DNA of 64,000 bases from Oscillatoriales cyanobacterium RM2_1_1 (GTDB lineage: Bacteria; Cyanobacteriota; Cyanobacteriia; Cyanobacteriales; Microcoleaceae): contig JAAURB010000008.1 of assembly GCA_012033335.1 (NCBI GenBank), positions 1 through 64,000 of the forward strand. Direction: 5' to 3'. The notes under the pieces were generated by a model. That model worked only from the letters and a program-made list of their open reading frames with translations. It had not been told where the DNA came from and ran no database searches. Below are positions 1-64,000 of the stretch, one piece after another (the stretch's first letter is position 1; every line of letters begins with the position of its first letter). Made by a program: the position numbers and the translations under genes.

Positions 1-233
1 TGACCGGACTGTGGATGGCTTCCATTGGTGTGGTCGGTCTAGCGTTGAACCTGCGGGCCTATGACTTTGTGTCTCAGGAGTTGCGGGCAGCGGAAGACCC
101 TGAGTTTGAAACCTTCTATACGAAGAATATTTTGTTGAACGAGGGTATCCGAGCCTGGATGGCTCCAGCGGATCAACCCCATGAAAGTTTTGTATTCCCT
201 GAGGAGGTTCTACCTCGAGGTAACGCGCTGTAA
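1..233 (+). CDS. psbD: Photosystem II D2 protein, C-terminal end (partial)
   Basis: This is the last 76 codons of the D2 reaction-centre protein, which with D1 binds the photosystem II pigments and quinones in the thylakoid membrane. The frame is open from base 3, so the gene begins upstream of the window. The visible part starts at the end of the last transmembrane helix ([22 protein letters not shown] region) and ends with the conserved lumenal tail [12 protein letters not shown]. In cyanobacteria the psbD copy paired with psbC overlaps the psbC start. Here a terminator follows 60 bp after the stop and no psbC is present, so this looks like the second, solitary psbD copy (psbD2). That inference rests on context, because the mature proteins are nearly identical. 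Confidence 0.95.
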
Positions 234-292
234 AAGGATTTAAACTGTCTTTCAACTTTAGTAAATTCTAGCTAGATTTTGAAAGTTATCTG

Positions 293-318
293 AAAGCTGC
301 CAGCAATGGCAGCTTTTT
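293..318 (+). terminator. Rho-independent terminator of psbD
   Basis: A 10-bp perfect stem (AAAGCTGCCA / TGGCAGCTTT) with a GCAA loop is followed directly by a short T-run. It lies 60 bp after the psbD stop and before the convergent psbV2. Confidence 0.85.
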
Positions 319-353
319 TAATGCCGTTCGTAACTTTTGCTAGATGGCCAGAT

Positions 354-860
354 TTACATGGCAAAAGGATTGGTTTCTATATCTTGGCCCCATTTGGGAT
401 AGGTTTCTGCTGCCCGAATCAGGTAAGCCGCCATCTGCTCCGCCTGTTCCTGATTCATCCAGCTTTCAGGCACTTCGCGACACCAGTAATTACTATCACT
501 GCCGTCGTAGCTCATGGGGTAGCGAAAGTAAGCCACTAAGTTCTCAATATTATCTCGAGGAGGGGTTGCTCCCTGGAGCGCTGCTAACGATAGAGGTACC
601 TGGGGATAGGGAATCGTCCGACCTCGGGCGTGGCAATTTAGACAATTCTGATCAAACAGAGCTTTCCCTGAAGTCAACTCCTCAGGGGTAAATACTTGGG
701 TTTTGCCTTGAAGATTGGTTTTAACTTCTACGGGTTCACTGGCCAAATACCGACGAACGGATGGATCTATACCCTCCGCCAGCACCGGGGTTTCCCAAAG
801 GCTGCTGGTCAGGATGAACAAAATCAGGGAGAGCAAACAACAAAACGTTTGACGTAGCAT
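354..860 (-). CDS. psbV2: Cytochrome c-550-like protein PsbV2
   Basis: A 168-residue paralogue of the photosystem II lumenal cytochrome c-550, encoded directly downstream of psbV. Residues 1-28 form a signal peptide ending PVLA before EG, which directs it to the lumen. The c-type heme motif is CLNCH at about 73-77. In PsbV the distal heme ligand is a His in the ELHPS segment. At the corresponding place this protein has Cys127 in NYWCREVP, the His/Cys ligation described for Thermosynechococcus PsbV2. The open frame extends 12 codons upstream to 896, but the signal peptide fits a start at 860. The function of PsbV2 is not settled; it is probably a low-abundance redox protein, and can partly replace PsbV in the known species. 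Confidence 0.88.
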   Translation of the reverse strand: MLRQTFCCLLSLILFILTSSLWETPVLAEGIDPSVRRYLASEPVEVKTNLQGKTQVFTPEELTSGKALFDQNCLNCHARGRTIPYPQVPLSLAALQGATPPRDNIENLVAYFRYPMSYDGSDSNYWCREVPESWMNQEQAEQMAAYLIRAAETYPKWGQDIETNPFAM

Positions 861-1076
861 GTTGAAATTATCAATAAATGGGGGAAATATAGCCATAAAA
901 ATTGGACTTTAGGGGATAAGTTTGGAAACGAGCTGGTTTCCCAGGGAGTGTATCCTATACACTTGAAAACCTGGAGAGCCAATTCTCCTCTCCAAACCTG
1001 AAAAGTCTAAAGTCCTTCTATCAGTCAGCCTATTCTGGTCGAATCAACTCGAAAGGGCAGCCCAAATTAAAGCAAA

Positions 1077-1568
1077 TTAACGCAGGTACTTGCCGCCGCC
1101 CCACTGATCGCCACGAATTTTGGGCTCTAACAAAACGTACCCGGCGATCGCATAGAGATCATCTTCTGTCAGATTTCTCATCTTGGGATAGATATCCGAA
1201 CTTTTCTTGCTGGGGTGAAGTTCGGCGATCTCAGTCATGCCGTCGTAGGTGGTGGGATTCTCCATGTAGTCAATCAGAGAGGCAATGTTGTCCCGAGCGG
1301 GAACGGCATTGGCAAGGACTTCTGGATTCAGATTGACATCCGGGTTAGTCTTCGTAACTCCCAGGGCATGACATTGGGCACAGGCATAGTTAAATAGTTT
1401 TTTGCCTTGCTTGATCTCTTTTAGACTCAGGGTGGTGGTTTCCCCCTGCTGATTCAAGGGCATCGTGCGTAACTCTTCCGTTAACTCCAGGGCGTTGGCT
1501 GCTCCAGCCCAGAGTTGAACGGTGAAAAGAATAGTGGCTACAGCCATCCCAATCCATCGTTTTAGCAT
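1077..1568 (-). CDS. psbV: Cytochrome c-550 (photosystem II extrinsic protein PsbV)
   Basis: A 163-residue extrinsic lumenal subunit that stabilises the Mn4CaO5 oxygen-evolving cluster of photosystem II. Residues 1-26 are a cleavable signal peptide ending AANA, giving a mature protein of 137 residues that begins LELTEEL, as in known PsbV. The heme motif CAQCH is at 63-67 and the second axial ligand is His118 (mature His92) in ELHPS. A good Shine-Dalgarno AAGGAGA precedes the ATG at 1568. psbV2 follows on the same strand after 216 bp, the order seen in Thermosynechococcus, so the two may be co-transcribed. Confidence 0.97.
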   Translation of the reverse strand: MLKRWIGMAVATILFTVQLWAGAANALELTEELRTMPLNQQGETTTLSLKEIKQGKKLFNYACAQCHALGVTKTNPDVNLNPEVLANAVPARDNIASLIDYMENPTTYDGMTEIAELHPSKKSSDIYPKMRNLTEDDLYAIAGYVLLEPKIRGDQWGGGKYLR

Positions 1569-1795
1569 GGTTCTCCTTCAAAACTTCAGTGAATAACGGA
1601 ACACTTAAAAAAGTTGACTCAACTTAATTTCTATTCGGAAAATGTCAGAAAATACGCTAGTACAGCCATTACAATCACCAAACTGCAACTGTCAAGCCGT
1701 AGCGGTCAAATTCTAATTTCCATGGGCAATGACTAGAGGTGCAATCACTAGGCTGCAACGGCCAGGTAATCAACTGCCATAGTCTTCACCCAAAC

Positions 1796-1993
1796 TTAGT
1801 CTGGTTGATGAGTATCAAGTTGCTGGCGATTAGCAATGATTCTTGACATAATTGCCTTGGCATCTTCGAGTGCCAGACGAGTTTGAGGATGCTTGTAGGC
1901 AATTCCAAGCTGATCACACAAACTGAGTACGGCCTCAACTGGTAAGCTATAATCCTCTGCAATTTCTGCAATGGACATATCTGCAAAACCCAT
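1796..1993 (-). CDS. Small conserved cyanobacterial protein, IF2N/helix-turn-helix-like
   Basis: A 65-residue soluble protein beginning MGFADMSIAEIAEDY. The pattern of an AEIAEDYSLPVEAVLSLCDQLGI helix-turn-helix followed by a second helix resembles the small N-terminal domain of translation initiation factor IF-2, and I recall similar short cyanobacterial proteins being annotated that way. No catalytic residues are visible. A TTG codon at 2008 would add five residues, but the ATG at 1993 is preferred. It stands alone between psbV and accD on the same strand. Its function is unknown. Confidence 0.6.
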   Translation of the reverse strand: MGFADMSIAEIAEDYSLPVEAVLSLCDQLGIAYKHPQTRLALEDAKAIMSRIIANRQQLDTHQPD

Positions 1994-2088
1994 CTGAGTC
2001 AGTTCCAATAGGTTTTTATTAACCCAATTATAAGAATTATTGGCAACTCTGAAAACTAAACTTTCGTTTCATACCCGGCTCATCCCAA

Positions 2089-3063
2089 CTATCCCTGGGG
2101 TTGATCCCCATCTCGTTTTCCCAGGGCATGGGTCAAATAGGGATCAGAGTGGGTGAGTTGCCGAGATCGAGATTGAGGTTGATTCAGCGGCGGGAAAGCA
2201 TTCAGTGGGGGGCGATGAAGCTGAATCAACTGTTTCAGAGTTTTCTTGAGTTGGGTGCGGGGGACAATCGCATCAATAAACCCATGGGCCAGTAAATATT
2301 CAGAGGTTTGGAAATCATCGGGTAGTTTTTCCCGCAGGGTTTGCTCAATTACCCGCCGTCCGGCGAAGCCAATAGTTGCCTTGGGTTCCGCCAGAATCAC
2401 ATCTCCCAACATCGCAAAGCTAGCGGTGACTCCCCCGGTGGTCGGATGGGTCAGCACAGGAATATAGAGCAGACCAGCATCCCGATGGCGTTCTAAGGCC
2501 CCAGATATCTTGGCCATCTGCATCAGGCTCAACATGCCTTCCTGCATTCGAGCCCCCCCCGATGCACAGATAATTACCACAGGATAGTGTTCCTGGGTTC
2601 CATGTTCAATCAAGCGGGTGAGCTTTTCCCCCACCACGGATCCCATGCTACCCCCCATAAACTGAAAGTCCATCACACCCAGGGCCATGGGCTCCCCTTC
2701 CAGTAGACCAATTCCAGTCTGAACCGCATCCAGTTGTCCGGTTTTCTCTTGATAGTCGCGGATGCGATCGCTGTAGGACTTGCGATCGCGAAATTTCAGC
2801 GGGTCAAGCGGATGAATTTCGGCATTGATCGGAGTCCAGGAATTGGGATCAATCAGTTGGTGAATCCGTTCCGTGCTACTTACTGCCATGTGATGCTCAC
2901 ATTCCAGGCAAACATTCAGGTTTGTCTGAAGATCCTTGGCATAAGTCAAAGCATCGCATTGCTTGCACTTGACCCAGAGCCCATCTGCTATTTCCCGTTC
3001 CTGGCGTTCTGGACTGATAGCAGAGGATTTTCGCCGATTTGCAAACCAATCAAACAGAGACAT
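2089..3063 (-). CDS. accD: Acetyl-CoA carboxylase carboxyltransferase subunit beta
   Basis: A 324-residue subunit of the heteromeric carboxyltransferase that, with AccA, moves the carboxyl group from biotin to acetyl-CoA in the first step of fatty acid synthesis. A Cys4 zinc ribbon lies at about 33-55 (CKQC ... CLEC). The crotonase-type core follows, with the oxyanion-hole glycines in the [10 protein letters not shown] segment and the [12 protein letters not shown] segment at about 210-225. Length and domain order are normal. The C-terminal tail after about 290 is rich in P, Q and S and is poorly conserved in the family. The gene is monocistronic here. Confidence 0.97.
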
Positions 3064-3225
3064 TAAAGGTGTTTATTAAAAAATTTGAGTATTTTACAAG
3101 ATTACAACTAATCCAACCCAATTGACGGGACACAGTGCCATTAGAACCAGAAATCATCTGGCTTTTCTGAGACTTGCTATAGTAAGCAATAACTTGAGAA
3201 TTGGTGAGAGGAAGATAGGAAAATT

Positions 3226-4245
3226 ATGGCTATTCAGCTTGAACAGGCGATCGCCGTCGGTAAATATCTGGTGACACAACGACTGCTAGGGCGCAAAAAG
3301 TTTCCCTTGGTATTGATGCTAGAGCCCCTATTTCGCTGTAATCTAGCCTGCCCAGGCTGTGGAAAAATCCAGCACCCCGGGGAGATTCTCAAGCAAAACC
3401 TTACCCCCGAGGCCTGTTTTGCAGCGGTGGAGGAATGTGGTGCCCCGGTGGTTTCAATTCCAGGGGGCGAACCCCTGTTGCATCCCCAAATCGATCAAAT
3501 CGTTCAGGGGTTAGTCGAGCGCCGAAAGTTTGTCTATCTCTGCACCAATGGCATCTTGCTAGAAAAAAGTCTAGATAAATTTCAGCCCTCTGCCTATCTC
3601 ACCTTTAGTATCCATCTTGATGGTTTGCAGCAAAAACACGATCAATGTGTAGACCGGGAAGGGGTGTTTGAAATTGCGATTCAGGCGATCAAAGCCGCCA
3701 AATCCAGAGGATTTCGAGTCACGACAAATACGACTATTTTTACCGGAACTGACCCACAGGAAATCCAGGAATTTTTTGATTTCCTAGCCGAATTGCACCT
3801 GGATGGGATGATGATCTCGCCAGGTTATAGCTATGAATGGGCTCCGGATCAAGATCATTTCCTCCAGCGGGAACAGACCCAGGCCCTATTTCGGGAGATT
3901 TTAGCCCCCTTTCAACGGGGTCAAACCCGGTGGAATTTCAATCATAATCCCTTGTTTCTGGATTTTCTAATCGGCGAAAAAAATTACGAATGCACCCCCT
4001 GGGGTAGTCCGAGTTATAGCGTTCTGGGCTGGCAAAAACCCTGTTATCTAATGAATGAAGGTCACTACAAAACCTATCAAGAGTTGCTAGACAAAACGCC
4101 CTGGGAAGACTACGGACGGGCCAGTGGCAATCCCAAATGTGCGGATTGTATGGTGCATTGTGGTTACGAACCCACTGCTGCCCTTGATGCTTTGAATCCT
4201 GTCAACTTTGGCCGATCCCTGGGGGCGTTATTTGGGGCCCGATAG
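3226..4245 (+). CDS. hpnH: Adenosyl-hopene transferase HpnH (B12-independent radical SAM)
   Basis: A 339-residue radical SAM enzyme that joins a 5'-deoxyadenosyl group to diploptene, the first committed step towards C35 bacteriohopanepolyols. The [4Fe-4S] cluster motif CNLACPGC (CX3CX2C) is at about 38-45, followed by the SAM-binding segment [11 protein letters not shown]. The C-terminal part has the cysteines typical of HpnH ([12 protein letters not shown]). It starts at an ATG after a GA-rich leader. No other hopanoid gene is adjacent, so the pathway must be dispersed in this genome. Confidence 0.93.
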
Positions 4246-4375
4246 TACGGTTGCTCTCACCGAAGTTGCCGAACCTGGCATTGAAAGTTGATCAGATTTT
4301 TCGAGCAGAACCCTCAAGAGGAACCCGCCCTTTCAATTCTTGACCGAGTACTGAGTCTAGAAATCGAGCAATAAA

Positions 4376-4434
4376 ACTGCTTGACATCCTCCCGAAGCTG
4401 ACCTTGTGGGTACAGCAGGGGCTTCCCAACTTCA
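4376..4434. mobile_element. Possible IS200/IS605-type end remnant
   Basis: The segment containing GCTTGACATCCTCCCG, a GAAGC/GCTTC hairpin and GGGGCTTCCCAAC resembles the hairpin ends of IS200/IS605-group elements common in cyanobacteria. No transposase is nearby. It lies directly after the ftsH stop codon. The call rests on recognition of the end signature only. Confidence 0.35.
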
Positions 4435-4436
4435 CA

Positions 4437-6292
4437 TTAAATCGCCGATTGATTTAACCCTGGTTGTACCTGATCCAGCAAGGCTTGCAATTCTTCGCCC
4501 TCCAGGACTTCTGTCGCCAAGAGCTTTCCAGTAATGGTATCCAGGAGAGCACGGTTGTGCTGCAAAATCGATCTGGCCTGTCGATGAGCGCCTGCCACAA
4601 TTTCTTTGACTTCCTGATCAATGGCTTCGGCGGTTTTCTCGCTCATACTACGGCGGGGATTTAGTTCCCCGTTGCCCAGAAAACTACTGCGGCTTTTGCG
4701 TTCGTAAGCTAGAGGCCCTAAGGTTTGGCTCATGCCATAGGTCATCACCATCCGTTCAGCCAGGTCAGTTGCCCGTTGCAGGTCATCTGATGCACCGTTG
4801 GTCACGCAATCAAACACAATCTCCTCTGCCGCCCGTCCCCCCAGCAAGGTTGCGATTTGCTCCCGAAACTCGACTTCATCCATTAAAAACCGATCTTCAG
4901 TCGGTAAGCGCAGGGTATATCCTAGGGCTCCTACTCCCCGAGGGACAATGGAAATCTTGGAGACTTTGCCCCCTCCCGGCATCAATGCCCCCACCATGGC
5001 ATGACCCACTTCGTGATAGGCGACAATTTTTTTCTCTTTTTCATTTAAAACACGGCTTTTCTTTTCCAGTCCCGCCACTACCCGCTCAATGGCTTCCTTA
5101 AAATCAGCTTGGGCTACGGCAGTCCGTTGATTTCTGGCGGCTAGCAGGGCTGCTTCATTCACCAGATTGGCTAAGTCTGCCCCCCCAAATCCAGGGGTTT
5201 GAATGGCGATCGCCTGTAAATCAATACCTTCCCCCAGCTTTACCTTTTTGCATAGATCTCTAGAACGGCTCTACGCCCCGCCAGATCCGGGCGATCAACC
5301 AAGACCTGCCGATCAAATCGACCCGGTCGCAGCAAGGCGGCATCTAGAGCTTCCGGACGGTTCGTCGCAGCCAGAACAATTACGGTTTTACCTCCCACCC
5401 CAAAGCCATCCATTTCCGTCAGCAATTGGTTCAAGGTCTGTTCCCGTTCATCATTACTGCCACTCTGGAATCCATTTCCCCCACCCCTGGACTTGCCAAT
5501 GGCATCCAGTTCATCGATGAAAATAATGCAGGGAGCCTTGGTTTTGGCCTGTTCAAACAAGTCCCGCACCCGGGCAGCCCCCGTACCTACAAACAGCTCC
5601 ACAAATTCCGACGCTGAAATACTAAAAAACGGAACCCCGGCTTCCCCTGCCACAGCCTTTGCCATTAGAGTTTTTCCGGTTCCGGGAGGGCCTACCAGTA
5701 ATACACCCTTAGGGATTCTGGCCCCAATATCAATGTAGCGTTTGGGATTTTTGAGGAAATCGATAATTTCTGCCAGCTCTGTCTTGGCTTCTTCAACTCC
5801 AGCAACGTCAGCAAATGTGATCTTGTCTGAAGCCCCTTCTACATAGACTTTGGCTTTGCTCTTACGAATGGATAGAGCCCCTTCTGGATCCCGTTTCATA
5901 AAGAACTGAAAAGCCGCCACCAGAATCAAGGGGGGAATAATCCAGTTCAGCAACACATTCCAAGTATTGTTGGGGGGAGGAGCCGCCTGGAACACAACCT
6001 TACTCTTCTCCAACCGTTTGGGTAGCTCTGGATCGAATACTGGGGTCGTTGCTAGAACTGGCCCCAATTCACCTTCCTTCTTCCCTTTGAGGCGGTAACG
6101 AATTTCATTATCCCCCAACTGAACTCCAGCAACCTGCCCCTCTTCAACCTGCTTGATAAAAATACTGTAGGGAATTCGGGGCGGTTGTCGTCGGGGGAGC
6201 ACAATATAAGCAATCAATAACAAGCCAGCCAGAATCAATAACGTATTGCCCACTTGCCGGGATTCCGGAAATCTAGGTTTCTTAATGCCCAT
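4437..6292 (-). pseudogene. ftsH: FtsH membrane AAA+ zinc protease, broken by a 1-nt frameshift
   Basis: Two open frames together make one normal FtsH of about 618 residues. The first part (6292 down to about 5245) has the membrane anchors near residues 13-33 and 110-130, Walker A GPPGTGKT, Walker [10 protein letters not shown] and the SRH arginines. The second part supplies the zinc site HEVGH and the SDDLQRATD segment with the third metal ligand. The frame breaks at a run of five T on the plus strand (5245-5249). One more base restores KKVKLGEG followed by the conserved [21 protein letters not shown]. The second part has no credible start of its own. It may be a real deletion in one of several ftsH copies, or a homopolymer error. 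A programmed slip is less likely. Confidence 0.9.
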
Positions 6293-6715
6293 TCTGTTGA
6301 ATTTCTCTGAATCTGAACTTTTCTGAGCTTTTTTAAACTTTACTTCTAAACTTTACTTCTGAACTTTCTTCTGAACTTTGAGTCTGGACTTTAATCTCAA
6401 CTTCAACCTTAACTTTGTCTAAGCTAACCCTGGGTTAGGACGGACTGTGATGGTCAGGGAAATTCATACTTGAATACTGATCGGGATTGAATCGGAATTG
6501 ATCGGAACAGCAGCTCCCCTGACAACCACCCCAACCATTAATTGTGGCATACAGCAATCACAAACGATAATCAGAAGCGATGGGCGTATGACTTTATACC
6601 AGCAAGGTTTCTGAATTTTGGACGATTCTTTTGAAAAGCTCTTGCCGAGGGAGGGGATATGAGAGTATTTTAGATAGACATCTATGTATTAAGTCTATTG
6701 GAGCTGTTAATTGCC
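6293..6715. other. Spacer with degenerate 12-14 bp tandem repeats
   Basis: This non-coding spacer lies between the divergent ftsH and the coiled-coil gene. From 6336 to about 6420 it contains repeated AACTTTACTTCTG-like units of 12-14 bp. The rest shows no ORF or clear RNA element. Promoters for both flanking genes should lie here, but I cannot place them. Confidence 0.5.
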
Positions 6716-7273
6716 GTGAACCAATCTAGTCAGTTAAATCAGCAGGAGCTACAGGTAGAAGTTGCTCGCCTCACTGAAGAGTTAAAGATGCGGGATCAGT
6801 TGGTTCAGCAACTCTCACAGGAATTGTTTCGATTGGTTAAGGGAGAGGGAGATAGCGCTCTACCCAACCCCGAAATCTCTGAACGGAGTCAGGCTCAGGT
6901 CAAGGCACTCCGGGATCAGTTACAAGAGGTCGAACAACAGGTGAAGTTCTACCAGGAGCAGATTGCTGAGCGAGATATTGAAGTCTATCAGTTAGAGCAA
7001 TCTGTTGGGGAGTTGACTGAGCGCTCTCGGATGTTGGAGCAGGTTGTTCAGGAGTTGCCCGGGGTTTATCGTCAAAAGTTTACCCAGCGATTAGAAGTAG
7101 TTATGGAAAGAATCGACCAACTCCAGGTCGAAAATCGCCAGCTTCATGCTGAACTTCAAAGTGTCAGCTATCGACTGGCTCAGAAGAGCCGTCGCCCCAG
7201 CGGTCTAGATCTGCCTAGTTTCTCATCTGGAATGCCAGGTTCTTCGGAGTTTCCAGCATTAAAAAACGCTTGA
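6716..7273 (+). CDS. Coiled-coil protein, function unknown
   Basis: A 185-residue hydrophilic protein without signal peptide or membrane segment. Residues about 8-150 are heptad-rich (ELQVEVARLTEELKMRDQLV ... QLHAELQSVSYRLAQ), predicting a long, possibly two-part coiled coil. The last 30 residues are Ser/Pro-rich and probably disordered. GTG at 6716 is preferred because GGAG lies 12 bases upstream; an upstream in-frame TTG at 6698 would add six residues. A terminator follows, so it forms its own transcript. It could be a cyanobacterial scaffold or structural protein, but nothing in the sequence identifies a role. Confidence 0.7.
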   Translation: MNQSSQLNQQELQVEVARLTEELKMRDQLVQQLSQELFRLVKGEGDSALPNPEISERSQAQVKALRDQLQEVEQQVKFYQEQIAERDIEVYQLEQSVGELTERSRMLEQVVQELPGVYRQKFTQRLEVVMERIDQLQVENRQLHAELQSVSYRLAQKSRRPSGLDLPSFSSGMPGSSEFPALKNA

Positions 7274-7302
7274 ATTTTTCTCAGAAGTTCAAAGACCTTA
7301 CA

Positions 7303-7326
7303 GACCTCTCTGGAGAGGTCTTTTTT
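7303..7326 (+). terminator. Rho-independent terminator
   Basis: A GACCTCT/AGAGGTC stem with a four-base loop is followed by six T. It lies 30 bp after the coiled-coil gene. Confidence 0.9.
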
Positions 7327-7347
7327 CATGGGTTAATTCTAAGGGCA

Positions 7348-7386
7348 ATTCAGGAGTAATATTCAGGAGTAATATTCAGGAGCAAC
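7348..7386. repeat. 13-bp tandem repeat, three units
   Basis: Two exact units of ATTCAGGAGTAAT are followed by a third diverged unit (ATTCAGGAGCAAC). It is non-coding and lies between the terminator and the DedA gene. Confidence 0.8.
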
Positions 7387-7544
7387 ATAGCCGGATTGGC
7401 TGGTCTACAATCTCAATAATTTGATCAAGCTTGGTCATTTCAAGCCATCCTCATCAAGATTTAAGCCGCTCTTAAGCCTTGAGATTTCTATCAAAGTATT
7501 ATAGAACTATAAAGCTTTGCAAAAAAATATTAAGAAGTCACTCT

Positions 7545-8162
7545 ATGGTCTCAGAGTTTGTTTCCCTGGAAACCCTGCAAAATATCGCGGATCAGTACGG
7601 TTACTGGGCAGTTTTTGCAGGAATCGCCTTAGAGAATGCGGGGATACCCTTACCCGGAGAGACCATTACCCTGGTCGGTGGGTTTTTGGCAGGCAGTGGA
7701 GCGTTGGACTATTGGGGGGTACTCGGATGTGCAACTCTGGGAGCGATTGTCGGGGACAATTGCGGGTATTGGGTGGGGCGATGGCAAGGGTGGCCCTTTC
7801 TCCTGCGGGTGGGTCGGCTCTTTCGGTTACAAGAAGAACAACTGGTAGAGGTGAGAGACCGGTTTAGTAACAATGCGGCACGGGCAGTGATTTTAGGACG
7901 ATTTGTGGCCCTACTGCGAATTTTTGCTGGCCCTCTAGCGGGAATTGCCCAGATGCCCTATTGGAAATTTTTGCTCTGTAATGCCATAGGGGCGGTGACC
8001 TGGGCTTCTGTCATGGTGAGTTTAAGCTATTTCGTGGGGCAGTTGGTTCCACTCAATCAATTAATTGCTTGGGTGAGTCAGTTTGCCCTGGTTGCCCTGG
8101 GATTGGTTGTGCTATGGTTTGTCATTCCTATCTGGCTAGAGTCCCGTAAAGCCAGATCTTGA
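7545..8162 (+). CDS. DedA/SNARE-associated family membrane protein
   Basis: A 205-residue integral membrane protein of the DedA (VTT-domain) family, now linked to lipid scrambling or flipping and envelope homeostasis. The family motif ENAGIPLPGETITLVGGFLAG lies near the N-terminus, and the re-entrant GRFVALLRIFAGPLAG segment is at about 120-135. Two long hydrophobic segments close the C-terminal half. The open frame reaches back to a TTG at 7479, but the upstream residues are not family-like and the ATG at 7545 fits. The substrate lipid cannot be told from sequence. Confidence 0.88.
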   Translation: MVSEFVSLETLQNIADQYGYWAVFAGIALENAGIPLPGETITLVGGFLAGSGALDYWGVLGCATLGAIVGDNCGYWVGRWQGWPFLLRVGRLFRLQEEQLVEVRDRFSNNAARAVILGRFVALLRIFAGPLAGIAQMPYWKFLLCNAIGAVTWASVMVSLSYFVGQLVPLNQLIAWVSQFALVALGLVVLWFVIPIWLESRKARS

Positions 8163-8276
8163 GGGTGATTGAGTTTTAAAATTTACCAATCTTCGTTGAA
8201 GAAAACATAATCTCTTGAGGCTCCATAGGGGACAGTGATTACTGAGAAATGTTTGCTCAACTGCAATATTTCTCAT

Positions 8277-8354
8277 GTTGCTAGGGTACGAAAGTTAGTG
8301 GCGTACCGCACAACTAACTACCAAATTCGTACCTCATAGGATTGAAATTTGCTG
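8277..8354. repeat. Dispersed palindromic repeat, copy A
   Basis: This is the most diverged of three copies. It shares the frame GCTRGGGTACGA ... CAAATTCGTACCTCA with copies at 27675-27747 and 28539-28620. The inner arms read AGTTAGT/ACTAACT, so the hairpin is kept although the bases differ from the other copies. It is non-coding. Confidence 0.6.
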
Positions 8355-8597
8355 TCATTTTATGGGTTTTATTCAACTGATGTTGTAGAGCTTGACTCTC
8401 GAATTATCACAGTATGATAAGGAAAAGTTCTAAGGGTATGTCTTTGGAAAGATTTTTGAAAAATCTACTACAAAAAATAGCATTTGAAGATGATAATTGA
8501 GAGAATTGGCAAGGATTCATCTGAGCTTGACTTCAGCAATATTTTGTCAACAATCTCAGCTAATCAATCTCGTAAAGTACACAGTAGAGATCACTAT

Positions 8598-9287
8598 ATG
8601 TCAGCTATTATCTTCGGTTCTATTGGTACGATCTCAGATACTTCTGAACTCCAAAGGCAAGCTTTCAATCAGGCTTTTGAATTTCATGGACTTGATTGGT
8701 GTTGGCATCGGGACAAGTATCTCTCCATGCTAAAAAGCAGTGGTGGTCAGCAGCGGATTGCTAATTATGCTCATTCCTTTGGGCAAACTGTTGACGTTGA
8801 AGCTATTCATCGGTCAAAGTCAGAACTTTTTCAAAAAAGCTTATTTGAATCTCAGGTGTTACCCCGGCTTGGGGTAGCCGAAACAATACAGGCTGCAAAA
8901 GATAGGGGATGGCAGCTTGCATTGGTCACGACTACTTCCCCAGAAAATGTTTCGTCATTAGTTAAAGCGCTACAGTCAGAAGTTCAAATTGCTGATTTTG
9001 ACCTGATTCTAAATGCCACTCATGTGAAGCATCCAAAACCAGACAAAGAGGTTTATGTTCTTGCCCTGGAGAGACTGGGTGAAAGCTCAGACCAGTGCAT
9101 TGTAATCGAAGACAATTTAGAGGGGTTAGAGTCTGCAAGACTCGCAGGTCTAGACTGTATTGCTTTCCCCAATGAAAATACAGCTCACCACAACTTTACA
9201 AACGCCAAACTTTTAGTAGATCGGCTAAGTTTTGGTGAATTAGAGAAGCTGTGTTTAAGGGAATATGTCTGGAAAGGGGCGAGATAA
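8598..9287 (+). CDS. HAD-superfamily protein lacking the catalytic aspartates
   Basis: A 229-residue protein with the beta-phosphoglucomutase-like HAD fold. Motif I, normally DxDGT, reads FGSIGTISDT, so both the nucleophile and the acid/base Asp are absent. Motif II (LALVTTTSPEN), motif III (KHPKPDKEVY) and motif IV (VIEDNLEGLESA) are well kept. I recall cyanobacterial HAD proteins with the same FGSIGT start, which suggests a conserved variant and not a decaying gene. An open frame extends to 8484, but HAD proteins begin just before motif I, so the ATG at 8598 is chosen. A TauD-type dioxygenase gene follows at once, so the pair is probably co-expressed. It may be a binding or regulatory protein. 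Confidence 0.82.
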   Translation: MSAIIFGSIGTISDTSELQRQAFNQAFEFHGLDWCWHRDKYLSMLKSSGGQQRIANYAHSFGQTVDVEAIHRSKSELFQKSLFESQVLPRLGVAETIQAAKDRGWQLALVTTTSPENVSSLVKALQSEVQIADFDLILNATHVKHPKPDKEVYVLALERLGESSDQCIVIEDNLEGLESARLAGLDCIAFPNENTAHHNFTNAKLLVDRLSFGELEKLCLREYVWKGAR

Positions 9288-9309
9288 TTTACCTGGATTC
9301 AGGCGATTT

Positions 9310-10113
9310 ATGGAACCTGGAAAAATGAATAGGGACAATATTGATTTTTATCAACTTGCACCCTTTGGAGTTGAGATTCAAGGCGTTGAAATTACTGATC
9401 TAAACGATCAAGCGATAGATTCTTTGAAGAATGCCCTTGCCAATCAGGGATTTGTGATTTTTCGTCAGCAGTCGGGAAACGATGCGGACTTTGTTGCCTT
9501 CCTGAAACGGTTGGGGCCGGTGACCTTTACAGTCGGGGAGACCCCAGTGCCTCACCAACCCTCTCTGAATATTGTGAGTAATGTTGGACGGATTCGTCCT
9601 CCCCGGAGCGTTTTTCATACGGATACAAGTTATGTGGATCAACCTCCTGCCTTTACAGCCTTACGGGCTTTGACTGTGCCGTTATCAGGGGGCGAGACCT
9701 TATTTTCAAATCAATATTGGGCGTATAAAACATTACCCGAATGGGTGAAGGAGGAGCTCGTAGATGCGGAGGTTCTCCATGTCGTATCTGGCTTAACCTT
9801 AACTGAAGATCAGGAAACACAGAGCTGGCATCCCTTGTTCCGCCAGCATCCTATTTCTGGTCACTGGGCACTGTTTTTAACAACACCGGAACGATGTCAG
9901 AGGATATCAGGGATGTTGCCTGAAGTGGCTGAGCGAATTATTCGGTTACTCTACCAGCACTCAATTCGTCACTACCGACTTTACCGCCATCAGTGGCAAT
10001 CTGGAGACATTGTGATATGGGATAACCGGTGTACAATGCACCGGGCTGATCATACAAACGTTGTAGGGGATAGGGTTTTACATCGTGGTCTAGTGTTAGA
10101 TACCACCCTGTAA
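9310..10113 (+). CDS. TauD/TfdA-family Fe(II)/2-oxoglutarate dioxygenase
   Basis: A protein of about 267 residues of the taurine/alpha-ketoglutarate-dependent dioxygenase family. The metal-binding facial triad is visible: the HTD motif in SVFHTDTSYVDQPPAF, and the distal His in NRCTMHRADH. The 2-oxoglutarate-binding arginine is expected in the following VGDRVLHRGL stretch. Starts are possible at 9265 (overlapping the HAD gene by 23 bp, after AAGGGA), 9310 and 9325. The family-like sequence begins near residue 10 of the 9310 form. The substrate is unknown; taurine, other sulfonates or a small organic acid are all compatible. Confidence 0.87.
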   Translation: MEPGKMNRDNIDFYQLAPFGVEIQGVEITDLNDQAIDSLKNALANQGFVIFRQQSGNDADFVAFLKRLGPVTFTVGETPVPHQPSLNIVSNVGRIRPPRSVFHTDTSYVDQPPAFTALRALTVPLSGGETLFSNQYWAYKTLPEWVKEELVDAEVLHVVSGLTLTEDQETQSWHPLFRQHPISGHWALFLTTPERCQRISGMLPEVAERIIRLLYQHSIRHYRLYRHQWQSGDIVIWDNRCTMHRADHTNVVGDRVLHRGLVLDTTL

Positions 10114-10385
10114 ATACTCAACCTAATTACTTGTGATTGCTATATCCTGAGGGAACCGCTGCAAAGTTAATCCAGAGAATTCTGCGGCAGACTACGGGGA
10201 TAGGAATAGTCTGGTGGTTCTAGCCTTTAGCCTACTGGGCCAATGAGAGTAAACTTTTGAATTCGGGCTGTTAGTCAAGTTGTAGGATCATTCAAGAGTT
10301 AACGTTCAAAGCCAGATAACGGGTGGGGAAGCCGTTGCGGCAACTGTTTGGGAAATTAATCGAGCTTCGTTGGAAAATTCAGGAC

Positions 10386-11110
10386 ATGGCCCTAAAGCAA
10401 ACAATTCTGATTGTTGAAGATGAGCTGGAAATTGCTCATCTGGTTCAGCAACTTCTAGAAAAAGAAGGATTTGAATGCCATCATGGTCAGAATGGAAATG
10501 ATGCGATCAACCTGTTTCAGCATTATCAACCAGATTTAATTATTCTTGACCTGATGCTGCCCGGAATGGATGGTTTAGAGCTTTGTGTGCGGATTCGTAA
10601 ACAGGCAATGGAGAAAGATCCTTACATTCTAATGTTGACTGCCAAAGGAGAAGAACTAGATCGGGTAATCGGGCTTTCTACGGGGGCTGATGACTACCTG
10701 GTCAAACCTTTCAGTCCGATTGAATTGGTAGCGCGGGTCAGGGCTTTGCTTCGACGCAGTTTGCGGGGAACTGCAGCCCCCGCTCAGATTTATCAGACGA
10801 CCCACTTCGCCGTTGATCTCGATCAACACACTGCTCACCGTTTGTCAGCCTCCTGCCCCCCTCAACTCTTGGACTTAACCAGCTTAGAATTTAAGCTTCT
10901 GGCCACTTTTTTAAGTTATCCGGGTCGGGCTTGGACTCGCGCCCAACTGATTGACAAGCTCTGGGGGGATGACTTTTTTGGGGATGAGCGGGTAGTAGAT
11001 ACCCAGATGGCACGGCTGCGGAAAAAATCGAACCCGATCCAGGCCATCCGACGTTTATTAAGACAGTAACAGGGGTCGGGTACAAGTTTGAGGATGAAGC
11101 CCATGGCTAA
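10386..11110 (+). CDS. OmpR/PhoB-type response regulator (C-terminus frameshifted)
   Basis: A two-component response regulator. The receiver domain spans residues 1-125 with acidic pocket ED, phospho-acceptor Asp in IILDLMLPGMDG and the conserved Lys in DDYLVKPFSP. A winged-helix DNA-binding domain follows (LTSLEFKLLATFLSYPG ... VVDTQMARLRKK). As read, the frame stops at 11069 with an unrelated tail (SNPIQAIRRLLRQ). A run of six A at 11022-11027 is one base short. Adding one A restores IEPDPGHPTFIKTVTGVGYKFED, the normal end of this family, with a stop at 11110. Restored, it overlaps the following kinase gene, the usual coupled arrangement. I annotate the restored extent of 241 residues. Confidence 0.88.
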
Positions 11111-12200
11111 ACTGACTCTCCGCGATCGCCTGTTTATCTCCCATCTGATTGTGATGATCGTGGGGCTTTTTACCTTTATTCTGATTAGCGGAGCCACCTC
11201 TGCCCACCTATTTTCCCGCCATCTGAAAATATTGGTCGGCCAGGGTGTCTTTCTCTACTCGACCGAACAAGCTGTATTACAGCGGTTCCAGACAACCTGG
11301 AGTCTTAGTACTTTCTGGGCCTTGGGGGTAGGAACAGTGACGGCAGCGATTTTGAGTTATTGGGTGACTTCTCGGATCAATCGACCCCTATCCCGGATTG
11401 GGTCTATTGCCCAGCGATTTGCCAGTGGCCATCTCTATGAACGAGTCCCCCCCAGTGAGATTCCCGAACTAGCCCGACTGGGTCAAAGTCTCAATCGGAT
11501 GGCGATCGCCCTTGAAGATACCGAACGGAAGCGGCGGGATCTGGTGACTGACCTATCCCATGAACTCAGAACTCCCCTAACCGTGGTTCGAGGATATTTG
11601 GAGGAGATCACCAGTGGTCATCTCGATCCCACTCCAGAGATTTTTCATCGTCTGATTCGCGAAACTCGCCGTCTGGAGCGACTGGTGAATGACCTGCAAG
11701 ATCTCTCCCAGGCGGAGTCAGGTAGCTTACTCCTGAACTTACAGCCCTTAGCGTTGAAACCCATTTTAGGGACTCTGGCCCAGCGGTTTTCTACCCAACT
11801 GTTAGAGGATGGCCCTGTAATTGAGGTGGTCTGTCCAGAGCAATTACCCCGGGTGCTGGGGGATGAGGATCGCACAGAACAAATTTTGGTGAATTTATTG
11901 GGAAATGGGATTCGTCACACTGTAGCTGGAACCATCACCCTGAAGGCATGGCCTGAGGGCAATCGAGTCTGGACTGCCGTGATTGATACAGGGGAAGGGA
12001 TTGCCCCAGAAGATTTACCCTATATTTTTGAGCGGTTCTGGAGATCGCCCCAGTCCCGCAGTCAACACCCGAATGGCACAGGGATCGGTCTGGCCATTAC
12101 TAAACGTTTAGTCGAACTTCAGGGAGGTCAGATTCAGGTAGACAGTCAACCGGGCCAAGGCAGCCGCTTCCAATTTTACTTGCCCGTAGCAATTGAATAA
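11094..12200 (+). CDS. Sensor histidine kinase
   Basis: A membrane-bound histidine kinase of about 368 residues, partner of the upstream regulator. Transmembrane helices lie near residues 18-40 and 75-95, leaving a short extracytoplasmic segment of about 35 residues. A HAMP domain (SRINRPLSRIGSIAQRFASG) and HisKA with the phospho-acceptor DLSHELRTPL follow. The ATPase has its N box (QILVNLLGNGIRH), G1 box DTGEGI, an IFERFWR segment and G2 box GTGIGLAI. The ATGs at 11094 and 11103 both lie inside the restored end of the regulator gene. The very short sensor loop suggests sensing in or near the membrane. The signal is unknown. Confidence 0.92.
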   Translation: MKPMAKLTLRDRLFISHLIVMIVGLFTFILISGATSAHLFSRHLKILVGQGVFLYSTEQAVLQRFQTTWSLSTFWALGVGTVTAAILSYWVTSRINRPLSRIGSIAQRFASGHLYERVPPSEIPELARLGQSLNRMAIALEDTERKRRDLVTDLSHELRTPLTVVRGYLEEITSGHLDPTPEIFHRLIRETRRLERLVNDLQDLSQAESGSLLLNLQPLALKPILGTLAQRFSTQLLEDGPVIEVVCPEQLPRVLGDEDRTEQILVNLLGNGIRHTVAGTITLKAWPEGNRVWTAVIDTGEGIAPEDLPYIFERFWRSPQSRSQHPNGTGIGLAITKRLVELQGGQIQVDSQPGQGSRFQFYLPVAIE

Positions 12201-12243
12201 AAATTCCCAATGGCACATATTTGAAATAGCCCAGGCACTTAAC

Positions 12244-13245
12244 TCACAGGAAACAGATAATTGGGAACATCAAATATTCAAGAAAAAATAGCTTCCAGAT
12301 AAACTGATAGAATGCAGTAATTGAAACTCGATCATTCAGATCAACATTTGCACTGCGCCAGAACATCAAAGCCAGAGCGAAACCATGGGTAATAATTAGC
12401 CATTTCAGTGGAATAGTATAACTAAAAACCAGGCCCAAACCAATCATTCCCAGATAACAAATCGTTAAAATTAATCGAGATAGGTTGAATACTGCCCTGG
12501 CTCCCAATCGAATCGTCAAAGTAGAAATGTTGTACTGGCGATCGCCCTCCAAGTCAGGAATATCTTTAAAAATTGCAATGGCAATAGTGAAAGCCAGGAC
12601 AAATAATGTCAGCATAATCACTTCTGCTGGAAGCCTTAACCCATAGTCCAAACTTCTCCCAGATAAGATCCAGTCAAAGTTTAAAAATAATCCCAGATTC
12701 ACTATCACTCCCCGAACCGTCAGGATGCAAAAAGCAGCCCAAAATGGAAACCGTTTTAGGCGGATAGGCGGTAAGGAATAAGCAGTTCCAATTAGCAAAC
12801 TTATGCCCACAGTTCCCAGTAAAAACTTTCCCTGAATGGCGGCTAGGATTAAAGCAAGAATACCGGTGACGGCAATAATAATCTGAGCTTGACGTTTAGA
12901 ATATTCACCGGAAGCCAGGGGTAGATCAGGTTTATTAATTTGATCAATTTCAATATCTTCCAATTGATTCAAGCCGACGATGTAGATGTTACCGAATAAA
13001 CACGACAACCAGGTTATTCCGAGAGGAATTATACTATTATTAATCAACTTGTAATTCCACCAATTCTGACTGTCAATTTGAGTATTCAAGTCTAAGGTAA
13101 TCAGATAGAGCCCCAAAACACTTAAAGACGTTCCAACAATAGTATGAGGTCGAGAAAACTTCCAAAGAGAATAGAGCCAGGGGACATATTTTTGCACCGG
13201 GTTTGATATTCTCCGGCCAGAAATCGAGTCGGAAATTTTAGTCAT
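12244..13245 (-). CDS. hpt: Homogentisate phytyltransferase
   Basis: A 333-residue UbiA-superfamily prenyltransferase that condenses homogentisate with phytyl diphosphate in tocopherol synthesis, like Synechocystis Slr1736 and plant VTE2. The first aspartate-rich motif appears as NQLEDIEIDQINKPDLPLAS, diagnostic of this branch. The second is KDIPDLEGDR. About eight hydrophobic helices are visible. The N-terminal stretch before FSRPHTIVGTSLS is short, with no transit peptide. It is convergent with the kinase gene, whose stop lies only 43 bp away. Confidence 0.92.
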   Translation of the reverse strand: MTKISDSISGRRISNPVQKYVPWLYSLWKFSRPHTIVGTSLSVLGLYLITLDLNTQIDSQNWWNYKLINNSIIPLGITWLSCLFGNIYIVGLNQLEDIEIDQINKPDLPLASGEYSKRQAQIIIAVTGILALILAAIQGKFLLGTVGISLLIGTAYSLPPIRLKRFPFWAAFCILTVRGVIVNLGLFLNFDWILSGRSLDYGLRLPAEVIMLTLFVLAFTIAIAIFKDIPDLEGDRQYNISTLTIRLGARAVFNLSRLILTICYLGMIGLGLVFSYTIPLKWLIITHGFALALMFWRSANVDLNDRVSITAFYQFIWKLFFLEYLMFPIICFL

Positions 13246-13347
13246 ATTACTTGTTTCTAAGAGCCTTTTCAGGTAAGGTTTTATGGGCAGAGTAATCCAG
13301 CTCTAACATTAATGCTTAGATGTAAACTAGTCATAGATTTCTTCAAA

Positions 13348-13977
13348 TTATCTCTGAAATAGGGCTCGATAGACAGGTTTTTCACGGGATAGAATAGCAC
13401 GTTCCCGTTCTGAAGTCAGGGGCAGAAGAGTTTCCGGTAGCCATGTATCACCTAATCGTTGAAAAGCGCTGTGTTCTGAGAAGCGATCGCACATTTCTTC
13501 AGCGACGGATTCAATGTCAGATTGTAAAATCACTTCCGCTTGAGGGGTCAAGTAATCTGCCAGACAGTTTACCAACTTAGGCTGAACTATTCGACGGCGC
13601 TGATGTCGATTTTTAAACCAGGGATCAGGACAAAGAATACTCACTCGTTTCAAAGTAAATGGCGGTAAAGACTGGAGAATTTCTGATAGGGCATGATTCA
13701 CGTTGCAAAACAGATAGTGCAGGTTTTTTAGCTGTTTGTCATCTCTCCATTGGTTGGCTTCAATCACTAAAGGTTCTCGAATTTCTAACCCTAGAAAGTT
13801 CCAATGGGGTTCAAGTTGGGCCAGTTGCCAGAGCAATCGACCCCGCCCACAACCGATATCGAGGTGTAAGGGTTGACTCAGATCAGCATAAATCCTTTGC
13901 CAATCGGGTAGTTTGACCGGATCTTGAAATTTTTGAGCCAGCGGGTTAACGTGCTGACGAACTCGAACTCGTCCCAA
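13348..13977 (-). CDS. trmB: tRNA (guanine-N7-)-methyltransferase
   Basis: A 209-residue class I SAM-dependent methyltransferase that makes m7G46 in the variable loop of tRNAs. The SAM-binding motif [15 protein letters not shown] is at about 40-55. The family signature [21 protein letters not shown] is at about 116-135 and the end has the TSERE segment. It is encoded 31 bp downstream of csaB on the same strand, so the two may be co-transcribed. Confidence 0.95.
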
Positions 13978-14008
13978 TGAAAAAATCTCCTGATTTCAAT
14001 TGTTATCT

Positions 14009-15055
14009 TCAACTTGGGCAAAACGTAGCTTGGAGCAATCCTTGGTGTACTTTGGCTCGATCCACTAGAAATTCTATTCTAGCGGGGTCAAGGGAATCAC
14101 CATTGGCATAATGTTCTAGCCAGGCCATGCTGATAGCATTGGCATCCTCCGGCAATTGATCAACCTCCCATCCCGGCAACTCCAACTCAGCCATCAATTG
14201 AGTCACCTTAGGATCGTAGCTGATGGCAAAACAGCGGCATTGTTCGGCGGCGGCCATAATTAGACTGTGGTAGCGCATTCCAATCACCATTTCTACCCCC
14301 TGAAATATCCCCTTGATCTGGCGCGGATCCTCCAGGGTCAAAATCTGGCTGTGGTCAGGGAGAACTTGATGAAGCAGTTGAGCGATCGCCAGATCTTGAC
14401 TGGGCTGGAAGGGAATCAACAGGATAGAGGTATCCGTTGCTTTCTGAAATAGCTTTAAGGCTTGGGCTAAGGCTCCTAAACGTTGGGAATTAATCTGGGG
14501 ATGGGATCGCAAGGTGACAGCCACCCGGGGAAAATGGAGATTGCCTAAACCGGGGGCGGACTGAGCTGTCAAAGCCCAGACTGGATCAGGTGCGAGGGTA
14601 AAGGGGACTTGCCATTGGGTGAGCAATTCCGCCGACTTTTTATCCCGAACACTGACGGCACTGCATCCCATAAAAGCCCGTCGGGCCATCCATTGGGTGG
14701 TGCTTCGATTCAAGGGGCCAATTCCCTGGGCCCATGCCAGGGTTTTTAAGCCTTGCTGTTGGGCCATTCCCATCAAGCCCGCGTAGTAGAAAGGACTGAG
14801 GGCACTGGTCACATCCTGCATCAAGCTTCCACCTCCCCAGATCAAACCCTCGGCTTGGCGAAGAGCCTGCAAAATATCAAGGGCACTTTTGCGATTGTAG
14901 GTTTCGACTTGGTATTGGGCGCGGGTTCGGGCAGGATTTCCAGAGAGAACAATGGGCTCAATTTCTGACGGTAACATCTGCAACAGAGTCGCCAGGAGGG
15001 CTTCATCTCCGGCGTTTCCCTGACCATAATAACCGCTACAAATCACCCGTTTCAT
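14009..15055 (-). CDS. csaB: Polysaccharide pyruvyl transferase CsaB
   Basis: A 348-residue pyruvyl transferase that adds ketal pyruvate to a cell-wall polysaccharide, a modification that anchors SLH-domain proteins in other bacteria. The N-terminus carries the family segment GYYGQGNAGDEALL. The middle has LIWGGGSLMQDVTS and WAQGIGPL, and the C-terminal half has GMRYHSLIMAAA with the conserved Arg and His. This window also encodes an SLH-domain protein at 21105-23495, which fits that anchoring role by inference. The start is ATG at 15055. Confidence 0.93.
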   Translation of the reverse strand: MKRVICSGYYGQGNAGDEALLATLLQMLPSEIEPIVLSGNPARTRAQYQVETYNRKSALDILQALRQAEGLIWGGGSLMQDVTSALSPFYYAGLMGMAQQQGLKTLAWAQGIGPLNRSTTQWMARRAFMGCSAVSVRDKKSAELLTQWQVPFTLAPDPVWALTAQSAPGLGNLHFPRVAVTLRSHPQINSQRLGALAQALKLFQKATDTSILLIPFQPSQDLAIAQLLHQVLPDHSQILTLEDPRQIKGIFQGVEMVIGMRYHSLIMAAAEQCRCFAISYDPKVTQLMAELELPGWEVDQLPEDANAISMAWLEHYANGDSLDPARIEFLVDRAKVHQGLLQATFCPS

Positions 15056-15302
15056 AAGTGTTTCACCAGTCTAAAGGGGCCGAAATTGGTTAAGCTAGCC
15101 CCGGAGTTAGTGTTAAATTAGCATAGATATAGATATAGGGTTCCTCTTGCTGCTGCAGTACGGAAGTAAATAGCGATCGCCCCACCCACTCCCAAATCCT
15201 GACCCTAGGCAATTGAAAACCGCGATCAGGGAAAGTCCTGCACTGAAAAACTCTGCTATTTTAATGAGGATTCAAGGATATGGATTCTGAGGAAGAGTCA
15301 TC

Positions 15303-15608
15303 ATGCATGTTTTATCAATTCCGACCTGGATTATTCATATTTCCAGTGTAATCGAATGGATTGCTGCAATCTGGTTGATCTGGAGCTACGGAGAAATCAC
15401 CCAGAATCGAGCTTGGCGGGGTTTTTCCATTGCCATGTTACCGGCCCTGGTGAGCGCCATGTGTGCCTGTACCTGGCATTACTTTGACAATCCAGACCGT
15501 TTAGAATGGCTGGTGACGCTGCAGGCGGCCATGACGGTTCTGGGTAACTGTACCTTGTGTTTGGCGGCCTGGTGGATCTGGCGAGACCGCCAAGTCACAA
15601 AAATTTGA
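15303..15608 (+). CDS. DUF2499 (Ycf49-like) membrane protein
   Basis: A 101-residue protein with three hydrophobic helices, beginning MHVLSIPTWIIHISSVIEWI. It matches the DUF2499 family, often annotated Ycf49-like, found in cyanobacteria and plastid-bearing eukaryotes. A DUF3593 gene follows 103 bp downstream on the same strand; I recall the two occurring together in cyanobacteria. Its role is unknown; thylakoid or plasma membrane location is expected from the helices. Confidence 0.82.
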   Translation: MHVLSIPTWIIHISSVIEWIAAIWLIWSYGEITQNRAWRGFSIAMLPALVSAMCACTWHYFDNPDRLEWLVTLQAAMTVLGNCTLCLAAWWIWRDRQVTKI

Positions 15609-15711
15609 ATTGATCAACCGGGTTAACCCAGCCCCTAAGCCATCACCCGGAACTCAACCTTGAGAGCTGAGATTTAGAGATCAATAATCATTAAAACTAT
15701 GTTGTCTAACT

Positions 15712-16047
15712 ATGTTATCTAAAGAGACTCTATTTGCTGTTTCGCTCTTTCCTTACCTGGGATTTCTCTGGTTTCTCACCCGTTCTGGACAAGTGCCTCG
15801 ATTGGCCCTGGCTGGATTCTATGGAACTTTAGTATTTGTCGCTGTCACTATTCCTGCCGGAATTTATGCCCAGGTTCATTACAGCAATGCCCTGGCCAAT
15901 ATTGACTGGTTACATGGAGGAGCCGAAATTTTCCTCACCCTGTCGAATATTCTGGTGGTTCTGGGATTCAGACAGGCAATTGTAGATCAATCCTCCCAGG
16001 CTAAAATAGTTCCGCCTGAAGATGGCGATGATCCCTTGAACTTATAG
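15712..16047 (+). CDS. DUF3593 membrane protein
   Basis: A 111-residue protein with three hydrophobic segments (residues about 8-25, 33-55 and 70-90) and a hydrophilic tail ending EDGDDPLNL. It belongs to the cyanobacterial/plant DUF3593 family. It sits directly downstream of the Ycf49-like gene on the same strand, which suggests a two-gene unit. The function is not known. Confidence 0.8.
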   Translation: MLSKETLFAVSLFPYLGFLWFLTRSGQVPRLALAGFYGTLVFVAVTIPAGIYAQVHYSNALANIDWLHGGAEIFLTLSNILVVLGFRQAIVDQSSQAKIVPPEDGDDPLNL

Positions 16048-16228
16048 AATTAATCCGGTGTATGACGGAATGTAACTCATGCCTCACGTTTATCAAGATA
16101 ACTCTACAAAGCTCAACAACTCAGGAATCAATCTTGAATTTTTCTCCCGGATTTAACCGGAATTTGAAAATCCCCTAATAATAGAAAAAGAATATCTGTT
16201 CCGGCCTTCGATCTGCCCTCACTGTCCT

Positions 16229-18373
16229 ATGAGCTATTGTCTCAATCCTCAGTGTTTAGCACCTCACAATTCTGAGGAAGCTGCAAGCTGTCAACGCTGT
16301 GGATTTGCATTGCAATTGCACGGACAATACACTGCAATTCAACCCCTGGGAAAGGGAGGCATGGGTAGAACCTTCCGGGCAGTTGACGCGCATCAAGGAG
16401 CTACCCTCTGTGTTATCAAGCAATTTTCTGCCCATCTACAAACCCAATCCACCCTGGCAAAAGCCGCCCAACTTTTCACCCAAGAAGCGATTCGTCTGCA
16501 AGAATTGGGCAGTCATGATCAGATTCCTGCCTTGGTTGATTCCTTTGAACAGGATGGTTTTTGGTATCTGGTGCAACAGTTTATTGATGGCCAGGATTTA
16601 CTGCAGGAAATCGAGCAATCAGGGGCTTTTGATGATGCTAAAATCATTCAACTTTTGACCGATCTGCTCCCGGTTTTGAGCTTTATTCATGGTCATCAAG
16701 TGATTCATCGCGACATCAAACCAGAGAATATTATTCGGCGAAAATCTGATCAAAAACTGATTTTAGTTGACTTTGGAGTTGCTAAATACAGTCAAGAGAT
16801 GGAGCATCCAAAAACTGGAACTCTAACCGGAACCATTGGCTATGCGCCCCTAGAACAAATTCGGGGCGGGAAAGCTTATCCAGCTAGCGATCTCTACAGT
16901 TTGGGTATGACCTGTGTGCATCTATTGACTCAAGTTTCACCCAATGAATTGTTTGATCCGTTCAGTGGGGAATTGATCTGGCGATCGCACCTCCAGCAAA
17001 ACCACCACACCATTAGTCATCATCTCGGCCAAATTTTAGACAAACTTTTACAGGACGTGGTCAAAGATCGCTATCAAACTGCAACGGCAGTGTTACAGGA
17101 TTTACAATATCCCTTCACGTCCCGAATTGAGCCCTTGAATTTGAATTTGAGTTCGATTTCACCTTTACAGGTGATTACATCAATTCAATTGGAAATATTT
17201 AAACAGCATCAGGCTAGTCCCCTGAGTTACAAATTCTTAATCAAAAACGGCAAAGACTATCTGACATCTGCTCCCTCAACCTGTCTGCTGGCTTCAGAGA
17301 TTCAAGCTCAAACCCCATTGTCCCCTCAATTTCATCCCCTTGCTTTCAGCCAAACTCCCCAGATTACTCTACTTCAACCCCCTGTTCAGTCCCCTGTCCC
17401 CTGGACATTAATTAAATGCCTCAAGGGCCATATGGCTTCAGTGGAAACAATGGCGATTGGCCCTGGAGGTTATTTACTGGCGAGTGGAAGTCGGGATCAA
17501 ACCATTCATCTATGGAACCTGAAAACCGGTCAATTGCTCCATCGCTTTCTGGGTCATCACAATACTGTTAAGTCGGTAACAATCAGTCCAGATGGTCGGC
17601 GGTTAGTGAGTGGTAGTTTAGATCGGACGATTTTAGCCTGGAATCTGAACTTTCGGCGGATGGCAGATCAGTTTTTTAGCCACTCGGGTTCTCCCTACAG
17701 TCACCGTTGTGGTGCTATCTATGCCGTAGCCTACAGTCCCGATGGCAAGCTGGTTGCCAGTGGTAGCGCTGACCATTCTATTAAGCTCTGGAATCAACGA
17801 AATGGTGAACTTTTGTGTCGCCTGAGGGAACATTTAGATATAGTGTTATCTATTGCTTTCGTTCCATTCAGCCGGGAAGAACAGCCGGGAAAATTGGATG
17901 TGGATTCCCCCCCTTTCACTAGTTTGTTTGCCAGCGGTGGGGCCGATGGCTTGATTAAAATCTGGAAATTTGGCGACTTTAATAGTCTGCAAACCTTGAG
18001 GGGACATCAAGATGCGGTCTATTCTCTGGCTTTCAGTCCCAATCAGGAGATTCTGGTCAGTGGCAGTGGCGATCGCACCATTAAGCTCTGGCATGTGCAA
18101 ACTGGAGAATTGCTCCAAACCCTGACAGGTCATCCTGAAATGGTTCGCTCCGTGGCTATCAGTGCCGATGGTCAGTTACTAGCCAGTGGTGGCCCTGATG
18201 GTACGGTCAGACTGTGGAATCTGGATCAATGGAATCGAGATCAAAAGCAGAGTTTGGCATCTCCCCTGGCAACCCTTTCAGGTTGTGATCCGGTGATGTT
18301 CACCCCGGATCAGCAAGCATTAGTCACCGGAGACTTGAACAATAATATTCTGGTCTGGCAATCCAACCGTTAG
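16229..18373 (+). CDS. Zinc-ribbon Ser/Thr protein kinase with WD40 propeller
   Basis: A 714-residue protein with three parts. A Cys4 zinc ribbon occupies residues 4-24 (C4, C9, C21, C24). The Hanks-type kinase spans about 33-290, with glycine loop GKGGMGRTF, Lys in CVIKQF, catalytic HRDIKPENI, metal-binding DFGVA and an APLEQI activation-segment end, so it should be active. A linker of about 100 residues rich in P, Q and S precedes seven WD40 repeats (about 395-714), most ending in LWN/IKLW-type strands, enough for a closed propeller. There is no transmembrane helix. Such kinases are numerous in large-genome cyanobacteria; the propeller probably recruits partners. The substrate is unknown. 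Confidence 0.93.
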   Translation: MSYCLNPQCLAPHNSEEAASCQRCGFALQLHGQYTAIQPLGKGGMGRTFRAVDAHQGATLCVIKQFSAHLQTQSTLAKAAQLFTQEAIRLQELGSHDQIPALVDSFEQDGFWYLVQQFIDGQDLLQEIEQSGAFDDAKIIQLLTDLLPVLSFIHGHQVIHRDIKPENIIRRKSDQKLILVDFGVAKYSQEMEHPKTGTLTGTIGYAPLEQIRGGKAYPASDLYSLGMTCVHLLTQVSPNELFDPFSGELIWRSHLQQNHHTISHHLGQILDKLLQDVVKDRYQTATAVLQDLQYPFTSRIEPLNLNLSSISPLQVITSIQLEIFKQHQASPLSYKFLIKNGKDYLTSAPSTCLLASEIQAQTPLSPQFHPLAFSQTPQITLLQPPVQSPVPWTLIKCLKGHMASVETMAIGPGGYLLASGSRDQTIHLWNLKTGQLLHRFLGHHNTVKSVTISPDGRRLVSGSLDRTILAWNLNFRRMADQFFSHSGSPYSHRCGAIYAVAYSPDGKLVASGSADHSIKLWNQRNGELLCRLREHLDIVLSIAFVPFSREEQPGKLDVDSPPFTSLFASGGADGLIKIWKFGDFNSLQTLRGHQDAVYSLAFSPNQEILVSGSGDRTIKLWHVQTGELLQTLTGHPEMVRSVAISADGQLLASGGPDGTVRLWNLDQWNRDQKQSLASPLATLSGCDPVMFTPDQQALVTGDLNNNILVWQSNR

Positions 18374-18483
18374 ATCGATCAATTCTCAGCCCTGTAGTTT
18401 TTGGAAGATGTTGGCAGATGCTGGAAGATTTCGGAAGAGTATTTTATGATCAAGACAGTAATTGATTGACAAATGTTTATCCT

Positions 18484-19389
18484 ATGACGGCGATCGCCCC
18501 CCAATCTGTTTTAAATCCTCAAACCTGGATTTGGAAGGACTATGCCATCCGATATGTAATCCAGGGATCGGGACAGCCATTGGTGCTAGTCCATGGGTTT
18601 GGGGCTTCTATTGGGCATTGGCGAAACAATATTCCAGTCCTGGCTGCAGCGGGCTATCAAGTCTTCGCCCTGGATTTACTGGGGTTTGGAGGTTCGGCCA
18701 AGCCTGTCATTCCCTATTCCCTGGAACTGTGGACGGAGTTGTTGCGGGATTTTTGGGCAGAGAAGATTCAGCGCCCGGCAGTATTTATTGGCAACTCCAT
18801 TGGGGCGTTACTAAGTCTGATGATGGCGGCTGAGTATCCAGAAACCTCTCAGGGAGCTGTATTGCTCAACTGTGCAGGGGGATTAAACCATCGTCCGGAG
18901 GAGCTCAATCCGCCCCTGCGCTTGATCATGGGGAGTTTTGCCCGGTTGATCAGCGCCCCTAGAATTGGCCCCTTCCTCTTCAATCAAGTCCGACAAAAGC
19001 ACCGCATTCAGGGAACCTTGAAACAGGTCTATGGTAATCAAGCGGCGATCACCGATGAACTGGTGGAATTGCTCTATGCCCCTTCCTGCGATCCAGGGGC
19101 TCAACAGGTATTTGCGGCCATTTTAACGGCTCCTCCAGGGCCTCATCCAGCAGACCTCTTGCCTAAGGTTCAGCAACCGCTCCTGGTAATCTGGGGCGAA
19201 GCCGATCCTTGGACACCAATTGCGGGGGCCAAAATTTACCAGGATTTAGCAATGGCAGGACAATCAGTTGAGTTTGTTGGGATTCCTCAAACTGGTCACT
19301 GTCCCCATGACGAACGACCTGAAATTGTCAACGAAGTGATCTTGAAATGGCTCCAAAAAATGGAGAGTCAAACCATTACAGCAACCTGA
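18484..19389 (+). CDS. Alpha/beta-fold hydrolase
   Basis: A 301-residue alpha/beta hydrolase. The oxyanion segment is LVLVHGFGASIGHW, the nucleophile elbow is GNSIGA (Ser), the acid is in IWGEADPWTP and the catalytic His in TGHCPHDERP, so the triad is complete. An in-frame TTG at 18466 lies upstream, but the ATG at 18484 is preferred. It resembles cyanobacterial and chloroplast hydrolases of the pheophytinase-like group. The substrate cannot be deduced. Confidence 0.88.
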   Translation: MTAIAPQSVLNPQTWIWKDYAIRYVIQGSGQPLVLVHGFGASIGHWRNNIPVLAAAGYQVFALDLLGFGGSAKPVIPYSLELWTELLRDFWAEKIQRPAVFIGNSIGALLSLMMAAEYPETSQGAVLLNCAGGLNHRPEELNPPLRLIMGSFARLISAPRIGPFLFNQVRQKHRIQGTLKQVYGNQAAITDELVELLYAPSCDPGAQQVFAAILTAPPGPHPADLLPKVQQPLLVIWGEADPWTPIAGAKIYQDLAMAGQSVEFVGIPQTGHCPHDERPEIVNEVILKWLQKMESQTITAT

Positions 19390-19743
19390 TTAAAATCAAG
19401 GTTCTTATCTGAAATTTTGCTTGAAGTGACATCGTTATTTCCTATGTTGTTTTTAATCGATCTCCTTTGAATGTCAATAAAAAGATTAGATGGGGTGATT
19501 TTTACTCAGGAGTTTTTCCATTATTAAAGATACAAAATTTAAAAGTCTGCTTAAAAAATCTCCTTAAGAGCTTTCTTTTGATGACGCTCAAAAAAAGTCA
19601 TATTTCAACAGCTATGTTATACTAATTTATCCATAAGGTGATTTCCCCAGCACATTTCTACGCATGGGTGGTTTCAAATCTCGAAAAAGTTTGGGTTTCA
19701 CTGATTTAACGGCTTAATTTAGAAATTTTACAATTCAACAGAT
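19390..19743. other. AT-rich spacer
   Basis: No ORF or repeat is visible. A possible -10 element TATACT is at 19618-19623, about 120 bp before the DUF4327-like gene, but no good -35 is present. Confidence 0.3.
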
Positions 19744-19965
19744 ATGACGAACCAAGCGGTTATGCATCCGATGGAGAAACTCCAGCGTCAAGTTGGCTCT
19801 CTGGTCAAAGCGGACATTATCAAACCCACAGATAGTCTGTGGAAAATTGCTCTGGTTTTTGGTAAAGACTGGACATATTGGAAAGGAGAGCTTCTAGAGT
19901 TTGGGTTTTCAATGCAAGACCCCGTCAGTGAGTTGCTGACGGTTGAAGCCTGGGATGAAGAGTAA
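19744..19965 (+). CDS. DUF4327-like small protein
   Basis: A 73-residue soluble protein. The C-terminal part (DPVSELLTVEAWDEE) resembles the end of cyanobacterial DUF4327 proteins, which finish with a similar DRIGDLLxREDW segment. The middle segment DSLWKIALVFGKDWTYWKGELLEFGF also fits the family pattern. It is followed 38 bp later by a DUF1823 gene on the same strand. Function unknown. Confidence 0.65.
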   Translation: MTNQAVMHPMEKLQRQVGSLVKADIIKPTDSLWKIALVFGKDWTYWKGELLEFGFSMQDPVSELLTVEAWDEE

Positions 19966-20003
19966 CCAGGATCTTTGTAGAACCTTAACGATAGAACCTC
20001 AAC

Positions 20004-20378
20004 ATGGCTGAACTTCCCCCCTTAACTTCAGAAACCATCTGGGATATTCTGAATGAAAAATTGGATGATGCCACAGTCAATCAATTGGTATGGGCAGCCC
20101 TGGGTTATCGTTATGACCCTAAAGCTCAAACTTGGGACATCAGCAACGTCTCACCGGACTGGAGCCAGGACTATCCTGAACCCCCCGACTTTATTGGCAG
20201 TCGTCCGGCTACCGTTAAGTTAACCCGTTCAATTCCTGCAGAACACAAGCAACTGCTCAAACAGGACTTAGGATTTCAGGGGTATAAAGTTGGGGAGTTT
20301 TCTCCAGCCCAGGCGAGGCGAGCGACAGCAGCTAGTTGGTTACTATCCCGGATGCAGACCAAACCCGCCAAACCCTAG
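20004..20378 (+). CDS. DUF1823 family protein
   Basis: A 124-residue soluble protein of the DUF1823 family, seen in cyanobacteria and plastid-bearing eukaryotes. Typical segments are LTSETIWDILNEKLDDATVN, LVWAALGYRYDPKAQTWD and FTPAQARRATAASWLL-like (here FSPAQARRATAASWLLS). No known function. It converges with the CPBP protease gene, with the two stops only 3 bp apart. Confidence 0.8.
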   Translation: MAELPPLTSETIWDILNEKLDDATVNQLVWAALGYRYDPKAQTWDISNVSPDWSQDYPEPPDFIGSRPATVKLTRSIPAEHKQLLKQDLGFQGYKVGEFSPAQARRATAASWLLSRMQTKPAKP

Positions 20379-20381
20379 GTT

Positions 20382-20981
20382 CTACCCCTGGGAACGGGAG
20401 CCGATGTATTTCAATTTCCACAGACATCCAGAAAGCAAATTAGTACAGATATGGGCCATAATGGGCACCACTAAATTTCCCGTGGCGATGCCGGCATATC
20501 CCAAGATTAAACCCACTAAAGTCGCCCAGATCACATAGGGCCATTGCTGGGAGCCGCTGAAATGGAGTACGCCAAAACACAAACTGGAAATCACTATTCC
20601 CAGAATGCCGAACCCAATCGCCCCTAACATCACCCCCCGAAACAACAACTCCTCGCTCAAACCGGGCAATAATCCCAACCAGATCAAATCAGGCCACAAC
20701 AAGGGAGTCAGCACTAGTTTCAGGTAAGTATCCGCACTGCGGCTATAGGCGGGCCAAAGCCGATAGACCAGGATACTGGCCAAGGTAATTCCCAGGCCAA
20801 TCACGAACCCCAACCAGAGTTCTAGGGGATTGAAATGGACTGATAGCATCGAAACCTGACCCAGATACAGCCAAGCCTTTGAAATCACTAGCAGAAGGAT
20901 TGCCGTTCCTCCCATAGCCACCAATACCTGGGTGCGGGTTAAAGGCTCAAATTCTGAATTGTTAGGCGTTTGCTCAACCAC
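20382..20981 (-). CDS. CPBP-family intramembrane glutamic endopeptidase
   Basis: A 199-residue membrane protein of the CAAX-protease/bacteriocin-processing (CPBP, ABI) family. Motif 1 EELLFRG and motif 2 FGVLHFSG, which carry the catalytic Glu and His residues, are both present, so it should be active. About six hydrophobic segments are visible. The start codon is GTG at 20981. The substrate is unknown. The family includes plant SCO4-like proteins. Confidence 0.87.
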   Translation of the reverse strand: MVEQTPNNSEFEPLTRTQVLVAMGGTAILLLVISKAWLYLGQVSMLSVHFNPLELWLGFVIGLGITLASILVYRLWPAYSRSADTYLKLVLTPLLWPDLIWLGLLPGLSEELLFRGVMLGAIGFGILGIVISSLCFGVLHFSGSQQWPYVIWATLVGLILGYAGIATGNLVVPIMAHICTNLLSGCLWKLKYIGSRSQG

Positions 20982-21104
20982 AGTCAGTTCGGAGTTTGAG
21001 AAGTTTTATCTAGACTGTTATAAACAGACATCTAGCCATTTTAACAACTATCCCCCCGGATTGAGCGGATTCCCCCAGTTTCCCGAAAGTTTTCCCCGAC
21101 GGTT

Positions 21105-23495
21105 CTACCCTCGAAACACCCCCAAACCATTCTGCACGGGAGCAGCGGTGTCAACCGGGCGATTCAAGAGTTGCCCTCCCAAAACTAAGCTCGTAGAACT
21201 GCCCCCATCCAGATTCAGGCCATGGACAGCCCCTAACTGTTGTAAGAGTTGAGCCATTTCCCTCAAGGTTGCCCCCGTTCCTCCCACCCGGTTATGCACC
21301 GTCACAATCAGGAGTTCGCCCCGGGCGCTCACCCCAATTCCACTGCGAATAGCAGCTTGCTGAGCAAACCAGGGATTGAAGCCTTCAGCTTCGGCATCCA
21401 CTACAATTTTGTTGTCTTGCAGCAATAATGGCCCCGCCCCCAAGATATGGGGGAAGGTATTGAACTCAGGGGGGGTAGTTTTAGCGGTTAAAGTCACCTG
21501 AGTACCCACGGGAAAAGCCCCCAAGACACTGCGGAAGGAACGCAAAATCAACAGATATCCCCGGGCGGGAATGGGAATTGGGGTTTTGTCATCCGGAGGC
21601 TCAATCTGACGAACCACAACATGACTTTCAGCCTGATCTGTAACAATGCTTGTAGTATTACTTTCAACGGCGATCGCAATCTCATTCAGGGTAAGGGGAG
21701 TATAGCTACTGCCCCAAGCTGGAGTATAGCGGGCAATTCCAGCCTTGACATAGCCCGTATTGAGTAAATCAATTTCAAATCGGCTGCCCGTTGCCGTGGC
21801 GACCGTTTCTACCCGGGTCAATCGCCCCATCTGAACTGCTCCAGTATCATTCCAGGCGATCGCTCCCCGGTTCAAGATCGGCCCAGAAAACCAGGTGCCA
21901 CCACGACAAATGGCCCCCAAGGGCAGTAAATTATTGCGGTTGAAATAGCCCCCATTAATGGCGGCCAGACTGTTCCAAGTGTCTGCCATCTGAAGCAGGG
22001 CCGTAATTCCTTTCATCTGGGTTTGATCCGCCCAGATGGGCCGTAGGATTAACCCGGATTGGGGTAAGACCTTCAGCCAGACCACTGGAAAACGTCCCAG
22101 ACCCAGGTTGAGGTATTGTTGTTGCCAGGTTAAACCCTTTGTCCAACGGATATTGCGACTGATCAGGGCATCCTGACGCACCTCAATCAACAGCCCCGGA
22201 GGTTGGGCCCAGGTTGTGACTCGAACCCGATAACCGTCGGGTAAAGTCCCCTGAATCACCGTTTGGGAGGTTTCCAGCTTGAAGACGGGGGGTTGGGGTT
22301 GGACTGAGCCGCCGGAGGTTTCGCCTTCGTTTTGATCTTCTGAATTGTTGGAGCCAGGGGGTTTGGGGGCAGCAGGCGGTTTGGCTTGATCGAGAACTTG
22401 ATTGGCAAATTGATCAACAATACCTTGAGACGTGACGGCATCCACGACCACTTCCCAGGTTGTCCCGAGTTCGTAGAGTTCCCAGGGAGTTGATTGACTC
22501 AATTCCACCCGGATTTGGGCTTGATTTTGACCAGCAGCCCACTGTATCTTTTGAACCGATTGAATCTGGGAGGCAATCTTGAGGGTCTTGCTATCAATTT
22601 CGATCTCCCAATTTTGATCAATGCCAAATTCATCGATATTCAGATAGCGATACTCCCCATCAAAAAAGCTGGGCAATTGGTCAGGGGGATTCACGGCTGA
22701 AAACCAATTAATGGGCTGAGGGGTCGGTTCGTTGGTGTCGAGAAGGTTGATTCCTAGCACCAACATGATGCCCCTATCGGTGATTCCCGTCTGAAGCGCC
22801 ACCCCTGAACTCTGCTGACCCCAGGGAACCTTCCATTTCCGACCATTGACTGATAAGTGGGTTCCACTGGAAATGACCCCGGATTGGGGGGGTTGTCCAA
22901 CCACCTGGACAATATAAGGTGAGGCAATCGGCAACAGGCGGGCCTGATACACCAGGGCTTGATGGATACAAGCAGAAACTTCAGCCCGAGTGGCCGGACG
23001 ATTGGGATTGAACTGGCGCGGATCAGGATAATTGACGATTAATTTTGCCAGGGTTGCAGTCTGGATCGCCGCCATCCCGTATGGAGGAATCTGGAGGGCA
23101 TCGGTGTAAATCTGTTCTAGAGCAATTGCCGGATTGGGCTTCAGGTTCAAGCTCGCCACCAATGCCAGCACCACGTGCAAACGAATAATATCCCGCTGGG
23201 GATAGAACAAATTCCCCGGAAAACCCGAAACAAACCCAGCTTCAAAGGCTTGACGAATCGCCGCCGCCCCCCAGAAATTCTCTGGGACATCCCCAAAGGG
23301 CACATACTGCCGTTTGACTGGCATGGTAAAAGCAGCGTTGAGTAGGGCTGCAAACTCAGCCCGAGTCATCGGTTGATCGGGACAGAACTTCCCGTCTGGA
23401 AATCCCCGGACAATTCCCTGCCGGGCCAATCGTTCAATGAAGGGACGGGCCCAGTATTGGTCTAGATCAGAAAAACGGCTTGCAGGGTTCGTCAT
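21105..23495 (-). CDS. SLH-domain phosphodiester glycosidase (NAGPA/DUF2233) protein
   Basis: A 796-residue protein. Residues about 1-200 hold three S-layer homology repeats (FSDLDQYWARPFIERLARQGIVRGFPDG and two more ending in RAEFAALL/RAEVSACI motifs), which bind cell-wall polysaccharide. A middle AMIN-like region and a P/E/Q-rich linker (about 390-430) follow. The C-terminal phosphodiester glycosidase domain has the signature INGGYFNR and the end GLNLDGGSSTSLVL. The frame opens at 23564, but MTNPASRFSDL at 23495 is the likely start. No classical signal peptide is visible, which is odd for a surface protein. CsaB, encoded at 14009-15055, could make the pyruvylated polymer that SLH repeats bind. 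Confidence 0.9.
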   Translation of the reverse strand: MTNPASRFSDLDQYWARPFIERLARQGIVRGFPDGKFCPDQPMTRAEFAALLNAAFTMPVKRQYVPFGDVPENFWGAAAIRQAFEAGFVSGFPGNLFYPQRDIIRLHVVLALVASLNLKPNPAIALEQIYTDALQIPPYGMAAIQTATLAKLIVNYPDPRQFNPNRPATRAEVSACIHQALVYQARLLPIASPYIVQVVGQPPQSGVISSGTHLSVNGRKWKVPWGQQSSGVALQTGITDRGIMLVLGINLLDTNEPTPQPINWFSAVNPPDQLPSFFDGEYRYLNIDEFGIDQNWEIEIDSKTLKIASQIQSVQKIQWAAGQNQAQIRVELSQSTPWELYELGTTWEVVVDAVTSQGIVDQFANQVLDQAKPPAAPKPPGSNNSEDQNEGETSGGSVQPQPPVFKLETSQTVIQGTLPDGYRVRVTTWAQPPGLLIEVRQDALISRNIRWTKGLTWQQQYLNLGLGRFPVVWLKVLPQSGLILRPIWADQTQMKGITALLQMADTWNSLAAINGGYFNRNNLLPLGAICRGGTWFSGPILNRGAIAWNDTGAVQMGRLTRVETVATATGSRFEIDLLNTGYVKAGIARYTPAWGSSYTPLTLNEIAIAVESNTTSIVTDQAESHVVVRQIEPPDDKTPIPIPARGYLLILRSFRSVLGAFPVGTQVTLTAKTTPPEFNTFPHILGAGPLLLQDNKIVVDAEAEGFNPWFAQQAAIRSGIGVSARGELLIVTVHNRVGGTGATLREMAQLLQQLGAVHGLNLDGGSSTSLVLGGQLLNRPVDTAAPVQNGLGVFRG

Positions 23496-23916
23496 GAAAA
23501 AGGGCAACAAAAATCGCTTTAACCTTTTATTATCCGGGGGAATGCCGCAGGGGAAAAGAGGCAAAATTGATTAAAGAGTCATAACTATCGTTTCCGGGAG
23601 TTTCCTCAGGAGGCTTCCGGAAACCGCATCCTACTTTCAACCTAACTTTTGACCTAAATTGGAACGGCTTTCCGAAAAGACCGATATAAAACTGTAGATA
23701 TCAATACGGCACTTCTGACGTTGGCGAGGCACAGTGAGGCACAGTATAGTTTTTAGAAAACTGGTTGGGAACTTCGGAACGTTGCTTGAAATGTTCAAAA
23801 AATGTTCAAGTAGCATTCTGGAGACGTTCTGAAGATTGTTCTGAGACTACTCCCAATTAATTCCTCCCCTGCTGGAAGTGTCAGGTAAATCCGAGGAGTG
23901 AAAGGTTGAAACCATC
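23496..23916. other. Spacer with an inverted repeat
   Basis: Inverted repeat GTTTCCGG (23590-23597) / CCGGAAAC (23617-23624) is the only clear structure. A short direct repeat of GAGGCACAGT is near 23730. No ORF in this stretch looks real. Confidence 0.4.
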
Positions 23917-24141
23917 ATGAACTGGAATGTAGAGGAATCCTTTTGGTTCAACGACTCAGAGTCTATGGCCCGGATGATTCGAGATCAGGGGGGTCAGGTT
24001 GGCTTGGAGAATGAAGATCTGGTGCAGGCACTATTTTCTCACGTCTTTTCAAAACCAAAGTCAAGGTCAAAGTCAGGGCCAACATTCTGGGATTTCAGCT
24101 TGCCGAATCCGACCGATCTGAGAGATGAACTGGGGATCTGA
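23917..24141 (+). CDS. Small hypothetical protein
   Basis: A 74-residue hydrophilic protein beginning MNWNVEESFWF, with a KPKSRSKSG basic patch and a C-terminal NPTDLRDELGI. A GAGGAG Shine-Dalgarno lies about 20 bases upstream, somewhat far from the ATG. I do not recognise the family. It is kept because the composition is protein-like and no other gene occupies the interval. Confidence 0.45.
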   Translation: MNWNVEESFWFNDSESMARMIRDQGGQVGLENEDLVQALFSHVFSKPKSRSKSGPTFWDFSLPNPTDLRDELGI

Positions 24142-24193
24142 GGGAAACGTCATTGTAATCGGCCTCTAGAATTATCTCATGATCTGCAATGAT

Positions 24194-24234
24194 TGACGGG
24201 GCATGAAGGGGGCGTTGCCCCCCAACCCCTAACC
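24194..24234. repeat. GGGGCAACGCCCCC-type dispersed repeat, copy 1
   Basis: GGGGCATGAAGGGGGCGTTGCCCCCCAACCCC contains a short GC-rich hairpin. It is the reverse complement of a similar element near 50107-50140. Non-coding, in the ATPase promoter region. Confidence 0.55.
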
Positions 24235-24345
24235 GGTTTAGGCTTGATTCAAGCTTGCTATACGACCTGGGATCGTCAAGGTAGAGCCAACTTATAATGT
24301 GAGGGGTGTCCGTCTATCCTCTGAAGCATTACCTGGCGTTTCTCC

Positions 24346-26292
24346 ATGCAAGAATCCTCCCCTTCGACCAATTCCTGCGGTAGCTGTTCTCACGATCATA
24401 GCCATGACCATAATTCCGAGAACTTCAACTGGCGGCGGGAACGCAATCTCACAACCCTGGTTTTTGTTCTGTTGCTGATTGGTCTGGGGTTTCATGACTT
24501 GCTCCATCAAACCCCCGGGGCGATCGCCGAGTATGGGGTAATGATTCCGGCTTATCTGATCAGTGGTTGGAGTGTATTGACTAGTGCCGGTCGTAATATT
24601 TTTCGGGGGCAGATTTTTGATGAGAACTTCTTGATGAGTATTGCTACCCTGGGGGCGATCGCCATTCATCAGATCCCTGAAGCCGTCGCTGTGATGCTAT
24701 TCTTCAAAATTGGGGAAATCTTTCAAGGGCTGGCGGTGGGCAATTCTCGCCGTTCAATTCAAGCCCTGCTGGAAGCTCAACCCAATACGGCTAATCTAAA
24801 AGTCAACGGTACGGTTCAGCCGGTTGACCCCGAGACTGTGGCAGTGGGAGATTTGATCCTGGTTCGACCCGGCGAGAAAGTGCCTTTAGATGGGGAGATT
24901 GTTGAGGGCAGTTCCCGGGTGGATGCCTCCGCCTTGACGGGAGAGTCGATTTCCCGGGCCGTTGACCTCGGTAATGTTGTGCTGGCGGGGATGATCAATC
25001 AATCTGGCCTGTTGACTCTCCGGGTGACTCAACCCCTAGCGGATTCTTCCCTGGCTAAAATTCTGGATTTAGTTGAAAATGCCAGTCGTAAAAAAGGCGC
25101 GACAGAAAAATTTATCACCCGGTTTGCTCGGTACTATACTCCGGTTGTGGTGGGATTGGCAGCGGCGATCGCCACGTTGCCGCCCTTATTCCTGCCGGGG
25201 GCAACCCCGGGGGAATGGATTTATCGGGCCTTGGTATTGCTGGTAATTTCCTGCCCCTGCGGACTCGTGATCAGTATTCCTTTGGGCTATTTTGGTGGAA
25301 TTGGCAGGGCCGCAAAACGGGGAATCCTGGTCAAAGGGGCTACCTTTCTAGATGCCCTCACCCAGGTTAAGACCGTTGTTTTTGATAAAACCGGAACCCT
25401 CACCCAGGGAAATTTCAAAGTGACTGAGGTTATGCCCTCGGAGGGGATTACGCCAGCAATCACATCCCTCAGGCTGCTAGAACTGGCTGCCCAAGCCGAA
25501 GCCCACTCCAATCATCCCATTGCCCAATCCATTCGAGCTGCCTACAAACAACCGATTGATGAATCCGTCACAGTAGATTACCAGGAGATTCCTGGATATG
25601 GAGTTCAGGCTAGACTTCGGGGTCAGATATTAAGGGCTGGAAATGATCAGCTTCTACATCAGCACGGGGTTCCCCACGACGATTGTATATTCACTGGGAC
25701 AGTGGTTCATCTGGCCCTCGATCAGCAATATCTGGGACATCTGAAGATTGCCGATGAATTGAAGTCAGATGCCAAACAGGCTATCCAACTCTTGCAACAG
25801 GCAGGCATTGCAACGGTCATGCTAACGGGAGACAGCCGGATTGTAGCCGAACAGGTTGCCCATCAATTGGGGCTCGATTACTATCGGGCAGAGCTGCTCC
25901 CTGAGGATAAGGTGAGTATTCTGGAGGAAATCTTACTGGATGCAAACCGCCTCAAACAGAAAGTAGCGTTTGTCGGGGATGGTTTCAATGATGCCCCAGC
26001 GATCGCTAGGGCAGATGTTGGGATTGCCATGGGGGGATTGGGTTCTGATGCCGCCATTGAAACCGCAGACGTTGTGATCATGACGGATGCTCCGGCCAAA
26101 GTGGCTGAAGCCGTACAAATTGCCCAAAAAACCCTGCGGGTCGTGTGGCAGAATGTGATTCTAGCCATGGTGATCAAGGGAATCTTTATTGGTTTGGGTG
26201 TTATGGGAGTTGCTACCCTTTGGGAGGCTGTATTTGCTGATGTTGGAGTGGCGTTTTTAGCCATTTTAAATGCTGGGAGAGTCATCAGATAA
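24346..26292 (+). CDS. Heavy-metal (Zn/Cd/Co-type) P1B-ATPase
   Basis: A 648-residue CPx-type metal exporter. The N-terminus has no full HMA domain, only a short metal-binding tail (CGSCSHDHSHDHN). The actuator loop DASALTGES, the SCPCGLVIS metal-site helix, phosphorylation site DKTGTLTQ, the HSNHPIA HP motif and GDGFNDAPAIA hinge are all intact. The last helix has the FADVGVAFLAILNAGR segment whose Asp marks zinc/cadmium/lead transporters. Plasma membrane export of divalent metals is therefore likely; ZiaA-like is the closest assignment. No ArsR-family regulator is adjacent. Confidence 0.92.
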   Translation: MQESSPSTNSCGSCSHDHSHDHNSENFNWRRERNLTTLVFVLLLIGLGFHDLLHQTPGAIAEYGVMIPAYLISGWSVLTSAGRNIFRGQIFDENFLMSIATLGAIAIHQIPEAVAVMLFFKIGEIFQGLAVGNSRRSIQALLEAQPNTANLKVNGTVQPVDPETVAVGDLILVRPGEKVPLDGEIVEGSSRVDASALTGESISRAVDLGNVVLAGMINQSGLLTLRVTQPLADSSLAKILDLVENASRKKGATEKFITRFARYYTPVVVGLAAAIATLPPLFLPGATPGEWIYRALVLLVISCPCGLVISIPLGYFGGIGRAAKRGILVKGATFLDALTQVKTVVFDKTGTLTQGNFKVTEVMPSEGITPAITSLRLLELAAQAEAHSNHPIAQSIRAAYKQPIDESVTVDYQEIPGYGVQARLRGQILRAGNDQLLHQHGVPHDDCIFTGTVVHLALDQQYLGHLKIADELKSDAKQAIQLLQQAGIATVMLTGDSRIVAEQVAHQLGLDYYRAELLPEDKVSILEEILLDANRLKQKVAFVGDGFNDAPAIARADVGIAMGGLGSDAAIETADVVIMTDAPAKVAEAVQIAQKTLRVVWQNVILAMVIKGIFIGLGVMGVATLWEAVFADVGVAFLAILNAGRVIR

Positions 26293-26411
26293 ATGCAGAA
26301 TTGCCCGTCAATTGGCAGCAACCTTGAATGGTTTGAAGGTTCGTTGCCAGGATTTCAGAAAAACTTGAGGGATATAGATCAGTGGAGTTAATAGTTAGTA
26401 GTTAATAGTTA

Positions 26412-26459
26412 ATCAAAAAAACTGCCCTGACCTCTGCAAATCCTATTGCGTGTCAGGGC
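26412..26459 (-). terminator. Terminator of the 26521-26820 gene
   Basis: Read on the minus strand, GCCCTGAC / GTCAGGGC forms an 8-bp stem with a 20-base loop, followed by AGTTTTTTT. It also lies downstream of the ATPase on the other strand. Confidence 0.65.
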
Positions 26460-26520
26460 TAAAGTGGTAGGTTGGGTTGGGAGTTCAAGGTTGGTCAAGG
26501 GGGACTACAAAATCACCTCA

Positions 26521-26820
26521 TTAAATGACTCCAGGGCCTTTACCACCCGCTTCATTAATTTCTTTTAATTCTCCTGCTCGACGAGCCTTTTCTGCTTCCT
26601 CCTCTTCCCTTAAATCTCCGGGAACATTGATATACATTTCAGGTTCAATGGCGTAATTATTTAACAAGCCTTCCCGATCAACTGTATACCCTTTAGTTGT
26701 ATCTATTCCCCCTTCTGACTCAGGAGTCTTTTTGAAGTTTTCTCCCTCTCTTTCCTTACGAGCAGTTACCTCTGCCGGCTCAATACCCCGGTCATAATTT
26801 GCACCAGTTTTATCGGTCAT
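26521..26820 (-). CDS. Hydrophilic stress-type protein, function unknown
   Basis: A 99-residue, strongly charged protein without hydrophobic segments, starting MTDKTGANYDRGIEP and ending EAGGKGPGVI. The composition (E, K, G and T rich, no Cys) predicts a disordered protein, like many small desiccation or osmotic-stress proteins. It is followed upstream on the same strand by the Psb35-like and CsbD genes and lies near dps, which supports a stress role by context. I do not recognise a named family. Confidence 0.65.
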   Translation of the reverse strand: MTDKTGANYDRGIEPAEVTARKEREGENFKKTPESEGGIDTTKGYTVDREGLLNNYAIEPEMYINVPGDLREEEEAEKARRAGELKEINEAGGKGPGVI

Positions 26821-26990
26821 ATTTACCTCGTTGTTAATTTTAGAATTGTCAGTTTCAAAGAAAGTATCGAACAGTATTTCTAAGGTGAAGCAAGCGAACT
26901 ACCCGTCCAGGTTAGAAGCCTGAGTCATAGTACTCTCTCAAACCATTTCTGACTATTAATGCTTACTTGATCCATTGACCTGGATTCTGT

Positions 26991-27170
26991 CTATTTATCA
27001 ACCCCAGGAACAAAGTCAGGACGATCTTTATCCTTCCAACCAACCGGTCGCTTTGAGTTGTACCAGGCGATTGATCCCACTGTTGCCGCCACAATAAATC
27101 CCACCACCCCAACCGTCGCTAAGGCTGGAAAATATGCACTCTGTCCAGAGACTTCCAATAATAGAATCAT
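26991..27170 (-). CDS. Psb35-like small thylakoid membrane protein
   Basis: A 59-residue protein on the minus strand. It begins MILLLEVSGQSAYFPALATV, has one transmembrane helix (about 15-37) and ends with IAWYNSKRPVGWKDKDRPDFVPGVDK. The SKRPVGW ... PDFVP tail recalls Psb35 (Synechocystis Ssl2148), which binds the CP47/high-light-inducible protein complex during photosystem II assembly. A strong Shine-Dalgarno GGAGGT lies 6 bases before the ATG. CsbD is encoded just upstream on the same strand. The family name is from memory and needs a search. Confidence 0.68.
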   Translation of the reverse strand: MILLLEVSGQSAYFPALATVGVVGFIVAATVGSIAWYNSKRPVGWKDKDRPDFVPGVDK

Positions 27171-27245
27171 AATTCTACCTCCAATATTTAATGTCGTTCT
27201 CGAGTATTATTCTCAGGGAAAAACTCCCTTGACTTCGGTCAGAAA

Positions 27246-27431
27246 TTAGCGGTCTATCTCGCGCTTGGCAGCATCTTTAATGTTCTCAACGGTGTGCTGA
27301 GCGGAAGCTTGGGCTTGCTTTGCCTGCCCTTCTGCCTTGTCTTTGGGATCACCTGTCACTTCCCCCATCATTTCCTGGGCCTTGCCTTCTAAATTCTTTA
27401 AAGTGGCATCAACTTTATTTTCGATACTCAT
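27246..27431 (-). CDS. CsbD-family stress protein
   Basis: A 61-residue hydrophilic protein of the CsbD-like family: MSIENKVDATLKNLEGKAQEMMGEVTGDP, followed by KDKAEGQAKQAQASAQHTVENIKDAAKREIDR. It should form amphipathic helices. CsbD proteins belong to general stress regulons in other bacteria, though their biochemical role is unknown. Its neighbours are the Psb35-like gene 75 bp downstream and divergent dps. Confidence 0.88.
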   Translation of the reverse strand: MSIENKVDATLKNLEGKAQEMMGEVTGDPKDKAEGQAKQAQASAQHTVENIKDAAKREIDR

Positions 27432-27882
27432 TTTTAAGATCCTTTTTGAAGTTATCTATTCAACTTTTGAACCTTAGTGATACATCAGAGTTTTACTCGT
27501 CCCACTCTAGAACCCAGAGATTAAAACCCTAGTCTAAAGTGATCCAGTTCGAGTTCTGAAGTTCAAGCTTGAGATTCATTTACTCCTTCCACAATAGCTA
27601 GATTTTGTTGGAGATCCATCTATCATGAGATGGACTTAATCTCTTCCTCAAGAGATATAAAACAATGTGCCTAACGCTGCTGAAGTATAGGAGATGGTGA
27701 CTCAGTATGCCGCCACCTCTCAAATTTTTACTTCACATGATTTTTTATTCAGTTACCTAAGTTGTTCTATTTATCAATATGTTCTGAAAAATCTTGGAAG
27801 ACCGAACTCTTTCTAGGGATAGATGTTAAGCCAATCGGTTATTCGGTTGAATAGGGGGGAGGTTTAACACTAGAAATTCACT
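27432..27882. other. Intergenic region between csbD and dps, containing a repeat
   Basis: The divergent promoters for the CsbD and Dps genes should lie here. It includes dispersed repeat copy B (27675-27747). No ORF is credible. Confidence 0.45.
27675..27747. repeat. Dispersed palindromic repeat, copy B
   Basis: It shares GCTGCTGAAGTA ... GCCGCCACCTCTCAAAT ... ACTTCACATGATT with copy C. The left arm is eroded (GGAGATGGTG against the CCGCCACCTCTC right arm), so its hairpin is imperfect. Confidence 0.7.
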
Positions 27883-28431
27883 ATGGCTAAAATCAATATC
27901 GGTTTAACAGACGAGCAACGTCAAGGGGTAGTCAAGCTGCTGAATAACAGCCTGGCAGACATGTACCTGCTATTGATCAAAACCAAGAAATATCATTGGG
28001 ATGTAATTGGCCCTCAGTTTAGAACACTGCATGAACTTTGGGGAGAGCATTACGAGGCGCTAACAGAAAACATTGATGCCGCAGCAGAAAGGATCAGAAC
28101 TCTGGGAGGATATCCAGTTGGTACAGCTCAGGGATTTTTAGAGTTAGCGACTCTCAAAGAGCACATGGGAGATTTGCCTAATGCCAATCAAATGGTTGAA
28201 CGCCTCGTTGCTGATCATGAGCAGGTCATTCGTAACCTTCGGGAGCAAATTGATCAATGTTCAGAGGAGTTTCACGATGAGGGAACGGCAGATTTTCTCA
28301 TCGGATTGATGGAACAGCATGAAGAAATAGCTTGGATGTTGCGCTCCTTTCTTGAAGGAGAAGCAATATCTCCTAGCGGTCAATCCCCCGAACAAGTCAG
28401 TTTTCCTCAAGGAATGGCCACTAGCAAATAA
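27883..28431 (+). CDS. dps: Dps-family ferritin-like DNA-protection protein
   Basis: A 182-residue protein of the Dps family, dodecameric iron-storing shells that use peroxide to oxidise Fe(II) and so protect DNA. The ferroxidase residues are seen in KTKKYHWDVIGPQFRTLHELWGEHYEALTENIDAAAERI, which holds the inter-subunit His, Asp and Glu. The rest is a four-helix bundle ending in a 25-residue Ser/Pro/Gln-rich tail. Cyanobacteria encode several Dps paralogues and I cannot say which this is. A terminator follows. Confidence 0.92.
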   Translation: MAKINIGLTDEQRQGVVKLLNNSLADMYLLLIKTKKYHWDVIGPQFRTLHELWGEHYEALTENIDAAAERIRTLGGYPVGTAQGFLELATLKEHMGDLPNANQMVERLVADHEQVIRNLREQIDQCSEEFHDEGTADFLIGLMEQHEEIAWMLRSFLEGEAISPSGQSPEQVSFPQGMATSK

Positions 28432-28492
28432 TTGCGGTGGGCAATAGAGTTGCGGTAGATTACTGAACCGAGCTTAAGTCAAATCCCTATCG

Positions 28493-28524
28493 TTGCTACT
28501 TCCATCTGGGAGTAGCAATTTTAT
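28493..28524 (+). terminator. Rho-independent terminator of dps
   Basis: An 8-bp stem TTGCTACT / AGTAGCAA with a 10-base loop is followed by TTTTATT, 60 bp after the dps stop. Confidence 0.85.
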
Positions 28525-28538
28525 TACAGCGTTTCCAA

Positions 28539-28620
28539 CGCTGCTGGAGTACGAGAGGTGGCGGCGCGGTGCGCCGCCACCTCTCAAATCTGTACCTCAC
28601 GTGATTAGAAATCGCTATAG
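28539..28620. repeat. Dispersed palindromic repeat, copy C (best preserved)
   Basis: The core is a perfect 15-bp inverted repeat, 28553-28567 and 28571-28585, with a GGT loop (arms GAGAGGTGGCGGCGC / GCGCCGCCACCTCTC). The flanks are GCTGCTGGAGTAC and CAAATCTGTACCTCACGTGATTAG. It lies after the dps terminator. It has no coding capacity. Confidence 0.8.
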
Positions 28621-28727
28621 GCTAATTTATCAGATTATTTATTAGGTTAATTTTCTCCTGAAACCTGAGGAATTGATGGAAAAATGTAAGGGTATACTGA
28701 TTCAATCCGTTCCAAGGGGTGCCAGTG

Positions 28728-29309
28728 ATGAAAACCACCCGATTTCCCCCCGAAGTTCACCGGGGCTCAATGTTCTTGCTCAGTTTAATAAGCTTAATCA
28801 GCCTGAGTCTGACCAGTTGTACTTTACCCAGGGACTCTTCAAAAACTACCATCGAAGCCAGGAATTCTCCCGCAGATCCTGCTGCTGTTCCTGTCAAGCC
28901 CGATCTGGAAAGACCTCTAACGCCGCCTCCTCTAAAGCAACCCACTACGCCTTCTGCCAGCACAACTTCTGTCACCCTTTATCAGCCCGATAGCAATTGC
29001 CAAACTCTGGTGCCTCGCCCGGCGATCGCTCCTGTAGAAAATTCCCTAGAGTTCGCTGTAGCTCGGGTATTTGAGTTGAATTCAAATGACGATTTTCCCG
29101 TGGCCTATCGGCTACAGATTGACCCCGACCATCAAATTGTTACCATTGACCTACGACTACCCTCTACGGTCCAGCGCCCCTTCACAGCCCTATCCGCCTG
29201 CGAACAATTGGCCTTGTTTGGCAGTGTCCGAAAAACTCTGATGGATCAACCCCCATGGTATATTCGGCAAGTTCAGTTTACCCATCAAGGCCAGGAAATC
29301 GTGCTCTAG
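28728..29309 (+). CDS. Lipoprotein with GerMN-like domain
   Basis: A 193-residue secreted lipoprotein. The signal segment ends in the lipobox LTSC at about residue 30. A Thr/Pro/Ser-rich spacer of about 60 residues follows, then a compact domain of about 110 residues (SLEFAVARVFELNSNDDFPVAYRLQID ... TALSACEQLALFGSVRKTLMDQPPW) resembling the GerMN/sporulation-lipoprotein domain of cyanobacterial proteins. ATG at 28728, preceded by AAGGGG, is chosen over GTG at 28719. Its last 4 bases overlap the end of the convergent gene. Function unknown. Confidence 0.72.
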   Translation: MKTTRFPPEVHRGSMFLLSLISLISLSLTSCTLPRDSSKTTIEARNSPADPAAVPVKPDLERPLTPPPLKQPTTPSASTTSVTLYQPDSNCQTLVPRPAIAPVENSLEFAVARVFELNSNDDFPVAYRLQIDPDHQIVTIDLRLPSTVQRPFTALSACEQLALFGSVRKTLMDQPPWYIRQVQFTHQGQEIVL

Positions 29310-29791
29310 CCTAGCTGAAATAACCGTTGCCAGCGAGCTTTGAGATAAACCCAGACTGGAAATTGATAGGCTTCTGTCAGCAGCCACAGCACAATACTCA
29401 GGTGGGCTGCAAAAGTAATCCCTGTCCAGATTATAGGAAATAAAGCCATGCCTCCCCCAGGCGACGGGAAAATTAAAGCAGTCAAACCCACCAAACCTGG
29501 AGGAAAACTGATCAGAGCCAAAGCAGCCAACCAATAAACCCAGGACAGTTCCAAATCGCCAATGTGTTCACCACGCCAGGTTTGACCATTCCATCGCCAA
29601 GTCATCGCCGGTTCTCGGTCGGCAATTTTAAGCTGGTTTTGCCGGGAGCTCGTAATAAAAATATGACGGCAGGTGTTGCAGCCAAAGGCTTCTGTCAAGG
29701 TAATATTGGACAGTTGCCCAAAGCGACAAACCGGACAAGGATAGGTGTCATCATAACTCAGTAGATGCTTAACTGTTTCGGATCTGGCCAT
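29306..29791 (-). CDS. Zinc-ribbon membrane protein, conserved hypothetical
   Basis: A 161-residue protein. An N-terminal Cys4 zinc ribbon (CPVC at about 19-22, CNTC at about 38-41) and a short soluble segment are followed by two long hydrophobic stretches from about residue 83 to 140 and a basic C-terminus. I recognise the type from cyanobacterial genomes but no function is known. It overlaps the convergent lipoprotein gene by 4 bp at the stop codons. Confidence 0.7.
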   Translation of the reverse strand: MARSETVKHLLSYDDTYPCPVCRFGQLSNITLTEAFGCNTCRHIFITSSRQNQLKIADREPAMTWRWNGQTWRGEHIGDLELSWVYWLAALALISFPPGLVGLTALIFPSPGGGMALFPIIWTGITFAAHLSIVLWLLTEAYQFPVWVYLKARWQRLFQLG

Positions 29792-30154
29792 GGGATAGGA
29801 AGAGTTTCTGGGTGGAGTTCGGGATCAGGTTCTTGAAATGTAATGGACTATCCAGTTTTGACTATCCAGCTTTAACTGACTGGTTTCAACTACATAACAT
29901 CCATCACTGAACTGTGAGGGATGTTCGGATCTGGTGCCCGAGCAGGCTAGCTACTGAGTACTTCAGAACCAGTAACCGTAGTCATATTATGACATTCTCA
30001 GTCAATATTTGCTTGAATGTTTTTCCTGTTGGGATCTGAACAACTGACTGCCTCAAACGCTAGACAAATTCCCTGGATGATCTACGATTTTAGCTGGGGA
30101 AATTGGCTGAAGACATATCCTTAAGACATTCTCTTAAACTGTACTCTTATATCC
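29792..30154. other. Spacer with short repeats
   Basis: A direct repeat of GACTATCCAG about 14 bp apart is near 29847-29875. Inverted repeat ACATCC/GGATGT is near 29900-29925. No ORF or RNA gene seen. Confidence 0.35.
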
Positions 30155-30532
30155 TCACAACACACTTTGAGCCATAACTAAACTCAGTTTCACCAGTAAA
30201 AATCCCAGGACTGGACTCCCTAACCAATAAAAATAACCGAGAAACTTCCCTCGATTCTTGAACAGTACTGTTGTATCTAGAATGTAAGAGGAAAATGTTG
30301 TATAGGAACCTAAAAAACCAGTAATTAAAAGTTTCTGCAGGGCTACAGGAAATCCAACTTTGACTACAAAAATTGATAGAAATCCTATCACAAAGGCTCC
30401 AGTTAAATTCACAAAAAATGTGCCGTAGGGAAATCTAGTTCCTTTCTTCTGAATCCAGAATAGGGTAATATAATAACGACTTAATGCCCCTATTACCGCT
30501 CCTATGCTAATGGCAACTGGAATCCAAGCCAT
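30155..30532 (-). CDS. crcB: Fluoride exporter CrcB/FluC
   Basis: A 125-residue, four-helix membrane protein that works as a dual-topology dimer to export fluoride. Family segments are IGALSRYY, FFVNLTGAFVIGFLS and GFLGSYTTFSSY, the last with the Phe box and the central sodium site. The frame extends to 30559, but MAWIPVAISIGAVIGAL at 30532 fits the family. It is the only crcB copy in the window. I found no fluoride-riboswitch-like sequence in front. Confidence 0.93.
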   Translation of the reverse strand: MAWIPVAISIGAVIGALSRYYITLFWIQKKGTRFPYGTFFVNLTGAFVIGFLSIFVVKVGFPVALQKLLITGFLGSYTTFSSYILDTTVLFKNRGKFLGYFYWLGSPVLGFLLVKLSLVMAQSVL

Positions 30533-30919
30533 AATTAAATAACTAGTGCGTAATACCAATTCTCTTTAATATTGCTATAGATAGAAACCTGAAACGTAAC
30601 GCGCTTCGGTGTGGTCTGAATTTTGGGTTATGCCAATTTTAAGAGTTGCTATAAGTCAAGGATTTCAAGACTGATCTATTGAGAACTTTTGACTAAATTT
30701 CGTTCGAATTTTCAACTAAAACCCTCGAGTCAAACTCTCAAACCAGTATAACTAAACAGATCGGCTCTAGTAGAGCGCGGATAGGCACAAGACTTACCCG
30801 CAATTGAGGATTGGCAACAAAGCTAACCTCCGCCAAATCTTATCAGAAGTTAGCTTTGCCGCTATCGATTATCGGTCGATAATCTGTCAATCAGGGGATA
30901 AGACGAGCTGAAACTAAAA
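30533..30919. other. Spacer with two inverted repeats
   Basis: AAAGCTAAC (30819-30827) / GTTAGCTTT (30849-30857) could form a hairpin downstream of treS but has no T-run. GATTATCG-GT-CGATAATC (30867-30884) is an 18-bp near-perfect palindrome. No ORF is credible. Confidence 0.4.
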
Positions 30920-33900
30920 CTATTCCTCCTGGTTCTGAGGCCCTTGACCAGAGCGAGCGGTCTGAACAATACGGCTCAAGATGGCCCCCATGTCTGAGGT
31001 TGGAGCTTGAAAAGGGTATACCGAGAAATCTAACAGGAGTTGCAGGGGAATGGTCAAGGAGGCATTGCCCTGATTCAAATCATTTCCCAAGTCTTGAATC
31101 ACATTCTCCAATCGGTAGCAATCTAGCAACACCTGGAGCTCTTGTTCTTCTTTGGGAATAAAACTATAAGACTGAGTCACCTTCAGATAGCTCCGGAGAA
31201 AAGTCACACTCACCCATTTCTGCCAAAATTGGGCCCATTGCTGCATAATTAACAGATTTTCCGGGCGGACTACTCCGTTTTCGACTTCATTTTGTAAGGC
31301 TGTTCGAGCTGCATAATCAAAGGATAACAGCATACTGGCAACATCCCGTAGGGGCGATCGCTTCATCCGCCGTTCATTCAGAGTCCGGTAGGTTTCACCC
31401 TCAAAGTCTAGAATCACAAAATCCTTGCCCGTATACAGGACTTCCTCCAGACAGTAGTTACCATGGCAGCGGGTACGGGTGGCGTTGATTTTCAGATCCA
31501 GTACCCGTTTGAGTTGTCCCAGAATATGATCCTTAGAGCTAATCACCTGACGAGCCAGGGTTTGAACATCCGGAGACAGATCGCTCAGCCTTTTTTTCAA
31601 TCGTAGCAAGGTCTGCCCGGTCAAATTGCGGGAGTATTGGTAAATTGACCGCTGATAGAACGACGAAATCGCCACCGGGCAAAAATCCGGGTTCTCCCCA
31701 TCGGAAGATAGGGCAATATGCATCTCGGCGGTGCGCTGACCTAGAAGCTCTGCATTGGTCAAATAAGATCCAATCGTCAAAGTTGCCAATTCTGATATTG
31801 GCTCGGCCTGCAAGGCAATCAGAGAGCTTGAGGGAACCGGAACCTCTGTCAGATTTGATTGCTCCACAATCACCCGATCGAAATAGTCTCGCAGGGTATC
31901 AAGGGTGTCAGCCCAGGCATTAATCGCATCTGGAATGTAAGGCTGTAGCACTCCAATAGTAATCGCTTCTCCCTGCTTGGGGCAGTATTCCAATCCCCCA
32001 ATCGCCGGAGCAATATGAGCAAGCTGGGCTCGCTGACCCAAAAAGTTCCGAACTTCGAGCTCTGGGTTGATTCCCCCTTCTATCCGACGAAACAGCTTAA
32101 AGATAAATTGATTGCCATAGACCACCAAAGTATTGCTGCGGTTGCTGGATTGCAAGGCTGTTTCAAAACTGCCCGCCAGGGTGTCCCGTTCCCGCTCAAT
32201 GGCATCGGTGGTAATTGCCATCAACCGTCCGGCTTGACCCGAATAACTGTGACGCTGAACAATCATCTGCCGCAGCACTGCCATGAAACTCTGGTCGGTA
32301 ATCGCATCGAATAAAATCCCTTCTTCCTCCCCCACCTTTAGAGCCGCCACAATGGATTGCGGATTATCCTGGCGCATCTGTTCGGCGATTTCCCCTGTAC
32401 CATAGGTGAGAGGCAGCACATAGGTTTCCGGAAGCCCATCGGTATAACCCAGTTGGAATAAAACAATGGTAGCTTCACGATCCTGGTAACAGATAGGAAT
32501 TATATCCGCAACGCTAACGGACTGAACCACCTGAAACTTACCCATAAACCAGCGGCAGGTTTTCAGATAATCCACCAGAATAAATTCTAATTTGAGTCTG
32601 AGGTCAGCCTCCGTCAGGACTTGCTGCCAATTGTTACTGACCTCTAAGGTCGGCAACGACCGTCGAGGATAGGGCAGGGCATTCAAGCTCGGGTCGAGTT
32701 GGAGAACGAACCAATAAAACCCATAGGGACTAACGCTGAGAAAATAGGCCGATTTATCAATTTTAGGAAACTCCGTCCGCCCGAAGATTTCTATCGGAAC
32801 CATCCCCACGAACGCCGACAGATCCAATTCGACCGTTTGGACAAACCGGGATAGGTTGGCCACTACTAGAATATGCTCACCGTTGTAGGTACGGACAAAG
32901 GCGATCACTTTGCGATTTTCGGGATGCAGCAATTCAAAGGTGCCACGACCAAAGGCCTGAAACCGCTTTCGCATGGCAATCAACCGTTTCGTCCAGGACA
33001 GCAGCGAATTGGGATTTCCTGTTTGAGCCTCCACATTCACGGTTTCATAGTGATACTCGGAATCCATCACCATGGGTTGGTAGAGTTTTTGGGGATTGGC
33101 TCGACTGAAGCCAGCATTGCGGTCAGGGCTCCACTGCATCGGGGTACGAACACCATGGCGATCGCCGATGTAGATGTTATCCCCCATGCCAATTTCATCC
33201 CCGTAGTAAAGCACCGGAGTCCCCGGCAGGGAAAGCAACAGGCTATTCATCAGCTCAATTTGCCGCCGATCATTACCCAATAGAGGAGCCAATCGCCGCC
33301 GAATGCCCAGGTTGATCCGGGCTTGGGTATCTTGGGCGTAGACTTTGTACATGTAGTCCCGGTCTTCGTCTGTGACCATTTCCAAGGTCAGTTCGTCATG
33401 GTTTCGCAGGAATAGTGCCCACTGGCAATTGTCAGGAATGGCTGGGGTTTGGTTGAGAATATCAATAATTGGAAAGCTATCCTCCATCCGCAACGCCATG
33501 AATAGCCGGGGCATCAGGGGAAAATGGAAGTTCATGTGACATTCATCCCCGGCCCCGTAATAAGTGGCTGCATCTTCTGGCCACTGGTTCGCCTCTGCCA
33601 GTAGCATTCGGTTGGGATACTTGTGGTCGAGGTGAGCCCGGAGTTGCTTGAGAAAACGATGGGTTCCCGGGAGATTCTCACAGTTGGTGCCCTCCTGAAC
33701 ACAGAGATAGGGAACCGCATCCAACCGCATTCCATCTACCCCCATTTCCATCCAGTAATCCACCACCTCCAATACTGCTTGCTGCAATTCAGGATTTTCG
33801 TAGTTCAGGTCTGGCTGATGGGAATAAAATCGATGCCAGTAATAGGCTTTTGCTACCGAATCCCAGGCCCAGTTCGAGGTTTCAAAATCCTGAAAAATAA

Positions 33901-34342
33901 TTCTGACTTCAGAAAACTGATCCGGCGTATCGCTCCAGATATAAAAATCCCGTTCTTTACTGTCCTTCGGGGCTCGTCTGGCCCGCTGGAACCAGGGATG
34001 CTGGTCAGAGGTATGGTTGACCACCAGCTCAATAATCACCTGAATTCCCCGCTTATGGGCTTCATCTAAGAGAGTTTTGAATTCCTCCAGGGTTCCATAG
34101 ATCGGGTTGATGCTGAAATAATCCGCAATGTCATAACCGTCATCGCGCAACGGTGAGGGGAAAAAGGGCAGCATCCAAATTGCAGTAATTCCCAGGTCTT
34201 GTAGGTAATCAAGCTTGGAGGTCAATCCCAAAAAATCCCCAATGCCGTCGTCGTTGCTGTCTGCGTAGGCTCGAACTGGAACTTCGTAAATAATCGCGTC
34301 TTTAAACCACAGTGGGTCGTTGGTCAATGTTGGATATCGCAT
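30920..34342 (-). CDS. treS: Trehalose synthase-maltokinase fusion
   Basis: A 1140-residue fusion. Residues about 1-560 are a GH13 trehalose synthase that interconverts maltose and trehalose. Visible parts are ELVVNHTSDQHPW, the nucleophile segment GMRLDAVPYL, the acid/base segment LLAEANQWPE, LRNHDELTLE and a C-terminal beta domain. Residues about 580-1115 are a maltokinase-like domain (LVDYLKTCRWFMGKFQVV, RCHGNYCLEEVLYTGKDFVILDFEGE) that phosphorylates maltose to maltose 1-phosphate. The fusion points to the TreS-Mak-GlgE route between trehalose and alpha-glucan; GlgE is not in the window. It is divergent from malQ. Confidence 0.94.
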   Translation of the reverse strand: MRYPTLTNDPLWFKDAIIYEVPVRAYADSNDDGIGDFLGLTSKLDYLQDLGITAIWMLPFFPSPLRDDGYDIADYFSINPIYGTLEEFKTLLDEAHKRGIQVIIELVVNHTSDQHPWFQRARRAPKDSKERDFYIWSDTPDQFSEVRIIFQDFETSNWAWDSVAKAYYWHRFYSHQPDLNYENPELQQAVLEVVDYWMEMGVDGMRLDAVPYLCVQEGTNCENLPGTHRFLKQLRAHLDHKYPNRMLLAEANQWPEDAATYYGAGDECHMNFHFPLMPRLFMALRMEDSFPIIDILNQTPAIPDNCQWALFLRNHDELTLEMVTDEDRDYMYKVYAQDTQARINLGIRRRLAPLLGNDRRQIELMNSLLLSLPGTPVLYYGDEIGMGDNIYIGDRHGVRTPMQWSPDRNAGFSRANPQKLYQPMVMDSEYHYETVNVEAQTGNPNSLLSWTKRLIAMRKRFQAFGRGTFELLHPENRKVIAFVRTYNGEHILVVANLSRFVQTVELDLSAFVGMVPIEIFGRTEFPKIDKSAYFLSVSPYGFYWFVLQLDPSLNALPYPRRSLPTLEVSNNWQQVLTEADLRLKLEFILVDYLKTCRWFMGKFQVVQSVSVADIIPICYQDREATIVLFQLGYTDGLPETYVLPLTYGTGEIAEQMRQDNPQSIVAALKVGEEEGILFDAITDQSFMAVLRQMIVQRHSYSGQAGRLMAITTDAIERERDTLAGSFETALQSSNRSNTLVVYGNQFIFKLFRRIEGGINPELEVRNFLGQRAQLAHIAPAIGGLEYCPKQGEAITIGVLQPYIPDAINAWADTLDTLRDYFDRVIVEQSNLTEVPVPSSSLIALQAEPISELATLTIGSYLTNAELLGQRTAEMHIALSSDGENPDFCPVAISSFYQRSIYQYSRNLTGQTLLRLKKRLSDLSPDVQTLARQVISSKDHILGQLKRVLDLKINATRTRCHGNYCLEEVLYTGKDFVILDFEGETYRTLNERRMKRSPLRDVASMLLSFDYAARTALQNEVENGVVRPENLLIMQQWAQFWQKWVSVTFLRSYLKVTQSYSFIPKEEQELQVLLDCYRLENVIQDLGNDLNQGNASLTIPLQLLLDFSVYPFQAPTSDMGAILSRIVQTARSGQGPQNQEE

Positions 34343-34846
34343 AGTTATGGATGGAGGATGTGTAGATGGAGGACATTAAAACAGTAGGCTTGGGGTTTAC
34401 AAGCCTGGGGCAGCTAGTCTATGGAGTTCAAAGGCAATGATAGAGTGATCCTAGAATTTTCAGCCCAGGCACTCTGCTTATCTCAAACAGTGGAGCAATA
34501 AATCAAACTTTCCTGATGGATAACTTGAGAATATTACAAGGCTATAACCCTTCAACCTTCTCCCCCCGGGGGATCATTCGAGCAGAGCTGTCATCGATGT
34601 AAGGCAGGATCAATCTAATCCTCTAGTGCAAAAACCCTGAAATAACCCCCTGAGGCTCAACATCCGATTACAATGCAGCCCAGAAAGATGCGAATTGGGG
34701 CCTGGATAGAAGAACCAAGATGAGAAAGAAGATAAACTTTCCTAAATCTCTTTAATAATAATGTTAAGACCAAACTGATAGAGTTGGAAACCTTTTCAGT
34801 TAAAAAAAAATTAACTTGAACATCCTACCTGAAATTGAGTGAACCT
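34343..34846. other. Divergent promoter region of treS and malQ
   Basis: A 504-bp non-coding region between two divergent glucan genes. The last 100 bp before malQ are AT-rich. No repeat or RNA motif is recognised. Confidence 0.35.
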
Positions 34847-36354
34847 ATGACCTTTAAACGTGCCAGTGGAATTTTACTTCATCCCACCAGTCTACCTAGC
34901 CAACATGGTATCGGGGATCTGGGAAAAACCGCCTATGAGTTTATTGATTTCCTTGAACGCAGTGGACAGACCCTCTGGCAAATCCTTCCCCTTGGCCCCA
35001 CTGGCTATGAGCATTCTCCTTACATTATGAACTTCAGCACCTTTGCTGGAAATCCCCTATTAATCAGTTTGGAACGATTAGTTGAAGAGGGCTTGCTCGA
35101 CTCAGAAACCTTAACCGCCTTACCTGAAGCTGAGAATATTAAGTCAGACCGGGTGAATTTTGATCAGGTGATTCCCCACAAAACCCAGTTTCTCCAGCAA
35201 GCCTTTCAACGATTTCAAGCTCACCTGCCCAATCCTGAATTTGAGAGCTTTTGTCAGAATACCAGTTGGCTGGAGGATTATGCCCTGTTCATGGCCCTGC
35301 TAGAGGCTAACGCCGGGAAAGCCTGGAACCATTGGGAACCTGCCGTGGCCCGCCGAGAACCCCAGGCACTAAAAGCCAAAGCCGAGGAGTTACAGGAGCA
35401 AGTGCTTTACCATCAATTCACCCAGTTTAAATTTTTCCAGCAGTGGTCAAGCCTGCGCCGATATGCCAACGACAGAGGGATTCAAATCATTGGGGATATT
35501 TCAATTTATGTCTGCCATAACAGCTCTGATGTCTGGGCCCAACCCAATATCTTTCAGCTTGATCCGCAGACCTTAGAGTCAGCCTATATCGCTGGAGTCC
35601 CACCGGATTATTTTAGTGCTACGGGCCAACTTTGGGGAAACCCGGTCTACAACTGGGATGAATTACAGCAAACCAACTACAGTTGGTGGATTGAGCGGTT
35701 CCGGGCCACCCTAGCCTACGCAGACCTGGTACGGATTGACCATTTTCGCGGATTTGAGGCGTACTGGCGGGTGCCTGCCGGGGAGGAAACGGCCATGAAT
35801 GGGGAGTGGGTGCTGGCCCCTGGAGCAGAATTTTTTGAAACCCTGGGTCGGGAACTGGGACGTTTGCCGGTTCTCGCGGAGGATTTGGGGATCATTACCC
35901 CAGAAGTCGAGGAACTGCGCGATCGCTTTGAATTTCCAGGAATGCGAATTTTGCTTTTTGCCTTTGGGGGAGAAGCGGACAACGCCTATCTGCCCCATAA
36001 TTTGTCCAGAACTGCCTGGTTTATACTGGAACCCATGACAATGACACCACCCTGGGCTGGTGGTTGGAGAAGGCAACCCCCACTGAGAAACAACATGTGG
36101 CGGAGTATCTGGGTTATGAGTCTGCCGATCAGATTGCTGAGATTAATTGGCAATTGATTCGACTGGCTCTGGGTTCCACCGCCAATCAAGCCCTAATTCC
36201 TTTGCAGGATGTCCTGAGTCTGGACAATCAGGCCCGGATGAATGATCCCAGCATCAATGCTGGGAACTGGCGCTGGCGCTACCAGAGTTCGGATTTATTG
36301 ACGGCGGAATTGGGCGATCGCCTGCTCAAACTCACCCGGCTTTACCATCGATAA
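34847..36354 (+). pseudogene. malQ: 4-alpha-glucanotransferase (amylomaltase), broken by a 1-nt frameshift
   Basis: A GH77 disproportionating enzyme of about 502 residues when the frame is restored. The first frame (to 36157) contains RASGILLHPTSLPSQHGIGDLG, VRIDHFRGFEAYW with the nucleophile Asp, and VLAEDLGIITPEVE with the acid/base Glu. It leaves the family pattern after LPHNLSRTAW. One extra base at 36018-36023 (TGGTTTATACTGG) lets the reading pass to a second frame giving YTGTHDNDTTLGWWLEKATP. That frame runs to 36354 (SSDLLTAELGDRLLKL), the normal end. The lost block includes the conserved HDND motif, so the encoded protein would be inactive as it stands. TTG at 34835 is a less likely start. 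Confidence 0.9.
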
Positions 36355-36390
36355 CCTGGGCTTGAATCTGGACTTGCGGAATAAGAGAAG

Positions 36391-36450
36391 TCCCCGGCCA
36401 ATTTCCCCGGCCAATATTGCAGGTTGATATTGCAGGTTGATATTGCACTG
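36391..36450. repeat. 13-bp tandem repeats
   Basis: Two copies of TCCCCGGCCAAT are spaced at 13 bp, followed by two exact copies of ATTGCAGGTTGAT and a partial third. Non-coding, just after malQ. Confidence 0.8.
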
Positions 36451-36530
36451 GGGAAACCTGGAGTTCATGGCTGATCTTGACAGCGGATCAATTTACCCGT
36501 AGATTGATCTGCTTGTTTGAGCCGCCTTGC

Positions 36531-37829
36531 CTAACGATAACTCTGGGACTGAATATCCCGCAGCCGCGCCTCCGGGCGCTTGAACCGACTAATTTGCCCT
36601 TCAAAGAACTGGCGATTGGCCAGCAAATGGTCAGGATTGGGATCATCCAAGGGATACAACAACGCGGCCCGCAGGGCTTGAATCACCGCCGAAGTCACAC
36701 AGTACATCGACCGCTGAAAGGTGACCGTCAACTGCACGAGCATGTCATCCTCTCCCCGGCAGCGGTGCTGATAGTACTCCACCAGATAAGGGGGCAGGAA
36801 ATGCAGCATATCCTGCATCAGCAAGGTCGGGGGAATTCCCGCTGTCCCTACAGGAAAAGTATCAGCATATAGAATCCCGTAGTGAAAATCATTCTGATCC
36901 TCTGGTACCTGCCGAGCCTGAGCATTGTAGGATTTTGTCCCTCGAAAAGGCGCTGTCCGATAAAATACCGCTTCAACATAGGGCAATGCCGCTTCGTACA
37001 GCCACATAAAGCCTTTCGACTTGGGGATGATTTCATAACATTCCCCATCAATATGGGCATGGTGATAAATGGGCCGCCCGGCGATCGCAAAAATTCCATT
37101 CACCAGGAAATCCATCGCTTCAGGCACACTGGTGATTTTACCCTCATCGTAAAGGTCAGACATCTCAAAAAACACCGGAGCCATGACTTCCCAAAACAGC
37201 CCTAAATTGCTGTAGTAAGACAGTTGCCTCACCTGTTCAATGAACATTTCGGGAAACAGCTTGTATAAACCCATCATCACAGGATTTTTCTTGAAATAGG
37301 CTTTGATGGCCCGATCAGCGTTTCCTTTGTATTCTTCCGTGTCCAGATAGGGATCGAATTGTCCCCCCATATTCCGATGCCAGAACATGGCCCGCATACA
37401 GGCTTCGGCAAATTCCATATTCACCCGATCATGCCACAAATGATGCAATAACTTGGGCATTTTTTTGGTTTCACCCTTCTCCATGAAGGCCAGAAGTTCT
37501 GGATGGGCGGTGGCTTCTCCCCGCCAGATTCTCAAGTCCGCATCATCCCCCGCATAGTGATTGTGCAGGTCTAAATAGTCTTTGGGCAGGAAGTATTTAA
37601 AAAAGGGAAGCGGGTCTAAAAATACCTGTTCCGCGATATACAGCAGATCCCGCCAGTAAAAGTCCATCGGCACCGCATAGGCTTTGTAAATCCCGATAAT
37701 TTGCATCAAATTTTCGGGGGTGTCCGGTAGCATTGCGCCTCCGGCTTCCAGCCGATGAATCACCTCAGAAAATTCATGGGTGGAGGGGGGTAAAATGGGC
37801 TTGATTTGGGTTTCAGTTGCAACAGTCAT
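36531..37829 (-). CDS. cupA: CO2 hydration protein CupA (ChpY)
   Basis: A 432-residue subunit that converts CO2 to bicarbonate in the specialised NDH-1 (NDH-1MS) complex at the thylakoid membrane. It has no homology to classic carbonic anhydrases. His130 and Arg135 in KLLHHLWHDRVN coincide with residues reported as zinc-site residues of Thermosynechococcus CupA. Other conserved stretches are IYHHAHIDGECYE and the tyrosine-rich PYLVEYYQHR. The length (about 50 kDa) and position after ndhF and ndhD favour CupA (low-CO2 inducible) over CupB. cupS, often the next gene, is absent. Confidence 0.9.
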   Translation of the reverse strand: MTVATETQIKPILPPSTHEFSEVIHRLEAGGAMLPDTPENLMQIIGIYKAYAVPMDFYWRDLLYIAEQVFLDPLPFFKYFLPKDYLDLHNHYAGDDADLRIWRGEATAHPELLAFMEKGETKKMPKLLHHLWHDRVNMEFAEACMRAMFWHRNMGGQFDPYLDTEEYKGNADRAIKAYFKKNPVMMGLYKLFPEMFIEQVRQLSYYSNLGLFWEVMAPVFFEMSDLYDEGKITSVPEAMDFLVNGIFAIAGRPIYHHAHIDGECYEIIPKSKGFMWLYEAALPYVEAVFYRTAPFRGTKSYNAQARQVPEDQNDFHYGILYADTFPVGTAGIPPTLLMQDMLHFLPPYLVEYYQHRCRGEDDMLVQLTVTFQRSMYCVTSAVIQALRAALLYPLDDPNPDHLLANRQFFEGQISRFKRPEARLRDIQSQSYR

Positions 37830-37847
37830 AATTATTTTCTCAAGTCG

Positions 37848-37880
37848 ATTTTTGCAGTTTTTGCAGTTTTTGCAGTTTTC
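37848..37880. repeat. 9-bp tandem repeat, three units
   Basis: Three units of TTTTTGCAG lie between the 54-codon ORF and cupA, just beyond the stop codon of the small ORF. Confidence 0.8.
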
Positions 37881-37884
37881 GAAG

Positions 37885-38049
37885 TCAGATATTGCCCACT
37901 ACACTCTTGACTTGGTCTGAAATTGTGACTTTTTCAGTTTGTTGTAAATCCCGGATTGGAGCTTGAGCAGTCGTAGGATTAACGGCCCCAAGCAAACCAA
38001 TGAAAGACGAAATTTCCAAGGCAAGCCAAAACCAAAATCTGGATCTCAT
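37885..38049 (-). CDS. 54-residue secreted OB-fold-like ORF, possibly truncated
   Basis: The ATG at 38049 overlaps the ndhD stop as ATGA, so translation can be coupled. The product MRSRFWFWLALEISSFIGLL... has a hydrophobic signal-like segment ending TTAQA, then PIRDLQQTEKVTISDQVKSVVGNI and a stop. The last part resembles the first strands of NirD/YgiW-type OB-fold proteins of cyanobacteria (PIxxLQ..VTxxGxVxSVVGN), which continue for another 60 or so residues. It therefore looks like a truncated copy, with the 9-bp tandem repeats at the break. It could also be a genuine small protein of the CO2-uptake operon. Confidence 0.5.
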   Translation of the reverse strand: MRSRFWFWLALEISSFIGLLGAVNPTTAQAPIRDLQQTEKVTISDQVKSVVGNI

Positions 38050-39551
38050 GGGCTAAACTCCTTTGATGCGATCTGGGCCGGAGCAGAACTTTCAAAGGCA
38101 ACAACCATGGTCTTTGCCGTGGGTTCAATCCAGCGCAATAGCCAGTTAGGTTGAATCCCTAAAAAGAAGATCAATGCCGCCAAAACCAGAGCCGGAGCCC
38201 GTTCTGAATTGTTCACCCTGGGGTAGTAAGCTGAACTATTATCTAGTTTGCCAAAACAGGTGCGATTGAGCAAAATCACGAAATAAACTGCCGTCAGTCC
38301 AGAGGCCACAATGCACAATAAGCTCTGGATGGGAAAGACCCGAAACGTTCCCTGAAACACAAGAAACTCCGCCACAAAACCCACCAAACCGGGAATTCCA
38401 GCACTGGCCATCCCTGCCATCACCAATAGCCCACTAATTAAAGGCAAGCCGCGAATCGGATTCATCAAGCCATTGAGTACATTCAAATCCCGGGTTCCCA
38501 CCTTCGTTTCAACGACTCCCACCAGATGGAACAGGATCGCCAGAATTAATCCATGGGCAATCATCTGGGCGATCGCCCCAATCAAGCTAACGGCATTTCC
38601 GGCAGCTACCGCCACCAGAATATAACCCATGTGACCAATCGAACTGTAGGCCACCATCCGCTTAATATCCTGCTGGGCAATGGCGGTCAGAGCCCCGTAC
38701 ATGACGCTAACGACTCCAACAATAGATAAACCCGGAGCGATCAATTGCCAGGTTTCCGGAAACAGTTGCAGACCAAATCGGATTAATCCGTAGGTTCCCA
38801 ACTTGGCCAAAATCCCCCCCAGGAGAATAGTTACCGGGGGTGAGGACTCAACATAGGCATCCGGTAGCCAGGTATGGAGCGGCACCAGGGGAATTTTGAT
38901 CCCAAACCCCACCAGTAGCAAGGTCAAGAGTACTACCTGAGAGACTGTCGATAGGTTGTTAGTGTTGATGCTCCCATAATCAAAATTCGAGGCATGACTC
39001 AGCCAGGCAATTCCCAAAAATCCAGCCAGAATCAAAATTCCTGAAACCGCCGTATACAGCAGGAATTTCATCGCTGCATAACCCCGCTTTTCGCTACCCC
39101 AGATGGCAATCAACAGGTAAACCGGAATTAGCTCCACTTCATAAAATAGAACAAACAGCAATAAATTTTGGGCAAGAAATGCCCCAGCCAGAGCCGCATT
39201 CACTAGGAGAATCAAGCCGTAGTATAGCCGGGGTCGCTCAATATCAGCTCGAGTCGTGGCGATCACAATCGTCGTCAGAAATCCACTCAATCCCAGGAGC
39301 GGCAGGGATAAACCATCGGTTCCTAAGCTATAGGACAAACCCAATTGCGGAATCCAGGAAAAATATTCTGACAGTTGAAAATTGGTCATTGTCAGGTCAA
39401 AGTTTCCAGCCACTTTGATTGTCCAAATTAAGACAATGGCCATAATCACTAGGGCGGTGCTGCGAATTTGTCGAGCCGTCAGAGCAGCAGGCAAAAGCAG
39501 AATTAAAACCGCCCCTAAAATAGGGATAAGGATCAATAAACTCAGTGTCAT
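38046..39551 (-). CDS. ndhD3: NDH-1 subunit D3/D4 (CO2-uptake type)
   Basis: A 501-residue antiporter-like proton-pumping subunit of the CO2-uptake NDH-1 complex, with about 14 transmembrane helices. The conserved Glu in LLFVLFYEVELIPVYLLI, the Lys in FGIKIPLVPLHTWLPDAYVESSP and the broken-helix segments are in place. It is shorter than the respiratory NdhD1/D2 proteins. The start ATG at 39551 is 353 bp below the ndhF stop. Its stop overlaps the ATG of the small 54-codon ORF. The assignment as D3 follows the cupA-like partner. Confidence 0.9.
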   Translation of the reverse strand: MTLSLLILIPILGAVLILLLPAALTARQIRSTALVIMAIVLIWTIKVAGNFDLTMTNFQLSEYFSWIPQLGLSYSLGTDGLSLPLLGLSGFLTTIVIATTRADIERPRLYYGLILLVNAALAGAFLAQNLLLFVLFYEVELIPVYLLIAIWGSEKRGYAAMKFLLYTAVSGILILAGFLGIAWLSHASNFDYGSINTNNLSTVSQVVLLTLLLVGFGIKIPLVPLHTWLPDAYVESSPPVTILLGGILAKLGTYGLIRFGLQLFPETWQLIAPGLSIVGVVSVMYGALTAIAQQDIKRMVAYSSIGHMGYILVAVAAGNAVSLIGAIAQMIAHGLILAILFHLVGVVETKVGTRDLNVLNGLMNPIRGLPLISGLLVMAGMASAGIPGLVGFVAEFLVFQGTFRVFPIQSLLCIVASGLTAVYFVILLNRTCFGKLDNSSAYYPRVNNSERAPALVLAALIFFLGIQPNWLLRWIEPTAKTMVVAFESSAPAQIASKEFSP

Positions 39552-39904
39552 GGGTTGTTTGATTTTTCTGATTTATTTATTAGTTGAATAAGTAATCTCT
39601 TTGAATCACAAGTTTTTACTAGTTGGAATTGCTAGTTAGAATTACAAGTTGGAATCCCTGGGGCATTTTTCAATTCGGTGAGGTACACAAAACCAGGATG
39701 AAGTTTTTAATAATCCAGGCTGGCTGTACTTCACTAGTCCAGAATCAGGTTTTAATGGAATTACCCATTCAAATCATGGGTTTGAATCATGGACTGATAA
39801 GGATCAACGCCGGATTAGCCAGTTACTTCACCCAGGGAATTGCTAGGATTCCTATTCCCAATGGATGAATGGGCAGATTAACGGGTTAGCCAAAAGTCTG
39901 AAGG
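39552..39904. other. Spacer between ndhF3 and ndhD3
   Basis: A long gap for an operon. It contains a short repeated GTTGGAAT/GTTAGAAT pattern near 39622-39660 and a few other short direct repeats. No small gene is supported. Confidence 0.35.
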
Positions 39905-41740
39905 CTAGAACAATCCATAAGCTAATAAACCCAGAAACGCAGTCACCCCCAGAATAATAGTCAGGGCGTAAAATTGAGTCTGACCGGAAACGTTATACCG
40001 CAAACTTTGACCGCCAAAGATCGTGACTATTCCTACTAAATTGACCAGTCCATCGACTAAGTAGCGATCAATCCAATACATCAGCCTAGAGACCGTCGCC
40101 ACGATGGCAATAATCGTAATTCGATAAAGCTTGGCCGTATAGAAATCATAGGCAAAAAAGTCCTGAACTGGTTGGGAAGCTAACTTAATCGGTTTCTTCC
40201 AGTTTTCACCGCAGTAGATGGCAACTCCAGCTCCAATCCCAACCAAGCTAGAACAGGCTAGAGTCAATACCGTCCCATAATTCAGCTCAGCCCAGGTCGG
40301 AACTACATGCCACTGCCCCAACAATATCGGCACATGTAAACAGATCCCCGCCAGAATCGTCATCGGCAAAACCAATGCCCAGAGTCCTTCCGGCGATCGC
40401 AAGGTCATCTGTCGAGGTTGCCCCGTGAATATCAGACCAAACACCCGGGTGAGACCAAAAGCCGTCAAGCCGTTCACGATTAGTAATGTCCAGACCAGGG
40501 CGGGGTAAGTGATCCAGAGATTGGCCATCAAGGACTGGAGAGCCCAAAATCCCCCAAAGGGAGGCAGGGCAATCAACGAAACCCCACCGACAATGAAGCA
40601 CAGCCCAGAGATCGGGCGGCGCGACCATAGTCCACCACACTGAGTTAGATCTTGAGTAATGCAATTAAGCACAATTCCCCCCGTACTCATGACCAACAGC
40701 GCCATGGCCAAAGCATAGGTCAGTAGAATTAACGGTGCGGTTTCCCCATGGCCTGTGCCTACTGCCACGAAAATAATTCCCATATAAGCACTGACCAGGT
40801 AAGAGATAGCGCGCTTGACATCAATTTGGGCGATCGCAATCAAACTCGCCCCCACCGCCGTGGCTAGCCCTATAAAAACCGTAGTAGCCATCACCCCAGG
40901 GGATAGGGACAGAACCGGGTCCAGCTTGATCAAAACCCAGGCCCCTACTCCCACCACCACCGCATTCCGCAGAATCGTGCTGGGAATGGGCCCCTCCATC
41001 GCCTCATCGAGCCAGAGATGTAGAGGAAACTGAGCGCACTTGCCCATAGGCCCTGCCATTAACGTTAACCCCAGAAGAGTTGCCACCCTGGGATCGAGAT
41101 CAGCGGTAGCAGCCCAGGTTGCCAGCTCAGAAAAATTCCAAGTATCTGCCAGGGGATAGAGGGCGACAACACCCATTAATAGAAATAAATCCCCGACTCG
41201 TTTAGTCAAAAACGCATCCCGTGCTCCAGTGACAACCAGGGACTGATTAAACCAGAACCCTACCAGCAGATAGGTTCCCAGGGTAAGGATTTCTAGAATG
41301 ATGTAGCTATAGAATAGAGAATTGCACAAAACCAGGCCAGAGAGCCCCGCCTCAAATAAAGCCAGCAGAGAATAAAATCGGGCCCAACCCCAATCCATTT
41401 CCATGTAACCCAGAGCATAAACCTGAGCCCCTAAATTCAGGCCCGTGATCACTAGAGTTGCTCCCAAGGTGACCGCAGAAATCTCTAGGGGAATTGAGAA
41501 GTCCAGATCAACCACCTGTAACCAGGGAATTATCAGTTCCTGAGCCGGTTTACCCCAAACTACCATCAACGCCAGCAAACCATGTAGGAACGCCAACAGA
41601 GTCGTCAGGATATTGATATAACCTGCTGGTCGGGGGCCTGTACGACGAATCAACGCTGGTGACCAGGGAACAGAAAGCAATCCTCCGACCAGAGGATAGC
41701 AAGGGATCCACCAAACTGTCTGCAACAAAAACTCATTCAT
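39905..41740 (-). CDS. ndhF3: NDH-1 subunit F3/F4 (CO2-uptake type)
   Basis: A 611-residue antiporter-like subunit with about 16 transmembrane helices, including the long lateral helix near the C-terminus. Typical residues are seen in YIILEILTLGTYLLVGFWFN, the Lys segment GPMGKCAQFPLHLWLDEAMEGP and the IDVKRAISYLVSAYMG stretch. In the NDH-1MS complex it conducts the protons coupled to CO2 hydration by CupA. It is first in the ndhF3-ndhD3-cupA order. Such operons are usually controlled by the LysR regulator NdhR/CcmR, which is not encoded next to it here. Confidence 0.9.
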   Translation of the reverse strand: MNEFLLQTVWWIPCYPLVGGLLSVPWSPALIRRTGPRPAGYINILTTLLAFLHGLLALMVVWGKPAQELIIPWLQVVDLDFSIPLEISAVTLGATLVITGLNLGAQVYALGYMEMDWGWARFYSLLALFEAGLSGLVLCNSLFYSYIILEILTLGTYLLVGFWFNQSLVVTGARDAFLTKRVGDLFLLMGVVALYPLADTWNFSELATWAATADLDPRVATLLGLTLMAGPMGKCAQFPLHLWLDEAMEGPIPSTILRNAVVVGVGAWVLIKLDPVLSLSPGVMATTVFIGLATAVGASLIAIAQIDVKRAISYLVSAYMGIIFVAVGTGHGETAPLILLTYALAMALLVMSTGGIVLNCITQDLTQCGGLWSRRPISGLCFIVGGVSLIALPPFGGFWALQSLMANLWITYPALVWTLLIVNGLTAFGLTRVFGLIFTGQPRQMTLRSPEGLWALVLPMTILAGICLHVPILLGQWHVVPTWAELNYGTVLTLACSSLVGIGAGVAIYCGENWKKPIKLASQPVQDFFAYDFYTAKLYRITIIAIVATVSRLMYWIDRYLVDGLVNLVGIVTIFGGQSLRYNVSGQTQFYALTIILGVTAFLGLLAYGLF

Positions 41741-42356
41741 ATACGATTTCTCTGATTCAATCTCTTTTCCAATTGGGCTTTGGCATTGAGTTCAATGCAC
41801 TGAGTTCAAGTCAGCAAAATGCTAGGCAGTTTTTTATGAATGAAAAGCTGCCATGACAGAATCAGCGGAACCTGGACTAAATTCTAATGGTCAAAACTGC
41901 TTCAATCAGAACATAGAGCTTAACAAAAGTCTAATGATCTTACTATTGATACTAATCTATGTTTCAGAATCCAAAACATTAAATTCAACAATATATCCAA
42001 TTACAGTCTTAAGGTGAACTTATAACAGGCGCATTGATAGCAGCGGAGCTAAAACGTTTTATTTAGAAGTGCGAAGTTTTAGAGGCCGTCAATAATGTTA
42101 ACAATATTATGTTAAACATTTGATCATTCAGGGATCAGCCAGCCAACCTTGACCTTAGCCCACTACACACCACAATCAACTAGATTCAGACCAGATCTGT
42201 AGCCATTCTCAAGGGGCTTTTTCGAACGTTCAGGTGTTTTTCACTACCGCGACAGCTCAAAATGCCTGCTCTCGTTCAAAACAGGTTGCATTAATTCCTC
42301 CAGAATGTTAAACTAATTTGATGTGATTTTTTAACCAAGAAATATCATTAATTTTT
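41741..42356. other. Upstream region of ndhF3, with a palindromic AT-rich site
   Basis: A 616-bp non-coding region between ndhF3 and tRNA-Leu. It holds AATAAT-GTTAAC-AATATT at about 42091-42108, a near-perfect palindrome that could be a LysR-type operator, although it lies some 350 bp from the ndhF3 start. No ORF is supported. Confidence 0.4.
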
Positions 42357-42743
42357 GGGGGCGTGGCGGAATGGTAGACGCTACGGACTTAGACAACTGA
42401 GCCTTGAGGTGAGAAATCTCTCAAGTGGAAGCTCTCAAACTCAGGGAAACCTAAATCTGTGAACAGACTATCAAGCAGGAATCTGTCAATAGAAGTCTAC
42501 GACCAGACAGGGCAATCCTGAGCCAAGCTGACTTCTGGCGTTATGCTTTTTGCTCGACGAATTGAAATTGACGGAAGTCGGAAGGTGCAGAGACTCGACG
42601 GGAGCTACCCTAACGTGCAGTCGAGGGTAAAGGGAGAGCCCAATTCTTAAAGCCTGATACTCTCAGGCAGCAGTGAAAGTTGCGAAAGGATGAAAATCCG
42701 TTGACCCGAAACGGTCGTGTGGGTTCAAGTCCCACCGCCCCCA
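42357..42743 (+). tRNA. trnL: tRNA-Leu(UAA) interrupted by a group I intron
   Basis: Exon 1 is 42357-42390 and exon 2 is 42693-42743, together an 85-nt class II tRNA. The acceptor stem GGGGGCG/CGCCCCC, the T-arm GGGTTCAAGTCCC and the anticodon loop CTTAAAA are restored after splicing. The split lies between U and A of the UAA anticodon, the position of the ancient cyanobacterial intron. The discriminator is A. Confidence 0.95.
42391..42692 (+). ncRNA. Group I intron in tRNA-Leu(UAA)
   Basis: A 302-nt self-splicing intron without an ORF. The conserved P, Q, R and S core sequences are visible: CTCAAACTCAGGGAAACC, CAATCCTGAGCCAAG and GTGCAGAGACTCGACGGGAG. It begins after the exon U (CTT) and ends in the expected terminal G (AGGATG). 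The closest relative known to me is the Anabaena tRNA-Leu intron. Confidence 0.93.
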
Positions 42744-42898
42744 TTACTTTAGGCTAAATTTAGCCGGAGCCATGAATTGTGAAAAAATGTATGCCTCTGC
42801 CCTGGATTATCCTCTGAAATTGTTTGTCCCTTGAAAAGGGTATCAATTAAGAGCATAGATAGTGTAAAATTAGGGATTGTGAGTTTTTGAAATTTACT

Positions 42899-43285
42899 AT
42901 GCAAGCCCAGGAAATTATCCGAACCTTAGAGGCGGAAGAAATTAAAAATTTGCAGGAGCAGTTCAAGAAGGACGGGCTACCGCGAATTTATGTTGGAGAC
43001 ACAGTTCGAGTTGGTGTGCGAATTCAGGAAGGGGGTAAGGAGAGAACTCAGCCCTATGAGGGAACAGTAATTGCAATGCGGGGTGGCGGAGTCAATGAAG
43101 CCATTACAGTGCGGAAGGTGTTTCAGGGAGTTGGGGTAGAGCGAGTATTTTTACTACACTCTCCTCGAATTGCCAGTATCAAAATCACCCGTCGGGGTAA
43201 GGTGCGACGGGCAAAGCTTTATTACCTTCGCAATCGTATTGGAAAAGCCACCCGGATTCAGCAACGGTTTGATCGTTCTCTTTAA
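42899..43285 (+). CDS. rplS: 50S ribosomal protein L19
   Basis: A 128-residue ribosomal protein at the 30S-50S interface. It has the conserved segments [22 protein letters not shown] and [30 protein letters not shown]. The ATG at 42899 ([14 protein letters not shown]) is the family start; a TTG at 42887 would add four residues. It lies 155 bp after the tRNA-Leu. Confidence 0.97.
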
Positions 43286-43394
43286 AGATTGGGGCTGCTT
43301 CAGAAACATCCAAAACATCAATTCCTGGTTTTTGACTCGGTTTTGATGAGTATCTGTAGGGGAATTGTGCTATAATCAAAAGGTTTTTTAAAAT

Positions 43395-43467
43395 GCGCTC
43401 TTAGTTCAGTTGGTAGAACGCAGGTCTCCAAAACCTGATGTCGGGGGTTCGAGTCCTCCAGGGCGCG
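43395..43467 (+). tRNA. trnW: tRNA-Trp(CCA)
   Basis: A 73-nt cloverleaf. The acceptor arm is GCGCTCT/AGGGCGC, the anticodon arm CAGGT-CTCCAAA-ACCTG gives CCA, and the T-arm is GGGGGTTCGAGTCCTCC. The CCA end is not encoded. It precedes secE, the usual place in cyanobacteria. Confidence 0.95.
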
Positions 43468-43489
43468 GTGAAGCCTTTCAAAGATCTTT

Positions 43490-43520
43490 AACTGAATAAT
43501 CCTTAAAGGATTATTCAGTT
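43490..43520 (+). terminator. Hairpin after tRNA-Trp
   Basis: Inverted repeat of 15-bp arms AACTGAATAATCCTT / AAGGATTATTCAGTT with a single-base spacer. Only a TTTAGG follows, so it may work as a terminator or as a processing or stability element. Confidence 0.6.
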
Positions 43521-43649
43521 TAGGCCAGCTCACTTCAATCTGTGAGATTAGCAACATTGAAGCTTATGTTACTCTTAGATGTGCTATCATGAAATCTTGT
43601 CGGTTTAACATGACAAGATTGTGGATTAATGCGGCGGGAGGAGGTTCCG

Positions 43650-43886
43650 GTGGCTAGAAAAGAAGAGGTTAAGCCTCAAGAGACTCTGAACAAACCTAAC
43701 CCGATTGTGAGTTTCCTGAAAGAGTCCAGGGAAGAGTTTGCTAAAATTGTCTGGCCCAGTCGTCAGCAGTTGTTTAGCGAGTCAGCAGGAGTTCTGTTGA
43801 TGGTTATTCTTTCTGCCACAATCATCTATCTGGTGGACAACTTATTCAGATGGGCCTCTGCACAAGTGTTCCAGGTGATCCAATAG
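43650..43886 (+). CDS. secE: Preprotein translocase subunit SecE
   Basis: A 78-residue subunit of the SecYEG channel with one C-terminal transmembrane helix (SESAGVLLMVILSATIIYLVDNLF) preceded by the conserved amphipathic segment EFAKIVWPSRQQ. The GTG at 43650 is chosen because GGGAGGAGG at 43636-43644 lies six bases upstream; the in-frame ATG at 43629 would place this purine run inside the gene. nusG follows 34 bp later. Confidence 0.95.
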   Translation: MARKEEVKPQETLNKPNPIVSFLKESREEFAKIVWPSRQQLFSESAGVLLMVILSATIIYLVDNLFRWASAQVFQVIQ

Positions 43887-43920
43887 TTCTGAATAAAGCA
43901 AGTCTTGATGGTCTAGGTCT

Positions 43921-44556
43921 ATGGCAGAGTTTGAAGAAACACGAACAGGGGAATTTGCTTCCGGGGAAGCGCGCTGGTATGTTGTGCAGGTTGCTTCGGG
44001 CTGTGAAAAGCGGGTAAAGCTCAACCTTGAACAGCGCACTAAAACCTTAGATGTGGCGGATTGGATTTTACAGGTTCAGATTCCCCAGACTCCGATGATC
44101 AAGCTCCGTAAGGATGGCAGTCGTCAGCAGGCTGAGGAAAAAGTTTTTCCAGGCTATGTTCTGGTACAGATGCGGTTAAGGCGGATGGAGGATTCTGGGG
44201 TCTGGGAAATTGATGATGACGCATGGCAGGTGATCAAGAACACTCCCCATGTGATCAATTTTGTCGGCGCAGAGCAAAGACGCAGTGTCGGTAGAGGTCG
44301 AGGGCATGTTAAGCCCTTGCCCTTGAGCCTGACTGAGGTTGATCGGATCTTCAAGCAAGCGGAACAGCAGGAAACTGTGATTCAGGTTTCAGTCGCATCT
44401 GGAGATCATATTCTGGTGTTGTCTGGCCCTTTCAAAGATTTTGAGGGAGATGTGATTGAGGTCAGTCCGGAACGGGGCAAGCTGAAGGCATTATTGTCAA
44501 TTTTTGGGCGGGATACTCCCGTAGAGCTAGAGTTCAATCAGGTGGAGAAACAATAA
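43921..44556 (+). CDS. nusG: Transcription termination/antitermination factor NusG
   Basis: A 211-residue elongation factor that binds the RNA polymerase clamp. The NGN domain (ARWYVVQVASGCEKRVKLNL ... EEKVFPGYVLVQM) spans about 17-130. The KOW domain (GDHILVLSGPFKDFEGDVIEVSPERGKLKALLSIFGRDTPVEL) is at about 155-205. rplK begins 7 bp after the stop, so translation is likely coupled. Confidence 0.97.
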   Translation: MAEFEETRTGEFASGEARWYVVQVASGCEKRVKLNLEQRTKTLDVADWILQVQIPQTPMIKLRKDGSRQQAEEKVFPGYVLVQMRLRRMEDSGVWEIDDDAWQVIKNTPHVINFVGAEQRRSVGRGRGHVKPLPLSLTEVDRIFKQAEQQETVIQVSVASGDHILVLSGPFKDFEGDVIEVSPERGKLKALLSIFGRDTPVELEFNQVEKQ

Positions 44557-44563
44557 ATAGGGC

Positions 44564-44989
44564 ATGGCAAAAAAAGTTGTCGCGATTATTAAGCTTGCAA
44601 TCACGGCAGGGAAAGCAAACCCTGCCCCTCCTATTGGCCCAGCCCTGGGTCAACATGGGGTTAACATTATGGCGTTTTGCAAGGAATACAACGCTAAAAC
44701 AGCGGATAAAGTTGGGTTAGTGGTTCCGGTAGAAATCTCGGTCTATGAAGATCGAAGTTTTACATTTATTCTCAAAACTCCCCCGGCTTCAGTTTTGCTC
44801 AAAAAGGCAGCAGGCATTGAAAGAGGGTCAAGTCAGCCCAATACCGTTCAGGTTGGTAGCATTTCTCAAGCTCAACTGCGAGAGATTGCCGAACTCAAAA
44901 TGCCTGATTTGAATGCTAATGATGTCGATGCGGCAATGAAAATTGTCGGGGGAACAGCTCGGAATATGGGAATTACCATCACTGAATAG
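44564..44989 (+). CDS. rplK: 50S ribosomal protein L11
   Basis: A 141-residue protein at the base of the GTPase-associated stalk. It has the conserved [26 protein letters not shown] segment, [15 protein letters not shown] and the C-terminal RNA-binding region [13 protein letters not shown]. It is part of the secE-nusG-rplK-rplA cluster. Confidence 0.98.
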
Positions 44990-45091
44990 GATAATTTGAC
45001 TCTAGGGTCACCTGTTTAGCTCAGAATCTCGAAAATTTGTTCACTTATTTGGGGGAGAGGCTCAGCTTCGTTATTACCCCAGGAGGAATTA

Positions 45092-45805
45092 ATGGCTAAA
45101 AAAATTTCACGTCGTTTACAAGCGCTTCAGCAACAGGTCGAGGAGCGGGTCTATGAACCCCTTGAGGCGATAAACTTGCTCAAGGAAACCGCTACAGCTA
45201 AGTTTCCCGAGTCTGCTGAAGCCCATATCCGTTTAGGGATTGATCCAAAGTATACGGATCAACAATTGCGAACCACTGTGGCCCTGCCAAAAGGGACAGG
45301 TCAAATGATTCGGATTGCAGTTTTAGCCAAGGGAGAGAAAGTGGCTGAAGCCCAGGGCGCTGGTGCTGATCTGGTGGGTTCTGAGGACTTGATCGCCGAT
45401 ATTCAGAAGGGGATGTTGGATTTCGATCTGTTGATTGCCACGCCAGACATGATGCCCCAGGTAGCTAAACTGGGACGGTTACTGGGCCCCAAAGGATTAA
45501 TGCCTTCTCCCAAGGGCGGCACTGTAACCACGGATTTACCCCAGGCGATCGCTGAATTTAAAGCAGGAAAGCTGGAATTTCGGGCTGATCGGACTGGTAT
45601 CGTTCATGTAATGTTCGGTAAGGTGGCATTCCCGGCAGAGGACTTATTAATTAATCTGTCTGCCCTCCAGGACTGCATTGATCGAAACCGTCCCTCTGGT
45701 GCAAAGGGCCGCTACTGGCGCAGTATTTATGTGGCAGCAACCATGGGGCCGGCGATTGAAGTGGACATCAGTGCCCTGCGGGATCTCAAGGCTGAAGCTG
45801 CTTAA
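45092..45805 (+). CDS. rplA: 50S ribosomal protein L1
   Basis: A 237-residue L1-stalk protein, also a translational repressor of its own operon in many bacteria. Recognisable segments are [43 protein letters not shown] and [17 protein letters not shown]. Shine-Dalgarno AGGAGGAAT precedes the ATG. rplJ and rplL, which usually follow, are not here; a btpA gene on the opposite strand follows instead. Confidence 0.98.
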
Positions 45806-45862
45806 GTCTCTCTGAGTTGATTCTGATCATTTAAGCAGATTCTTAATCCATGTAGAGTTTGG

Positions 45863-46732
45863 TCAGGAATTCTTTAAGGGTATTTGAGCACCTTGGGATT
45901 TTGCAGACCAATGAGCGTCATGGTCAGGTTGGGATAAGCCTTGTTGCATTGCTTCAACGAACTGCTGAACCCGACTGGGATCAATCGGTTGATTGATCCG
46001 ACCATGACGTTTGAGGGAACTGGCGACAATCACCCCATCCGCAGCTTGAATCAACTTTGGAATGTTTTCCCAGGTGGCTCCGCTACCAATAAAAATTGGA
46101 GTACTTCCCGCAGCGGCTTGGGCAAGTTCTAGATCTTCTAAGCTAGGGGGATGTCCGGTTCCCCAACCTGAAAAAATTATCCCATCGGCTAAGGCCCTTT
46201 CAGTTGCATCTGTTACCGCCATGGTAATATTCGGTGAACTTAAGGGACGGCCATGCTTGACCAAAACGTCCGCCAAAATTTTCACATCACATCCTAGCTC
46301 TCGCCGATAGCGCAGCAATTGATGGGCGTTCCCCTCAATCAACCCCTGATCTGTGGCCACTACCCCATTTAAGACATTGACCCGGATAAATTGAGCGTCT
46401 GTGCAGGCGGCGATCGCCAGACCACTTTGAGCGTCGTTGCGTAGGACATTGATCCCAAGCGGCACCGTGACCAAATTCATTAACCGCTGCACAATCAGAG
46501 TCATAGCACTGACTATAGCTGGATTCACCTGATCTTTGGCAAAGGGAGCATCAAAGAAGTTTTCGACAATGATGCCGTGAACCCCGCCAGAGGCCAGAGC
46601 TGTAGCTTCCTGTTCCGCTCGGGCAATCACCTCCGTTAGATTTCCCCCCCAACAGGGAGACGTAGGCAGAGGCAGCAGATGAACCACACCAATGACCGGA
46701 TGATTTGTTTTAAAAATTCGCTCTAAATCCAC
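45863..46732 (-). CDS. btpA: BtpA-family photosystem I biogenesis protein
   Basis: A 289-residue TIM-barrel-like protein of the BtpA family. In Synechocystis BtpA is a peripheral thylakoid protein needed to stabilise the photosystem I reaction-centre proteins. Clear segments are PVIGVVHLLPLPTSP, GGVHGIIVENFFDAPF, FIRVNVLNG and GIIFSGWGTGHPPSLEDL. The GTG at 46732 follows GAAGGG at a good distance and opens with the family start; a TTG at 46753 is upstream. It converges with rplA. Confidence 0.92.
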   Translation of the reverse strand: MDLERIFKTNHPVIGVVHLLPLPTSPCWGGNLTEVIARAEQEATALASGGVHGIIVENFFDAPFAKDQVNPAIVSAMTLIVQRLMNLVTVPLGINVLRNDAQSGLAIAACTDAQFIRVNVLNGVVATDQGLIEGNAHQLLRYRRELGCDVKILADVLVKHGRPLSSPNITMAVTDATERALADGIIFSGWGTGHPPSLEDLELAQAAAGSTPIFIGSGATWENIPKLIQAADGVIVASSLKRHGRINQPIDPSRVQQFVEAMQQGLSQPDHDAHWSAKSQGAQIPLKNS

Positions 46733-46994
46733 GGATTTCCCTTCAACCAGCAACTTGCCTGTGATCTAAGACTAAGATCAAATCCAAATTCAGATGACAC
46801 AAGCTGACATTTAAGACTGACAACAGTTCTGATAGCAATTTTGATAATAATTCTATGAACGTTGATTAAGACCACTGATTCAATCACACCTCTAAATTTT
46901 ATCGGTAACTGTTCCCTCTGACTGATAACCTTCGAGAAGAAAGGGACTAAGACGCGATAATTTACATTAGTGTAGGGATATTACTCTAGGGATT

Positions 46995-47933
46995 GTGGTG
47001 AAAGTTGCTTTAAGTATAGGAGTTTTGCTGCTGGGGTTGGCGATCGCCCTGGAAATTGGTTTGCGCTTATTTTTAGGGTTCGGCAATCCTCCCCTGTATG
47101 TCTCCGATCCAGCCCTAGGCTACCTCCTCGCCCCCAATCAAAAAACCCGACGATTTGGCAATCGCATCCAGATTAACCAATATTCCATGCGGAGCCCTGA
47201 TGTTGCTATCACTCCTCAAGCTCAAACAACTCGAGTTCTTTTGTTGGGGGACTCCGTTGTCAATGGAGCTTGGTGGACTGACCAATCGGCTACCCTGAGT
47301 GCTCTGATTCACCAACAGCTAACCGCATCCGGGTCTCAAAACGAAGTCCTGAATGCCTCTGCTAACTCCTGGGGGCCGCCGAATCAACTGGCTTACCTGC
47401 AACGGTTTGGTACATTTACTGCCCAGGTGATTGTTCTGTTGATCAATACCGATGATTTATTTGCTGGAAGACCCAATCCTGCTATTGTCGGGCGCGATCG
47501 CAACTATCCGGATCAAAAGCCCCCCCTGGCTCTGGTTGAAGTTTTCCAGCGCTACTTTGCCCGGTCTCAGCCAATTCCACCCCCCCTGTCCCCTCAACCG
47601 GAAGATTTAGTCGGATTTAATCTAGAGGCCATTCAGGGGATTCGGGCGATCGCCCAGGACAATCAGGCCCAGTTTGTTCTAGCGATAACGCCCCTGTTGC
47701 GAGAAATTGGTCAGCCCGGCCCTCGGGACTATGAGCTCAAAGCCCGTCAGCGTTTAAAAGACCTAACCCAGACCGGACAAATTCTATATATCGATTTTTT
47801 GCAGTCTTTCAATACTGACCCTCAACCCCAGGGTCTATACCGCGATCACATCCACCTCAGCCCCCAGGGTAATCAGTTAGTCAGTCAAACTTTATATCAA
47901 GCTCTGGAGGAGGTATTAGAATCATCTCGATAG
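46995..47933 (+). CDS. SGNH/GDSL-type hydrolase, membrane-anchored
   Basis: A 312-residue protein with an N-terminal transmembrane or signal-anchor segment (about 5-27) and an extracytoplasmic SGNH hydrolase domain. Block I is LLLGDSVVNGA (Ser), the block III Asn region is ASANSWGPPNQ and the catalytic dyad is in YRDHIHLSPQGN. The GTG start at 46995 is paired with a second GTG at 46998. Possible roles are deacetylation of an exopolysaccharide or lipid; the substrate is unknown. Confidence 0.85.
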   Translation: MVKVALSIGVLLLGLAIALEIGLRLFLGFGNPPLYVSDPALGYLLAPNQKTRRFGNRIQINQYSMRSPDVAITPQAQTTRVLLLGDSVVNGAWWTDQSATLSALIHQQLTASGSQNEVLNASANSWGPPNQLAYLQRFGTFTAQVIVLLINTDDLFAGRPNPAIVGRDRNYPDQKPPLALVEVFQRYFARSQPIPPPLSPQPEDLVGFNLEAIQGIRAIAQDNQAQFVLAITPLLREIGQPGPRDYELKARQRLKDLTQTGQILYIDFLQSFNTDPQPQGLYRDHIHLSPQGNQLVSQTLYQALEEVLESSR

Positions 47934-47940
47934 CACAGGT

Positions 47941-48486
47941 ATGCTCCAAGTTCCCTGCCGTTTTCTAAAATCCAAAGCATCAATGATGAATCTTGTTCCT
48001 GGGATCAGGCTAGCAAAACCGACTGATGTATCTTTAATCTTAAGTTTTATTCAACGGAAAGCAGAGTTTGATCGAAAGATTGGAGCTTTTTCTGGCGAGC
48101 TGGGGGTATCTGAGGCCAAACTCTTCAAGAGCCTGTTTGGGGCCGTGCCACTTGCCTATGTTTTATTGGGTGAAAATCAAGGTCGTGACGTGGGATTCGC
48201 TCTCTATGGCTTCAGGTATTCCTCCTTTGCCGGTCGGCCCAGTCTTTGGCTAGACGACCTGTATGTCGATCAAGCCGCGAGAAATCAGGGTATTGGTACG
48301 GCTTTGATGCAGTGTCTAGCCCATATTGCCTGGGACTATGAATGTACCCATCTGGGCTGGACAGCGGATGCTCGAAACGCCTGGGGGCTGAAGTTTTACC
48401 ATCGCCTAGGGGCTGAGATCACTGAGCAATACGGGAATCGTTGTGTTTTCCGGTGGATCCCAGTCCCGTTACTCAGTGAACTTTGA
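47941..48486 (+). CDS. GNAT-family N-acetyltransferase
   Basis: A 181-residue (or 167/166-residue from the ATG pair at 47983/47986) acetyltransferase. The family motif A region reads LWLDDLYVDQAARNQGIGTALMQCLAHIA, with the RNQGIG pyrophosphate-binding loop. The C-terminal LGWTADARNAWGLKFYHRLGAE fits motif B. It resembles the diamine/polyamine N-acetyltransferase branch, but the acceptor is not certain. It starts 7 bp after the SGNH gene and is probably co-transcribed. Confidence 0.87.
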   Translation: MLQVPCRFLKSKASMMNLVPGIRLAKPTDVSLILSFIQRKAEFDRKIGAFSGELGVSEAKLFKSLFGAVPLAYVLLGENQGRDVGFALYGFRYSSFAGRPSLWLDDLYVDQAARNQGIGTALMQCLAHIAWDYECTHLGWTADARNAWGLKFYHRLGAEITEQYGNRCVFRWIPVPLLSEL

Positions 48487-48559
48487 GAGAGAGCTCAGTT
48501 TGTTTTCAGAAATCAAACTTATCTTGAATATGTAGGATCAGAAGCTTATCCCTGAGATG

Positions 48560-48591
48560 CCGCCTCACCCCTGTTGAGGCGGTTTTATTTT
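48560..48591 (+). terminator. Rho-independent terminator
   Basis: An 8-bp stem CCGCCTCA / TGAGGCGG with a 7-base loop is followed by TTTTATTTT, 74 bp after the acetyltransferase stop. Confidence 0.88.
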
Positions 48592-48777
48592 CGGATTTTG
48601 ATTTGAGATTTTAATCCAGAACCTTAATCCAGAATTTTGAACCAGATCTCAGGCAATAAAATACCGGGTTGAACTATTTAAACAGTACACCCGGCAATTC
48701 TAGACTGAATCATTCCAAAACCTAACCCATCAACTTAGAGAGTCCTGATGTAGAACTTGACTAAAACTTGAACCAAA

Positions 48778-49524
48778 CTATGGCTCAGTCGTTCTGACAA
48801 CCCGCTCAGGAGTCGGTTCTTCAAACACACTGTAGTAGAGATATCCGGCAGCTAGGGCTCCAACAATAGGAGCTAACCAGAACAACCAGAGTTGACCCAG
48901 GGGCCAGCCAACCCCGCCAAACAAACTTACAATGGCAGGGCCAGTACTACGGGCCGGGTTTACAGAGGTGTTAGTGACTGGAATACTGACTAAGTGAATC
49001 AAGGTCAAGCCCAATCCGATTGCAGCAGGAGCAAACCCCTGAGGAGCCCGACGATCTGTTGCTCCCAAAATAATGATCAGGAACATAAAAGTCATCACAA
49101 ACTCAGTCACCAATCCTGACATCAGGGTGTAGCTCCCGGGGGAATGTTCGCCATATCCATTGGCTGCGATTCCTCCACCAAAAGCACCATTTCCCGCAAT
49201 GATCCAGATGATCAGGGCAGCTAGAATGGCCCCAGCAACCTGAGCAACAATATAGGGCAACAGATCAGACCCAGAAAAACGCTTTCCGGCCCATAGGCCA
49301 AAGGAAACGGCAGGATTGAAATGCCCCCCAGAAACATGACCCACTGCATAGGCCATGGTGAAAACTGTCAAACCAAACGCCAGAGAAACTCCCAGGAATG
49401 CAATTCCTAAAGAATTATTTTCGGGGGCGGGAAAGTTGGCAGCCAGCACAGCGCTACCACATCCACCCAATACTAACCAAAATGTTCCAATAAACTCTGC
49501 AATACAACGCTTTCCGATTGGCAT
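48778..49524 (-). CDS. aqpZ: Aquaporin Z
   Basis: A 248-residue water channel with six transmembrane helices and two half-helices carrying the NPA motifs (GGHFNPAVS and [12 protein letters not shown]). The second NPA is followed by Arg, and the first helix is [19 protein letters not shown], as in bacterial AqpZ. The start at ATG 49524 is chosen because GGAGGA lies about 8 bases before it; the ATG at 49530 follows the GGAGGA immediately and the frame reaches 49590. Involved in osmotic adjustment. Confidence 0.93.
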
Positions 49525-50296
49525 CTCCATTCCTCCAAGGTGAAAAAATCTGGCTAAAACTCTTGATAGACCCAATAACCCGAGCTTCAAAGGCAGAAAA
49601 AGACAACATTACTCGATTAGCATACAGAAAACTAATGTCCTCTGGCTCGTAAATGTCTAAGCCCAAGCTTCAAACAAAGATTCTAGTCTGTAAAAAGCTC
49701 ATTGAATAACTACGAGGGAAAGGACTTGCACTAATTTACCTAGTTAAGGCTTAATTCACAACCCTGGTTAGTCCTGATGTCCCTTAATGTTCGAGACTAG
49801 CACAAACCAACCCTCTGACCTAGGCAAAGAATCTAGCATAGCAAAAAATCTTTGTCAATCAGCATCCAATTTGCCAAAAGCTAATCTCCTAATTAATTTT
49901 TAGATCACTCATCCCGATGATTTTGAATTGATTTTAAACCTGGGTCATCCCTGATCGAATCAAGTAATCGAATTAAGGGGTTAATTGATTAAAGTCGGCC
50001 TCAAACTCCTGTTCCCGGTAAAAATTCTCTCAGCCCACTATTGCTTATATTCAGATTTCGTAAGCAGGTGGTTGTAATTTAGGTAGTTGTAATTAATTGT
50101 TAAATAGCAGGGGGTCTGGGGCAGTGCCCCCTTCATCCCGACATCAATCTTTTAATTAGTTGCATCAAGCTATCTAGCAAATCTTTAATGATTCTCTAGT
50201 GACTTTTGGGCCATTTGTCTACATTTATCTACATTTATCTACTTGAAAGAAAAGTATGGGGTTGCCTTCATTAAAGATTCTGAATCATTCAGATCA
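49525..50296. other. Long spacer between aqpZ and hisD
   Basis: About 770 bp without a gene. It carries the second GGGGCA-type element (about 50107-50140) and tandem TCTACATTTA units near 50218-50243. Otherwise nothing recognised. Confidence 0.4.
50107..50140. repeat. GGGGCAACGCCCCC-type dispersed repeat, copy 2
   Basis: GCAGGGGGTCTGGGGCAGTGCCCCCTTCATCCC matches the reverse complement of the element at 24194-24234 in its GGGGCA..GCCCCCTTCAT part. Confidence 0.55.
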
Positions 50297-51607
50297 TCAT
50301 TCAGAGGGATCAGGATTTTCAACCCGTAGAGCGACAGAATTTGCATGGGACGGTAAGCCCTCAGCTTGGGCCAGAACCTGAATGGCTTGGCCCACCTTTT
50401 GCAAGGCAATTGGAGAATATTGAATTAAGCTAGAGTGCTTCAGAAAGGTTTCAACTCCCAGAGGCGAAGCATATCGGGCGGCCCCAGAGGTAGGCAAGGT
50501 GTGATTCGGCCCCGCCAGATAGTCTCCAACGGCTTCTGGGGTAGAGCAACCTAGAAATATGGCTCCAGCATGGCGGATCTGATCTAACAACGCCCAGGGA
50601 TCCTCGACTTCTAGCTCTAGATGCTCTGGAGCGAATTCATTTGAGAGCTTGGTGGCCGCATCTAAAGAATCTACCACCACAATCAGGCCATAGTGAGCGA
50701 TCGCCTTTTCCGTCATCAGATGGCGAGGATGGTCAATTAACTGGCGTTCAACTTCCGTTGCAACCTGTCGAGCCAGCACTGAATCCGGGGTCAGGAGAAT
50801 AGCGGCAGCCATGGCATCATGTTCAGCTTGGGCCAGCAGATCAGCCGCAATGTGGGCCGGATTAGCGCTACTGTCGGCGATGATCAAAACCTCCGATGGC
50901 CCAGCCAGAGAATCAATCCCCACCGTCCCATAGACCAGTTTTTTAGCCAAGGTAACGTAGATGTTTCCGGGCCCGGTGATCACATCAACTTTAGGAATAG
51001 TCTCCGTACCATAGGCTAACGCTGCGATCGCCTGAGATCCACCTACCCGATAGATCTCTTGCACCCCTGCCTCTTGAGCTGCCACTAAAACCGCCGGATT
51101 AACTCTATTTTCTGGCCCTGGAGGCGTGACGATGACAATTCGAGATACCTTCGCCACTTTTGCTGGGATGGCATTCATCAAGACCGTGCTAGGGTAGGCC
51201 GCTTTTCCCCCTGGAACGTAAAGACCAGCACAATCGACGGGAGTATAACGTTTTCCCAGTACCACCTCATCTGCTTCAAACTGCACCCAGGATCGGGGAA
51301 TTCGTTGCCGATGGAATGCCTCAATCTGTTGAGCGGCTAGCCGAATTGCATCAAGGAGTTCTTTGGAGACCTGCTGATAAGCTGCATCTAGCTCCATGCC
51401 ACTAACGCGGATGTCTTCCAGGCTGAGAATTTTCTGATCAAACTCTTCGGTGTAATGTAAAAGTGCCTTATCTCCCTGACGCCTGACCGTTTGCAGAACC
51501 TCTCTGACAGTTGCCTCTTTGTGCATCATCATGTCATCATGGGTACGACTTGCGATGCGCCGTAGTTCTGCCTGTGCTTCAACCCATTGAGTGATTATTC
51601 GTAACAT
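50297..51607 (-). CDS. hisD: Histidinol dehydrogenase
   Basis: A 436-residue zinc-dependent NAD+ enzyme that oxidises L-histidinol to histidine in two steps, the last reaction of histidine synthesis. Conserved segments are GLYVPGGKAAYPSTVLMNAIPAKVA, ITGPGNIYVTLAKK, GPSEVLIIAD, the zinc-ligand region DLLAQAEHD, and FAPEHLE with the catalytic Glu/His. Near the C-terminus, GPNHTLPT follows. It is intact and separate from other his genes. Confidence 0.97.
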   Translation of the reverse strand: MLRIITQWVEAQAELRRIASRTHDDMMMHKEATVREVLQTVRRQGDKALLHYTEEFDQKILSLEDIRVSGMELDAAYQQVSKELLDAIRLAAQQIEAFHRQRIPRSWVQFEADEVVLGKRYTPVDCAGLYVPGGKAAYPSTVLMNAIPAKVAKVSRIVIVTPPGPENRVNPAVLVAAQEAGVQEIYRVGGSQAIAALAYGTETIPKVDVITGPGNIYVTLAKKLVYGTVGIDSLAGPSEVLIIADSSANPAHIAADLLAQAEHDAMAAAILLTPDSVLARQVATEVERQLIDHPRHLMTEKAIAHYGLIVVVDSLDAATKLSNEFAPEHLELEVEDPWALLDQIRHAGAIFLGCSTPEAVGDYLAGPNHTLPTSGAARYASPLGVETFLKHSSLIQYSPIALQKVGQAIQVLAQAEGLPSHANSVALRVENPDPSE

Positions 51608-52174
51608 GGTTCTAGAAGTGCTGTCTGGAGAGGGAACGAGATGAATTGCTGAGTTAGGCCGGTTTCAATAAATTTGAATACGCTCAGAACAGCGAATAAA
51701 CTGGCCCAGAAACTTAGAAATCATCAAACTGGACATCAAAATTGTAACCATTTAGTAGATGAAGACCCTCGCGCTTCGATGAGCCCCACTTGATGCGATC
51801 GCGAGTGGAATCATTCACCCCAATATTTCTGATTGACCATCTCATCAATGATAGCTGAATGATATCTATCTCTGCCCATAACTGAGCTAGCAGCTAGAAG
51901 GGCCAAGCTTAACCTTAAATTTTTGGTCTTGAACTTTATGGTCTTGAACTCTAGTAGTCTTAAGCTTTAGCGATGGTTTAATTCCAGGAATCCGGAAGAC
52001 CCTCGGAACTCTTAGCTTTTAGTGTAGCGTGGATTTTCCGGGTTAGTCACTGGGTTAATGGAAGTCGGGCACGAATTTTTGTCAAGGTGTTATACTAACT
52101 AAGGTAAGTTAGTGCTATATTAGAATTTCCGCAAAATTTTGCTGCAACTGGTTCGGCGTTCTCAAAGTATCCTT
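51608..52174. other. Leader/promoter region of rpsT
   Basis: The region holds TGGTCTTGAACTTTA-like direct repeats near 51928-51950 and an inverted repeat ACTAACT/AGTTAGT at 52094-52113, 62 bp before the rpsT start codon. No ORF is credible. Promoters of rpsT and hisD are expected here. Confidence 0.45.
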
Positions 52175-52495
52175 ATGACCAATATTAAGTCTGCTGCTAA
52201 GCGAGTTCAAATCGCAGAACGTAATCGATTACGCAATAAATCTTACAAGTCCGCCATCAGGACGCTCATGAAGCGTTACTTCACAGCCCTTGAGAAGTAT
52301 GCTGCTGACCCAGAGGGTGAAATGACGTTAGAAGAGGTCAATCAAAAATTATCTGAAGCCTACAGCAAAATTGACAAGGCCGTCAAACGGGGAGTGGTTC
52401 ATCGAAATACAGCTTCTCGGAGAAAAGCTCGTCTGGCCAAGGCTTTCAAGTCCCACTTCCCCAACCCTGAGGCTACAGATGCAGTAGCATCTTAA
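52175..52495 (+). CDS. rpsT: 30S ribosomal protein S20
   Basis: A 106-residue basic helical protein that binds 16S rRNA. The ATG at 52175 gives the usual start [21 protein letters not shown]; the open frame back to 52139 lacks similarity. The [19 protein letters not shown] segment is the family signature. It heads the conserved rpsT-tatD-rpoB-rpoC1-rpoC2 order. Confidence 0.97.
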
Positions 52496-52668
52496 AGCTC
52501 CTCAGCTTTGCCGCAACAAGCCGCTATTGCCCCGGGTTTGGATGTCCAGGATGGAGAGAAAGTTCGTCCAGAGTGTGACTGCTGTTCCAGGTTTTTCCTG
52601 AAAAGACCACCTGGATTCTGCGGTTTTAGTTACTTCTTATGCATAAATGGCTCTGAGTACTACTTTTG

Positions 52669-53475
52669 ATGCAGATTGTTGACACCCACGTTCATCTCAA
52701 CTTCGAGTCACTCGCCTCTGACCTGAAGGCGGTGGCCTGTCATTGGCGAGAAAATGGAATTGCCCATCTAGTGCATTCCTGTGTTCATCCCGGGGAGTTC
52801 GAGCAGATCCAGGCGATCGCCGATCAGATTCCTGAGCTGTCTTTTTCGGTCGGATTACATCCTTTAGATGCCCCAAGGTGGACTTCTGGTTCATCTGAGC
52901 AGATCACTCAATTGGCTCAATCTGACCCCAGGGTCGTTGCGATTGGAGAAATGGGCCTGGACTTTTACAAAGCAGATGATCGAGAGTTCCAGGAAAAGGT
53001 ATTTGAAGCTCAGCTTGAAATTGCCCATGCCCTGAACAAGCCCGTCATTATTCATTGTCGGGATGCTGCAGAATCCATGCGCGACCTCCTTCGCAGATTC
53101 CATGCCAATCATGGAACAATTCGAGGGGTGATGCATTGCTGGAGTGGGGATTCAAATGAAACTCAATGGTTCCTCGATCTGGGATTCTACATTAGCTTCA
53201 GTGGGGTTGTGACCTTTAAAAGTGCGATTGCTGTGCAGCAGTCAGCTCAGATTGTGCCGCATGATCGTCTTTTAGTAGAAACTGACTGTCCATTTTTAGC
53301 TCCTGTTCCGAAGCGAGGAAAGCGCAATGAGCCCGCTTATGTTTATTATGTTGCCCAGAAATTAGCGGAGATCCGTCAAATTTCCCTTGCTGAGCTTTGT
53401 CAGCAAACGACACAAAATGCTTGTCAATTGTTTGGTTTATCAATTCAATCTGAATCAACCCTAACCCCTATTTAA
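52669..53475 (+). CDS. tatD: TatD-family metal-dependent DNase
   Basis: A 268-residue TIM-barrel metallohydrolase with DNase activity in characterised members. Metal ligands are seen in [18 protein letters not shown] (Glu), VIIHCRDA (His), GVMHCWSG (His) and ETDCPFLAP (Asp). The start is ATG at 52669, directly after a TTG at 52666. Location just ahead of rpoB is common in cyanobacteria. Confidence 0.95.
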
Positions 53476-53594
53476 TGTTTCTGTTTGGTTTATATCTGAT
53501 CCGTTTATGTTTATTGGTTTGTCTATTGGTTTGAATCGAATACTTCCAAATCAATACTTCCAAATCTCAGCAGTTATCCTAACCGAGTTAACCC

Positions 53595-56500
53595 ATGGCC
53601 AACCAGATTTACGAAACGTCTAACTTTTTGCTCCCGGACTTGATCGACATTCAGCGATCAAGTTTTCGTTGGTTTTTAGAGACAGGTTTGATTGAGGAGC
53701 TAGAAAGCTTTTCCCCAATCACAGATTATACCGGTAAGCTTGAATTGCATTTCATCGCCAAGAACTACAAACTGAAGCAGCCCAAGTACGATGTTGATGA
53801 GGCTAAACGGCGGGATAGTACCTATGCTGTTCAAATGTATGTTCCCACTCGCTTGATCAACAAGGAAACCGGTGAGATCAAGGAGCAGGATGTCTTTATT
53901 GGCGATCTGCCATTGATGACAGAGCGAGGCACCTTTATTATCAATGGGGCTGAGCGGGTTATTGTTAACCAGATCGTTCGGAGTCCTGGGGTTTATTACA
54001 AGTCAGAAATTGACAAGAATCAGCGCCGTACCTATAGTGCTTCGTTGATTCCAAACCGGGGAGCCTGGTTAAAGTTCGAGACAGATAAAAATGATCTGGT
54101 TTGGGTGCGAATTGATAAAACTCGCAAGCTATCGGCCCAGGTATTACTCAAAGCCTTAGGATTATCCAATAACGAAATTTTTGATTCCCTGCGCCACGCT
54201 GACTATTTTCAAAAAACCATTGACCGGGAAGGGGAATTTAGCGAAGAAGATGCCCTGATGGAGCTTTATCGCAAACTTCGTCCTGGGGAGCCTCCCACCG
54301 TTGCTGGGGGTGAACAGCTTTTGCACAATCGTTTCTTTGATCCCAAGCGTTATGATTTGGGTCGAGTAGGGCGTTATAAGCTCAATCGTAAGCTGCGCCT
54401 CAATGTTCCAGACACGATGCGGGTATTGACCCCGACAGACATCTTAACTGCAATTGATTACCTGATCAATTTAGAATATGACATCGGCGAAACGGATGAT
54501 ATTGATCACCTGGGCAATCGTCGGGTACGCTCCGTAGGAGAACTTCTCCAGAACCAGGTTCGGGTGGGCTTGAATCGGTTGGAGCGGATTATTCGAGAGC
54601 GGATGACCGTGAGTGATTCAGAGTCCCTCACCCCGGCATCTCTAGTCAATCCCAAGCCCCTAGTGGCGGCCATCAAAGAGTTTTTTGGGAGTTCTCAGCT
54701 TTCACAGTTTATGGATCAAACTAATCCTCTGGCTGAGCTGACCCACAAGCGTCGTCTCTCTGCCTTGGGCCCAGGAGGACTTACACGAGAGCGAGCAGGT
54801 TTTGCGGTACGGGATATTCACCCCTCTCACTATGGACGCATCTGTCCGATTGAAACGCCAGAAGGCCCAAATGCAGGACTGATAGGCTCTCTGGCAACCC
54901 ATGCCCGGGTTAATCCCTATGGCTTTATTGAAACACCCTATTATCCGGTTGAGAATGGCCGGGTACGGCGGGAGGTCACACCAATTTATATGACAGCGGA
55001 TGAGGAGGACGATCTGCGGGTTGCACCAGGAGATATCAGCACCGATGCGGAAGGATACATCTTGGGCGATCTGGTTCCAGTCCGATACCGCCAGGACTTC
55101 ACTACTACCACTCCAGACCAGGTGGATTATGTGGCTGTTTCCCCCGTGCAAATTATTTCAGTGGCGACTTCATTGATTCCCTTTCTGGAACATGATGATG
55201 CCAACCGTGCCCTGATGGGATCTAATATGCAACGGCAGGCTGTTCCTCTGTTACGCCCTGTACGCCCTCTAGTGGGGACGGGGTTGGAAGCTCAAGCCGC
55301 TCGAGATTCCGGGATGGTGATTGTGGCTCAGGCGGATGGAGAAGTTAGCTATGTTGACAGCTCTATGATTAAGGTCATGAGCTTGGAGGGCAAAGAGTTT
55401 GAGCACAAACTCCAGAAATACCAGCGATCAAACCAGGATACCTGTCTGAATCAGCGACCCTTAGTATACGAGGGGGATCAGGTTATTGTGGGTCAGGTAC
55501 TGGCGGATGGCTCCTCTACCGAAGGAGCAGAGCTAGCATTGGGTCATAATGTTGTCGTGGCTTATATGCCCTGGGAAGGGTACAACTATGAAGATGCCAT
55601 CCTGATCAGTGAGCGGTTGGTCTATGACGATATTTATACTTCAATTCACGTTGAGAAATTTGAAATTGAAGCCCGCCAAACCAAATTGGGGCCAGAGGAG
55701 ATCACTCGAGAAATCCCCAACGTCGGGGAAGATGCCCTGCGCCAATTAGATCCGAATGGGATTATTCGGGTTGGAGCCTGGGTAGAGTCAGGGGATATTT
55801 TGGTGGGGAAAGTCACCCCCAAGGGAGAATCGGATCAGCCCCCCGAAGAGAAGCTGCTGCGGGCAATCTTTGGGGAGAAGGCCCGAGATGTTCGAGATAA
55901 CTCCCTCCGAGTGCCCAACGGAGAAAAAGGTCGCGTGGTCGATGTGCGGGTATTTACCCGGGAACAGGGAGACGAGCTTCCCCCTGGAGCCAATATGGTG
56001 GTGCGAGTCTATGTCGCTCAGAAACGGAAAATTCAGGTGGGGGACAAGATGGCTGGTCGTCACGGTAATAAAGGGATTGTTTCCCGGATCTTATCGATTG
56101 AAGATATGCCCTATCTTCCCGATGGTCGTCCGGTTGATATTGTCTTGAATCCTCTAGGGGTGCCATCCCGGATGAATGTGGGCCAAATCTTCGAATGCCT
56201 TCTGGGATGGGCCGGAGAGAATTTAAAACTGCGGTTCAAGGTGGTGCCCTTTGATGAAATGCACGGTTTAGAAATGTCCCGAGAAACGGTTCATGGCAAA
56301 TTACAGGAAGCTCGCGATAAGACCAAGCGGGACTGGGTATTCAGCCAGGATAATCCGGGTAAGACCCAGCTTTATGATGGTCGCACCGGAGAACCCTTTG
56401 ATCAACCGGTTACGGTGGGAGTAGCCTATATGCTGAAATTGGTTCACTTAGTGGACGATAAGATTCACGCCCGTTCTACTGGCCCCTATTCCCTGGTTAC

Positions 56501-56897
56501 CCAGCAACCCTTAGGCGGAAAAGCACAACAGGGGGGTCAACGATTCGGAGAAATGGAAGTGTGGGCCTTGGAGGCTTTTGGAGCAGCTTATACCCTGCAG
56601 GAATTGTTAACAGTTAAGTCAGATGACATGCAAGGCCGAAATGAGGCCCTTAATGCCATTGTCAAAGGAAAAGCAATTCCCCGTCCGGGCACGCCAGAAT
56701 CCTTCAAGGTATTGATGCGAGAATTGCAATCTCTCTGCTTAGATATTGCTGTTCATAAAGTAGATACGGCAGAGGATGGGACGAGTAAAGACAGCGAAGT
56801 TGACTTGATGGCTGATGACCCCCAACGCGGTCGAACGCCCTCCCGACCCACCTATGAAGTGAGCCACAATGCTGCTGAAGACGAAGAAAGTAATTAG
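53595..56897 (+). CDS. rpoB: DNA-directed RNA polymerase subunit beta
   Basis: A complete 1100-residue beta subunit forming, with beta', the catalytic cleft. Recognised parts include the SRFLETG-like start, the rifampicin-region segment [59 protein letters not shown], the [12 protein letters not shown] motif and the anchor [25 protein letters not shown] short acidic C-terminal tail (AAEDEESN) follows. It is 85 bp upstream of rpoC1 and surely co-transcribed with it. Confidence 0.99.
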
Positions 56898-56982
56898 TGT
56901 GCTTGATTGCAGGTTGCAACTTTTAGGAATTCACCTGCTTTCCACCAAAAACGCTTGAGCAACCCTACCCAACAGTTCAACC

Positions 56983-58878
56983 ATGCCCAAACTAGAACAA
57001 CGTTTTGATTACGTCAAAATTGGTTTAGCTTCTCCAGAACGCATTCGACAATGGGGAGAACGGACTTTGCCGAACGGTCAGGTGGTGGGTGAGGTCACCA
57101 AACCTGAAACCATTAACTATCGAACCCTGAAGCCGGAGATGGATGGGCTCTTCTGTGAGCGGATATTTGGCCCAGCCAAGGATTGGGAATGTCACTGTGG
57201 CAAGTACAAACGAGTCCGGCATCGGGGAATTGTTTGTGAGCGTTGTGGAGTAGAGGTAACAGAATCCAGGGTGCGCCGTCATCGCATGGGGTACATTAAG
57301 CTCGCCGCTCCTGTGACCCACGTCTGGTATCTCAAGGGCATTCCCAGTTACATGGCTATTCTATTGGACATGCCATTGCGGGATGTAGAACAGGTGGTTT
57401 ACTTCAATGCCTATGTGGTATTGAACCCTGGCAATGCTGATCATCTGAACTACAAGCAACTCCTGACAGAGGATCAATGGCTGGAAATCGAAGACCAGAT
57501 TTACAGCGAGGAAGGGACTCTAACCGGAGTCGAAGTGGGAATTGGGGCTGAGGCGATCGCCCGCTTATTAGAGGATATTCCCTTAGAAGAAGAAGCTGAA
57601 CGCTTGCGGGAGGACATCACCACCGCCAAAGGGCAAAAACGAGCCAAGTATATCAAGCGGTTGCGGGTGATTGATAACTTTGTAGCCACCGGTTCTCGAC
57701 CGGATTGGATGGTGCTCCACAGCATTCCGGTAATTCCTCCAGATTTACGGCCCATGGTTCAACTCGATGGCGGACGATTTGCCACTAGTGACTTGAACGA
57801 TCTTTATCGCCGGGTGATCAACCGAAATAATCGTCTGGCTCGACTTCAGGAAATCCTGGCCCCTGAAATTATCATTCGTAATGAAAAACGGATGCTTCAG
57901 GAAGCTGTTGATGCCCTGATTGACAATGGTCGGCGCGGTCGCACCGTGGTCGGAGCCAACAATCGGCCCCTTAAGTCCCTGTCGGACATCATTGAAGGAA
58001 AACAGGGACGTTTTCGCCAGAATCTTCTTGGGAAGCGGGTGGACTACTCCGGTCGTTCAGTCATCGTGGTCGGCCCCAAGTTGAAAATGCATCAGTGTGG
58101 TTTGCCCCGAGAGATGGCCATCGAGCTATTCCAGCCCTTTGTGATTCATCGGCTGATTCGTCAGGGATTGGTGAATAATATCAAGGCTGCGAAAAAACTG
58201 ATTCAGCGGGGAGATCCCAGTGTTTGGGATGTATTGGAAGAGGTGATTTTGGGCCATCCGGTGATGCTCAACCGAGCCCCGACCCTACACCGTTTGGGCA
58301 TTCAAGCCTTTGAACCAATCCTAGTGGAAGGCCGCGCTATTCAGTTACATCCTCTAGTTTGTCCCGCTTTCAACGCTGACTTTGACGGAGATCAAATGGC
58401 CGTACATGTACCGCTTTCGATTGAATCCCAGTCCGAGGCTCGAATGCTGATGCTGGCCTGTAATAATATTCTCTCGCCAGCCACCGGAACTCCCATTATT
58501 ACTCCAAGTCAGGACATGGTTTTGGGGTGTTATTACCTCACCGCAGAGAATCCCAGGGTACAAAATGAGGAGAAGGATGATCGCTATTTTTCTGATATGG
58601 ACGATGTGATTACGGCCTATGAGCAACAAGCTGTGCATCTTCATACCCACATCTGGGTGAGATTTGATGGAGAAGTCTGGCAAAGTGAACCCGAGCAGAT
58701 TGGCCGGGAAGAAAAGTCGGTCGATGGGATCACAACTCGAATTTATGTCACAGAGAAAAGTCGCAGGCGCACTCGTCGAGTCCGTGAAGATCAAGAAGGC
58801 AACATATTGTCTCAGTATATTTACACGACTCCAGGCCGAATTATTTTCAATAAGACTGTCCATGATGCATTAGCATAA
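56983..58878 (+). CDS. rpoC1: RNA polymerase subunit gamma (beta' N-terminal part)
   Basis: A 631-residue N-terminal part of beta', separate in cyanobacteria and plastids. A zinc finger lies at about residues 70-88 (CHCGKYK ... CERCGVE). The catalytic Mg-binding motif NADFDGDQM is at about 464-472. The DNA-clamp segments [19 protein letters not shown] and [15 protein letters not shown] are also present. It ends normally at [14 protein letters not shown], 108 bp before rpoC2. Confidence 0.99.
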
Positions 58879-58986
58879 GCGACCGGCTATCTGGCCAAAC
58901 TCCATCTGCCTACTCAACCCAATATCTATTCTTTATAGACGGCTAATCTCGTCTATCTGTAAACTTCGGAAGCTGAATATTGACCC

Positions 58987-61900
58987 ATGACTGAAAACAA
59001 AAAGGTCTTTCGGAATCAAGTAATCGACAAGAAGCAACTCAAAAAAATTGTGGCCTGGGCATTTACTCACTACGGGACAGCCCGTACAGCTCAAATGGCA
59101 GACAGGCTGAAGGACACGGGCTTTCGTTATGCCACAAAGGCTGGGGTTTCAATTAGTGTAGAGGATTTACAGGTTCCCCCTTCTAAGCGGGAGTTGTTGG
59201 ATGCTGCCCAGGAAGAAATTCGCCGAACCGAACATCGTTACACCCGGGGAGAAATTACCGAGGTTGAGCGGTTTCAAAAGGTTGTAGATACCTGGAACGG
59301 GACTTCTGAAGCTCTCAAAGATGCGGTTGTACGAAACTTCAAAGAAAGCAACCCCCTCAACTCGGTCTACATGATGGCCTTTTCCGGAGCTCGGGGTAAT
59401 ATTTCCCAGGTACGACAATTGGTGGGGATGCGGGGTCTGATGGCGAATCCTCAGGGAGAAATCATCGACTTGCCGATCAAAACAAACTTTCGGGAAGGGC
59501 TGACGGTTACTGAATACATTATTTCTTCCTATGGAGCCCGCAAGGGTCTGGTGGATACGGCCTTGCGAACAGCGGATTCGGGGTATTTGACCCGGCGATT
59601 GGTGGATGTCTCCCAGGATGTAATTCTGCGAGAAATTGATTGCACCACAGAGCGAGGAATTTCGCTGCGGAGTATGACTGATGGAGATCGCATCCTGATT
59701 CCGCTGCAAGATCGGCTGTTGGGCCGGGTCTTGGCCCGGGATGCGGTGCATCCTGAAACCGGAGAGCTAATTGTAGCAGAGGGTAAGACCTCCACACGCA
59801 ATCAAGATATCTCAGCAGAAATGGCAGCCGCCATTTATCAGGCAGGGGTACAGGAAGTTGTGGTTCGATCCGCTCTGACCTGTGAAGCCACCCGTTCAGT
59901 TTGTCAGCGCTGCTATGGCTGGAGCTTAGCCCATGCTCAGATGGCAGATTTAGGCGAGGCCATTGGGATTATTGCGGCCCAGTCCATTGGGGAACCCGGA
60001 ACCCAGTTAACCATGCGAACGTTTCACACGGGTGGGGTATTCACAGCCGAGGCGGCTGAGGTGATCAAAGCCCCCGTCAATGGCATCGTTCAGTTTCCTA
60101 AAAAGCTGCGATTGCGGGCTTTCCGAACTCGTCATGGGGATGACTCTTTTTACATTGAAAGCAATGGCCATCTCGAGATCAGAGTTGAAGGCAGTGATCG
60201 AGTGGAGCGAGTGAATGTTACCCAGGGGGCCACTATTGTGGTCAAAAATGAACAACCTGTGGTCACTGGCCAGATTCTGGTTGAAATTCCGGTCAGTGGT
60301 CGAACCGCTCGAAAAACCACGGAGAAAGCCACAAAAGATGTTGCGACAGATCTGGCAGGGGAGATTAAATTTGCTGATGTGGTTCCAGAAGAAAAGGTGG
60401 ATCGTCAGGGTAACATGACCCGGATTGCCCAACGAGGGGGTTTATTGTGGGTATTGGGTGGAGAAGTTTACAATCTTCCCAGCGGAGCCGAGCCCACCGT
60501 CAGTAATGGGGATCGGATTGAACCGGGAGATGTCATTGCCCAAACTCGACTTTTGTCTGAGCATGGCGGTGTAGTTCGGATTACCAATACAGCCTTCTTT
60601 GATGCACCAATTGAGGCTGACTTAGAAGAGGGTGAGCTGGTCAGTGCCCTGGCAATACCAGCGGAAGCATCAGACTTGCCTCGGGAAATTGAAATCATTA
60701 CAGCATCCGTCTTGTTGGATCAGGCCGCCGTTCGAGTGCAGCACTTCCAGAACCGGGAGCAATATGTCATCGAAACCAGTAACAGTCATCGTTTTCTCTT
60801 GAAGGTTGCCCCAGGCACGAAGGTTGAAAACCATGAAGTGATCGCCGAACTGGTAGACGATAGCTATCAGACGACCACGGGTGGATTGCTCAAATACGCT
60901 GGGGTTGAGGTAGCCAAGCGCGGTAAAGCCAAACAGGGATATGAAGTGGTCAAAGGAGGAACCCTGCTGTGGATTCCCGAAGAGTGCCATGAGGTCAACA
61001 AAGATATCTCCTTACTCGCCGTTGAGGATGGTCAGTATGTTGAGGCGGGAACTGAAGTCGTCAAAGACATTTTCTGCCAGACCAATGGTGTTATAGAGGT
61101 GACTCAGAAGAACGATATTCTTCGAGAAATCGTCATTAAGCCGGGGGATCTGCATCTGGTTGATGATCCAGAAATGGTAATGGCAATCGATGGCCAGATT
61201 GTTAATCCAGGTCAGGAAGCGATTCCGGGGCTGACAGCTAAGAATCTGAGCTATATCGAATATGTTGAAACCCCAGAGGGGCCTGCCCTATTGCTGCGGC
61301 CCGTGATGGAATTTGCTGTCTCTGAAACCCCACCCATTCCCTCTCAAGAGTCCTTGAACCAATCCATCTCACTGCAGGCAATTCAGCGAATTCCTTTCAA
61401 GGATGGCGAACGGGTGCGCTCTGTGGAAGGGGTAGAATTGCTTCGCACCCAACTGGTGATCAATATTGGGACGGAAGCCCCTCAACTGGCTGCGGACATT
61501 GAACTAGTTCCGGATGAGAAGGACACTGAAATCCTGCGACTGCAGTTGGTCATTCTAGAATCTTTGGTAATCCGCCGAGATATTATCGCCGATGTGACCC
61601 AGGGCAGTACCCGTACCAAGCTCCTGGTTGAAGATGGCCAGGAAATTGAGCCTGGAGCAGTGGTCAGTCGGACGGAAATCCTCTCCAAAGATGGAGGCAT
61701 CGTCAGTGGTATTCGATCTGGAGCAGAGATTATTCGTCGGATTCTGGTAGTTCGGGATGTTGATCGGGTCATGATTGATGTTCCTGATGGGAAAACCCCC
61801 ACAGTCAAACCGGGTAATTTGATTGTAGAAGGCACAGAAATTGCCCCTGGTGTTCCAGCCTCTGAATCTGGTCAAGTTGTATCTATCCTAAAATCTGGAA

Positions 61901-63090
61901 CGGATCAGGCTGCTGAACACCCATCAGATTCCCAGTTAGCAGAAGCTAAAACAAAAATTGTCCTCAGAATTGGGCGACCCTATCGCGTTTCAACGGGTGC
62001 AATCCTGCATCTGAATGATGGCGACCTGGTACAGCGGGGAGACAATCTGGTTCTGTTGGTGTTTGAGCGGGCCAAGACCGGGGATATTATTCAGGGTCTG
62101 CCTCGAATTGAAGAACTGTTAGAAGCCCGGAAGCCCAAGGAAGCCTGTACCCTGGCACGACGATCAGGGACAGCTCAGGTGAGTGTTGAGGATGAAGTGG
62201 TTGAGTTGCGGGTGATTGACCAGGATGGGACAATCCAGGAGTATCCTTTACTGCCGGGTCAAAATGTAATTGTCTCAGACGGGCAGGAGGTTGAAGCTGG
62301 GCAGGCTATTACTGATGGCCCAGCAAATCCCCACGAAATCCTAGAGGTATTCTTCAATTACCACGTGGAGCAGGATGGAGTCTATCCCGCTGCCCTCAAG
62401 AGCTTTCAGCAATGTCAGACCTTCCTGGTGAATGAGGTGCAATCCGTTTACCAATCCCAAGGAATTGATATTTCTGACAAACATATTGAAGTGATTGTCC
62501 GACAGATGACCTCTAAGGTGCGGATTGAGGATGGCGGAGATACAACCATGCTTCCTGGAGAACTAGTGGAACTGCGTCAGGTTGAACAGGTGAATGAAGC
62601 CATGTCGATCACCGGGTTTGCCCCAGCTAGCTATACTCCGGTGTTGCTCGGAATTACCAAAGCTTCCCTGAATACTGACAGCTTTATTTCTGCCGCTAGT
62701 TTCCAGGAAACCACTCGGGTTCTCACGGAGGCAGCCATTGAAGGTAAATCTGACTGGTTACGAGGTCTGAAGGAAAACGTCATCATTGGGCGGTTGATCC
62801 CGGCTGGGAGTGGGTTCAATGCCTATGAGGAGGCTTCTGGATCGGAGGTAGGCTATGATGCTGCGGCTGGATACTATGATGAGAATGTCGATGACGAATT
62901 GACTGATGTAGTCTTAGATGATGAGACAGCAAGGGTTTACAGTAGTCAGGGGGGTAAATTGGATCAGGATAGTCCTTCGGTCTTTGGTTCAAAACCGGGA
63001 CGGGAGAGTTTTATTAGTGATGAAACCCCTCTGGTCTCTCCGTTTGTAGACGATGAACTGATTGACGATACCTACGGCGAGGAAGAGTAA
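58987..63090 (+). CDS. rpoC2: RNA polymerase subunit beta' (C-terminal part)
   Basis: A 1367-residue C-terminal part of beta'. It contains the second zinc-site cysteines [13 protein letters not shown], the bridge-helix-like [23 protein letters not shown], the trigger-loop helix regions around [24 protein letters not shown], and the large insertion (about 350-960) of sandwich-barrel hybrid repeats found only in cyanobacteria and plastids. Near the end is the [18 protein letters not shown] segment, followed by an acidic tail. It is complete. Confidence 0.98.
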
Positions 63091-63107
63091 ATCTCATTGA
63101 AAAACGC

Positions 63108-63145
63108 GAGAGAGGTTTCGGGGCAATTGCCCCGAAACCTCTCTC
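63108..63145. terminator. 38-bp perfect palindrome after rpoC2
   Basis: Arms of 19 bp, GAGAGAGGTTTCGGGGCAA and its exact complement, meet at the AATT centre. It lies 18 bp after the rpoC2 stop. No T-run follows on the plus strand. It may terminate or protect the rpo transcript; it could also be a dispersed element. Confidence 0.6.
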
Positions 63146-63232
63146 ACAGATCAGGTGTGATTTTGACGATACGGCGCTTGAAAAAACTTGAAAGTTGATA
63201 GCCTTCTGCAGAGGATAGACTCCATTAAGTGG

Positions 63233-63253
63233 AACAGCCAAGATGGCTGTTTT
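63233..63253 (+). terminator. Possible second terminator after rpoC2
   Basis: AACAGCCA / TGGCTGTT stem with an AGA loop is followed by TT (four T in all). It lies between the convergent rpoC2 and the lpxB-like gene. Confidence 0.45.
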
Positions 63254-63296
63254 CCAGTGGGTCATACTAACTCTTAAAATCGGCATGACACAAAAC

Positions 63297-64000
63297 CTAA
63301 AGCACACCGCAGTGCGTAGAATCCATTGACTTTGAGCCAAATTGCTCCCACCAACACCGGGCAATTCGCGCCGCAGCGCCAGGTTGCCCCATGCGTTGCT
63401 GGCCATTTTTGGCAATTTGATGCAGGCGGTCGGGGTTACTGAGCAAGTCACCAACGGCTTTAGGAACCTGACCTGGGTTTTCTAGCAAAATTAAGGACTC
63501 TCCTAGCATCCGACTCTGGGCCTCAACAAATCGGTAGGTACATTGAGGGCCACGACCTGGAAAGACAATAGCAGGCTTACCTAAACCCACAAACTGCTCT
63601 GTTGCTGTTCCGGCTAGGGCGATCGCCAGATCCGCCCGATGCAAACAATCATTAAACCGATGCTGAGTCAGGATCAACTGGGCCCCATTCCATTCAAAGT
63701 AGCGGTCTTCAGGACTATTCCAGGACGCAGGTTGCGGTTGAATTGCCCACCATCCCTGCTCGACTAACATCTGACTAAAGGGATCAGGATTTAAACCCGA
63801 AGAAATAGCGGCTAAAAACATCAGGCTTTTAGGTAATTCAGCCTGCTCGGAGAAACTTGGGACTGGGAAAGTCGGTTTGAGAAAAAATTCAGCTAAAGCT
63901 TGTACGGCTTGAAGGATGAGCTGCCAGTTTTCATAGGCTTCTGGAGGGCGGGAGCCGGGTAGGAGGGCCAGGGTTAGGGAAGTACCGGCTGGCTGGCGAT
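63297..64000 (-). CDS. Lipid-A-disaccharide synthase-like protein (partial)
   Basis: The C-terminal 233 codons or so of a glycosyltransferase-B-fold protein related to LpxB and to the TIGR03492-type cyanobacterial proteins. The frame remains open to the window edge, so its start is outside. Visible features are LTLALLPGSRPPEAYENW, where the GSR motif lies, ADLAIALAGTATEQFVGLGKPAIVFPGRGPQCTYRFVEAQSRMLG and a C-terminus of helical composition. The GTATEQ segment corresponds to the donor-binding region. Its substrate in cyanobacteria is not established; it is not necessarily a lipid A enzyme. Confidence 0.85.
   Translation of the reverse strand, partial: RQPAGTSLTLALLPGSRPPEAYENWQLILQAVQALAEFFLKPTFPVPSFSEQAELPKSLMFLAAISSGLNPDPFSQMLVEQGWWAIQPQPASWNSPEDRYFEWNGAQLILTQHRFNDCLHRADLAIALAGTATEQFVGLGKPAIVFPGRGPQCTYRFVEAQSRMLGESLILLENPGQVPKAVGDLLSNPDRLHQIAKNGQQRMGQPGAAARIARCWWEQFGSKSMDSTHCGVL

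Follow-up and report, generated by a model that had tools for sequence, protein, structure and literature searches.

An open reading frame (ORF) of 54 codons at positions 37885–38049, on the minus strand of the 64,000-nucleotide stretch of DNA analysed here (the window), is very probably the decaying remnant of an accessory gene of the CO2-uptake operon, whose intact form encodes a roughly 120-residue exported protein of the BOF (bacterial OB-fold)/YgiW kind. What is left is an N-terminal fragment, comprising a leader and the first beta strand and then a stop. This reading draws on the homology of the ORF, its position, its truncation, the change of a conserved glycine and the lack of a second copy in the genome at the threshold used. 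The fragment itself represents ordinary gene decay, and it is the recurrent intact gene that is worth following, as an apparently constrained, exported OB-fold gene occurs in the CO2-uptake cluster of at least ten cyanobacterial species.

Genomic context of the ORF

The ORF begins with ATG, ends with TGA and encodes 54 amino acids, its ATG overlapping the stop codon of ndhD3 as ATGA, just as the sequence-only reading had described. A Shine-Dalgarno-like AAAGGAG lies ahead of this ATG within the 3′ end of ndhD3 (38058–38064, minus strand). Residues 1–30 (37960–38049, minus strand) form a hydrophobic leader ending in A-Q-A that looks like a Sec-type signal peptide, as judged by eye on the translation and on the aligned leaders of the relatives, many of which are similar. 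The stop codon (37885–37887, minus strand) falls one codon past the motif VVGN, where intact relatives continue for about 65–75 or more residues. The end of the ORF is separated by 55 bp from cupA, and this interval contains a perfect 9-bp tandem repeat of 3.4 copies detected by a repeat scan (37849–37879, minus strand), so that the earlier description of a stop shortly before the repeat and cupA agrees with the coordinates.

The neighbouring genes, all on the minus strand, are ndhF3 (39905–41740; PF00361 and PF00662; best PDB match 6tjv_F, E 1.2e-205), ndhD3, encoding a proton-pumping NDH-1 membrane subunit (38046–39551; PF00361; best PDB match 6tjv_D, E 4.6e-179), and cupA, also termed chpY, encoding a CO2 hydration protein (36531–37829; PF10216, E 1.2e-166; PDB 6tjv_P, E 4.4e-214). 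The identities previously assigned to them are in line with Pfam, and each of the three best matches a chain of 6tjv, presumably the NDH-1MS complex. For ndhF3 and ndhD3, the 6tjv chains outranked in the PDB search those of 6hum, which is taken to be the NDH-1L complex.

Homology to BOF/YgiW-type proteins

As far as VVGN, the ORF matches the N-terminus of exported BOF/YgiW-kind proteins of about 120 amino acids. When the ORF served as query against 291 genomes of the order, 21 gave matches, the window's own included. Nineteen of the other 20 genome matches lie in BOF-type open frames of 125–166 aa that have a leader and feature the pattern TISGxVxSVVGNxFILxDGTGxxIVDAGP; in each of the 19 the alignment breaks off at ORF residue 53, that is, at VVGN. 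The remaining match (G093, locus L052) falls within a frame of 591 aa with no apparent resemblance to BOF, and it was excluded from the family set.

The OB-fold-like segment suspected from the letters alone was borne out by two comparisons. A profile built from 17 intact relatives, with the window excluded, gave the ORF 33.9 bits, compared with 7.0 for the best of 2000 shuffled ORFs; the test is partly circular because 16 of the 17 profile rows came from searches that used the ORF as query. In addition, the ORF aligned at E 3e-06, in a single comparison, with a 114-aa relative that was recognized purely by its location between ndhD3 and cupA in an uncultured Microcoleaceae MAG (G001, contig CALKCV010000482.1). 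Judged by these alignments, the ORF is homologous to the N-terminus of intact BOF members.

Counting against the remnant reading, the ORF matched no Pfam or NCBIfam family up to E 10. A search of PDB sequences with the 54 residues returned no OB-fold chain; two AI-designed TIM barrels (E 2e-04 and 6.5e-04) were matched through the leader together with the following residues, with neither stretch passing alone, and were taken as products of chance or composition since designed proteins have no ancestry. Within its own genome the 54-aa query retrieved itself and two matches at E > 1 only, and among 49 pattern matches to the ORF on viral contigs none was confirmed as a relative.

By their model scores, the intact proteins are members of the bacterial OB-fold kind or stand at its margin. 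The cut-off of NF033674 (35) was passed by the proteins of G117 and G260 (scores of 36.3 and 36.2) and missed by those of L038 (23.7) and G001 (29), while the cut-off of PF04076 (25.8) was missed by all of G117, G260 and G001 (scores of 20.4, 24.1 and 21.2). A family profile termed A1, whose ten rows include the window ORF, matched YgiW (1nnx) among PDB sequences at E 1.9e-04. An AlphaFold model of the G117 protein, built with nine sequences and having a mean pLDDT of 80.8, shows strands at residues 36–48, 51–55, 60–64, 80–87 and 92–99 with a short one at 104–106, and its best PDB match is again YgiW, 1nnx (E 6e-04, TM 0.48/0.62). A complete OB barrel with five main strands is hence predicted for the intact relative.

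Compared with the known BOF/YgiW-YdeI-NirD proteins (PF04076, NF033674, 1nnx), the intact relatives share a Sec-type-looking leader and a predicted OB-like fold, whereas the cyanobacterial set often ends in a PPPWAGG-type tail and some of its members lie in the CO2-uptake operon; the window copy differs further in being cut short and in matching no family model. In other bacteria, BOF proteins reside in the periplasm and are associated with surviving stress, YgiW and SipA with that from cadmium and peroxide, and SipA with that from antimicrobial peptides as well (PMC6370654).

The intact gene between ndhD3 and cupA

With profile A1, the BOF family was detected in 70 of the 291 genomes at E ≤ 1e-8, the window's included, whose E of 3.8e-10 is no test of homology because the profile contains the window ORF. 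Nine of the 70 (G025, G029, G297, G303, G044, G107, G123, G117 and G260; places compared by eye) have BOF no more than 1.6 kb upstream of cupA, with both genes on one strand of one contig. This count is a minimum, as not every contig end was followed in genomes whose BOF and cupA are on separate contigs. The place of cupA was unlisted for G275, G276 gave no cupA match at E 1e-140, and in G238 and G258 cupA itself is cut by a contig edge. The DNA fetched around BOF in G275, G238 and G258 showed neither ndhD3 nor cupA.

On the fetched DNA of these nine genomes and G001, the order ndhD3, BOF, cupA was found in ten of ten with full-length frames, that of G303 having a TTG or GTG start and that of G025 being open on its DNA. 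The longer ORF that the sequence-only reading would look for in relatives is therefore present in ten other species, and by sequence comparison an intact gene stands at the same place in five families, namely f1 (the window's own), f4, f7, f10 and f19. BOF starts 11 to 206 bp after the ndhD3 stop in the nine genomes with an assigned start (11 bp in G117, 14 bp in both G107 and G123), and the distance between the BOF stop and cupA is 39 to 583 bp, with the exception of 1488 bp in G123. Intact operonic copies look constrained, as dN/dS was 0.11 for G107/G123 and 0.25–0.48 among four species of genus g11, values that carry no significance test and come from a comparison in which several between-genus pairs were saturated.

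The gene is rare among the loci closest to the window. Of the 80 named cupA loci nearest the window, 79 show both ndhD3 and cupA, and at E 1e-3 a BOF gene was found in the ndhD3-cupA gap of one of the 79 (L068, the contig of G001). The gap measures 8–202 bp in 60 of the 79 loci; the long values for L073 and L109 reflect a split ndhD3 match. No BOF was found in the gap at the Planktothrix (L056, L057 and L059) and Arthrospira (L073) loci. The absence of an ORF at this position in relatives, which had been named beforehand as contrary evidence, is consequently true of most relatives and untrue of ten species.

The history of the operonic copies was traced on an alignment and tree of 47 proteins, a subset of the members found that combines 37 non-operonic proteins with the ten operonic ones fetched. 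The operonic label requires three changes on this tree against a shuffle mean of 9.3, with none of 500 shuffles as low. Eight of the ten operonic proteins cluster with weak support (88/75), and seven of these share G(F/W)G(E/D)(A/S)DENE, a stretch that occurs in variant form in G001; G117 and G260 are placed in other parts of the tree and carry the SVVGN form of the window. Since the ten do not form one clade, the tree is compatible with one or several acquisitions, and either one origin with losses or two or three acquisitions would be possible.

Decay of the window copy

The ORF retains only strand 1 of the fold (36–48 in the modelled G117 relative), the remaining main strands being missing, and measured against that model a complete OB barrel is absent from the window. 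No BOF-like signal was detected between the ORF stop and cupA in the three frames of the coding strand of the ORF, and a frameshifted OB-fold continuation was rejected because none of the three tail frames carries such a signal beyond VVGN. The retained part has changed as well. Codon 45 (37915–37917, minus strand) encodes Asp where all 47 aligned intact proteins have the Gly of TISG, and directly after VVGN the window has Ile, at a position occupied by E, D, Q, N or K in every one of the 47. As far as sequence comparison can tell, conserved sites are lost through the Gly-to-Asp change and through some 70 missing codons. The window genome contains no further BOF copy at E ≤ 1e-8, with 15 of 16 candidates scored. 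The loss of constraint is read from one sequence, as the genomes searched included none of the same genus.

With longer ORFs in ten species, a stop after strand 1 and an altered glycine, the earlier suggestion of a remnant of a larger secreted OB-fold gene is supported. In the proposed course of events, the ancestral operon would have had the order ndhF3-ndhD3-[BOF]-cupA and been read as one transcript, so that the intact BOF protein would have been made together with NdhD3, exported, and put to work in the periplasm or the thylakoid lumen. A deletion, possibly aided by the adjoining short repeats, would then have taken the other strands, leaving behind AAAGGAG and the ATGA overlap as start signals, together with the signal peptide and beta strand 1. 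The leftover piece would now be drifting, a conserved site having already been altered, and its product would be inactive, probably without a role though perhaps still translated after ndhD3.

Truncation in the family is not unique to the window, since G258 also bears a truncated BOF copy. It was rejected as a second case of the window form because it is not near cupA. This copy (L145, 3378–3548; G258 C120) has no visible in-frame ATG and, by eye, is followed by a polyketide-synthase-looking gene.

Alternative explanations

The start region and the leader of the ORF look intact, as if translation were still possible, which is a counterpoint to the remnant reading and could instead mean that a small exported peptide derived from the BOF gene has been retained for a new role near NDH-1MS. 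A loose precedent is AcnSP, a 44-aa Synechocystis protein resembling the N-terminal part of another protein and, by the title of the source, an aconitase regulator (PMC7336809). The proposal is nevertheless improbable, as about 24 residues would be left once the leader is removed, a first strand alone cannot form an OB barrel, the glycine found in 47 of 47 relatives is altered, and none of the other loci examined has the truncated form at this position. The same evidence makes it unlikely that the ORF is an unnoticed small component of the CO2-uptake operon, as the sequence-only reading had also considered: the loci examined held no second 54-codon form, and most of them lack a BOF-like frame between ndhD3 and cupA altogether.

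Still less credit is given to a leader or coupling ORF that passes ribosomes from ndhD3 towards cupA, in which the peptide itself would be irrelevant. The ATGA overlap and AAAGGAG would suit such a function, yet the stop lies 55 bp short of cupA, the short gaps of 60 of the 79 named relatives leave little room and hold no BOF, and the protein homology would then be unexplained save by ancestry. It is more doubtful again that the organism has the whole gene and that the truncation arose during sequencing or assembly. The genome is a draft of 178 contigs and a short tandem repeat adjoins the break, but one local error would not both remove about 70 codons and alter the glycine ahead of the break. 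A chance open frame is scarcely conceivable: 496 of 5000 dinucleotide shuffles of the gap stayed open for at least 54 codons from the ATG of the ORF, so that openness alone is not significant and is weak evidence, whereas the profile score against the shuffle maximum (n = 2000, partly circular), the alignment with G001 and the syntenic intact homologues of ten species all speak against chance.

Relation to CO2 uptake

The slot between ndhD3 and cupA had also been compared with places where cupS-like genes occur, a comparison that does not hold. Like CupS, the small NDH-1MS subunit, the ORF product is small and encoded beside cupA in the same operon. The published gene order, as given in an excerpt of the source, is ndhF3-ndhD3-cupA-cupS (PMC11456788), and the excerpted description of NDH-1MS places CupA and CupS on the cytoplasmic side with CupS capping CupA (PMC6981117). 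The ORF, in contrast, precedes cupA and has a leader, and its PDB search returned no CupS chain; a CupS-like gene was thus rejected on place and compartment. Because CupA and CupS are on the cytoplasmic side, an exported BOF protein would sit on the opposite face of the complex, and it has been suggested that CO2 enters from the lumen and travels via NdhF3 to CupA (PMC6981117).

A further parallel is CupAR (Sll1736) of Synechocystis, likewise the product of an accessory gene of this operon, cotranscribed with cupA; it differs in being described as having 127 aa and two membrane regions (PMC11456788). CupAR provides a precedent that extra genes in the CO2-uptake operon can matter. The intact gene elsewhere may be an overlooked passenger or a partner of CO2 uptake, and if it is co-expressed with NDH-1MS, the BOF protein may be an accessory part of carbon uptake, a role testable in strains carrying the intact gene. 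The fuller proposal, in which the exported OB-fold protein from the ndhD3-cupA slot serves scattered cyanobacteria as an accessory NDH-1MS partner on the lumen or periplasm side and was lost by the window lineage, is speculative and on balance unlikely. Literature searches on the ndhD3-cupA gap, on cyanobacterial BOF/YgiW proteins and on NDH-1MS with the OB fold returned, among the matches listed, no title or abstract start naming such a gene, and the recurrent BOF slot between ndhD3 and cupA is new within the literature searched.

Other contents of the ndhD3-cupA gap

The BOF findings suggest that the gap gains and loses extra genes, and other frames occur there as well. A CDP-alcohol phosphatidyltransferase-like gene of about 200 aa is located between ndhD3 and cupA in five of the 79 named loci (L081 4415–5032, L082 4415–5020, L101, L106 and L127 4406–4996, plus strand), the PF01066 assignment being made for L101 only, and look-alike frames were seen by eye in L016, L027, L030 and L031. 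At L032, a 51-aa frame (1235–1390, on the cupA coding strand) resembles a truncated phosphatidyltransferase, of which the same-genus L031 has a whole one; it is perhaps a second extra gene decaying in the gap. L076 carries a cytochrome b561-like gene (PF01292) at 4336–4905, and L070 a UPF0175 and DUF3368 pair at 4196–4444 and 4627–4935. Near-identical frames of 34, 37 or 52 aa (MNLPKLISRLEVAKPN...) recur in several repeat units upstream of cupA in L021, L023 and L024, and these units are probably an intergenic repeat.
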